Shown: piece by piece, positions 1 through 26,074 of the stretch
Layout of the letters: the number at the start of each line of letters is the position of its first letter
Numbering within the stretch: the first letter of the stretch is position 1
Source: a virus
DNA: 26,074 nucleotides
Virus record (IMG/VR): IMGVR_UViG_3300047319_000501
Span: 1-26,074 of that record
Direction: 5' to 3' (one strand)
Notes under the pieces: model-generated
The model's input: the letters and a program-made list of their open reading frames with translations, nothing else
Databases searched by the model: none
What the model was told of the DNA's origin: nothing
Position numbers and translations under genes: made by a program

Positions 1-2
1 GC

Positions 3-158
3 TCCAAGGGCAAGGTGTCTTACGCCTGGCTGGCCGGGAACACGAGCGTCTCCGGCCTCTACCTCGCCGACTGGCAGGTCACCTACCAGAGCGGCGGCAT
101 CCAGACGTTCCCCAACGACTCCTACATTCTCGTGCGCATCACCTCGGAGGGCGCGTGA
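3..158 (+). CDS. C-terminal fragment of a head-associated or Ig-like phage protein
   Basis: The open frame enters from the left edge and ends at TGA 156-158, giving 51 residues. The fragment is beta-rich: a tryptophan-rich stretch, then a 'LYLADWQVTYQSGG' segment, a 'TFPND' turn and a final 'SYILVRI' strand. This pattern resembles the C-terminal sandwich of small BppU-N-like or head-decoration proteins often found just before the head-tail adaptor in siphoviruses. The next gene starts inside its stop codon (GTGA), so it belongs to the same late operon. The assignment rests on pattern and position only; the start lies outside the window. Confidence 0.5.
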   Translation, partial: SKGKVSYAWLAGNTSVSGLYLADWQVTYQSGGIQTFPNDSYILVRITSEGA

Positions 159-760
159 CCGTCTACCTCACCAACGAGCAACTCAAGGCCACACTCGAGC
201 TCACGGGCACCACGTTCGCGGAGGACGACGTGACCGCCGCGATCGAGGCGGCATCGCGCGGCATCGAAGGCGCCTGCAACCGCCGGTTCTACCCGGACAG
301 CGACGCCAACCAGGTGAGGCACTACACGCCGCAGACCGGCAGTACCTGCCTGATCGACGACTTGCTCACGCTCACCAGCTTGAAGGTCGACCGAAACGGC
401 GACGGGATCTACGAGGAGGCGTGGACGCTGAACCAGTGGTTCGTGCTCGAGCCGAACAACGCCGATTCGGACGGTAGGCCGTGGACGCGCGCCACCGTCA
501 ACCTCGTGTGGGGGAGGGCTCTGCCGCCGTGGCCGCGCTCGGTCGAGGTGACCGGGAAGTTCGGGTGGGCGGCGGTGCCGGGCGCGATCGTCGAGGCCGT
601 CACGATCCTCGCCACGCAGTTGCTCCGCCGCGCTCGGGAGGCGCCGTTCGGGGTTGTGGCGATCGGGATGGACGTCGGCGCCGTCACCCGTCTCGCCGTC
701 ACGGATCCGTCCGTCAGGTTCCTTGTCGCCGACTACCAGCGTGAGCGGCCGAGCGGGTGA
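155..760 (+). CDS. Head-tail adaptor (HK97 gp6 / SPP1 gp15-like connector)
   Basis: A 201-residue protein with a GTG start overlapping the previous stop by 4 bases. The N-terminal half is helical and matches the connector pattern: 'DDVTAAIEAASRGIEGACNRRFYP', where a helix bundle ends in a conserved aromatic 'RRFYP' motif at about residues 42-47. A beta-rich insertion follows, then the late 'VTGKFGWAAVPGAIVEAVTILATQLL' segment (about residues 130-157), the common 'G.fGW..vP..i..A...la..l' signature of phage gp6-like adaptors. Such proteins form a ring under the portal and seal the filled head. The family is clear; the exact subfamily is inferred. Confidence 0.8.
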   Translation: MTVYLTNEQLKATLELTGTTFAEDDVTAAIEAASRGIEGACNRRFYPDSDANQVRHYTPQTGSTCLIDDLLTLTSLKVDRNGDGIYEEAWTLNQWFVLEPNNADSDGRPWTRATVNLVWGRALPPWPRSVEVTGKFGWAAVPGAIVEAVTILATQLLRRAREAPFGVVAIGMDVGAVTRLAVTDPSVRFLVADYQRERPSG

Positions 761-1182
761 GTTCGCTCGCCGCGATCCGCGCCGGCCTCGCCGCCAACCT
801 CCAGAGCGTCGCCGGTGTCGAGCAGGTCTCTGCCTATGTGCTGAGCAACCCGACGCCGCCGACGATCTGGGTGCGGCCCTCCACCGATGTGGGTGTCGAG
901 TACGGGCAGGCGATGGGTGGCGGCTCCGAGAACTGGTACATGGTCGTGTTCGCGTTCGTCGGCGCCGTCAGCGACATCGGGGCGCAGAAGCTGCTCGACG
1001 AGATGATCGGCACCGGCTCGGCATCATCGGTACAGGACGCGATCGAGACCGACAAGACTCTGGGCGGGGCGTGCTCCGACCTGGACGTAAGGGAGTGCCG
1101 CGCCTACCAGGAGTATGTGCGCTCCGACGGCTCCTCCGTGCTCGGCGCGGAGTGGGACGTGTACGTCATCTGCGGCGCGTAG
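757..1182 (+). CDS. Tail terminator / tail completion protein
   Basis: A 141-residue protein whose GTG start overlaps the adaptor stop by 4 bases. It begins with an amphipathic helix ('LAAIRAGLAANLQSVAGVEQV'), then 'AYVLSNPTPPTIWVRPSTDVGVEYGQAM', the layout of the small alpha/beta tail-terminator family in actinobacteriophages: short helix, Pro-rich turn, strand, then a strand measuring the subunit edge. A middle helix ('AQKLLDEMIG') and an acidic strand near the C-terminus complete it. Its place between the adaptor and the tail tube gene fits a protein that caps the tube and joins it to the head. Function is inferred from fold pattern and gene order. Confidence 0.65.
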   Translation: MSSLAAIRAGLAANLQSVAGVEQVSAYVLSNPTPPTIWVRPSTDVGVEYGQAMGGGSENWYMVVFAFVGAVSDIGAQKLLDEMIGTGSASSVQDAIETDKTLGGACSDLDVRECRAYQEYVRSDGSSVLGAEWDVYVICGA

Positions 1183-1243
1183 CCGCAGCGCAGTAAGCCA
1201 GCCCCCGATCCGGGGCGGCACAATCTAGGGGAAGGGGCGACAA

Positions 1244-1654
1244 GTGGGTGTTGTGATTCTCTCCAATGCCAAGGTCACCGCGAACGGGGTTGACCTGTCA
1301 GACCACGTCGACTCGGTCGAGGTTGCCATCTCGCAGAACGACGTAGACATCACCGCCATGGGCGCAACTGCGACGCAACACGCGGTCGGCCTACGCTCGG
1401 ACACCATCACCGTGACGTTCCTGCAGGATTTCGCCGTGGCGAAAGTGAACGCCACCCTGTGGCCGCTGCTTTCGAGCACCGGGTTTACGGTGGCGATCGT
1501 TCCGCTCAACGCGGCAGTCTCGACGACGAACCCGTCGTTCACCGCGACCTGTCTGCTGATGGACTACATGCCCCTGTCGGGCAAGGTCGGCGACCGCTCC
1601 GACACGCAGGTCAAGTTCACCTGCACCGGCGCCGTCGTCATGGCGACCACGTAG
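1244..1654 (+). CDS. Major tail (tube) protein candidate
   Basis: A 136-residue, almost wholly beta-strand protein. It opens with 'ILSNAKVTANGVDLSDHVDSVEVAISQNDVDITAMGATATQHAVGL', a pattern typical of small actinophage tail tube proteins, followed by 'DTITVTFLQDFAVAKVNATLWPLL' and C-terminal strands. It would stack in rings to build the non-contractile tail tube. The GTG at 1244 has only a modest purine-rich stretch upstream (GGGGAAGGGG, 1228-1237). The preceding 61-base gap holds a short GC-rich inverted repeat near 1202-1216 and is one of few real gaps in the late operon, which would suit a separate promoter for an abundant protein, though I see no clear -35/-10 pair. At 136 residues it is small for a tube protein. 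Confidence 0.65.
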   Translation: MGVVILSNAKVTANGVDLSDHVDSVEVAISQNDVDITAMGATATQHAVGLRSDTITVTFLQDFAVAKVNATLWPLLSSTGFTVAIVPLNAAVSTTNPSFTATCLLMDYMPLSGKVGDRSDTQVKFTCTGAVVMATT

Positions 1655-1658
1655 CCCG

Positions 1659-2018
1659 ATGGCAGGAGCGGTCAAGGTCGAGGGGCTGAACGAGCTCGTC
1701 CGGGCGTTCGGCCAGATCGACAAGCAGCTCCGCCGCGACATTCAGCGGGAACTGTCGGCGGCCGCCCTGATCGTCAGGCAGGAGGCCGCCGCCGGCTTCA
1801 TGCACGTCTCTCCCCGTTCGGCGGGGGGGTTCCGCCCGCGCGTGCGGGGGTCGACGGCGGTGGTGGAGCAGCGGTACCGGAAGACGACGGGGATGCGGCC
1901 GGACTTCGGTTCGCACCAGATGTGGTACCTGATGAAGGCCCTCGGCGACAAAGAGGAAGCGGTCGTCGCGCGGCTCGAGTTGATGCTGGACAAACTCGGC
2001 GGCGAGGCCGGGTTCTGA
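1659..2018 (+). CDS. HK97 gp10-like tail completion protein
   Basis: A 119-residue protein. The N-terminal 'VKVEGLNELVRAFGQIDKQLRRDIQRELSAAALIVRQEAAAGF' is the long-helix signature of the HK97-gp10 family (phage tail component, gp10-like), followed by a basic beta segment ('GFRPRVRGSTAVVEQRYRK') and a C-terminal helix. These proteins act at the head-tail joint. The ATG at 1659 comes four bases after the tube-protein stop. In HK97 itself the gp10 gene precedes the tail tube gene; here it follows it. Family assignment is fairly firm from the helix pattern. Confidence 0.72.
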   Translation: MAGAVKVEGLNELVRAFGQIDKQLRRDIQRELSAAALIVRQEAAAGFMHVSPRSAGGFRPRVRGSTAVVEQRYRKTTGMRPDFGSHQMWYLMKALGDKEEAVVARLELMLDKLGGEAGF

Positions 2019-2031
2019 CAAGGAGGAAGCG

Positions 2032-2478
2032 GTGAAGCTAGTTGTCACAGACGTGCCCGGGCTCGACGGCGAGTACGCGGCGGACATCACGTTTTTCACG
2101 AACCGGGAGCTGCACAGGATCAAGAAGATGACGGGCTTGCGGGCCGGGGAGTTCATGGAGGCATTTCAGGTCGGGGATAACGACATGGTTGTCGCGCTCG
2201 CCGTCATCGTCATGGAACGCGAGGGCAAGGAAGGCGCGGAGGATCTGCTCTGGGATGCACCGGCCGGGTCGGTCACGCTCGAGGACGACGAGGACGAGGC
2301 CGTGGTGGAGGATGATGCTCTCCCCCCGGCGCAACCGACCGAGACCGCCAGCGAGCCCGAGCCAAGCGACTCCGGCAGGAGCGAATCTTCTGGCGACAGT
2401 TCGAGCACCGTTTCGGTCCTCCCGGTGAGCGACCAGAGTCTTACTGGTCTCCCTCGCTCGGGCACTTCTGCGGGCTGA
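2032..2478 (+). CDS. Tail assembly chaperone G (zero-frame product)
   Basis: A 148-residue protein with a GTG start after a strong ribosome site (AAGGAGG, 2020-2026). The first part ('YAADITFFTNRELHRIKKMTG.RAGEFMEAFQ.GDNDMVVALAVIVMEREG') is the globular chaperone domain of the lambda gpG-like family in actinophages. The C-terminal third is low-complexity and acidic, rich in Glu, Asp and Ser. The gene lies directly before the tape measure gene, the usual place for the chaperone that keeps the tape measure soluble during tail assembly. Translation can shift at 2322-2328 to make a longer GT product (separate entry). Confidence 0.75.
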   Translation: MKLVVTDVPGLDGEYAADITFFTNRELHRIKKMTGLRAGEFMEAFQVGDNDMVVALAVIVMEREGKEGAEDLLWDAPAGSVTLEDDEDEAVVEDDALPPAQPTETASEPEPSDSGRSESSGDSSSTVSVLPVSDQSLTGLPRSGTSAG

Positions 2479-2546
2479 GCCCGTCGGACATCGCCGACAT
2501 GTCCCCGCAGCAGTTAAACGCCTGCTGGGACTTTATGAAGCCGTGA
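2032..2546 (+). CDS. Tail assembly chaperone GT, made by -1 ribosomal frameshift
   Basis: The -1 frame downstream of the heptamer C CCC CCG (2322-2328) is open to TGA 2544-2546. Read from 2328 it gives 72 codons that include 'FWRQFEHRFG', 'ESYWSPSLGHFCGLSPSDIADMSPQQLNACWDFM'. This is the recognisable T domain of actinophage chaperones: a Trp/aromatic segment, then a GLSP-D-I-x-x-M-x-P-x-x-x helix. The segment has no start codon of its own near its beginning, and its frame is closed by TGA 2313-2315 just before the slip site, so a shift is the natural way to express it. The fusion would have about 99 + 72 = 171 residues. Coordinates span both parts; the join is at 2327/2328. Confidence 0.75.
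2322..2328 (+). promoter_or_regulatory. Programmed -1 frameshift slippery heptamer (C CCC CCG)
   Basis: In the zero frame the codons are CCC (2323-2325) and CCG (2326-2328). Slipping back one base re-pairs both tRNAs on CCC CCC, which fits the X XXY YYZ rule. The -1 frame is blocked by TGA at 2313-2315, so the shift must occur after that stop, and this is the only good slip site in the permitted stretch. I saw no obvious downstream pseudoknot by eye. Confidence 0.75.
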
Positions 2547-2557
2547 GGGGGTGAGTC

Positions 2558-5500
2558 GTGCCGCGCAAACTTGAGGTCGTCATAACCGGCGACACCGTCG
2601 GGCTCGAGCGCGCCCTGACTCGCTCATCGGCGGCCGCGTCGACGTTCGGCGGGAAGATGCAGAAGGTCGGCTCGAGCATGGAGTCGTTCGGGAAGACGCT
2701 GACTAAGAGCGTGACGCTGCCGATCGTCGGTGTCGGCGTGGTCGCCGTGAAGATGGCAATGGATTCGGAGGCGTCCATGGGGCGCCTCAACGCGGCCGTC
2801 AAATCGTCCGGGCTATCGGTGAAGGGGTTCGCGGGCCAGTTGAACGGCGCGCAGGATGCTGGGCGGAAACTCGGGTTCACGAACATCGATATTCAGCAGG
2901 GACTATCGAAAATGGTTGTTGCGACGCAGAGCGGTACGAAGGCTGTAGTGGATCTGCGGACGGCGGAGGACCTAGCTCGGTTCAAGCACATCGAACTCGG
3001 TGCGGCGTCTCAGATGTTGGCGCAGGCGATGACCGGGTCTGCGCGTGCGGTGAAGCAGTTGGGTATCAACGTGATCCCGGCGACAACGGCGATGGACGCG
3101 CTGAAAGAGGCCCATAAGAAGTCGAAGCAGCCGATCACCGAGCAGGAGAAAGCAACAGCAAAACTCGCCGACAAGATGAAGACCGGCAATGAGGTCATCG
3201 CCGAGGTCACGAAGCGGCTAAAAGGTCAGGCGCAGGCGTATGCGAACACAGCGGCGGGCGGCATGGCCCAGTTCAAGGCGCAACTGGAGAACGTCGGGGA
3301 GAAACTTGGGAAGGTGCTGATCCCGGTTCTGGACAAGGTCGTCGGCTACCTGTCCAGGGCGCTCTCCTGGTTCGACAAGCTAAGCCCGTCAACGCAGAAA
3401 TGGGCGGAGATCACTCTCGGCGCTGTAGCCCTCATCGGCCCGGCCCTGATGATCTTGGGTGCCGCCATCGACGTTGTCGCGGGCAGCATGGCCGTGCTCG
3501 ACGCGCTCGCCTCGCCGTGGATTCTGCTTGCCGCCGCGATCATCGGGGTAACCGCCGCAATCACCGCGGCCGTTGTCGCCCCGAAGCAACTCCAGGCGGT
3601 GCTCGAAAAGATGGGGATGAGCGCCGGGACGGCCAAGACGGTGGTGAACGATCTCCGCGCCACGTTCGCGACGCTCAAGGCCGTGTTCGAGGACGTGCGC
3701 GCTGTCGTGCAAGCCGTGTGGCCGGTCATCGCATCTCTGGTCGTTGAGAAACTCAATGAGGTCAAGGCCGCCGTTGCGATCTTCTCCGACCTGCTGCACG
3801 GACGGTGGTCGGCGCTCTGGGGTGACTTGAAGAACATCGTGATGGCGCCGCTTAACGGCATCGTGAGCATCGTCCGAGCCTCGTTCAACTTGCTGGCAGG
3901 GCTCGCTAGGGGACCCATGAACGCGATCCTGGGCATCTTTGAGCGGGGCTGGACAGCCGTTAAGAACGTGACGCAGAGCGTGTGGGACAGCATCAAGTCG
4001 GGTCTGGCGGCGGTCTGGCGGTTCCTCGAAAGTTCGGCGATCAGGGCGGCCATCGCGATCATCGAGCCGTTCACGCATATCCCGACGAAGATCCTCGGCG
4101 TCCACATCCCCGGCACCGGCTGGGTGCAGGACATCCAGAAGATTAAGACCAGCCTCGAGGCCAAACTGGCGTCTATCGACGCGGCCGGGAAGGTCAAGAC
4201 GGTGTTCGACAAGGCGCGGGGCGCGGTACAGACGACCGGCGCCTCCGTGGCTGGGGCGGCCCGTGGTGTTGGCGTGTCGATCGGCTCCAGCCTTGCCGGC
4301 GGGATTAGCAGTATGGTTCCGAGCGTCCAGGCCGCCGCTTCGGCGATCGCCGCCGCGGCCGAAGTCGCCATCCGCGCCAAGTCGCAGGTTCACTCGATCT
4401 CGCCGCTGTTCAAGAAGATCGGCGCGGACATGATGACTAGCGTCGGCGTCGGCATCCAGAGCGCGGCCACCGGCGTCGCGACCGCGATGGGGAACGCCGT
4501 CATCACGATCATCGAGGGCGCTATCCGCGCTGCGAAGATCGCGCTCGCCAAAGCCAAAACCGACCTCGCGTCCAGCATGGCGTCGTTCACGTCCGCGGCG
4601 GCGAGCGCGTTCGACACTGCCGGGGGCGGATCGCCGAAGACCCGGGCGCTCGCGAAGAAACTCAAGGCTGAGCAGGCGGCGCAGAAGGCGGCGGCGGACG
4701 AGGATGCTAAGAAGCAGCGCCAGCAGGCGCTCGACGACGCGACGGCGAAACGCGACGCGGATAAGGCTGCCGGGCCGACGGAAGGCGAGACACCGGAGGA
4801 CTACCAGAAGCGACTCGCCGCCGACCAGACGGCCATAGATGCCGCGGCGAAGGCGATCGCGGACGCGAAGGTTCAGGCGCAGATCGACGCCGACGCCAAG
4901 ACGCTCGCCGAGCGACAGAAGGCCGACAAGGACGATTTCGAAAGGCAGTTGGCGGGACTCGAGCAACAGGCCGCAGGGGCCAAAACCGAGGAGCAGGTCA
5001 AATCCATCCGGGCCAAGATCAACGCGCTGTTCAAAAAGTATGGGATCACGCCGGGGACGGTCGAGGCCGGGTCGGACTGGAACGCCGCTCAGTCCCTGTT
5101 CGTCGGCGCGATGGGCGACCTGAACAAGTCGATGCGGGAACTGATCGCCGCGATCAATAACCTGACCGGCGCCAGCTCCGCGCTGCCGTCGACGAGCGCC
5201 GGCAGCCTTCCGCACCACGCCGAGGGCGGCAAGACAAAGGCGGGGCTCGCGATGCTGCACAACGGCGAGTACGTGCTCAAGTCTTCCGCGACCCGCAAGA
5301 TCGGCCTGCCGGCGCTCAACCACCTGAACTGGTTCGGGCACTTCCAGGACGGCGGGCCGGTGCTGCCGAAGCTCGGGAAGAACCCGAAGCTGTCGCAGAC
5401 GACCGGGCTGCCAGACGTACCCGAGTATCGGGCGGCAGCGATGTACCTTAACGACTGGGGGGCAGATCGCAACGAGACCCCGATCGGTACCGCCCTCGCC

Positions 5501-6019
5501 GGGCTGCTCGGCCCGCGCGCGCAGGCGCAGGCTGCGATTCGGGCTACCCACGTCGGCGGCGTACAGCTACGCCACGGGCTGTGGCGCGCCGCCGGTGGCG
5601 TCGTCGACTCGAAGATGCTCGACGCGTGGAAGAAGAACTACCCCGGCATCACGTTCGAGACCGGCACGCCCGGCCAACAAATCTCGTGGATGCAGGCAGC
5701 GTCGAGACTCCCGATGGGGGGGCAGGAGCTCGGCTCGCTGATCGCCTCGAGCGTCGGGCCGACCGGCACCGGCGCCAACACGCGCGGCAGCCTCGTCGAG
5801 CAGCTCACGAGTCACGCCGTCCACTTCGCCCGCGGCGGTACCGCGCTCGCCGACGGACTCGCCATGCTCCACAAGAACGAGACGGTGATCCCGGCACGCG
5901 GCGGTCAGCCGATCCACCTACACACCACCGTCGAGCTTGACGGGCGTGTCGTCGGTCGCTCCGTGCAGACATACCTGGGCGAACAGACAAGGTGGGGCGG
6001 CAACGGGCTGCCGCGCTAG
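2558..6019 (+). CDS. Tape measure protein
   Basis: At 1153 residues this is the longest gene in the window. The GTG start lies 11 bases after the GT stop. N-terminal region: 'VVITGDTVGLERALTRSSAAAS', then a long Ala-rich helical domain ('TLTKSVTLPIVGVG' near residue 50), the usual start of actinophage tape measures. A strongly hydrophobic segment lies at about residues 282-340. A long Ala/Lys/Asp/Gln coiled coil covers about 700-830. Near the C-terminus a 'GG..(K/A)..GLAMLHN.E.V(L/I)' motif occurs twice (about residues 888-905 and 1090-1110), a common tape-measure tail feature. At roughly 0.15 nm per residue the tail would be about 170 nm (inference). I recognised no lytic-enzyme domain inside it. 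Confidence 0.92.
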   Translation: MPRKLEVVITGDTVGLERALTRSSAAASTFGGKMQKVGSSMESFGKTLTKSVTLPIVGVGVVAVKMAMDSEASMGRLNAAVKSSGLSVKGFAGQLNGAQDAGRKLGFTNIDIQQGLSKMVVATQSGTKAVVDLRTAEDLARFKHIELGAASQMLAQAMTGSARAVKQLGINVIPATTAMDALKEAHKKSKQPITEQEKATAKLADKMKTGNEVIAEVTKRLKGQAQAYANTAAGGMAQFKAQLENVGEKLGKVLIPVLDKVVGYLSRALSWFDKLSPSTQKWAEITLGAVALIGPALMILGAAIDVVAGSMAVLDALASPWILLAAAIIGVTAAITAAVVAPKQLQAVLEKMGMSAGTAKTVVNDLRATFATLKAVFEDVRAVVQAVWPVIASLVVEKLNEVKAAVAIFSDLLHGRWSALWGDLKNIVMAPLNGIVSIVRASFNLLAGLARGPMNAILGIFERGWTAVKNVTQSVWDSIKSGLAAVWRFLESSAIRAAIAIIEPFTHIPTKILGVHIPGTGWVQDIQKIKTSLEAKLASIDAAGKVKTVFDKARGAVQTTGASVAGAARGVGVSIGSSLAGGISSMVPSVQAAASAIAAAAEVAIRAKSQVHSISPLFKKIGADMMTSVGVGIQSAATGVATAMGNAVITIIEGAIRAAKIALAKAKTDLASSMASFTSAAASAFDTAGGGSPKTRALAKKLKAEQAAQKAAADEDAKKQRQQALDDATAKRDADKAAGPTEGETPEDYQKRLAADQTAIDAAAKAIADAKVQAQIDADAKTLAERQKADKDDFERQLAGLEQQAAGAKTEEQVKSIRAKINALFKKYGITPGTVEAGSDWNAAQSLFVGAMGDLNKSMRELIAAINNLTGASSALPSTSAGSLPHHAEGGKTKAGLAMLHNGEYVLKSSATRKIGLPALNHLNWFGHFQDGGPVLPKLGKNPKLSQTTGLPDVPEYRAAAMYLNDWGADRNETPIGTALAGLLGPRAQAQAAIRATHVGGVQLRHGLWRAAGGVVDSKMLDAWKKNYPGITFETGTPGQQISWMQAASRLPMGGQELGSLIASSVGPTGTGANTRGSLVEQLTSHAVHFARGGTALADGLAMLHKNETVIPARGGQPIHLHTTVELDGRVVGRSVQTYLGEQTRWGGNGLPR

Positions 6020-7180
6020 ATGGCCGCCGTCCAGCCGCTCAAGAACGCCGGGTCGGCGTTCGTCAAGGTCGAGGTCGACTTCACGTCGAACTGGAACGCC
6101 GCCAGCTCGAGCTACACAGACGTCACAGGTGACGTGCGCTTCGCCGACGGGGTCGTCTGGGAGCGCGGCCGCAACGACGAGTTCCAGACCGTGTCTGCGG
6201 GCTCCTGCCAGTTCACGCTGAACAACCGGACACGCACCTACGACCCGATCACGAACGCCAACATGGTGCCCGCACGACCCGCCAGGATCACCTGCTACTA
6301 CCCGACCACCGGGACGGCGTATCAGCAGATCCAGATGCAGGTCGAGGACTGGGTACCCGACTGGACGGTCGACAAGGACGCGGTCGTCAAAGCCAACTGC
6401 ATCGAGAGCTTCGGCGCGCTCACGTTCACCCGGATCGCGTCGAGCGCGTACATCTCCACCACCGCCGTAGCCAGGCTCACCGACCTCGCCAACGCCGCAG
6501 GTTGGCCCGCCGGTCCTAGGTCGTTCGTTGCCGGGTCGCAGTTACTGACGGCCGGTCAGCTGTACCAGGGCGTCGACGTGCTCTCGGCGATGCAGGACGT
6601 TGCGAACGGGCAGGCGCAGGTGCTCTATCAGGATCGCACCGGCGTGCTGACAACCCACGCGATGTTCACCGCCACGGCCACCTCGGGCGGCACGTTCGGC
6701 GACGGCGCCGGTGAACTCCCGTTCTACACGCCTGACGGCGGCGTCGGCGGCGGCTACTGGTACACGCAAGTACAGTTGACCGCCGCGACCGGGCCGGCGG
6801 GCCCGTGGACGCAGAACCAGCCGAACACCGTCACCGCCAACGTCGGGTCGAACTACACCACCGGCAAGTACGGGACTCGAGTGTTCGCCCGCAACACCGC
6901 CGCCACCACGCAGGCGGCCGCGCAGACCGTCGCCGCGTCGATCGCCTCGTCCCTGAACGGGCTCAACCCCTACCGGCTCAAGCAAATCGTGATCCGGCCG
7001 CTCGCGAACCCGAGCGTCCTGTTCCCCGTCGTGCTCGCCGCAGACTTCGGCGTCCCGTACACGTTCAACTTCCAGCCGCCCGGCGGCGGCTCGAGGATCT
7101 CGATCACCGCCAAACTGCGGTCGATCCGCCACGAGATCACCGAGAAGGATTGGGTCGTGACTTGGATGATGAGCCCGTAG
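6020..7180 (+). CDS. Minor tail protein, distal tail / hub type
   Basis: A 386-residue protein starting at the ATG directly after the tape-measure stop. The N-terminal part ('VKVEVDFTSNWN...YTDVTGDVRFADGVVWERGRNDEF.TVSAGSCQFTLNNRTRTYDP') matches the domain that opens many actinophage minor tail proteins encoded just after the tape measure: a ring-forming beta domain with a 'GR..e' turn and an 'L.N..r.YdP' strand. A mixed region with repeated Ala-rich helices follows ('AAAQTVAASIASSLNGL', about residues 296-315), then C-terminal strands ending in 'WVVTWMMSP'. It likely forms part of the tail tip that carries the fibre encoded next. Whether it is a distal tail or tail-associated-lysin type cannot be decided by eye; no hydrolase motif is seen. 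Confidence 0.72.
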   Translation: MAAVQPLKNAGSAFVKVEVDFTSNWNAASSSYTDVTGDVRFADGVVWERGRNDEFQTVSAGSCQFTLNNRTRTYDPITNANMVPARPARITCYYPTTGTAYQQIQMQVEDWVPDWTVDKDAVVKANCIESFGALTFTRIASSAYISTTAVARLTDLANAAGWPAGPRSFVAGSQLLTAGQLYQGVDVLSAMQDVANGQAQVLYQDRTGVLTTHAMFTATATSGGTFGDGAGELPFYTPDGGVGGGYWYTQVQLTAATGPAGPWTQNQPNTVTANVGSNYTTGKYGTRVFARNTAATTQAAAQTVAASIASSLNGLNPYRLKQIVIRPLANPSVLFPVVLAADFGVPYTFNFQPPGGGSRISITAKLRSIRHEITEKDWVVTWMMSP

Positions 7181-7190
7181 AGAGGATGGC

Positions 7191-8477
7191 GTGAGCATCT
7201 ATCTCCAGAGAACAGGCGCGACGATCAACCCGACCGTCGCACAGCGAGGCGCAGGGGCGAACATGAGCGTCGACGTCGCCGCCGGCCAGGTCGTCTACCA
7301 GAACGCGATAGCGGCCGTCACCGCGGGCAACGTCGTCATCGGCACAGCCGACGCGACACAGGACCGTATCGACACGATCGTCTCCGACTCGAGCGGCACC
7401 ATCAGCGTCCTGGCCGGGCCGGTCAACGACGGGCTAAACGCGCAGCCCGCCGACCCGACCGGATACGTGGTGCTCGCCTACGTCTACGTGCTTAACCAGG
7501 CGTCAGCCGAGTATACGGGGACGATTACAACGAATGCGATCACTCCCGCGGCGACGCTGCAGAACCCCACCGACGTTCAGGTGTTCACCGCGGGTGACTC
7601 GACGTGGACGAAACCGACGTGGGCTCAGTGGGTTGAGGTGATCTGTGTCGCTCCTGGAGGTGGTGGTGGCGGCGGCTTCTCGGGCACCGGCTCCGGTGGT
7701 GGCGGTGGCGGTGGCGGCGCGTGTTCGATCCAGAGGTTTCGTGCGGTGGATCTGGCTGCGACCGTGGCCGTCCATGTGTCTGCCAGTGCTGCGGGCGGTG
7801 CCGCCGGCGCCGAAGGTGTAGGGGCTGGCTACGCCGCCTTCGGCGGGGTGGCTGCCTCTCCCGCCAATATTTTCGTGATCGCGTCCGGCGGTGGCGGGGG
7901 AAGTCGGGGACGTTCGGCCGCTGATGCTGGCGGCGGCGGCGGCGGCGGGAGCTTGGGATTCGGGGGTACGCCTGTGAACGTTGCTACGGGCGGGCATGGC
8001 GGCCCACCGGCGGGATCCCTGGACGGCGTCGATAACTCCGGGCACGGCGGCGCCGGTGGCGGCACTGCCACGGGGAGCGCGTATTCCGGATTCTCGAGCG
8101 CCTGGGGTGGGGGCGGCGGCGCCGCATGCCAGAACACCGCCGCCGGAAATAACGGCGGCTTCTCAAGTTTCGGGGCGGCCGGTGGCGGCTCCGGTGGGAG
8201 CGCAGCCTTGGCGGGCGGTAACGGCGGCGACGTCGGCACCGCGCTCGGCACCGCCGCGAACGCTGGTACCGCCGCCGGTGGCGCGGGAGGCCCTGGCAGC
8301 AACAAGGCCCACATGGGGCAGGGCGGCGGAGGTGGTGGCGGCGCGACCGTAACAGGCGGCGCTGGCGGGGTAGGCGGCTCCTACGGCGGAGGCGGCGGAG
8401 GCGGCGGCCGGGGCGGCACCACCGGCGGGCATGGTGGTTCGGGCGGCCCCGGCGTCGTGATCGTGACTTCGTGGTGA
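7191..8477 (+). CDS. Glycine-rich tail fibre / receptor-binding protein candidate
   Basis: A 428-residue protein in three parts. Residues 1-120 form a beta-rich attachment domain with 'VSVD..AGQVVYQNAIAAV..GNVVIGTAD..QDRIDTIV', common at the N-terminus of actinophage baseplate fibres. Residues 128-153 ('VQVFTAGDSTWTKPTWAQWVEVICV') are the strand pair that begins glycine-rich 'tWtkP....v.v...G' fibre domains. From about residue 154 onward the chain is dominated by poly-Gly runs separated by short Ala/Ser/Pro segments, and it ends in 'GGPGVVIVTSW', the usual closing strand. The Gly runs recall the stacked polyglycine-II helices of phage adhesins. GTG start with GAGAGGATGG upstream. It is the last tail gene, consistent with a host-contact role (inferred). 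Confidence 0.75.
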   Translation: MSIYLQRTGATINPTVAQRGAGANMSVDVAAGQVVYQNAIAAVTAGNVVIGTADATQDRIDTIVSDSSGTISVLAGPVNDGLNAQPADPTGYVVLAYVYVLNQASAEYTGTITTNAITPAATLQNPTDVQVFTAGDSTWTKPTWAQWVEVICVAPGGGGGGGFSGTGSGGGGGGGGACSIQRFRAVDLAATVAVHVSASAAGGAAGAEGVGAGYAAFGGVAASPANIFVIASGGGGGSRGRSAADAGGGGGGGSLGFGGTPVNVATGGHGGPPAGSLDGVDNSGHGGAGGGTATGSAYSGFSSAWGGGGGAACQNTAAGNNGGFSSFGAAGGGSGGSAALAGGNGGDVGTALGTAANAGTAAGGAGGPGSNKAHMGQGGGGGGGATVTGGAGGVGGSYGGGGGGGGRGGTTGGHGGSGGPGVVIVTSW

Positions 8478-8479
8478 CG

Positions 8480-8701
8480 TCAGCCGATACGCGGCGTCAC
8501 GGTGTTGTAGCCGCCCGGGCCTGCCTTGTTCCACTTGGTCGCGTGGTGTTTGACGACGTGGCGTTTGACGGTGCAGGTCTGGACGTAGTAGGTGGTGGTG
8601 CCGCGCTTGAAGTGCGTCCAGTGGCAGGACGGTGTTGCGTTGGCGCTGATCGGGGCGGCGAGCGCTGCCATTGCGGCCACCGCTGCGAGCGTGAGTCTCA
8701 C
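8480..8701 (-). CDS. Small secreted cationic peptide, unknown function
   Basis: A 73-residue protein on the minus strand. It has a clear Sec signal peptide: MRLTLAAV start, hydrophobic core, and an 'ANA' cleavage site at residues 20-22. The predicted mature part is about 51 residues and strongly basic, with His/Lys-rich stretches ('CTVKRHVVKHHATKW'), aromatic residues and two cysteines (26 and 43) that could form one disulfide. I recognise no family. Its GTG start overlaps the stop of the upstream ribbon-helix-helix gene by 4 bases, so the two form an operon facing the late genes. The secreted, cationic character would suit an envelope- or surface-acting factor such as a superinfection blocker, but that is only a guess. 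Confidence 0.6.
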   Translation of the reverse strand: MRLTLAAVAAMAALAAPISANATPSCHWTHFKRGTTTYYVQTCTVKRHVVKHHATKWNKAGPGGYNTVTPRIG

Positions 8702-8853
8702 TTCTCCTCCTCGTACTGCTTGCGGGCGAGCCAGCCTTGAAGCGTAACGCGTACGAACTCGGAGAGGCTCATGTCGAGCTCGTCGGCGAGTCGTTGCAGT
8801 TCGTCGCGCATCTTCGGGGCGACCCGCACCTGGATGACTGTCTTAGGTTCCAT
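8698..8853 (-). CDS. Small ribbon-helix-helix DNA-binding protein
   Basis: A 51-residue protein with ATG at 8853-8851 on the minus strand. The sequence reads 'KTVIQVRVAPKMRDELQRLADELDMSLSEFVRVTLQGWLARK': one strand (TVIQVRVA), helix A (PKMRDELQRLADEL), a 'DMSLSEF' turn and helix B. This is the classic MetJ/Arc/CopG-type ribbon-helix-helix layout. Such proteins bind operators as dimers and often repress their own operon. No Shine-Dalgarno is visible. A TACAGT hexamer lies 7 bases before the start codon, so a leaderless transcript is possible. It is followed by the secreted peptide gene with a GTGA overlap. Confidence 0.72.
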   Translation of the reverse strand: MEPKTVIQVRVAPKMRDELQRLADELDMSLSEFVRVTLQGWLARKQYEEEK

Positions 8854-8919
8854 ACCCACGACTGTACTACAAACGGGCTACGCCGCTATCCGTAGAAACC
8901 CCGCAGCCGAAGGAGCAGC

Positions 8920-9408
8920 ATGACCACAACCCGTAAGCTCTGCTACCCGCACCCGCTCGGCGCCGCGAGCCACGTGCTCATGTACGGCAACAAGCCGGGA
9001 CTCCACCCCACCGCCGGGCTCGCCCACAACTGGGCGCTCGACTTCATGACCGCGGGCGGCACACTCATCCTCGCCGTCGAGGCCGGCACGATCTGGCGGC
9101 TCTCCGGCCACAACCCGAACGAGGGCGTCATCGACGGCGACATCTACGGGTGGAACACATACCTCCACACCCGAGACGGGCTCATGTACTTCTACACCCA
9201 TCAGGGTAGCCGCAACGTCCACGTCGGAGACCGCGTAAAGAAGGGCCAGGTGATCGGAGCAGTAGGACTATGGCCAGGAGATCCAGGGCGCAGCCACACC
9301 CATCTCGGGGTAACCCACCCGATGGGGGAGCGCGCGTCGAAACGTGCGATCCTGAACGTGGCCGAAGCACCGCACGTCCAAGGCACCTACCCGAAGGAGG
9401 CGGCATGA
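8920..9408 (+). CDS. M23-family metalloendopeptidase, likely endolysin
   Basis: A 162-residue LytM/M23-type protein. Zinc ligands expected for the fold are visible: H36 and D41 ('AHNWALD', one residue longer than the usual HxxxD), the 'YTHQG' segment with H94, and the 'SHTHLG' motif (H126, H128). Between them is the typical 'VHVGDRVKKGQVIGAVG' hairpin (residues 100-116). These enzymes cut peptide cross-links in peptidoglycan. No signal peptide is present, so release would need a holin, and several small membrane proteins follow. ATG 8920 has a good ribosome site (AAGGAGC). It is the first plus-strand gene after the tail genes and opens the lysis region. Confidence 0.85.
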   Translation: MTTTRKLCYPHPLGAASHVLMYGNKPGLHPTAGLAHNWALDFMTAGGTLILAVEAGTIWRLSGHNPNEGVIDGDIYGWNTYLHTRDGLMYFYTHQGSRNVHVGDRVKKGQVIGAVGLWPGDPGRSHTHLGVTHPMGERASKRAILNVAEAPHVQGTYPKEAA

Positions 9409-9647
9409 CCGTCGAGAAGACAGGGCAACGCAAACTCGTGCTGTTCAGTTACAACAAGGCGGTCGTGAAGGGCCGCACCGTCTCCGTGCAAGCAGCGCAG
9501 GGCGACGCCGAGCCGGTCGAGAAGAAGAACCCGCCGAACCACGGCACCGCCTACGTCGCGTTCGGCCACGACTTCGTCGGCGAGAGTCACATCCGCGTCG
9601 TCGGCTCCAGCGGCGGAGAAGACGACGGCACCATCGCCGTCGACTAA
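9405..9647 (+). CDS. Small beta-rich protein of unknown function in lysis operon
   Basis: An 80-residue protein. The ATG at 9405 overlaps the endopeptidase stop (ATGA) and has GAAGGAGG upstream, so it is preferred over more upstream in-frame starts. Predicted strands include 'RKLVLFSYNKAVV', 'RTVSVQAAQG', 'GTAYVAFGHDFVGESHIRVVGSS'; the C-terminus is acidic (GGEDDGTIAVD). No membrane segment or recognisable motif. It could be a cofactor or virion accessory protein made with the endolysin; I do not recognise the family. Confidence 0.6.
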   Translation: MTVEKTGQRKLVLFSYNKAVVKGRTVSVQAAQGDAEPVEKKNPPNHGTAYVAFGHDFVGESHIRVVGSSGGEDDGTIAVD

Positions 9648-9668
9648 CGAAGTGCAGCCCTCGTTCAT

Positions 9669-9686
9669 AGCCGGGCGGCCCCGGCT
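9669..9686 (+). other. Intergenic hairpin
   Basis: A perfect 7-base-pair inverted repeat (AGCCGGG 9669-9675, CCCGGCT 9680-9686) with a CGGC loop lies in the 62-base gap before the first membrane-protein gene. It lacks a T run, so it is not a classical terminator; it may stabilise or separate mRNA segments. Confidence 0.4.
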
Positions 9687-9709
9687 GATCTGCGGTTCTG
9701 CCACGCGCG

Positions 9710-9979
9710 GTGGAACCCGTGATCCCTGACGTCCTTGCCGCCGGAGGCACCGACCTCGCCACTGTCGCCGTGCTGATCCTCGCCGTGCTCGGCTTTGCCT
9801 ACACTCTCTACTCGGGGCGGCGCACCAGCAGCAGTAACTACGAGGGCGAGCAGTCTGACAGGATCACCGACCTGCTCCGCCAGCGTGACGAGGCCAAGGC
9901 CGATCTCGCGAACTGCGAGCAGATGAACCGTGCGCTCGAGCGGGCGATCGCGCACCTGGAGAACGGTGGGAACAACTGA
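9710..9979 (+). CDS. Membrane protein with coiled coil, holin or spanin-like candidate
   Basis: An 89-residue protein from GTG 9710. Residues about 12-34 form one transmembrane helix ('TDLATVAVLILAVLGFAYTLYSG') followed by basic residues (RR). Residues about 44-86 form an amphipathic coiled coil ('SDRITDLLRQRDEAKADLANCEQMNRALERAIAHLENG'). The layout, an N-terminal anchor with a cytoplasmic coiled coil, is seen in small phage lysis and envelope proteins. It lies just after the endolysin pair and overlaps the next membrane-protein gene by one base. Function is inferred from topology and neighbours only. Confidence 0.6.
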   Translation: MEPVIPDVLAAGGTDLATVAVLILAVLGFAYTLYSGRRTSSSNYEGEQSDRITDLLRQRDEAKADLANCEQMNRALERAIAHLENGGNN

Positions 9980-10257
9980 TGCTCGGGAGCGGCCGCTACC
10001 ACGTAACCCAGGGCGCCGCCATCGGGCTCGCCATCTCCTGGGTGGCGTTACTCATCCTCTCCGGCGTCATGCTCTACCAGGTTCGGCTACTCGGCAACGA
10101 GCAGCACGAGCGCACGCACGCCGACGACGTCACCACCTGCGCGTTCCGCACCGCCATCGAGGCTAGCCTGGCGCTAGTGCATGCCGCGCCACAATACGAG
10201 GCCCAGTTCCGGCGCATCCTCGAATCGCTGCCTCCCGTCACGTGTCCGCCGCCGTAG
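9979..10257 (+). CDS. Single-pass membrane protein in lysis region
   Basis: A 92-residue protein whose ATG shares a base with the preceding stop. It has a short N-terminal stretch, one strong transmembrane helix (about residues 12-34, 'GAAIGLAISWVALLILSGVMLYQV'), then a hydrophilic C-terminal domain ('ERTHADDVTTCAFRTAIEASLALVHAAPQYEAQFRRILESLPP') with two cysteines. This is a holin-like size and topology, but no holin family motif is visible. It may pair with the preceding coiled-coil membrane protein. Confidence 0.55.
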   Translation: MLGSGRYHVTQGAAIGLAISWVALLILSGVMLYQVRLLGNEQHERTHADDVTTCAFRTAIEASLALVHAAPQYEAQFRRILESLPPVTCPPP

Positions 10258-10319
10258 CGGTGATCGTCATCGTCGTCTGCCTACTCCTCGCCGGAATCGT
10301 CATCGGCAAATGGCTCTAG
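10242..10319 (+). CDS. Single-helix membrane micropeptide (25 residues)
   Basis: GTG 10242 to TAG 10317-10319. Almost the whole product is one hydrophobic helix ('AVAVIVIVVCLLLAGIVIG') ending in K-W-L. It overlaps the previous gene by 16 bases and has no clear ribosome site, so translation would be coupled to the upstream gene. A frame this hydrophobic, followed at once by a second similar micropeptide, is unlikely to be chance, but expression is not proven. Confidence 0.5.
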   Translation: MSAAVAVIVIVVCLLLAGIVIGKWL

Positions 10320-10329
10320 GAAGGAAACC

Positions 10330-10410
10330 GTGACCAACACTCAGAGCTGGATACTCCTCGTCGAGGTGGGCGTCCTCGCTGTTGTCGCGCTCCTCGGCGT
10401 CCGCCACTAG
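10330..10410 (+). CDS. Single-helix membrane micropeptide (26 residues)
   Basis: GTG 10330 to TAG 10408-10410, with a good ribosome site (AGGAAGGAAA, 10319-10328). The product has a short polar start (MTNTQS) and a hydrophobic helix ('WILLVEVGVLAVVALLGV') with one buried Glu, ending in R-H. It lies between another micropeptide and a holin-like gene. The strong ribosome site and spacing support a real gene; no family is recognised. Confidence 0.55.
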   Translation: MTNTQSWILLVEVGVLAVVALLGVRH

Positions 10411-10420
10411 AAAGGACACC

Positions 10421-10729
10421 GTGCCACACACACCGCAGAAACCTACGCCGCCGGCCACCGGGCCACCTCCACCGCCGTCGAGCCCGACGACCATACTGGC
10501 GCCGCCGACACCGCCCGGGCAACTCTCCACCCCGGACGTCACCGTCGCCCAGATCGGGGCGCTCGTCACGTTCATCGTCGCCCAAGCTGTGGCGTGGGGC
10601 TGGATCCACGACGCCTCCGGGCAGAAGCTCGTCGCGCTCGGCGGCATCATCATCCCCGTCGCCTGGAAAATCTCCGACAGCATCATCCGCCACGGCCGCT
10701 CGACGGGTAACGCCAGCAGGACGGGGTAG
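10421..10729 (+). CDS. Holin-like membrane protein with proline-rich N-terminus
   Basis: A 102-residue protein. GTG 10421 is chosen because AAAGGA (10411-10416) precedes it; an in-frame GTG at 10382 would overlap the micropeptide gene. Residues 1-34 are Pro/Thr-rich. Two hydrophobic segments follow: 'VAQIGALVTFIVAQAVAWGW' (about 41-60) and 'LVALGGIIIPVAWKIS' (about 70-86), with a short hydrophilic turn between, then a basic tail ('RHGRS'). The two-helix hairpin plus basic tail is common in actinophage holin-like proteins near the endolysin. This is the best holin candidate in the window. Confidence 0.62.
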   Translation: MPHTPQKPTPPATGPPPPPSSPTTILAPPTPPGQLSTPDVTVAQIGALVTFIVAQAVAWGWIHDASGQKLVALGGIIIPVAWKISDSIIRHGRSTGNASRTG

Positions 10730-10732
10730 GGT

Positions 10733-11062
10733 ATGCCGCGCGTGCCGTCATCACCCCGCCACGAGCTCAGCCAGGCAATCGACCAGGTCAACGCACGGCT
10801 CGACGTGATCGAGCGACACCTCGAGTCCATCATGCGGAAGCTCCGCTCTATAGCCCACGACGAAAGGATCATCATGGCCGACCAAGCAGCACTCGACGCA
10901 GCCATCACCACGCTCCAGACGGCGGTGGACGCGATCGTCGCCAAGCTCGGCGAGGCAGCACCTGCCGTCGACTTCCAGCCGGAGATCGACATGCTCGCCA
11001 AGGCGACCGACGAGATCACCGCGGCGCTCGCACCGCCGGCACCGGCCGAGCCGCCTGCATGA
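10733..11062 (+). CDS. Helical coiled-coil protein, two possible starts
   Basis: A 109-residue protein from ATG 10733. It has an N-terminal coiled coil ('ELSQAIDQVNARLDVIERHLESIMRKLRSI') and a second helical half ('LDAAITTLQTAVDAIVAKLG', 'FQPEIDMLAKATDEITAAL') with an Ala/Pro-rich end. A second in-frame ATG at 10874 has a better ribosome site (GAAAGGA about 7 bases upstream) and would give a 62-residue product beginning MADQAALDAA, a start common for small actinophage coiled-coil proteins. Both forms may be made. No catalytic motif; function unknown. Confidence 0.6.
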   Translation: MPRVPSSPRHELSQAIDQVNARLDVIERHLESIMRKLRSIAHDERIIMADQAALDAAITTLQTAVDAIVAKLGEAAPAVDFQPEIDMLAKATDEITAALAPPAPAEPPA

Positions 11063-11850
11063 CCACGATCTGGCAGCGGTTGCTTGGGTTCGTCGCGACC
11101 GCGGAGAACCTCGGCGACCTCGGCCGCTTCGCCGCCATCGGCGGGGCGGCCATCCTGCCAGTCCTCTACGGCGACGACGCGAGCGGTCCGTGGAACCTCG
11201 CCAACATCGAGCAGATCAAGCAGCAGGCCGCAGCCCACGGGATCAGGGTCGGCTGCTGGGCCAACGGCTGGGCGGGCGACCCGCACCACGACGCTATGCA
11301 GATCGCGTCCATCGTCCACGGCCACGAGCTCGACCCTGTCATCCTCGACTGCGAGGCCGCCTACCAGCAGCACCCCGACGTGTTCCCGTGGCTGCTCAAA
11401 GACGTCCGGACGGCGCTGCCGCACGCGCAGCTCGGCGTCTCGACCAACTCCCTGAACGACAGCCTGATCTGGAACGGCCGCGGGCTCAACCCGCGCGAGT
11501 CGGCCCGCAGGCTCGGCTACCGCGCGCTACCGCAGTGGTACAGCTCGCCGAACTACTCGGGCGTCTGGACGGACCCACTCACGAACATGCAGTGGCTACA
11601 CGACCACGGCACCGAGGACAACTTCAACGACCCCACCTATAAGAACCAGCGGGCCGTCCCGCTCAGTTACGTCCACGGCACGCTCGAAGTCACCGGGCTC
11701 GAGGACGCGTCGCTGGCCGTGTCGCTCGGCCGGTGCTCCGAGGCCCGGCGGTACGGGCTAACCCCCGGGCTGAGCGTCTACCTGCTGGAGAACATGCCCG
11801 ACGCCGACTACTCGCTCCTGGCGAGCCAGCGGGGCAAGTTGTACCTTTAG
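11059..11850 (+). CDS. TIM-barrel-type glycoside-hydrolase-like protein
   Basis: A 263-residue protein whose ATG overlaps the previous stop (ATGA). Features suggest a lysozyme-like or GH25/DUF1906-like barrel: 'AAILPVLYGDD' (strand 1), 'GIRVGCWANGWAGDP' (residues 61-74), and 'LDPVILDCEAAYQ' (residues 91-103) with a D97-C-E99 pair where GH25 enzymes carry their catalytic acidic residues. Later come 'AQLGVSTNS' and 'RALPQWYSSPNYSG' strands. It ends the lysis region just before a terminator. It may be a second peptidoglycan hydrolase or a virion-bound glycan-cleaving protein; the active site is only inferred from the motif pattern. Confidence 0.58.
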   Translation: MTTIWQRLLGFVATAENLGDLGRFAAIGGAAILPVLYGDDASGPWNLANIEQIKQQAAAHGIRVGCWANGWAGDPHHDAMQIASIVHGHELDPVILDCEAAYQQHPDVFPWLLKDVRTALPHAQLGVSTNSLNDSLIWNGRGLNPRESARRLGYRALPQWYSSPNYSGVWTDPLTNMQWLHDHGTEDNFNDPTYKNQRAVPLSYVHGTLEVTGLEDASLAVSLGRCSEARRYGLTPGLSVYLLENMPDADYSLLASQRGKLYL

Positions 11851-11873
11851 AGCCGCACGCGCCGATACGTGCC

Positions 11874-11915
11874 GACCGCCGTCCTCGACCTTCGGGTCAG
11901 GGGCGGCGGTCTTTT
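11874..11915 (+). terminator. Rho-independent terminator with UUCG loop
   Basis: A perfect 8-base-pair outer stem (GACCGCCG 11874-11881 / CGGCGGTC 11904-11911) encloses an inner GACC-TTCG-GGTC hairpin (11887-11898) with a stable UUCG tetraloop. It is followed at once by TTTT (11912-11915). It lies 24 bases after the hydrolase stop and would end the late/lysis transcript. Confidence 0.85.
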
Positions 11916-11937
11916 GCGTTTCCGTAGAAAGTACGTA

Positions 11938-11966
11938 TGGACTTGTATAACAGTCTGGTGTATAAC
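11938..11966 (+). promoter_or_regulatory. Candidate early promoter with repeated octamer
   Basis: A TGGACT (11938-11943) and TATAAC (11961-11966) pair are spaced by 17 bases in an unusually AT-rich patch directly after the terminator. The octamer GTATAACA occurs twice (11945-11952 and 11960-11967), 15 bases apart, one copy overlapping the -10 box, so it could be an operator. The start point would be near 11973, upstream of the well-placed ribosome site of the next gene. Confidence 0.55.
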
Positions 11967-11999
11967 ATAACCATGGACACCGAGACACAGGAGAAGGAA

Positions 12000-12173
12000 A
12001 TGCAGACCAAGGCGCAGCAGGAGATGGACGCGCGGATGGCGACCTACCGCGCGCAAGTGCGCGAGACCTTCGGCCAGATGAGCGACGAGGCTCTGGTCTT
12101 CCAGAACAGCATCATCGTCGGCGGAATCGACGCCGAAGAAGTCGAGCGCGAACTCAACCGCCGCCGCGGCTGA
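12000..12173 (+). CDS. Small helical protein, first early gene
   Basis: A 57-residue protein from ATG 12000, chosen because AGGAGAAGGA lies directly upstream; in-frame ATGs at 11937 and 11973 fall in or beside the proposed promoter. The sequence is highly charged and helical ('AQQEMDARMATYRAQVRETFGQMSDEALVFQNSIIVGG', then 'AEEVERELNRRRG'). No known motif. As the first gene after the promoter it may be an early regulator or a host-acting protein, but nothing shows this directly. Confidence 0.6.
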   Translation: MQTKAQQEMDARMATYRAQVRETFGQMSDEALVFQNSIIVGGIDAEEVERELNRRRG

Positions 12174-12178
12174 TCAAA

Positions 12179-12322
12179 ATGCCGCGGCTCAAGGAGCGCC
12201 TCGACCGCCTCATCGCTCTCCGCCTCACCACCGAGCAGTACAACAAGGTGGCTAAGCGGGCGGCGGCGAACAAGCAGTCGGTGAGCGCCCAGATCCGCGA
12301 CCTAATCAAGGAGGCAGCGTGA
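12179..12322 (+). CDS. Small ribbon-helix-helix-like DNA-binding protein
   Basis: A 47-residue protein from ATG 12179. 'RLDRLIALRLTTEQYNKVAKRAAANKQSVSAQIRDLIKEAA' fits the strand-helix-helix pattern: a strand (RLIALRLT), helix A (TEQYNKVAKRAAANK), turn (QSVSA) and helix B (QIRDLIKEA). It would bind DNA as a dimer, perhaps at the octamers upstream. Its last codons and stop form part of a 26-base repeat that recurs at the end of the next gene. Confidence 0.68.
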   Translation: MPRLKERLDRLIALRLTTEQYNKVAKRAAANKQSVSAQIRDLIKEAA

Positions 12323-12330
12323 CCACCACC
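12305..12330 (+). repeat. 26-bp direct repeat, copy 1
   Basis: This segment holds the last codons (IKEAA), an AAGGAGG ribosome site, the TGA stop and the GTG start plus three ACC codons of the next gene. It recurs exactly at 12454-12479, 149 bases later, so a whole gene-junction unit is duplicated. Confidence 0.85.
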
Positions 12331-12471
12331 ACGCAGACCGCACACGGCAAAGCATGGCGCGCCAGCGCCCGCGAGTCCATGCGGCGCGACCGCGACCGCA
12401 TCGCCGAACTACAGGCCCAGGGTATGACCGCTGAGCAAGCATGGGCGCAACTCATCAAGGAGGCAGCGTGA
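12319..12471 (+). CDS. Small basic helical protein
   Basis: A 50-residue protein from GTG 12319, overlapping the preceding stop (GTGA). It begins MTTTTQ and is helical and basic ('WRASARESMRRDRDRIAELQAQGMTAEQAWAQL'). It ends in the same IKEAA as the gene before it because both ends fall in the 26-base repeat. The 'QGMTAEQAWAQLI' portion looks like a short two-helix element. No family recognised. Confidence 0.55.
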   Translation: MTTTTQTAHGKAWRASARESMRRDRDRIAELQAQGMTAEQAWAQLIKEAA

Positions 12472-12479
12472 CCACCACC
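12454..12479 (+). repeat. 26-bp direct repeat, copy 2
   Basis: Exact copy of 12305-12330. Here the start codon it supplies (GTG 12468) opens only an 8-codon frame, so this copy may serve as a translation-initiation or coupling unit for the next gene. Confidence 0.85.
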
Positions 12480-12494
12480 CGCAAAATCGCGTGA
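12468..12494 (+). CDS. 8-residue leader peptide (MTTTRKIA)
   Basis: GTG 12468 to TGA 12492-12494. It has a full ribosome site (AAGGAGG) from the repeat, and its stop overlaps the GTG start of the zinc-finger gene at 12491. It looks like a remnant of a duplicated gene start that now works as a coupling leader. Whether the peptide has any role of its own is unknown. Confidence 0.4.
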   Translation: MTTTRKIA

Positions 12495-12703
12495 CTGCGC
12501 CGCTGCTCAACTGCCCAGGCCACTCGAACCCCGCCACCGGTAAACACGTCGAAGGCTGCGGCGAAGTCGAACCGATCACCATGCACCTACTCACCCGCAT
12601 CAACGGCCGACGAGAACACGTACCCGTATTGGTCTGCCCGCACTGCAAACGCAGGCTGCTACCAACAGCGGCGGAGATTGAACGGACTAGAGGAGGAACG
12701 TGA
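12491..12703 (+). CDS. Small zinc-binding protein
   Basis: A 70-residue protein from GTG 12491. It has metal-ligand pairs: 'CPGH' near residue 8, 'HVEGCGE' near 19-24, and a 'CPHCKRRL' knuckle near 49-56, a likely single zinc site with a knuckle at each end of a beta hairpin. It lies directly before, and overlaps, the nuclease gene (GTGA). Small zinc proteins like this are common in phage early operons and may bind nucleic acid; the family is not recognised. Confidence 0.62.
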   Translation: MTAPLLNCPGHSNPATGKHVEGCGEVEPITMHLLTRINGRREHVPVLVCPHCKRRLLPTAAEIERTRGGT

Positions 12704-13578
12704 CACCGATCAAGACGACGATGAAGACCGGCCAACGCTTCTACGAGTGGCAGGGGCAACGCTGTTGGAGTGTGACAACGATCATCGGGCAGGGGCTGCC
12801 CAAGCCCGCGCTGATCAACTGGGCGAAAAAGTTTACTGCCGAGTACGCGATCGACAACTACGCCCGGCTCGGCACGCTGCTCGAGCCCAGCCCGGACGGG
12901 TTTGTGGATCGCGCCGGCGCGCTCGACTGGTTGAAGAACGCCTCGTTCCGCGACCGCGACCGAAAGGCCGACATCGGTACCGCCGTTCATGAGGCAACCG
13001 AGGCGCACGTGCTCGGCAAGCCCGCGCCACCGTGGCCGGCCGAGATCAAGCCGCGGATGGCGATGTTCGAGCGGTTCCTTGCCGACTGGTCGCCGCAGTA
13101 CGAAGACGGTATGACAGAGGCGAGCTGCTTCAACCTGGCCGAGTCCTACGCCGGGACGCTCGATGCCATCGTGGTGATCGGCGGACGCAAGTATCTGATG
13201 GACGTCAAGACTGGCGGCAAAGACATCTACCCGGACGTGGCGCTGCAACTCGCCGCGTATCGGGCGGCCGAGTTTATCGCCGCCCCGGACGGCTCTGCGG
13301 TGCCGATGCCGGAAGTAGACGGCTGCCTCGCCCTCCACCTCCCCGAGACGGGCGACTACTCGCTGATCGAAGTACGTGCGGACGAGGAGGTGCTAACCGC
13401 CTTCAAATTCGTGCGAGAAGTGTTCCGCTGGCAGGAGTCCACGTCCAAGTCGGTGCTGCTCGGCCCGTTCCCGTCCACGCTCGAGAGCGCGCCGATCGAG
13501 GAAGTCGTAGAAGCGGTCAGTCAACTCGGCATCGCGACCGTCGCTCGCGGACAGACTGACCTACCACCCAACTACTAG
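12700..13578 (+). CDS. Cas4/RecB-like PD-(D/E)XK exonuclease
   Basis: A 292-residue protein from GTG 12700. Nuclease-core motifs are visible in order: 'GTAVHE' (residues 93-98), E140 in the following strand, 'YAGTLD' (150-155, catalytic Asp155), 'YLMDVKT' (165-171, D168 and K170) and 'QLAAY' (183-187). This is the Cas4/RecB exonuclease arrangement. No four-cysteine iron-sulfur cluster is seen, so it is nearer to phage RecB-type exonucleases than to canonical Cas4. It likely acts in recombination or end processing of phage DNA. No CRISPR repeats are nearby. Confidence 0.82.
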   Translation: MTPIKTTMKTGQRFYEWQGQRCWSVTTIIGQGLPKPALINWAKKFTAEYAIDNYARLGTLLEPSPDGFVDRAGALDWLKNASFRDRDRKADIGTAVHEATEAHVLGKPAPPWPAEIKPRMAMFERFLADWSPQYEDGMTEASCFNLAESYAGTLDAIVVIGGRKYLMDVKTGGKDIYPDVALQLAAYRAAEFIAAPDGSAVPMPEVDGCLALHLPETGDYSLIEVRADEEVLTAFKFVREVFRWQESTSKSVLLGPFPSTLESAPIEEVVEAVSQLGIATVARGQTDLPPNY

Positions 13579-13586
13579 GAGGACGT

Positions 13587-13775
13587 GTGACCACCACCAC
13601 ACCGATCGACGACTGGGCCGAACAGATCGGCGACGGCATGCTACAGCCACTACGCCAAGTCGGGCTACTGCTCGCGCACGAGATCGAGCGCACGCAGGCG
13701 CAACTCGCCGACCTCGACGTGTACGTGCGGGCGATGGAGCGCAGGCTGGAGAAGCTCGAGGAGCGGGTGCTCTGA
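13587..13775 (+). CDS. Small coiled-coil protein
   Basis: A 62-residue protein from GTG 13587 with TAGGAGGA upstream. It starts MTTTTP, sharing its first 14 bases (GTGACCACCACCAC) with the gene at 12319. The rest is a long amphipathic helix ('LRQVGLLLAHEIERTQAQLADLDVYVRAMERRLEKLEERVL') typical of a dimeric coiled coil. No further function can be read. Confidence 0.6.
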   Translation: MTTTTPIDDWAEQIGDGMLQPLRQVGLLLAHEIERTQAQLADLDVYVRAMERRLEKLEERVL

Positions 13776-13777
13776 GC

Positions 13778-14389
13778 GTGCTGATGCTCGTCAGCGGAGC
13801 CACCGTCGTCGTGAACGAACACCGAGGACACCCCAACCTCGGACTGCTCGCGGTGCCGAAGGCGGGCAACGCTCCCGAGCATTACCAGGGCTGGCGGTGG
13901 GCGGCAGACAACGGTGCCTTCGACGGCTTCAACGAGTCGCTGTTCCTGCGGATGCTGGACAAACTCAGTGACGTGCCCGGCTGCCTGTTCCTTGCCTGCC
14001 CCGACGTCGTCGCCGACGCTGCCGCGACGCTGTGCCTGTTCGAGGAGTGGGCGCCCCGGCTCGCTGACTGGCCGCTCGCGCTAGTAGCCCAGGACGGGCT
14101 CACGAGCGACATGGTTCCGTGGGATCAGATCTCCTGCCTGTTCGTCGGCGGCAGCACCACCTGGAAACTCGGCGCCGAAGCTGCTGCACTGGTTGATGAG
14201 GCGAACACTCGCGGCAAATGGACGCATATGGGGCGGGTCAATACGTTCCGCCGCATCGACTACGCGCTCGCGCTCAACTGCGACTCCATCGACGGCACGA
14301 ACTGGTCGCGCTACTCACGGCTCAGGATTCCGGGCGGACTACGCCGCCTAGAGAACGAACACCTACTACTACGGGAGGTCCTGCATTGA
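13778..14389 (+). CDS. dpdA: DpdA-like 7-deazaguanine DNA transglycosylase
   Basis: A 203-residue protein resembling the short phage DpdA branch of the tRNA-guanine transglycosylase (TGT) fold. TGT-like landmarks appear in order: 'AADNGAF' (residues 42-48, D44 parallel to the D-S-G-G-F base-binding motif), 'CPDVV' (74-78), 'VAQDG' (103-107), 'FVGGSTTWK' (122-130), 'HMGRVN' (150-155) and 'CDSIDGTNWSR' (168-178), where D172 lies where TGT carries its nucleophile before the PTR motif. The C-terminal zinc site of tRNA enzymes is missing, as expected for a DNA enzyme. It would swap guanine in DNA for a 7-deazaguanine such as preQ0 or preQ1. The next gene encodes a matching precursor transporter, which strengthens the call. 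Start GTG 13778; ATG 13784 is possible. Confidence 0.72.
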   Translation: MLMLVSGATVVVNEHRGHPNLGLLAVPKAGNAPEHYQGWRWAADNGAFDGFNESLFLRMLDKLSDVPGCLFLACPDVVADAAATLCLFEEWAPRLADWPLALVAQDGLTSDMVPWDQISCLFVGGSTTWKLGAEAAALVDEANTRGKWTHMGRVNTFRRIDYALALNCDSIDGTNWSRYSRLRIPGGLRRLENEHLLLREVLH

Positions 14390-14934
14390 AGCGTCTTGCA
14401 CTCTGGCTCGCTGTCGCGTTCGTTGCCCTCGCCATCGTCGCGAACTGGCTCGCCTCGAAGTACCTCATCACCGTGCCACTTACGGACTACGTTGTCCCAG
14501 CCGGCGTGCTCTGTATCGGGGTTGCTCTCGTCATCCGTGACTGGCTGCAACAACTGGTCGGGTTCCGCAAATCCGTGCTGCTCATCCCTATCGCGGGAGG
14601 ACTGTCCTATGTCACAGCCGTCGGGTTCGGCTGGACGTCGCTGCAGAAGATCGCTGTTGCTTCGGTTGTCGCGTTCCTCGTCTCCGAGACGGTCGAGGCT
14701 GTGCTATTCCAGCCGCTCAGAAACCGTTCGCTCAGCCTGGGTGTGGCGCTATCGGCCACGGTAGGGAACCTGATCGACACTTGGATCTTCCTCACCCTCG
14801 CGTTCGGCACGTCGGTTGTGCTGATACCGCCGTACATGTGGGGCACGGTCATCGGCAAGTCGGAGATGATCGCGATCGGCGTCCTACTCACAGTGACACG
14901 TCGTGTGGTGCTGCCCGTTAGGACGGCAGTATGA
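14386..14934 (+). CDS. yhhQ: VUT/YhhQ-family queuosine-precursor transporter
   Basis: A 182-residue integral membrane protein. The TTG at 14386 overlaps the DpdA-like stop (TTGA) and has GGGAGG upstream; no other start gives the full first helix without entering the previous gene. About six hydrophobic helices are visible. Family signals: 'VANWLASKYLITVP' near residues 18-31 (the conserved first-helix Asn), 'VPAGVLCIGVALVIRDWLQQLVG' and 'SATVGNLIDTWIFLTLAF', the Asp/Phe-rich fifth helix of VUT proteins. These importers bring in preQ0/preQ1. With the adjacent transglycosylase this suggests a two-gene salvage route for DNA modification, since no preQ0 synthesis genes lie in the window. Confidence 0.82.
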   Translation: MKRLALWLAVAFVALAIVANWLASKYLITVPLTDYVVPAGVLCIGVALVIRDWLQQLVGFRKSVLLIPIAGGLSYVTAVGFGWTSLQKIAVASVVAFLVSETVEAVLFQPLRNRSLSLGVALSATVGNLIDTWIFLTLAFGTSVVLIPPYMWGTVIGKSEMIAIGVLLTVTRRVVLPVRTAV

Positions 14935-15983
14935 GCCCGATCCTGCAACTCCAACGCCGCATGATGGAACTCGGCCGTGTCCGCCTCGGCGAGAAGGGCC
15001 CGAAGGGCGAGCCGCGCAAACGCGACACGTTCAGGTTCACTACCGCCAGCGAGGCGCTCGCCCTAGCCGTTGCCGACAAGTACGGAGGAGAAGCCGAGCC
15101 GTGGCCGGACGCGCCCGACGGCGAGGGCTACTGGCAGGTCGCCACCGACGCCAACGAGCTCGCGATCATCCTGCCGCCCGTCTACTCCGATGCGGACGGT
15201 ACGTCGACGACGACCTGGAGCCAGTGGTTTGAGCTGTGGTCGGGCGGCGGATGCCAGCGTCGCTGCGACGGCGAAACCGAAATGCTCTCCGGGCAGCTGT
15301 GCGTCTGCAAGCAACTCGTCGACATCGAAGGCGAGGACGCCCGCGAATGCCAGGTCACCACGCGCGTCTCGTTCATGCTCCCAGACATCCCCGGATTGGG
15401 CGTGTGGCGCCTCGACTCGCACGGCTGGAACGCCGCCACCGAACTCCCCGGCACGCTCGAGCTCCTCGTCCGCGCCGCGAGCGAGCACGCCTTCATCGAG
15501 GCCGTCCTGCGGATCGAGCAGCGCGTGAAGAAGCAGCCGGGCCAGCCGACCAAGCGGTTCGTCGTGCCGGTCATCGACCTGCCGTCCGTGACGTTGAAGC
15601 AGCTTGCCAGTGGCGATGTGCCGCTGGTGCTGAACGCGCCGAGGCAGTCGCCGCCGAAGCCGCCGCTTCCCTCCTCGGCGTCTCTCCCTACGGTGGCTGA
15701 CCTCGGCGTGCACCGCGACGCGGACGTGATCCCGTTCGGCGATCCGCCGGAGATTGCCATCAAGCGCGGATGGGCAGGCGACGATGGCATCGAGGCGACT
15801 AACGAAACGCTCACGCCCGAATCGCTTCGCTCGTCGCTGCTCGAGGAAGAACTGCTAGCTGCCTGCGGTCGGCTAGGCGTCGACCTCGACGACGTACGCA
15901 AAGCCATAGACGACAACCGCGGCGACGACCAATGGCTGAAACGCCAGGTTGAGCGGGCGCGGGAGAACCTGGCGCTCAGGTAG
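14931..15983 (+). CDS. Recombination-directionality-factor-like protein (phiC31 gp3-type)
   Basis: A 350-residue protein from ATG 14931 (ATGA overlap). The N-terminal part ('LQRRMMELGRVRLGEKG...PRKRDTFRFTTASEALALAVADKYGGEAEPW', residues 7-58) and the Cys cluster 'GGCQRRCDGE......LCVC' (C108, C112, C124, C126) match proteins annotated as recombination directionality factor-like in actinophages. A Pro-rich linker follows at about 238-255, then an acidic helical C-terminus. In phiC31 this family turns a serine integrase from integration to excision. No integrase is in the window, and relatives occur in lytic phages, so the role may differ. The zinc site suggests nucleic-acid binding. Confidence 0.7.
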   Translation: MSPILQLQRRMMELGRVRLGEKGPKGEPRKRDTFRFTTASEALALAVADKYGGEAEPWPDAPDGEGYWQVATDANELAIILPPVYSDADGTSTTTWSQWFELWSGGGCQRRCDGETEMLSGQLCVCKQLVDIEGEDARECQVTTRVSFMLPDIPGLGVWRLDSHGWNAATELPGTLELLVRAASEHAFIEAVLRIEQRVKKQPGQPTKRFVVPVIDLPSVTLKQLASGDVPLVLNAPRQSPPKPPLPSSASLPTVADLGVHRDADVIPFGDPPEIAIKRGWAGDDGIEATNETLTPESLRSSLLEEELLAACGRLGVDLDDVRKAIDDNRGDDQWLKRQVERARENLALR

Positions 15984-15997
15984 GCCGAGGAACTCGT

Positions 15998-16561
15998 GTG
16001 AACGAGTCTGTCGATCCCGGCCCGATCGGCACGCGGCGAGCGGGGCTGCTGCAAGGGCGCCTCGAGGATGCGAAAGACCGCCGCATCGCCGAACTGGAGT
16101 CTGCTTGCGCCTTTGAGCATCAGGGTCGCGTTAATCTAGGAGAGCGCGTCGCCGAGTTGGAGAAGGACGTAACGCGTCTGGAAGCACAACTAGACGCCTC
16201 TGTTTTGGAGGACGCCTTGGACTCGGAGGCACGACTGGCCGGCCGTGTCCACAAACTGGAGGCTGAGCGGCAGGAGTGGGCGGATAAACGCCAGGCTCTT
16301 GAAGTTCGCATCGGTACAAAGGACAGACGCATCGCCGAGTTGGAGACGTGTATTGCCCGAGACCGTGCCTGGTTCAAAATGCGCATGGCCGAGGAGGGGG
16401 CTGAACAGGACAGGCTGCGGGCAATCCTCGATGAGGTCGAGCAGTTCCTGTTCGAGGTAGACAAGCCCGGCACCTACGACGACGACACCGAGCGCAGCGA
16501 CGACATCGCCGAACTGCGCAGCCGTGTCCGTGCTGCCCTGGCTGGCGAGGAGAAGCCGTGA
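15998..16561 (+). CDS. Long coiled-coil protein
   Basis: A 187-residue protein from GTG 15998. Nearly the whole chain is heptad-like helix. The segment 'KDRRIAELE' occurs twice (near residues 26-34 and 108-116) within similar surroundings, so the coil probably arose by internal duplication. It ends in an acidic region and a short helix ('DIAELRSRVRAAL'). No enzymatic motif. It may be a scaffold or a host-factor binder, but I recognise no family. Confidence 0.65.
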   Translation: MNESVDPGPIGTRRAGLLQGRLEDAKDRRIAELESACAFEHQGRVNLGERVAELEKDVTRLEAQLDASVLEDALDSEARLAGRVHKLEAERQEWADKRQALEVRIGTKDRRIAELETCIARDRAWFKMRMAEEGAEQDRLRAILDEVEQFLFEVDKPGTYDDDTERSDDIAELRSRVRAALAGEEKP

Positions 16562-16659
16562 AGCCACTCACATTCCTCGGCGCGCCCGTCAAGGGTTGCA
16601 CCTGCCCAATCTGCACATTGGCGCGAGCAAACGGCGGCAAGTATCCGGTGAAGCCGTGA
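16558..16659 (+). CDS. 33-residue cysteine micro-protein
   Basis: GTG 16558 (GTGA overlap) to TGA 16657-16659. The core is 'KGCTCPICTLARANGGKY', three cysteines in a C-x-C-x2-C pattern, which could hold a zinc ion in a dimer or with a partner. Its stop overlaps the next GTG start. The tight overlaps at both ends support a real gene. Confidence 0.5.
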   Translation: MKPLTFLGAPVKGCTCPICTLARANGGKYPVKP

Positions 16660-17021
16660 CCGCCGGGGCTGCACGCGCCGACCGCATTCGGGAGCAGCTA
16701 GGCGCGTCCGAGACCGGACGCGATTACACCTTGGATGACGTACTGCTTCCTCCGGGCTCGGTGGTGCTGACCGCCGACGAGCACGCCGCCCTGATCCGTG
16801 CGGGCGATGTGCTCGCCACTCGGCTAGACGAAATACCCTGCACCGAGAGTAGCCTTCAGGTAAGTCGGCTGGCGGTGCGGGAGTGGCTAGCCGTCGCCCA
16901 CCCGAACGGGACAGGGCACGGAGTCCACGAGTTGGTCGAGAAAGGACGTCCTCTCGCCGGCGACGACGTAACCGACAGGGCCCACGAGTTCCTAGACGAG
17001 TGGGACGAGGCGGCGGAGTGA
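16656..17021 (+). CDS. Acidic helical protein of unknown function
   Basis: A 121-residue protein. GTG 16656 is chosen because it overlaps the preceding stop. An N-terminal helix ('AARADRIREQLG') is followed by 'YTLDDVLLPPGSVVLTADEHAALIRAGDVLATRLDEIP', the 'vvLtadE...L..a' helix pattern common in small phage proteins, then a mixed C-terminal half ending 'AHEFLDEWDEAAE'. No catalytic motif recognised. Confidence 0.55.
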   Translation: MTAGAARADRIREQLGASETGRDYTLDDVLLPPGSVVLTADEHAALIRAGDVLATRLDEIPCTESSLQVSRLAVREWLAVAHPNGTGHGVHELVEKGRPLAGDDVTDRAHEFLDEWDEAAE

Positions 17022-17051
17022 CGTCGCGTGAGGGGGAATGGGCCACGCCTG

Positions 17052-17119
17052 CCCCGTCCCTCTCACGGGGCGCCAGTTTTAAAGCGATGACACTCCGCTC
17101 TCCTCAGGGCTGGCGCCCC
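17052..17119 (+). promoter_or_regulatory. Two mutually exclusive RNA hairpins upstream of a secreted enzyme gene
   Basis: A perfect 10-base-pair inverted repeat (GGGGCGCCAG 17067-17076 / CTGGCGCCCC 17110-17119) surrounds a loop with TTTTAAA. A second hairpin (CCCCGT 17052-17057 / ACGGGG 17065-17070) uses the same G run, so only one can form at a time. The element lies in the 151-base stretch between the preceding gene and the likely start of the transglycosylase-like gene; I see no convincing gene there. An attenuator-like role is possible but unproven. Confidence 0.45.
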
Positions 17120-17172
17120 ACCTCAACCCGCCGTGACCACGCCGTCGGATCCCTACTCGAAATGGAGGCGTC

Positions 17173-17631
17173 CTGCGCTACCTCATCGTCCTACTCGCCG
17201 CATGCGTGCTCGCCGGTGCCGCCAGCGCCGACTACCGCGCGCCCCATCCGCCCGCGTTCTACCGCAACACGCTCGACGCCCAGGCCCGCTACGTGGCGGC
17301 GCACGGCGGCATCCGGTCCCACCGTTACGGCGACGCGAGCCCGGAGATGAAACAGCTCGTCCGCGCGTTGATCCGCGAGACGTTTAAGCCCGCCGGCTGG
17401 GCCGCCGTGCAGCACGCGCTCTGCTACTCGAGACGCGAGTCAGGCTGGAACCCGGCGGCGGACTCACCATCCGACGACCACGGCGCGTTCCAGGTTCACC
17501 GCGCCTCATATCACCCGTTCGACTGGGCCCGTGTCGCGAGCGACCCCGCCTACTCGGTATGGGTGGGCTGGGTAGTGTCGAGCCACGGCACAGACTGGTC
17601 GCCATGGAACGGCGGAACGAGGCCCTGCTGA
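17173..17631 (+). CDS. Secreted lytic-transglycosylase-like protein
   Basis: The lysozyme-like core is 'ALCYSRRESGWNPAADSPSDDHGAFQVHRASYHPFDW', with the catalytic-type Glu in 'RESGWNP' (E89 if counted from 17173) and a 'GAFQVH' turn matching the usual G-l-f-Q element. Reading upstream in frame gives a good signal peptide ('RYLIVLLAACVLAGAASA' then DY), but no ATG, GTG or TTG exists between the in-frame stop at 17134-17136 and GTG 17206. A CTG at 17173 lies 4 bases after GGAGG, so I place the start there with doubt; GTG 17206 would cut the signal peptide in half. A 'LAAC' motif could mean a lipoprotein. It is far from the lysis genes, among early genes. Confidence 0.62.
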   Translation: MRYLIVLLAACVLAGAASADYRAPHPPAFYRNTLDAQARYVAAHGGIRSHRYGDASPEMKQLVRALIRETFKPAGWAAVQHALCYSRRESGWNPAADSPSDDHGAFQVHRASYHPFDWARVASDPAYSVWVGWVVSSHGTDWSPWNGGTRPC

Positions 17632-17825
17632 TGGGCCGCCCTCACCCGAACGGCTGGACATGCGCCCGCGGCCACTGGGTCCCCCCCGGCGTCACTCACT
17701 GCACGAACTGCCGGTGGCGCACCGAGCGCGACGTGTGTGATTGCGGCGGGTTGAAGTGGAAAACCTCTGTGCGGTGCCGGGATTGCGACACGGACCGGAA
17801 GCGGGGTATAGCGTGTGGCTTCTAG
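17631..17825 (+). CDS. Small zinc-ribbon protein
   Basis: A 64-residue protein from ATG 17631, which shares a base with the preceding stop; an in-frame ATG at 17604 would add 9 residues. It has many metal ligands: 'CARGHWVPPGVTHCTNCRWR' near residues 10-29 and 'CDCGGLKWKTSVRCRDC' near 36-52, suggesting two zinc knuckles or a rubredoxin-like ribbon. The chain is basic and probably binds nucleic acid. No specific family recognised. Confidence 0.6.
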   Translation: MGRPHPNGWTCARGHWVPPGVTHCTNCRWRTERDVCDCGGLKWKTSVRCRDCDTDRKRGIACGF

Positions 17826-17881
17826 CGACGCTCGGGCTGCTGGTCGCCCTATTCCTCCTGATGTGGCACACCAGCCGGTGA
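17813..17881 (+). CDS. Single-helix membrane micropeptide (22 residues)
   Basis: GTG 17813 to TGA 17879-17881. The product is nearly all hydrophobic ('WLLATLGLLVALFLLMW') with a polar end (HTSR). It overlaps the upstream gene by 13 bases, and its stop overlaps the GTG of the endonuclease gene at 17878. That exact GTGA junction supports it being the true gene between the two. Function unknown. Confidence 0.52.
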   Translation: MWLLATLGLLVALFLLMWHTSR

Positions 17882-18168
17882 AGCAGACGCGGAAAAACCA
17901 GCACGCTGCCATGCGCCGCCGCTGGCGCACCGACGGCACGTACGAGCGACTGCTACTCGCCCAGCACGGACGCTGCGGCATCTGCGATATCGAATACGAC
18001 AGGCCCATAGTCCAGCGGTTCGACATCGACCACCACCACCGCAAGGGAGTCGACCACCAGCCACGCGGGCTTCTCTGCCGCGGCTGCAACCTTCGGCTAG
18101 GACGGGAGAGCGACTCTATATGGCTTAGAAACGCCGCTAACTACCTTGAGCGGGAGATCCCGTTCTAA
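17878..18168 (+). CDS. Endonuclease VII-like (HNH) nuclease
   Basis: A 96-residue protein. GTG 17878 overlaps the micropeptide stop; an upstream in-frame GTG at 17815 would add 21 residues of poor composition overlapping that gene. The fold markers are 'YERLLLAQHGRCGICD' (C33-x2-C36), 'FDIDHHHRKG' (D51, H52-H54) and 'RGLLCRGCNLRLG' (C67-x2-C70, N71): the recombination endonuclease VII pattern with a structural zinc and a beta-beta-alpha metal active site. T4 endonuclease VII resolves branched DNA; a similar role in replication or packaging is likely here. Confidence 0.85.
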   Translation: MKQTRKNQHAAMRRRWRTDGTYERLLLAQHGRCGICDIEYDRPIVQRFDIDHHHRKGVDHQPRGLLCRGCNLRLGRESDSIWLRNAANYLEREIPF

Positions 18169-18242
18169 TGCCGCCCGTCTACTACATCGGCGTCGTCTAC
18201 CTCGCTCTGTTCGCCCTCGCCCTACTCGTCAAGGAGACCTAA
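18168..18242 (+). CDS. Single-helix membrane micropeptide (24 residues)
   Basis: ATG 18168 to TAA 18240-18242, joined to its neighbours at both ends by overlapping stop and start (TAATG). The product has a Tyr-containing hydrophobic helix ('VYYIGVVYLALFALALLV') and a polar end (KET). Its AAGGAG sequence near the end serves as the ribosome site for the next gene. The exact fit between two genes supports it; function unknown. Confidence 0.55.
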   Translation: MPPVYYIGVVYLALFALALLVKET

Positions 18243-18520
18243 TGGCCGAAGCAACCCGGCACCACCGCGAACGACTACTCGACACCTGGCAACAAGCTAT
18301 CGCCGACATTCACCAGTCCGCCGCAGACCGCGACGCCGCCCACAAACGAGCCACCGACGCCGGGGCCGAACTCCACGCCGACCACGGGCTCAAGCTCGCC
18401 GCGACGTTCGACGCCGCCACCGCCGCCGCCCTACAGGTGCTACGGACGGGTGGAGACCCGAACGCCGTCGAGCTCGACTGGGCGATCGTCCCGCCGCCGG
18501 TGCTCAAGGCTGTCGGGTGA
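18242..18520 (+). CDS. Helical protein of unknown function
   Basis: A 92-residue protein from ATG 18242 with AAGGAG upstream. It is Ala/His-rich and helical ('RERLLDTWQQAIADIHQSAADRDAAHKRATDAGAELHADHGLKLAATFDAATAAALQVL') with a short C-terminal segment 'ELDWAIVPPPVL'. It lies directly before the DNA methyltransferase gene (GTGA overlap). No motif ties it to modification. Confidence 0.55.
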   Translation: MAEATRHHRERLLDTWQQAIADIHQSAADRDAAHKRATDAGAELHADHGLKLAATFDAATAAALQVLRTGGDPNAVELDWAIVPPPVLKAVG

Positions 18521-19302
18521 AACCACGCCTCCTCGACCTGTTCTGCGGCGCCGGCGGCGCGGCGATGGGCTACCACCGCGCCGGGTTCGACGTGGTCGGC
18601 GTCGATCTAGTTCACCAGCCAAACTACCCGTTCGAGTTCCACCAGGCCGACGCGCTGGATGTGCTCGAGTCTATCCGCGACGGCGGCCATTGGCTCTACG
18701 AGATCGGCGACCCGGCAGCGATCCACGCCAGTCCACCATGCCAAGCCTACGGCGCAGCCACCAACAGGCTCGTAACCAGGAACGCCCCACGCTTGATCGA
18801 ATCGACGCGCGACGCGATCCATTCATACGGCGGCATTCCCTACGTGGTCGAGAACGTCGTCGGCGCACCACTTGTTAACCCAATCATCCTCTGCGGCTCA
18901 TCGTTCGGGCTCGCCGTAAAACGACACCGGCTGTTCGAGTGCGCCCCGTTCTATTTCCTAGCCCCGCCGTGCCAGCATCCGACCGAGCTTAAGTATCCGA
19001 CGCATGCACGTAAGGACAAGGCGCAACTATCGCCGTTCGTCCATATCTACGGCACCGGCGGTGGCGCCGGGAAAGACATTAACCTATGGCGCTGGGCTAT
19101 GGACGTGCCGTGGATGCAAACCAAGGCCGAGATCGCCGAGGCGATCCCGCCGGCATACACCGAACTGATCGGCCACCAACTGATGCGGCACCTTCAAAGC
19201 TCCGGCCCCCAAGGCCGCCTCCATCAATGGGACGTGACCTTAGAGCACCATCGGACTGATGGTAGGTCGCGAACGGCGGTACAGGGGCCGGGTATCTCGT
19301 GA
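18517..19302 (+). CDS. DNA (cytosine-5)-methyltransferase
   Basis: A 261-residue enzyme from GTG 18517. Conserved motifs in order: I 'LDLFCGAGG' (residues 6-14, SAM binding), IV 'ASPPCQAYG' (71-79, catalytic C75), VI 'VVENVVG' (E112), VIII 'KRHRLFE' (135-141) and X-like 'AEAIPPAYTELIGHQL' (207-222). The target-recognition part between VIII and X is short (about 65 residues), typical of phage enzymes. It methylates cytosine at C5. Methyl marks could themselves block host restriction, or act as the first step of a longer cytosine modification, since a glycosyltransferase of the type used in such pathways is encoded about 1.9 kb downstream. Confidence 0.9.
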   Translation: MKPRLLDLFCGAGGAAMGYHRAGFDVVGVDLVHQPNYPFEFHQADALDVLESIRDGGHWLYEIGDPAAIHASPPCQAYGAATNRLVTRNAPRLIESTRDAIHSYGGIPYVVENVVGAPLVNPIILCGSSFGLAVKRHRLFECAPFYFLAPPCQHPTELKYPTHARKDKAQLSPFVHIYGTGGGAGKDINLWRWAMDVPWMQTKAEIAEAIPPAYTELIGHQLMRHLQSSGPQGRLHQWDVTLEHHRTDGRSRTAVQGPGIS

Positions 19303-19511
19303 CGATCGAACGCATCGACCGGCTCGAGCTCTCCGTCGACGAACGGCTCGCCGAACTGCGCCAGGAAATGCTCGCCTTCCCCGAACCATGGACGCTCGAG
19401 GCCGTCGCCGTGTTCATGCGCGCCGCCTACGGCCGCGGCTACATCGACGCGCTCATCGACAAGGGTGAGTTGTGCCGCGAGCACGGGTACAAGCTGCCGG
19501 GGCAGGCGTAG
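19299..19511 (+). CDS. Small helical protein of unknown function
   Basis: A 70-residue protein from GTG 19299 (GTGA overlap with the methyltransferase). It has two helices ('IDRLELSVDERLAELRQEML' and 'TLEAVAVFMRAAYGRGYIDALIDKGEL') joined by a 'FPEPW' turn, and ends 'CREHGYKLPGQA'. The 'AAYGRGYIDAL' segment is typical of small phage helical proteins. It may be a partner of the methyltransferase or an unrelated early protein. Confidence 0.55.
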   Translation: MTIERIDRLELSVDERLAELRQEMLAFPEPWTLEAVAVFMRAAYGRGYIDALIDKGELCREHGYKLPGQA

Positions 19512-19793
19512 ATGCAGCCCTACCGCGGCCACGGCCGCTACGGGCCGCTCGCCAACCACGCCATCCTGCTCGAGCTCATCACGCCCGAAATCAAAAAGGT
19601 CGGCGTAGGCAAATTCGCCGAACGCTGCCACATCGGCCCACGGCAACTCACCCGCGTCCTCGCCGGCGAGGGACGCACCACCCACCACACCGCCGACCGG
19701 CTGCTGACATTGGGGCTCGGGCGGCCCGACTTGCTTGATCTGGTGTGCCCGCTACTCCACCCGATAGAAACACCCACCACAAAGGAGGAGTAA
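19512..19793 (+). CDS. Helix-turn-helix DNA-binding protein
   Basis: A 93-residue protein from the ATG directly after the previous stop. Residues about 20-68 match a Cro/XRE-like helix-turn-helix: 'LITPEIKKVGVGKFAERCHIGPRQLTRVLAGEGRTTHHTADRLLTLGLG'. 'FAERCHIGPRQLTRVL' forms the turn and recognition helix, and 'TADRLLTLGLG' the closing helix common in phage versions. It probably controls early transcription. The next gene overlaps its stop (TAATG). Confidence 0.66.
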   Translation: MQPYRGHGRYGPLANHAILLELITPEIKKVGVGKFAERCHIGPRQLTRVLAGEGRTTHHTADRLLTLGLGRPDLLDLVCPLLHPIETPTTKEE

Positions 19794-20344
19794 TGAGAGT
19801 AACTGAGATGCGCCCCGACGCCGAGGTCGTCGGGCGGGCCCTAGCGGCCCTCGAACTCGCCGGGGAAGAATCCCTAGCCAAGGAACTCCGCGCCGTTCAA
19901 CGCCGCCTCGCGATCTCGGAGCCCCAGGTCGTCGAAGTAGCGCCGCTATTCCCGAAGGCAGCCACGATCCCGGACGGCTGGGCCTGGGACGACGTCAACG
20001 ACTCCGGCGCGTTCGTCGGCGATCTCTGGGGGATCCGGCTCCGCCGAGGCGAGCCGATCCTGCTTCAGCGCGGGCACGTACTCTACGTCCGCCAAGGTGA
20101 CCTATTCGACGAGCGCGACCGCGGCTACTACAAGCGGATCAGCCGCCAGGCCGGCCAGACCGTCCTTGTCGTCTTTGGCGCCCGCGGGAAACGCGAGGGC
20201 TATATCAGTTTCGACGGCGGCCGCGAACAGCCGCTCGCGATTGTCTCGAGCCCAGGCGAGATCGCCGAATGGATCGTCGGCTGGCTCCGGCGCGCCCAGC
20301 GCGACCCGCTCGCCGACTGGCTTAACGCCGAGGAGGGACTGTGA
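19793..20344 (+). CDS. Protein of unknown function, mixed alpha/beta
   Basis: A 184-residue protein from ATG 19793 with AAAGGAGGAG upstream. It has an N-terminal helical part ('DAEVVGRALAALELAGEESLAKELRAVQRRLA'), then a beta-rich domain ('DLWGIRLRRGEPILLQRGHVLYVRQGD', 'TVLVVFGARGKREGYISFDGG') and a C-terminal helix ('PGEIAEWIVGWLRRAQRDPL'). I checked it for the His-x-Asp iron site of a TET/JBP dioxygenase because of its neighbours, and found none. No family recognised. Confidence 0.55.
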   Translation: MRVTEMRPDAEVVGRALAALELAGEESLAKELRAVQRRLAISEPQVVEVAPLFPKAATIPDGWAWDDVNDSGAFVGDLWGIRLRRGEPILLQRGHVLYVRQGDLFDERDRGYYKRISRQAGQTVLVVFGARGKREGYISFDGGREQPLAIVSSPGEIAEWIVGWLRRAQRDPLADWLNAEEGL

Positions 20345-20607
20345 TCGACCTAAAGGAAGGCGGCTCCGGCTACGTCTACGCGGTCCACGCGCCAGCCGTA
20401 AGGATGGTCAAGATCGGCTGGTCGATGAAACCCCGACGACGACTCCTTCAGGATATACGCCCGCTATGTCCAGTCCCGCTCGTACTCATCGGAATTACTC
20501 CCGGATCGAAGGGAGCAGAGTCGTATTGGCACCAGCTCTGCTCCGACCTAAGAGTACGGAACGAATGGTTCCAAGATACGGCAATCGACCGGCTTAACTT
20601 CATCTAG
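20341..20607 (+). CDS. GIY-YIG-type (T5orf172/MUG113-like) protein
   Basis: An 88-residue protein from GTG 20341 (GTGA overlap). It shows the compact GIY-YIG relative pattern: 'GYVYAV' (residues 10-15) for the first motif, 'VKIGWS' (23-28) for the second, 'RRR' at 32-34, then 'AESYWHQL' (59-66, with E60 and H64) and 'RNEWF' (73-77), the hallmark end of the T5orf172 and MUG113 families. Members may nick DNA or simply bind it. It lies directly before the ParB-like gene within the modification cluster. Confidence 0.72.
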   Translation: MIDLKEGGSGYVYAVHAPAVRMVKIGWSMKPRRRLLQDIRPLCPVPLVLIGITPGSKGAESYWHQLCSDLRVRNEWFQDTAIDRLNFI

Positions 20608-21243
20608 ATGGAACTCGACATCGACTTCGGGACCGCGCCTCTATCCGCCTGGGCCGGTCCCGAATATCTCCGCGAGTTCCTCGTCCCGATATCCGACCTC
20701 CGGGTCGTCCCGAGCGACTACGGCGACCCCGACGTCGCAATCGAAGGGCTCCGCCGACACGGACAGGTACGACCCGTCCTCCTCGACGACGACCGGGTCG
20801 TAGTCTCCCGCGGGCATCTTCTCGAGGCGGCGCTCGCGCTCGGCTGGACACATATCGCCGCGCGCCTCGCCGCGGGCGAAGACGTCCGGGAATCAGTCGA
20901 CCAAATGTCACTGATCGACGTAGCCGGTAACGACGTCGAGATGATCAAGACGCTCGCCGCGAAGAACGGAGGCTCACGGGAGGCGTCCGACGACGAGATC
21001 GACGCTATCGACGAGGCGACGCGCGATGCCGCTACCGAATGGGTCGGGCTACCCGTGTTCGTTCCCACCACTACCCCCTGGAAGCTCGTAATCAGCTGCG
21101 AGACCGAAGCCGACCGCGACGCCGCACTAGACGCCCTCGGTATCGCCACAATTCATAAAGGGACGCGAGGGACGCTCTCCGTCTGGTTCCCCGAGCGCGC
21201 GCGGGAGGACCTCTCGTCGCTCCGCTTCGAGACCTCCACGTGA
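20608..21243 (+). CDS. ParB-like domain protein
   Basis: A 211-residue protein from the ATG directly after the previous stop. The N-terminal half matches the ParB/sulfiredoxin-like fold: 'FLVPISDLRVVPSDYGDPDVAIEGLRRHGQVRPVLLDDDRVVVSRGHLLEAALALGWTHIAARLA' (residues about 24-88), with the 'VPIsdL', 'G.v.PvLl' and 'sRGHlleAalaLGWthi' elements. The C-terminal half is mixed and unassigned. ParB-like proteins are commonly linked to phage DNA-modification genes, where they may guide modification or cut DNA. Here it is followed by the glycosyltransferase gene with a GTGA overlap, so the two are coexpressed. Confidence 0.72.
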   Translation: MELDIDFGTAPLSAWAGPEYLREFLVPISDLRVVPSDYGDPDVAIEGLRRHGQVRPVLLDDDRVVVSRGHLLEAALALGWTHIAARLAAGEDVRESVDQMSLIDVAGNDVEMIKTLAAKNGGSREASDDEIDAIDEATRDAATEWVGLPVFVPTTTPWKLVISCETEADRDAALDALGIATIHKGTRGTLSVWFPERAREDLSSLRFETST

Positions 21244-22190
21244 GCTCGCGCTACCCCATCTACGTGATCTCGAAAGGGCGCGCCGACTGCTGTCTCACCG
21301 CCAAGTTCCTACTCCGCGATCGAGTCCCGTTCGCGCTCGTCGTCGAACCCCAGGAAGTCGCCGCCTACGCTCAACACCTACCCGGCGCTGTCCTGCTCGA
21401 GCTCCCGTTCTCGAACCTCGGGCTCGGATCGACCCCCGCCCGTAACTACTGCTGGGAACACGCGATCGAGAACGGGTACCGCCGCCACTGGATCCTCGAC
21501 GACAACATCGGGCAGATCCGACGACTCTACGGCGGTAAACGCATCCCTTGCTCGAGCGGTCCCGCGTTCGCCGCTACCGAAGATTTCGTCGACCGCTACG
21601 ACAACGTCGCGATCGGTGGCCTTAACTACCAGATGTTCGTAACGCCGACCAGCCCGCCGTACCGCACGAACGTCCACGTCTACTCCACGCTCCTAATCGA
21701 CAACGCTATCCCCCACCGCTGGCGGAGACAGTACAACGAAGACACCGACCTCTGCCTCCAGGTACTCGCGGACGGGCTCGCGACCGTACTCGTCAACCTG
21801 TTCATGATCGACAAAAAAACCACTATGACCATGAAGGGCGGCAACAGCGACGCCCTCTACCAAGGCGACGGACGACTAAAGATGGCCCGGTCACTCGAAC
21901 AAGCCTGGCCCGGGATCGTCCGCGTCGACTACCGCTACGGACGCCCCCAACACGTCGTCGACTGGGGCAAGTTCAAAACCCCGCTTCGGCTCCGATCCGA
22001 CGTCGACCTCGCCGCGCTCCCGAGGGTAGACGAGTACGGGCTAACGCTCGTCGAGAAGACGCCCGTCCGAAGTCGACAGCTACGGGAGCTGCTCGAGCGG
22101 TACCGGGCGAATGGTCTAGACTCCCCGTCGGGAGCAGCATCATCGCCAAGCAGAGGACGGACTCCTCGGAAGATTGGCGGTACAAGATGA
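21240..22190 (+). CDS. TET-associated-type DNA glycosyltransferase (TAGT-like)
   Basis: A 316-residue GT-A-fold protein from GTG 21240. The N-terminus 'YPIYVISKGR' (residues 5-14), 'FALVVEPQEVAAY' (31-43), 'LGLGSTPARNYCWEHAI' (60-76), 'HWILDDNIGQIRRL' (83-96, D87-D88 as the metal-binding DxD-like pair) and 'YNEDTDLCLQVL' (165-176, E167/D168) are the hallmarks of the TET/JBP-associated glycosyltransferase family. These enzymes add a sugar to oxidised bases, such as 5-hydroxymethylcytosine, in phage DNA. A C5-methyltransferase lies upstream, but no TET/JBP dioxygenase is found in this window. The C-terminal 30 residues are Ser/Arg/Gly-rich. Confidence 0.78.
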   Translation: MSSRYPIYVISKGRADCCLTAKFLLRDRVPFALVVEPQEVAAYAQHLPGAVLLELPFSNLGLGSTPARNYCWEHAIENGYRRHWILDDNIGQIRRLYGGKRIPCSSGPAFAATEDFVDRYDNVAIGGLNYQMFVTPTSPPYRTNVHVYSTLLIDNAIPHRWRRQYNEDTDLCLQVLADGLATVLVNLFMIDKKTTMTMKGGNSDALYQGDGRLKMARSLEQAWPGIVRVDYRYGRPQHVVDWGKFKTPLRLRSDVDLAALPRVDEYGLTLVEKTPVRSRQLRELLERYRANGLDSPSGAASSPSRGRTPRKIGGTR

Positions 22191-22381
22191 ACGACAGCAT
22201 CACCCCGAGCGAGAACGCCCGACTCGCCGTCGAGTTCGAACGCTGGCCCGACGCCCGCCGGCTCTGGCGGATCCTGATGCTCTCGCCGACCATCGAGATC
22301 GCCGAGGCCCTACTTAAAGGACAGACCGTCCCGATCGAGTCGCTCGACCCGGAATGGGTCAAACGCTTTGGGTTTAAGTAG
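22187..22381 (+). CDS. Small helical protein of unknown function
   Basis: A 64-residue protein from ATG 22187 (ATGA overlap). It has a charged helix ('SENARLAVEFERWPDARRLWRILMLSPTIEIAEALLKG') and ends 'PEWVKRFGFK'. Its stop is directly followed by the ATG of the ATPase gene, so it could be an accessory to that protein. No motif recognised. Confidence 0.55.
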   Translation: MNDSITPSENARLAVEFERWPDARRLWRILMLSPTIEIAEALLKGQTVPIESLDPEWVKRFGFK

Positions 22382-23536
22382 ATGCTCGAGGACAGGGTTA
22401 GCGCAGATGACTTCAACGACATCCCGTCCAGCGACACCAAGGCCGCACCGCGGCACTCCTGGATGCCCGTCGACCTCTACGACTGGCGCGACAACCCGCC
22501 GCCGAAACCAACACTCGCAGGTATCGGCTACCCCGGCATGCGCCACCTCGTCAGCGGCGAACCAGACAGCTGCAAAACCTGGCTCGTGCTCTGCCTCGCC
22601 CTCGAGGAGATCCGCCACGACCGCTCCGTCATCTACATCGACTTCGAGAACGGGCCCGCGATCATCCTCGACCGCCTACGCAGCCTTCCCGTCGACGAGG
22701 AGACGATCCAGGCGCAGTTCCTCTACCTACACCCGCACGAGCCGATCGGGACGAAAGGCGTGCTCGGAGACGTCGAGATGATGCTTGCTGTCGCGCGTCC
22801 GTCCATGTGCGTGCTCGACTCGAGCGCCGGCGCGCTCGCCCTACACGACTGCGAGCCGAACAGCGCTAAGGACGTCGAGCGGTTCGCCCAGGCCGTACTC
22901 GACCCGCTCCGCTCGCTCGGCGCCGCCACGTTCCTGATCGACCACGTCACGAAAGACCGCGACACCCGCGGCAGGTTCGCCACCGGCAGCGAACGCAAAC
23001 TCGGCGTCACCGACGTCCACCTCGGGCTCGAAACGCTCGTCCCGTTCTCCCGCGGCCGCTCCGGCAAGGTGAAGATCGTCAACCACAAGGACCGAATCGG
23101 CTGGCTGCCGCCGAGGCAGAAGATCGCCGAGTTCGACCTGACCAGCGACGACGAGACGGGCATAATCGCGTTTACGCTCGAGCTCAAGACTGGCGACGAC
23201 GAGACGAGCGAGGGCGGTTTCCGGCCGACCGTGCTGATGGAGCGGGTTAGCCGCGCGCTCGAGAACTACCCCGGTGCGATGAACAAAACGCAGCTTCGGG
23301 AGATGGTGAAAGGTCGCGACGAGTACGTGCTGATGGCGGTCGACGCACTCCACGTTGACGGGTACATCAGCATCGAAAACGGCGACCGCGGAGCGCGTCT
23401 GATCACGCTCGAACGACCCTATCGAGAGGAGCCTCAGCCTGTGGAAAACCCTGTGGGTAACGACCTGTTCCCACCCGTTCCCGACCCGTTCCCGGAACAG
23501 GTCGATGTCGCCAAACAAGACGAGTTTCCGTTCTAA
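22382..23536 (+). CDS. RepA/RecA-type ATPase, likely replication helicase
   Basis: A 384-residue protein. ATPase core: Walker A 'VSGEPDSCKTWL' (residues 57-68; GxxxxCKT with K65, T66), 'VIYIDFENG' (83-91, E89 as the likely catalytic Glu), Walker B 'MCVLDSSAG' (142-150), then 'TFLIDHVTKD' and 'RFATGSERKLGVTDVHLGLE', the usual layout of plasmid- and phage-type RepA hexameric helicases. A C-terminal winged-helix-like part follows ('VLMERVSRALENYPGAMNKTQLREMVKG...YVLMAVDALHVDGYISIENG'), then a short Pro-rich tail. The DNA for that tail also holds iteron-like repeats, so the gene and the origin may overlap. Confidence 0.8.
   Translation: MLEDRVSADDFNDIPSSDTKAAPRHSWMPVDLYDWRDNPPPKPTLAGIGYPGMRHLVSGEPDSCKTWLVLCLALEEIRHDRSVIYIDFENGPAIILDRLRSLPVDEETIQAQFLYLHPHEPIGTKGVLGDVEMMLAVARPSMCVLDSSAGALALHDCEPNSAKDVERFAQAVLDPLRSLGAATFLIDHVTKDRDTRGRFATGSERKLGVTDVHLGLETLVPFSRGRSGKVKIVNHKDRIGWLPPRQKIAEFDLTSDDETGIIAFTLELKTGDDETSEGGFRPTVLMERVSRALENYPGAMNKTQLREMVKGRDEYVLMAVDALHVDGYISIENGDRGARLITLERPYREEPQPVENPVGNDLFPPVPDPFPEQVDVAKQDEFPF
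23463..23502 (+). repeat. Iteron-like decamer cluster within the ATPase gene end
   Basis: Three direct copies of ACCYGTTCCC (23463-23472, 23473-23482, 23484-23493), spaced about one helical turn, are followed by an inverted copy (GGAACAGGT, 23494-23502). Two more copies lie in the following intergenic region: inverted at 23603-23612 and direct at 23683-23692. Six sites within 230 bases, in both directions and next to a RepA-type gene, fit an initiator-binding array. Confidence 0.65.
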
Positions 23537-23548
23537 AATGAGCCCAAA

Positions 23549-23574
23549 ACGTATATATACGCGCGCGCGCGCGC
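23549..23574. other. 26-base alternating purine-pyrimidine tract
   Basis: An unbroken alternating run: a short TA-alternating part (easily melted) followed by a long CG-alternating part (Z-DNA-prone). It lies between the iteron cluster and the hairpin region. Such tracts open or absorb supercoiling and are seen near origins; here it is the only such tract I noticed in the window. Confidence 0.6.
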
Positions 23575-23578
23575 TGTG

Positions 23579-23694
23579 CTTTACCCCTGTCGGGGTAAAG
23601 GCGGGAACGGGTCGCAGCGCGAAACCCGTGCCGACGCTGTCGCGTCGGAAAAAGGGCGCTAACGCGCCCGGGTCTGAACACCACCTGTTCCCGC
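23579..23694. other. Highly structured intergenic region, candidate replication origin
   Basis: The 186-base gap 23537-23722 holds nested inverted repeats: CTTTACCCC-TGTC-GGGGTAAAG (23579-23600, 9 bp); an outer stem GCGGGAAC (23601-23608) / GTTCCCGC (23687-23694); and inside it AACGGGT/AACCCGT (23606-23612 / 23623-23629), CCGACGC-TGTC-GCGTCGG (23631-23648) and GGGCGC-TAAC-GCGCCC (23654-23669). The outer stem arms contain the two distal decamer copies. Such nesting by chance is unlikely. It could be an origin, a structured RNA, or both. Confidence 0.55.
23649..23669 (-). terminator. Terminator-like hairpin on the minus strand
   Basis: Read on the minus strand, GGGCGC-GTTA-GCGCCC (23669 to 23654) is followed directly by TTTTT (23653 to 23649), the classic rho-independent form. 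No minus-strand gene is seen nearby, so it may end an antisense or origin-linked transcript, or be a cruciform arm only. Confidence 0.5.
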
Positions 23695-23722
23695 GTCGCC
23701 TAGACTACGACCGGATACCCGC

Positions 23723-23923
23723 GTGACCGACCAGGCCCGCATCCATAACATCGCCAGCTCCCACGCCGACGCCTGCGCCGAACACATCGCCAAAGTCACG
23801 CAACTCGGGATGACCGTCCTCGTCACCGTCTACTCGGCCGGCGAGATCATGGCCGAAGGGTTCGCCACAACCGACGACTACACGAAGGCGCTCGTGACTG
23901 CCGAACGGGACCCGGACGCGTGA
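23723..23923 (+). CDS. Small protein of unknown function
   Basis: A 66-residue protein from GTG 23723, the first gene after the structured region. It has an N-terminal helix ('IHNIASSHADACAEHIAKVTQLG') and a beta hairpin ('MTVLVTVYSAGEIMAEGFATTDDYTKAL'). The fold may be a small alpha-beta-beta unit. Not recognised. Confidence 0.55.
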   Translation: MTDQARIHNIASSHADACAEHIAKVTQLGMTVLVTVYSAGEIMAEGFATTDDYTKALVTAERDPDA

Positions 23924-24135
23924 GCGGCCTCGACGACATCCGCCGGCGGCTCTCCGAGATCGACGATTGGCCCGACATCCAACGGCTGCTCGCCGTCGCC
24001 GAAGCAGCCCTAGCGATCGCCAACATCGAGGAGCTCGTCCAGGAGAACCCGATTCCCGGCAAGTCGATCAACGCTAACAACTGGCACGCACTGCTCGAAG
24101 CCCTCGCCGCCCTCGACCAGGCGCCCGTCACGTGA
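23920..24135 (+). CDS. Small helical protein of unknown function
   Basis: A 71-residue protein from GTG 23920 (GTGA overlap). It has helices 'LDDIRRRLSEIDDWPDIQRLLAVAEAALAIANIEELV' and 'NNWHALLEALAALDQ'. Acidic; no motif. It forms one operon with its neighbours through 4-base overlaps on both sides. Confidence 0.55.
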   Translation: MSGLDDIRRRLSEIDDWPDIQRLLAVAEAALAIANIEELVQENPIPGKSINANNWHALLEALAALDQAPVT

Positions 24136-24794
24136 GCGTCCTCACTGCCCGCGACCGCCTCTGCTGGCTCCTACGCACCTACGCCGACGCCCACGACGAA
24201 TTCAACCCCGGACTGCCATCCGCCGACGCCGGCTCATCCACGCTACCCGGCGACTGGCGCTACTACCGCGAGCTCGACATCCGGCTCGCAGAGATGCCCG
24301 TACGCCTGCGCCGAGCCGTCTACGAACGCTACGTCCGACCGCACGAGCGGGCCAACCTCGAACGCTGGACGGCACGCGTCACCGTGCTCAAGGACGGGCG
24401 AGTCCGCGGCCTACCCGCCAACTCGGAGCTCGCCAACCCCAACCACGGCTACCACTCGACGAAGCGCAGCCTCACGCCGAAAGGCCCGTTCACCGGGCAC
24501 GTGTCGATCGCCAAGTGGCATCCGCAAACCCGTACTCGTGATGTCGACCGGGGCCTCGCCTGGCTGCTCGAGCACATGCACGCAGGTAGGACGGATCGGA
24601 TTTGCCTGCCCGCCCATATCGCCGATGCGGCGCCGTCGCAACCGCAACCCAAACCTGCGCCCGCAACCCCGCATGGCGTAACGGATTGGACGCCGACTGC
24701 GACTACTGCTACACTGCCCGACAACCAAAGGGTTCAGTACGCTCTCAGACCGCCGATCCAGGCGGTCTCTCGCGTTCAAGGGGAGCAGCGATGA
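24132..24794 (+). CDS. Protein of unknown function with proline-rich tail
   Basis: A 220-residue protein from GTG 24132 (GTGA overlap). The first 80 residues are helical with many aromatics and charges ('RDRLCWLLRTYADAHDEF', 'RYYRELDIRLAEMPVRLRRAVYERYVRPHERANLERW'). The middle is mixed, with 'GHVSIAKWHPQTRTRDVDRGLAWLLEHM'. The last 50 residues are Pro/Thr/Gln-rich and probably disordered. A promoter and hairpin for the next gene lie inside its 3' end. No family recognised. Confidence 0.55.
   Translation: MSVLTARDRLCWLLRTYADAHDEFNPGLPSADAGSSTLPGDWRYYRELDIRLAEMPVRLRRAVYERYVRPHERANLERWTARVTVLKDGRVRGLPANSELANPNHGYHSTKRSLTPKGPFTGHVSIAKWHPQTRTRDVDRGLAWLLEHMHAGRTDRICLPAHIADAAPSQPQPKPAPATPHGVTDWTPTATTATLPDNQRVQYALRPPIQAVSRVQGEQR
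24686..24715 (+). promoter_or_regulatory. Candidate promoter inside an upstream gene end
   Basis: TTGGAC (24686-24691) and TACACT (24710-24715) are 18 bases apart, with a TG one base before the -10 box (extended -10 form). The transcript would start near 24722 and carry a leader of about 69 bases with the hairpin at 24747-24768 before the HTH-like gene. Confidence 0.42.
24747..24768 (+). other. Leader hairpin before HTH-like gene
   Basis: A perfect 8-base-pair stem AGACCGCC/GGCGGTCT with GATCCA loop. No T run follows, so it is not a simple terminator. Its GACCGCC/GGCGGTC stem matches that of the terminator at 11874-11911, which may be chance in GC-rich DNA or a shared recognition element. 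Confidence 0.5.
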
Positions 24795-25285
24795 GCGTTA
24801 AGCGCTACTCGCTGGCAGAGAAGGCCGAGATGGCGCTCCTACGGGCGCAGGGCTACAAATGGCGCGAACTCGGGCAGTGGCGAGGCGTTAGCAACCACGC
24901 AGCGGAGCTACAGGCTAAGCGCGGCGCCGCCTACGCGGCAGCCTGTCTCGTCATCGTGCGTGACAACCGCAAGTACGCGAGACGGCGAGCCCGTGCCGCG
25001 CTTCCTGATCCTTGGCAATGGAGGCGGCGCGCACTAGCAGATGCGCGGCGCAAGATTGACATCGACCTCGTCGTCGACACGATGATGGAGATCCCAAGAC
25101 GTAAGTACATGCGACCATTGCCAGCACGTGACCTAACCAACGGCTACGCAGCCTGGACGCCCGGACCTGAGTTCGCCGCACTATGCGCGCAGGTCGACGC
25201 GCACCAGCGGCTCGGGACAACAGACACGCCCGAGTTCGAAGAACTGCTCGAGATGCGACGGCAGGCAGCGATGGACGGACGATGA
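24791..25285 (+). CDS. HTH-like DNA-binding protein
   Basis: A 164-residue protein from ATG 24791 (AAGGGGAG upstream, ATGA overlap with the previous gene); an upstream in-frame extension overlaps the previous gene and is not supported. The N-terminal 'YSLAEKAEMALLRAQGYKWRELGQWRGVSNHAAELQAKRG' looks like a homeodomain-like helix-turn-helix. A basic middle follows ('RDNRKYARRRARAALPDPWQWRRRALADARRK'), then a helical C-terminus ('TPEFEELLEMRRQAAM'). It could be a regulator or a terminase-small-subunit-like protein; the evidence cannot separate them. Confidence 0.55.
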   Translation: MSVKRYSLAEKAEMALLRAQGYKWRELGQWRGVSNHAAELQAKRGAAYAAACLVIVRDNRKYARRRARAALPDPWQWRRRALADARRKIDIDLVVDTMMEIPRRKYMRPLPARDLTNGYAAWTPGPEFAALCAQVDAHQRLGTTDTPEFEELLEMRRQAAMDGR

Positions 25286-25515
25286 CCGTGCGAGTGCTCA
25301 TCGGCGGATCGCGCGTCTGCAAGCGTGACGGGCATACGGTTGCACTGAGAGCGCAATGGGATGTGGACATCGTGCGAGTAACACCGTTCTGCGAGGTGTG
25401 TCGCATGATCGGACTGCCTAGCGCTGCGACAACTGACCCCTGGCTGATGGAGATCGTGGACGGGTTCAGACACGCACCCGATGCGACCGAGCAACAGTAC
25501 GAGGCGCTGTTCTGA
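25282..25515 (+). CDS. Small protein of unknown function with CxxC
   Basis: A 77-residue protein from ATG 25282 (ATGA overlap); the in-frame region upstream overlaps the previous gene. It has 'VRVLIGGSRVCKRDGHTVALRAQWDVDIVRVTPFCEVCRMIG' and 'WLMEIVDGFRHAPDATEQQYEALF'. One CxxC pair (F-C-E-V-C) could be half of a metal site. Not recognised. Confidence 0.55.
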   Translation: MTVRVLIGGSRVCKRDGHTVALRAQWDVDIVRVTPFCEVCRMIGLPSAATTDPWLMEIVDGFRHAPDATEQQYEALF

Positions 25516-25842
25516 ATGAGCCCAGTGGTACGCCTCTGCAGCAAGTGCGCCAAGCCCGCCACCCACGGCTGCCACTGCAACTACCACCACGTCGCCGAGC
25601 AGCTCAGGCGCAGGGTCAAGACCAAGGCGGCAGGGTACGCATCGCCGCACTGGCAGATGATGCGAGGCAAGGCACTCGACCAGGCAGGGCACAGATGCAG
25701 CGCATGTGGCACGAGCGAACGGCTGACTGTGCATCTCGACCCGCGCCTGCGCGGCAACCACAACCTGGCAACGCTCGACGCATGCACCGTTCTCTGCCGT
25801 GGATGCCACGGTGCAGTAGATGCACCACGTGCACATGCCTAG
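25516..25842 (+). CDS. HNH endonuclease
   Basis: A 108-residue protein from the ATG directly after the previous stop. It has an N-terminal zinc-ribbon-like part ('LCSKCAKPATHGCHCNYHH', residues 7-25), then the HNH core: 'HWQMMRGKALDQAGHRCSACGTSERLTVHLDP' (C61-x2-C64, H73), 'NHNLATLDACTVLCRGCHGAVD' (N83, C94-x2-C97-H98). The order Cys pair, His, Asn, Cys pair is typical of HNH nucleases. In many phages an HNH protein near the packaging genes helps terminase cut DNA; the next genes lie outside the window, so this role cannot be checked here. Confidence 0.85.
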   Translation: MSPVVRLCSKCAKPATHGCHCNYHHVAEQLRRRVKTKAAGYASPHWQMMRGKALDQAGHRCSACGTSERLTVHLDPRLRGNHNLATLDACTVLCRGCHGAVDAPRAHA

Positions 25843-26074
25843 CGCCCTGCCCTACGACGTACAACGGCCGTGCGTCAAGTGCGGCAACGCCCACATCCGA
25901 GACCAGCACGTCGGCTACTTCGACCAGGTCGAACACATCCGCCGGGAGTGCCTCGGCTGCGGTTACGCATGGAAGGAACTACCCCTCGACCATGCGCTCG
26001 ATGCTGATGACGAGCGCGATGTGACGAGCTTTCTAAACGGGGGGGCGGTACACGTGGCGGCGCCGCTGCGACAG
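25835..26074 (+). CDS. Zinc-ribbon protein, 3' end outside window
   Basis: The frame from ATG 25835 runs open to the right edge (80 codons seen). It overlaps the HNH gene by 8 bases; an in-frame ATG at 25820 is also possible. 'PCVKCGNAHIRDQHVG' and 'RRECLGCGYAWKELPLDH' supply two CxxC knuckles about 25 residues apart, a four-cysteine zinc ribbon. An acidic stretch follows ('LDADDERDV'). The full length and function cannot be seen. Confidence 0.55.
   Translation, partial: MPSALPYDVQRPCVKCGNAHIRDQHVGYFDQVEHIRRECLGCGYAWKELPLDHALDADDERDVTSFLNGGAVHVAAPLRQ

Follow-up and report, generated by a model that had tools for sequence, protein, structure and literature searches.

The window analysed here is a linear fragment of 26,074 bases (IMGVR_UViG_3300047319_000501) from a bacterial virus, and a single run of its genes appears to hold three distinct devices for DNA modification instead of two pathways. 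We put the probability of this reading at about 0.6. In the first device a YhhQ-like importer would bring preQ0, or a similar 7-deazapurine, into the cell for DpdA to exchange for guanine in the phage DNA, in keeping with the fold of DpdA, its family and its pairing with the importer. The second is a C5-cytosine methylase of a kind frequent among actinophages; it would act on its own and, judging by its family, generate 5-methylcytosine at some motif. In the third, a ParB-fold protein probably brings a TET-associated glycosyltransferase (TAGT) to DNA, as suggested by the overlap of the two genes and the fusion of their domains. This has an analogy in DpdB, a member of the ParB superfamily that accompanies DpdA, and in the ParB domains that are fused to phage DNA methylases.

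Gene organization

Four modification-type genes with intact open frames lie on the + strand between 13778 and 22190, exactly from the start of DpdA to the stop of the glycosyltransferase. The first-pass annotation had placed DpdA, transporter, methylase and glycosyltransferase together on one strand, and this is confirmed. The features of the region are:

13778..14389, + strand: compact DpdA-like transglycosylase, 203 aa (phrog_15826, tblastn, AF2, Foldseek, residue conservation)
14386..14934, + strand: Vut_1 / YhhQ-like 7-deazapurine importer (PF02592; neighbour of DpdA in relatives)
14931..15983, + strand: Gp3-like recombination directionality factor (RDF), a context gene with no modification role (PF18897, 1.6e-38)
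18517..19302, + strand: compact C5-cytosine DNA methyltransferase (PF00145, phrog_363, 308 phage records)
20341..20607, + strand: small T5orf172 (GIY-YIG-type) protein, directly 5′ of the ParB-TAGT pair (PF10544, 19.9 bits, narrowly missing the cut-off of 20; phrog_4284, 6.6e-9)
20608..21243, + strand: ParB-like protein with a C-terminal 'EWxGMPxF...SxWxP' domain, the TAGT partner (phrog_8071, 3.9e-5; profile, fold and hhalign)
21240..22190, + strand: TAGT family protein (PF20691, 8.3e-45; invariant residues)

The neighbouring exonuclease, RDF-like, ParB and AAA ATPase genes suggest that this is an early region. Among the window genes scanned, a subset of the total, none was recognised as coding for terminase, portal or capsid. 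The viral genome is therefore probably incomplete, and so a TET or hydroxymethylase gene may sit in the missing part. When bases 1-25000 were searched against phage sequences the sole match was to a stretch of the methylase. The first-pass annotation had named decay of either gene set in related genomes as evidence against dual modification. The window itself shows no such decay; every frame is open, and DpdA and TAGT keep the conserved residues at the positions compared.

A compact DpdA and its supply of 7-deazapurine

The window DpdA matches phrog_15826 (E 3.9e-46) and has no match in Pfam. By tblastn it matches ReqiPine5 gp03 (48%) and Sonali gp81, and the matches include phage proteins annotated as 'DpdA-like tRNA-guanine transglycosylase'. 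An AF2 model (pLDDT 94.1) has the tRNA-guanine transglycosylase (TGT) 3s1g as its best Foldseek match (E 1.1e-5), with TGT occupying 44 of the top 50 rows; by VIA the model gives Z 14.7 across 196 residues, on a par with other barrels (pyruvate kinase, for example, has Z 15.3). As modelled, then, the protein encoded at 13778-14389 has the TGT-like fold of DpdA. Residues D44, D76, Q105, G124, G125 and D172 are invariant among 58 DpdA sequences, and, judged by motif order rather than a residue-by-residue alignment, some of these may correspond to the TGT catalytic positions. Canonical tRNA-guanine transglycosylase has a zinc-binding cysteine cluster, CxCxxC. This is absent from the 203-aa protein. 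A single-sequence scan of viral_contigs with the window protein gave no confirmed relative, and a search of PDB sequences with the DpdA profile gave one match, at E 0.17.

The adjoining transporter passes the curated cut-off of PF02592 Vut_1 (40.3 bits against 27.2), and its likeliest start is the TTG at 14386, overlapping the DpdA stop by 4 bases. How general is this pairing? In a survey of the loci of the best 80 of 175 DpdA relatives, Vut_1 lies within 500 bases of the compact DpdA in 55, QueC is present in 10, neither was found in 15, and the two occur together in none. QueC is thus found at 0/55 loci with Vut_1 and at 10/25 of the others (Fisher p 2e-6, ignoring phylogeny). The pattern persists among 54 clusters at 90% identity, of which 35 have Vut_1, 8 QueC, none both and 11 neither (Fisher p 7e-5, again ignoring phylogeny). 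The local profiles for QueC, TET and methylase were each built from one seed protein, and the other local profiles also from few seeds. Among the same best 80, the closest relatives (L103-L105, 54% identity) are loci where neither Vut_1 nor QueC was found. The guanine-type route that the first-pass annotation had assigned to DpdA and transporter is supported, in the form of a putative salvage-type 7-deazaguanine pathway. Since compact DpdA is paired with an importer or with QueC but never with both, it probably has 7-deazapurines as substrates, and phages may be able to salvage these compounds.

In the accessible text of Hutinet et al. 2019 (PMC6884629) no correlation was noted between YhhQ and any phage group, and the role of DpdA singletons in phages was left open. 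According to the same text two DpdA-only phages were tested. In Mycobacterium phage Orion, which has DpdA alone, guanine was unmodified, and the authors put this down to a phage and host without preQ0 synthesis; Salmonella phage 7-11 had trace modification only. These results would fit a compact DpdA that acts on RNA, or in repair or removal, rather than inserting deazaguanine into phage DNA, as would the presence in Sonali of the compact gp81 in addition to a full-size DpdA with QueC/D/E. The exclusive association with importer or QueC suggests the use of 7-deazapurine, but does not by itself point to a DNA target. We regard an RNA, repair or removal role as unlikely.

A C5-cytosine methyltransferase

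The score of the window methylase against PF00145 (22.9 bits, cut-off 22) is marginal alone, yet its family is settled by relatives in 308 phage records, chiefly of Mycobacterium and Streptomyces phages. It also matches phrog_363 with E 2.8e-36. The sequence contains DLFCGAGG, PPCQ and ENV, motifs of C5-cytosine methyltransferases. The best match in a PDB search was a cytosine methyltransferase (E 0.0012, 77 residues aligned).

A ParB-like partner of the glycosyltransferase

The window protein is plainly a member of the TAGT family, scoring 153.7 bits against PF20691 (cut-off 27.5), and D87, D88, N89, N166, D168 and T169 (the DDN and NEDTD residues) are invariant in 11 TAGT sequences including that of the window. 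The best match of the TAGT profile to PDB sequences has E 0.067.

Immediately upstream, and overlapping the TAGT start by 4 bases, is a ParB-like gene (20608-21243) that was absent from the first-pass annotation. Alone the window protein has no ParB_N match in Pfam, but a profile of 35 such sequences matches ParB 6sdk at 3e-14. The structure model is weak overall (pLDDT 74, pTM 0.46), the fold match being carried by residues 22-108, which align with ParB 7bnr over 86 residues (Z 9.7). The protein has the ParB N-terminal fold. In hhalign its C-terminal domain matches the extension that long TAGTs have at their N-terminus (E 2.8e-10, against 0.24 for a reversed control, from two shallow alignments), an assignment made from sequence alone.

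The association is widespread. We surveyed TAGT loci from the best 80 of at least 579 confirmed relatives. A ParB-like/GMPEF-domain gene lies directly upstream of TAGT in 69/84 viral loci and its C-terminal domain is fused to TAGT in 5, the other 10 having a different arrangement; hence the partner or its fused C-terminal domain accompanies TAGT in 74/84. Among 28 TAGT loci in bacterial genomes the partner is adjacent in 18, 3 have the fusion and 7 another arrangement. The pair is retained in the nearest relative of this set (68% identity), in whose 29 kb no C5 methylase, TET or compact DpdA was found. A terminase-type cluster is present in 52 of the 84 viral loci, a median of 877 bases downstream, and thus the ParB-TAGT pair is often located among packaging genes. 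No report of the link was found in the accessible portions of the open-access literature searched. The idea that ParB generally accompanies compact DpdA was also considered, and rejected; the ParB profile matches 7/80 DpdA loci (best 80 of 175) and the GMPEF profile none.

Do methylase and glycosyltransferase work in a single cytosine pathway?

The first-pass annotation had joined these two genes into a cytosine-type pathway. In such a scheme the methylase would produce 5mC, a TET encoded in the missing part of the genome would oxidise this to 5hmC, and TAGT would add the sugar. The two genes do share one nearly gapless run, the window is a fragment, PF20691 is named after its association with TET, and Nonlabens phage P12024L has TET, TAGT and methyltransferase in tandem. 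Yet no TET/JBP dioxygenase and no thymidylate-synthase-type hydroxymethylase was found in the 26 kb fragment. We searched whole records for 37 of the 84 TAGT and 50 of the 80 DpdA loci, chosen by length and including many fragments. Among the 37 TAGT records, TET was found in none, the hydroxymethylase (PF00303) in none and a C5 methylase in three, of which two score above the family cut-off. TET occurred in one (P12024L) of a second set of 15 records, 12 of which carry TAGT and 4 of which are also among the 37. Altogether TET and TAGT are paired at three loci, P12024L, L102 and L211 (a Winogradskyella genome), and in the clade of the window TAGT the usual neighbour is ParB, not TET.

Of the 308 phage records with this type of methylase, only 7, all Vibrio, share an organism name with 24 TAGT records. 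Vibrio phage 1.124.O, one of six annotated TAGT phages, has a window-type methylase ~17 kb from its TAGT, but neither TET nor thymidylate synthase was found there. With this phage as the exception, the counts from these records speak against methylase and TAGT as a single pathway, and cytosine hypermodification through a missing TET is quite unlikely. Since no member of the searched oxidising and hydroxymethylating families was found in the fragment or in the 37 relatives, the nearby methylase is unlikely to provide the acceptor of TAGT.

Could the ParB-TAGT pair then be a widespread two-protein device for DNA glycosylation that operates without TET or hydroxymethylase? The ParB-fold protein would be a nucleotide-binding clamp that loads or guides TAGT, the sugar acceptor would be made by no known hydroxymethylating enzyme, and in this virus the device would be added to salvaged deazaguanine and 5mC. 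We offer this extension only tentatively. An alternative is that TAGT puts its sugar on a protein of phage or host, or on the cell surface, rather than on DNA, with which both the failure to find an acceptor-making enzyme in the families searched and the frequent downstream terminase-type cluster would agree. Against this, the partner has a ParB fold, and the T2/T6 members of the family are described as acting on DNA in the available parts of PMC13216743 and PMC13390438. We consider a non-DNA substrate improbable.

The first-pass annotation had also raised the possibility of crosstalk, with the glycosyltransferase decorating inserted deazaguanine so that both modules generate one hypermodified guanine, and had proposed a survey of related genomes for co-occurrence. 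Compact DpdA was found in 0/84 TAGT loci (best 80 of at least 579) and in 0/38 TAGT records, a search that gave no match anywhere, while TAGT was found in 1/50 DpdA records (from the best 80 of 175). The latter is close to background, any of three DNA glucosyltransferases being present in 111/5388 RefSeq phages (2%), as given in the accessible part of PMC13216743. Thus TAGT does not generally depend on compact DpdA, and crosstalk fails as a general rule. The one record, L120, has Vut_1, DpdA, two ParB-like genes and a remote TAGT within ~6 kb, and neither TET nor a window-type methylase was found in its 94.6 kb; its TAGT was detected by PF20691 and missed by the local TAGT profile at the strict limit. 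Despite this second combination of the modules, a functional link between DpdA and TAGT is unsupported, and crosstalk is very improbable. Dual base modification was not reported in the accessible portions of the open-access literature searched.

Implications and comparison with known systems

Under the three-device reading, if all the devices work, one phage would alter the chemistry of both G and C, and possibly of a third acceptor, with consequences for how such phages are restricted, targeted by Cas and sequenced. If the ParB-TAGT interpretation is correct, a single genome could combine three types of altered base. The pairing of the compact form with importer or QueC makes the function of singleton phage DpdA testable. 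Similarly, because the ParB partner is conserved and its C-terminal domain is in some cases fused to TAGT, there is a concrete two-component system for expression and assay, in which the sugar acceptor becomes a testable question.

The window shares with phage DpdA systems, as described in the accessible text of PMC6884629, a TGT-fold enzyme and a gene for preQ0 supply, but its DpdA is the compact 203-aa form with an adjoining importer, and synthesis genes were not found in the fragment. In Rhodococcus phage ReqiPine5 (gp03/gp04) and Arthrobacter phage Aoka (gp40/gp38) a DpdA-like protein similarly adjoins a Vut_1-like transporter; there the transporter is upstream, and TAGT and methylase are not annotated in the stretches viewed.

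The TAGT family protein is common to the window and the TET-TAGT cluster of P12024L, where TET and methyltransferase adjoin TAGT; in the window the neighbour is ParB, and TET was not found in the fragment. Solitary TAGTs are counted in 288/753 phage genomes in the available part of PMC13216743. The T2/T6 beta-glucosyl-HMC-alpha-glucosyltransferase and the TAGT of Aeromonas phage Aeh1 are likewise PF20691 proteins, and long TAGTs such as that of Aeh1 carry a domain resembling the C-terminal end of the window ParB partner. T2/T6 make hydroxymethylcytosine (PMC13216743, available part), whereas PF00303 matched nothing in the window or its 37 relatives. A gene of Aeh1 matches PF00303 strongly; PMC8056088 lists the modified base of this phage as unknown. 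Finally, a ParB-superfamily partner beside a base-modifying enzyme is also seen in bacterial DpdA-DpdB (PMC6392294, accessible part) and in the ParB-DpdA pair of phage Sonali (gp86-gp87), but in the window it is a glycosyltransferase, instead of DpdA, that has the ParB partner.

Gene organization of the window

The four genes that the first-pass annotation had read as two independent routes of DNA modification are real and intact. A fifth gene, absent from that reading, encodes a ParB-like protein and overlaps the start of the glycosyltransferase gene by 4 bases.

13778-14389, + strand, compact DpdA
14386-14934, + strand, Vut_1 transporter
18517-19302, + strand, C5 methylase
20608-21243, + strand, ParB-like protein
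21240-22190, + strand, TET-associated glycosyltransferase (TAGT)

These lie within a run of consecutive genes from 13587 to 23536 that are separated by short overlaps or gaps, the maximum gap being 184 bases for the chosen reading frames. The window spans an entire IMG/VR record, a linear fragment of 26,074 bases with ∼66% G+C, in which the early-type region, on the + strand, is preceded by genes for a head-tail adaptor, a major tail protein and a tape measure. The window genes scanned, which are part of the gene set, include no recognizable terminase, portal or capsid gene, and the genome is therefore probably incomplete. Its DNA-level match to the phage collection is confined to one stretch of the methylase gene, in Mycobacterium phage PattyP. 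The gene at 14931-15983, which shares 4 bases with that of the transporter, encodes a Gp3-like recombination directionality factor (PF18897, 1.6e-38) and points to a temperate phage whose integrase would lie outside the fragment. Immediately 5′ of the ParB–TAGT pair there is a small T5orf172/GIY-YIG-type protein (20341-20607).

The guanine module

The window DpdA, of 203 amino acids, is a member of phrog_15826 (E 3.9e-46) and has no match in Pfam; some related phage proteins bear the annotation DpdA-like transglycosylase. A confident structural model was built from 58 sequences (pLDDT 94.1, pTM 0.90), and 44 of the top 50 rows of a Foldseek comparison with the PDB are tRNA-guanine transglycosylases (TGT; best E 1.1e-5). 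The VIA Z score for TGT (14.7) is tied with those of other barrels such as pyruvate kinase (15.3), so that the structure by itself cannot single out TGT. Residues D44, D76, Q105, G124, G125 and D172 are invariant across the 58 sequences, and, judged by the order of the motifs, they may correspond to the TGT catalytic residues. Arthrobacter phage Sonali has two transglycosylase types in one phage: a compact DpdA (gp81) and, ∼2.4 kb away, a full-size DpdA together with ParB, QueC, QueD and QueE.

The window transporter is Vut_1, relatives of which also adjoin DpdA in phages ReqiPine5 and Aoka. From 175 viral DpdA loci the best 80 were retrieved, and in 55 of these 80 Vut_1 lies within 500 bases of DpdA on the same strand. 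QueC is present in 10 of the 25 loci without a near Vut_1, and the two never occur together (0/80; Fisher p 2e-6). When the loci are collapsed at 90% identity (n = 54) there are 35 with Vut_1, 8 with QueC, none with both and 11 with neither (p 7e-5). Neither gene was found in 15 of the 80, several being truncated; the closest DpdA sequences to that of the window (loci L103-L105, 54% identity) are among these 15. The pattern is a correlation inside one DpdA subfamily; it gives the proposed guanine route of DpdA plus transporter more support than the first-pass annotation had offered, and we infer that the window phage takes up a deazaguanine and inserts it. Hutinet et al. (PMC6884629) report that YhhQ, a transporter of the Vut_1 type, is uncorrelated with any phage group. 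Where DpdA stands alone, in Mycobacterium phage Orion, modified guanine is described as lacking, which is attributed to absent preQ0 synthesis in phage and host alike (Hutinet et al., PMC6884629).

A ParB-like partner of the glycosyltransferase

The window glycosyltransferase is a clear TAGT (PF20691). We examined 84 viral TAGT loci, comprising 5 from a first set and 79 more from the best 80 of at least 579 relatives. In 69 of these the gene immediately preceding TAGT encodes the same C-terminal domain as the window ParB-like protein, and the domain is fused to TAGT in a further 5; in the remaining 10 it is elsewhere (7) or lost at the contig end (3). The upstream partner also matches a local ParB N-domain profile in 54 of the 69 cases. 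Among 28 bacterial-genome loci (of 29 fetched) the domain is directly upstream in 18 and fused in 3, with 7 other arrangements. Pfam gives a ParB_N match for three of five partners scanned, one above cut-off, while a profile of 35 partners matches solved ParB structures (3e-14) and the N-terminal part of the structural model superimposes on ParB with Z 9.7 across 86 residues.

Shallow alignments compared by hhalign (E 2.8e-10; 0.24 for the reversed control) also relate the C-terminal domain to the N-terminal extension of long TAGTs in Vibrio, Tenacibaculum and Aeromonas phages; among those phages the local domain profile recognized the fusion in Aeh1 only. Such fusion of a domain of one protein to the other is evidence for joint action of the ParB-like protein and TAGT. 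The link was not found in the open-access literature searched. Tandem pairs of TAGT-family genes are seen at five loci (L052, L070, L072, L073 and L087), and the sequenced isolates Erwinia sp. OLFS4 and Pantoea stewartii carry ParB–TAGT pairs (L203 and L204) that are presumably prophages.

The proposed cytosine route

The window methylase is a compact C5 enzyme; 308 phage records have matches to it, most of them from phages of Mycobacterium (172) and Streptomyces (52). Its combination with the glycosyltransferase into one cytosine route, as first proposed, is not borne out by 37 TAGT records. None of these has TET (PF12851) or a thymidylate-synthase-type gene (PF00303), neither of which was found in the window either, and any C5 methylase is found in just three, two exceeding the family cut-off. 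Both searches find their targets elsewhere: three large phages (PTm1, Kuja and Aeh1) have PF00303 matches above cut-off, and in a set of 15 records, 12 with TAGT and 4 shared with the 37, TET was found in one, Nonlabens phage P12024L, showing that the search works. A local TET profile matched 1 of the 84 viral loci (L102) and 1 of the 28 bacterial loci (L211). The TAGT-carrying Vibrio phages 1.076.O and 1.124.O (∼48 kb each) have no TET or thymidylate synthase that we could find.

Vibrio phage 1.124.O (L008; record MG592499.1:18017-18649) nevertheless encodes a window-type methylase (45% identity) ∼17 kb from its TAGT. Thus the two can share one genome, which counts against regarding them as separate devices; no oxidizing or hydroxymethylating enzyme linking them was found in this phage, and the other five of six annotated TAGT phages lack such a methylase. 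An annotated N6-adenine methylase lies near the TAGT of 1.124.O. On present evidence the cytosine side is a methylase plus a ParB–TAGT pair rather than a route, a reading that a TET in the missing part of the genome would alter.

Association of the two modules

The window-type DpdA was found in none of the 84 TAGT loci and none of 38 TAGT records searched whole. Of 50 DpdA records likewise searched in full, one has TAGT: L120 (94.6 kb, 74% G+C). Within ∼6 kb it carries Vut_1, DpdA, a pair of ParB-like genes and a remote TAGT, the ParB-like genes (12635-14938) standing in tandem before TAGT, 3.4 kb from DpdA; neither TET nor a window-type methylase was found there. The guanine module and ParB–TAGT are therefore combined in two unlike records. 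There is no indication of enrichment, since 1/50 is close to the background of 111/5388 RefSeq phages given for any of three DNA glucosyltransferases (PMC13216743). Another record, L106, has DpdA, Vut_1 and two window-type methylases, and no TAGT.

Comparison with known systems

The family name of TAGT suggests a TET partner, and in P12024L TET, TAGT and a methyltransferase lie in a row; most relatives of the window TAGT differ from this. TAGT-family members of T2 and T6 are described as attaching a further glucose to hydroxymethylcytosine that already bears one (PMC13216743, PMC13390438). In 12 of the 84 viral loci TAGT has a sugar-epimerase-type gene no more than 100 bases away, for example:

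L038:5999-6883, sugar epimerase/dehydratase-type gene (PF01370)

Such neighbours probably supply the sugar nucleotide, as expected for a working glycosyltransferase.

ParB proteins are repeatedly found next to enzymes that modify DNA. DpdB, termed a ParB-superfamily protein, is described as generally accompanying DpdA (PMC6392294); ParB adjoins the full-size DpdA in Sonali and a PAPS reductase in Wheelbite, and a ParB search gave 16 annotated DNA methylases among the 30 matches listed of 268 records. In 52 of the 84 viral loci a terminase-type cluster lies downstream of TAGT, at a median of 877 bases, whereas the ParB–TAGT pair of the window is set among early-type genes.

Follow-up and report, generated by a model that had tools for sequence, protein, structure and literature searches.

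Some members of the TET-associated glycosyltransferase (TAGT) family act on TET-made 5hmC, which raises the question of what such an enzyme would modify in a phage locus that shows a TAGT, a C5-cytosine methyltransferase and no TET. This combination occurs in IMGVR_UViG_3300047319_000501, a 26,074-bp linear fragment of a phage genome that was analysed at its full length and is hereafter called the window (Table 1). We propose that the TAGT belongs to a TET-free, two-component phage DNA-glycosylation system, in which a ParB-like protein ending in a small domain that we call GM would guide the enzyme to phage DNA; we put the probability of this reading at roughly 0.6.

Table 1 Features of the window that bear on the TAGT and its proposed partner.
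Feature	Position	Strand	Basis or detail
7-deazaguanine module: DpdA-like protein and queuosine-precursor transporter	13778-14934		DpdA-like protein at 13778-14389
Predicted orphan C5-cytosine methyltransferase, 261 aa	18517..19302	+	Pfam, PHROG, motifs
19793-20344 protein, 183 aa; not a dioxygenase by motif	19793..20344	+	Motif scan, profile and phage-record searches
GIY-YIG-clan-like (T5orf172/MUG113) protein, 88 aa	20341..20607	+	Pfam, just below cut-off
ParB-like protein, 211 aa; 4-nt overlap with TAGT start	20608..21243	+	phrog_8071, Foldseek, adjacency to TAGT
GM domain, residues 144-207 of the ParB-like protein; W-V-G-L-P ... S-V-W-F-P-E-R ... D-L-S-S-L-R-F	21037..21228	+	HMM match
TAGT (PF20691) GT-A glycosyltransferase, 316 aa	21240..22190	+	Pfam, AF2 model, PDB fold matches, invariant columns

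Profile search assigns the TAGT to PF20691 (E = 8e-45; 153.7 bits, with a curated cut-off of 27.5) and not to an unrelated glycosyltransferase family. Its AlphaFold (AF2) model has a mean pLDDT of 92, with GT-A glycosyltransferases as structural matches in the PDB, and the residues invariant across 99 TAGT relatives are D87-D88-N89 (a DxD-type motif), R162, N166, D168, K192, G200-G201, R235 and H238. A sequence search of the PDB with the TAGT and GM profiles gave no match. The methyltransferase lies just over the PF00145 cut-off (22.9 bits; cut-off, 22), matches phrog_363 at 2.8e-36 and carries motifs I (DLFCGAGG), IV (PC, in PPCQ), VI (ENV), VIII (RHR) and X (AIPPAYT) in order. Profile matches thus bear out the names that the original prediction gave to the TAGT, the methyltransferase and the ParB-like protein; its GIY-YIG-like protein is a weak match just below the Pfam cut-off for T5orf172 (19.9; cut-off, 20). 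The genes of the predicted one-operon cytosine-modification cluster are therefore real, but the functional cluster shrinks to two of them: ParB-GM and TAGT are the only genes common to the window and its five nearest viral relatives, and in those relatives the methyltransferase, the GIY-YIG-like protein and the small proteins have no conserved association with TAGT.

The GM domain is a conserved stretch of approximately 65 amino acids with the pattern W-x-G-M-P ... W-x-P, detected by an iterated HMM and with no Pfam family found for it. It occurs fused to the TAGT, as a standalone protein or, as in the window, at the C-terminus of a ParB-like protein, the ParB domain being its commonest fusion partner. 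Among TAGT loci with enough upstream sequence, 122 of 124 have GM fused to the TAGT or in a nearby gene, and the two without it are poor matches; where GM and TAGT are separate genes, the pair overlaps or lies no more than 20 nt apart in 96 of 112 cases. Across 11,727 ORFs, the profile matched no reversed protein and nothing away from a TAGT. It matched 5 of 1,175 sampled bacterial genomes, three being genomes on which the samples were centred and two independent, with a TAGT adjoining in all five and no match elsewhere. A tblastn search of 50,697 phage records with a GM domain matched nothing but the N-terminal part of TAGT proteins from Aeromonas phages. GM is a new, hitherto unnamed partner domain of a known enzyme family and, judged by its distribution in sequences, the GM C-terminal domain of the ParB-like protein appears to be an obligatory partner of the TAGT. 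The whole-protein model of ParB-GM has a pTM of 0.47, with moderate confidence for the GM part.

The ParB-like protein of the original prediction becomes central here, as the carrier of this partner domain. It is a divergent ParB: a ParB N-terminal fold is indicated by phrog_8071 (3.9e-5) and by Foldseek (ParB-N, E = 2.8e-5), the PDB matches found by Foldseek are ParB, Noc, PadC and sulfiredoxin, and the CTP-binding box is degenerate (SRGHLLEAA). A ParB-like gene adjoins the TAGT in all five of the nearest viral relatives. No link between ParB and a glycosyltransferase in phage DNA modification was found in the open-access literature searched, which does not include the 2013 computational survey in which Iyer and colleagues treated base-modification systems.

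We infer that the acceptor of the pair is a DNA base. An unlikely alternative is a protein acceptor, of the phage or of the host, such as a structural or packaging protein encoded nearby. This would suit the terminase and portal genes that often adjoin the TAGT pair (in 42 of 88 loci, TerL lies no more than 4 kb downstream of TAGT), the polysaccharide and protein glycosyltransferases that are the nearest PDB folds to the TAGT model, and the failure to find a linked base-activating enzyme. However, GM is mostly fused to a ParB domain, and ParB-like proteins in phages also adjoin other base modifiers, namely TET (HTVC112P, MementoMori), DpdA (Sonali) and methyltransferases. The substrates assigned to other TAGT members also argue against a protein acceptor: apart from the T6 enzyme, they act on TET-made 5hmC. 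The T6 TAGT acts on a sugar already on DNA, being credited with the second glucose addition (PMC13216743).

A pyrimidine acceptor that a thymidylate-synthase-type enzyme (PF00303) has hydroxymethylated or hydroxylated at the nucleotide level, as in T-even and RB69-like phages, is quite unlikely. PF00303 proteins are encoded by large phages with a GM-fused TAGT (PTm1, Kuja and POP12), and glucosyl-hmC is the substrate of the T6-type TAGT (PMC13216743). Against this, PF00303 has no match in the window, in the 48-kb record of Vibrio phage 1.076.O or in 44 smaller TAGT-related contigs, which are mostly fragments and include one complete genome, G003 (2,052-bp end repeat, 99.85%).

The classical pathway, in which the methyltransferase makes 5mC, an unseen TET encoded beyond the fragment converts it to 5hmC and the TAGT glycosylates the 5hmC, is very unlikely. 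It draws on the 1.9 kb that separate the methyltransferase and TAGT genes on the same strand, on the incompleteness of the contig and on Nonlabens phage P12024L, in which TET and TAGT genes adjoin. The absence of a visible TET was correctly predicted, as a Tet_JBP profile search of the 26,074-bp contig gave no match; since the contig is a fragment, absence from the whole phage is not directly provable. Yet TET is also absent from the 44 viral contigs with close TAGT relatives (0 of 44; 1.42 Mb), complete G003 included, in a search that found the TET of P12024L at 2.8e-29 as a positive control, and we reject a TET outside the window as a general rule. Furthermore, the TAGT of P12024L reaches only 27% identity, carries no GM domain and lies outside the clade, and genuinely TET-associated TAGT members lie far from the window clade in the tree. 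The methyltransferase is missing in the nearest TAGT relatives and matched in 3 of the 44 TAGT-related contigs, two of them over the cut-off; its relatives occur in 308 phage records, mostly of actinophages, and are common in phages with no TAGT. It would therefore be an ordinary orphan outside the conserved unit, so cytosine is not established as the TAGT acceptor.

The 19793-20344 protein, originally put forward as a possible substitute for TET, contains one His and no HxD/E motif, which makes a canonical 2OG-Fe(II) facial triad impossible, and we reject it as a hidden dioxygenase; it has no relatives in 50,697 phage records. A route from 5mC through a missing TET to the sugar is not supported. 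The expectation of a hidden TET or substitute arose from the name of the family, which wrongly suggests TET chemistry for the TAGT genes of the GM branch. The window TAGT clade is a large PF20691 branch that appears to work with a small partner domain rather than with TET. Together with the position of the methyltransferase outside the conserved unit, this TET-free branch favours the third option in the original prediction, that the TAGT has a target different from TET-made 5hmC.

That the acceptor is a 7-deazaguanine base inserted by the DpdA-like protein is scarcely credible and a link between the two modules is rejected: the DpdA-like protein and the queuosine-precursor transporter share the contig with the TAGT, but phrog_15826 has no match in other contigs with the TAGT pair, in a search that found the control ReqiPine5, a peptide-pattern search of viral contigs gave no confirmed further DpdA-like locus, and none of the carriers ReqiPine5, Aoka and GreaseLightnin belongs to the 24 phage records in which a TAGT was found, so that the module, with no co-occurrence, is separate from the pair.

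In the two-component system that we favour, the ParB part would hold phage DNA, the GM domain would dock or activate the TAGT on it and the TAGT would move a sugar from a UDP-sugar onto a base. The UDP-sugar may be that of the host, or may be adjusted in some operons by a GalE-like epimerase, which is encoded immediately 3′ of the TAGT at 13 loci. Because the TAGT-pair genes run straight into terminase genes in many relatives, modification would probably be late, before packaging, and could shield phage DNA from the nucleases of the next host. A bolder form of the proposal is possible, if on balance doubtful: GM and TAGT may together add the sugar to a standard DNA base that has not been activated by prior oxidation or hydroxymethylation, for example at an exocyclic amine. 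They would then form a self-sufficient two-protein system that is widespread in phages and in which ParB-GM guides or activates the enzyme. To our knowledge, the known DNA glycosyltransferases of the TAGT family require a hydroxymethyl or sugar acceptor. No enzyme that makes such an acceptor was found linked to a GM-associated TAGT, in contigs that are mostly fragments and in which an unlinked activator could therefore be missed. If the pair does sugar a plain base, it would represent a new DNA-labelling chemistry and a new phage escape from nucleases. The apparently obligatory partner domain also suggests a route to activity in the tube, where assays lacking it could fail.

In that no alpha- or beta-glucosyltransferase is seen with it, the window TAGT belongs with the common 'solitary' TAGTs, which occur in 288 of 753 surveyed phage genomes and are reported as possible novel transferases (PMC13216743); the word 'ParB' does not occur in the text of that survey. 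Like P12024L with its TET–TAGT system, the window encodes its PF20691 glycosyltransferase in an operon that is early or close to the packaging genes, but it has no TET, and the P12024L enzyme belongs to a separate branch. The beta-glucosyl-HMC-alpha-glucosyltransferase of T2/T6 (T6 YP_010067197) shares PF20691, the GT-A fold and a TET-free pathway; it differs in its substrate, glucosyl-hmC obtained via a nucleotide-level hydroxymethylase, and in having no GM domain, and is very distant (E = 1.6e-4 against the GM-clade profile). Phage ParB–methyltransferase fusions and ParB–TET and ParB–DpdA pairs likewise tie a ParB domain to a DNA-base-modifying enzyme, which in those systems is not a glycosyltransferase, and by HMM the TET-adjacent ParBs of HTVC112P and MementoMori carry no GM domain. 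The GM-fused TAGTs of large Aeromonas, Vibrio, Tenacibaculum and Pectobacterium phages (Aeh1, phiAS5, Kuja, PTm1 and POP12) belong to the same clade as the window TAGT, with 38–41% identity and a GM domain; as opposed to the window, they carry GM on the enzyme rather than on a ParB, in large genomes of which some encode PF00303 enzymes.

The window TAGT is a glycosyltransferase in family and fold, as the original prediction held: an AlphaFold2 model built from 99 relatives has a mean pLDDT of 92, its structural neighbours in the PDB are GT-A glycosyltransferases, and D87-D88-N89, R162, N166, D168, K192, R235 and H238 are invariant across those relatives. The C5-methyltransferase and the ParB fold of the ParB-like protein were likewise borne out; the assignment of a further cluster member as GIY-YIG-type proved only marginal by profile search.

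In an all-against-all comparison, the window and its five nearest viral relatives have two genes in common, encoding the ParB-like protein and the TAGT. The TAGTs of large phages have N-terminal extensions that contain the same short domain as that at the end of the ParB-like proteins. An iterated HMM of this GM domain (W-x-G-M-P-E-F ... F-x-x-E-E-D-R-x-x-F ... T-x-K-T-x-S-I-W-x-P) places it in 20 ORFs as a TAGT fusion, in 88 as part of a ParB protein and in about 20 as a stand-alone domain. The domain is present in 122 of 124 testable loci, defined by at least 750 bp before the TAGT or by a GM-TAGT fusion, and of the two exceptions, L151 and L152, one has a truncated TAGT match and the other a spurious one. 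Reversed sequences gave no match, and among 11,727 ORFs none of the matches is remote from a TAGT. Because these loci had been picked for TAGT presence, a reverse search was done in three bacterial genome samples (395, 395 and 385 genomes). In these, the profile matched five genomes, three of them sample centres and only two fully independent; all five matches adjoin TAGT, and these genomes contain no others. Against all phage records, the domain matches only Aeromonas proteins, themselves TAGTs, and a second GM query matched none. No Pfam family covers the domain, no PDB sequence matches it, 4 of 51 members match the unnamed phrog_22103, and we found no mention of it in the open-access literature. 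The GM domain is an obligatory partner of this TAGT branch.

The absence of TET from the contig, a linear fragment of 26,074 bp, was confirmed, but the reading of TET as a missing step is not supported. Relatives of the TAGT were drawn from viral contigs and bacterial genomes (139 loci, 117 clusters at 85%), with the viral set being the best 80 of 596 matches, so that remoter TAGTs lie outside the sample. Tet_JBP has no match in 44 of the viral records (1.42 Mb in total), in a search that recovered Nonlabens P12024L at 2.8e-29, and these records also lack a thymidylate-synthase-type enzyme (PF00303). G003, a relative of the window, is complete, because it has a 2,052-bp end repeat at 99.85% identity; it too lacks Tet_JBP, and ten of its proteins, recombination, chaperonin, terminase and unknown families among them, include no base-activating enzyme. 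The nearest TAGTs, at 38–41% (tblastn, 50,697 phage records), are from Tenacibaculum PTm1, Vibrio Kuja, Aeromonas T4-like phages and Vibrio 1.076.O; the TET-linked TAGT of P12024L reaches only 27% identity. A tree of 116 sequences, rooted on the P12024L, T6, S-CBWM1 and DLP_6 proteins, has modest deep supports; in it, these four lie on long branches and the GM-associated proteins, window included, form one group. Judged by its relatives, the window's branch would not belong with TET, and the family name misled. The proposed substitute, the product of 19793-20344, has a single histidine and therefore cannot be a canonical dioxygenase.

Cytosine as acceptor, proposed from the methyltransferase in the cluster, is not established. 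Relatives of that enzyme occur in 308 phage records, chiefly Mycobacterium, Streptomyces, Paenibacillus, Arthrobacter and Gordonia, none of which is represented in the 24 TAGT-carrying phage records; both lists contain Vibrio, a minor group. A C5-methyltransferase exceeds the cut-off in 2 of the 44 viral records. As the main genera differ, the adjacency in the window is probably coincidence.

A GalE-like NDP-sugar epimerase directly follows TAGT in 13 loci and is nearby in 20 (16 clusters), and of the 88 loci with sufficient sequence, 42 have the gene for the terminase large subunit no more than 4 kb downstream. This neighbourhood points to a sugar supply within the system and to late expression. 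Two TAGT ORFs occur in 12 loci; tandem genes in one operon (L057, L076, L079, L094, L078, L085, L017 and L137), some with the epimerase, suggest two-sugar decorations. In the nearest relative (contig G001, L001 10897-11610), the end of TAGT is overlapped by an ORF resembling class I SAM-dependent methyltransferases, whose product could methylate the sugar. Vibrio phage henriette 12B8 (HQ316582.1, about 20970-22260) has an unannotated GM-TAGT coding region, with an apparent frame change where the GM part gives way to the core of the glycosyltransferase.

The window takes up an entire IMG/VR record, with a GC content of 63–70%, and its relatives suggest an actinobacterial phage. Small cysteine-rich HNH-like proteins often precede terminase genes; with one at the right end, the terminase is probably just past the contig end.

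Features of the window and their basis
Feature	Position	Strand	Basis
Head-tail adaptor, major tail, tape-measure genes	left side		
DpdA-like transglycosylase	13778-14389	+	38-42% identity, shared invariant motifs
YhhQ/VUT-type queuosine-precursor transporter	14374-14934	+	PF02592 1.8e-10, TIGR00697 6.6e-12
C5-methyltransferase	18517-19302		profile matches; motifs in expected order
ParB-like protein	20608-21243		ParB N-terminal fold
TAGT	21240-22190		PF20691, far over cut-off
Exonuclease, recombination-factor-like (PF18897), endonuclease VII, AAA ATPase genes	right side		
Small cysteine-rich HNH-like protein	25516-25842		from its translation; no profile match

The overlapping DpdA-like and transporter genes are likely a 7-deazaguanine DNA-modification module, with no link to TAGT in other contigs. 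The identity of the DpdA-like protein is to those of ReqiPine5, Aoka, GreaseLightnin and Sonali, and the pair is kept, in opposite gene order, in ReqiPine5 and GreaseLightnin. Given a supply of the precursor from the host environment, the module predicts deazaguanine in the phage DNA; DpdA-only phages, such as Orion, can have unmodified DNA (PMC6884629).

ParB-like genes also adjoin TET in HTVC112P and MementoMori, DpdA with QueC/D/E in Sonali, and methyltransferases in many phages. The GM domain is absent from those ParB proteins that neighbour TET, which fits a modular design, with ParB for DNA and a C-terminal adaptor for each enzyme. Genes 1–4 of Microbacterium phage MementoMori (L158 1-3813) encode ParB-like, TET/JBP-like dioxygenase, P-loop kinase-like and terminase proteins in series, resembling a base-hypermodification cassette; the RefSeq label 'queuine tRNA-ribosyltransferase' on some dioxygenases of this type looks wrong. 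Pelagibacter phage HTVC112P gp17–19 (L154 4375-6597) form an operon of ParB, TET/JBP dioxygenase and FkbM methyltransferase near the terminase, a possible TET plus O-methylation pathway.

We propose that ParB-GM would bring TAGT onto phage DNA, where TAGT would use a UDP-sugar to glycosylate a DNA base, and that the added sugar may shield the DNA. The genes themselves are present, and the chief result is that a TET-free branch of phage glycosyltransferases has its own dedicated partner domain. Solitary TAGTs had already been flagged as possible new transferases, and the T6 TAGT is credited with the addition of a second glucose (PMC13216743).
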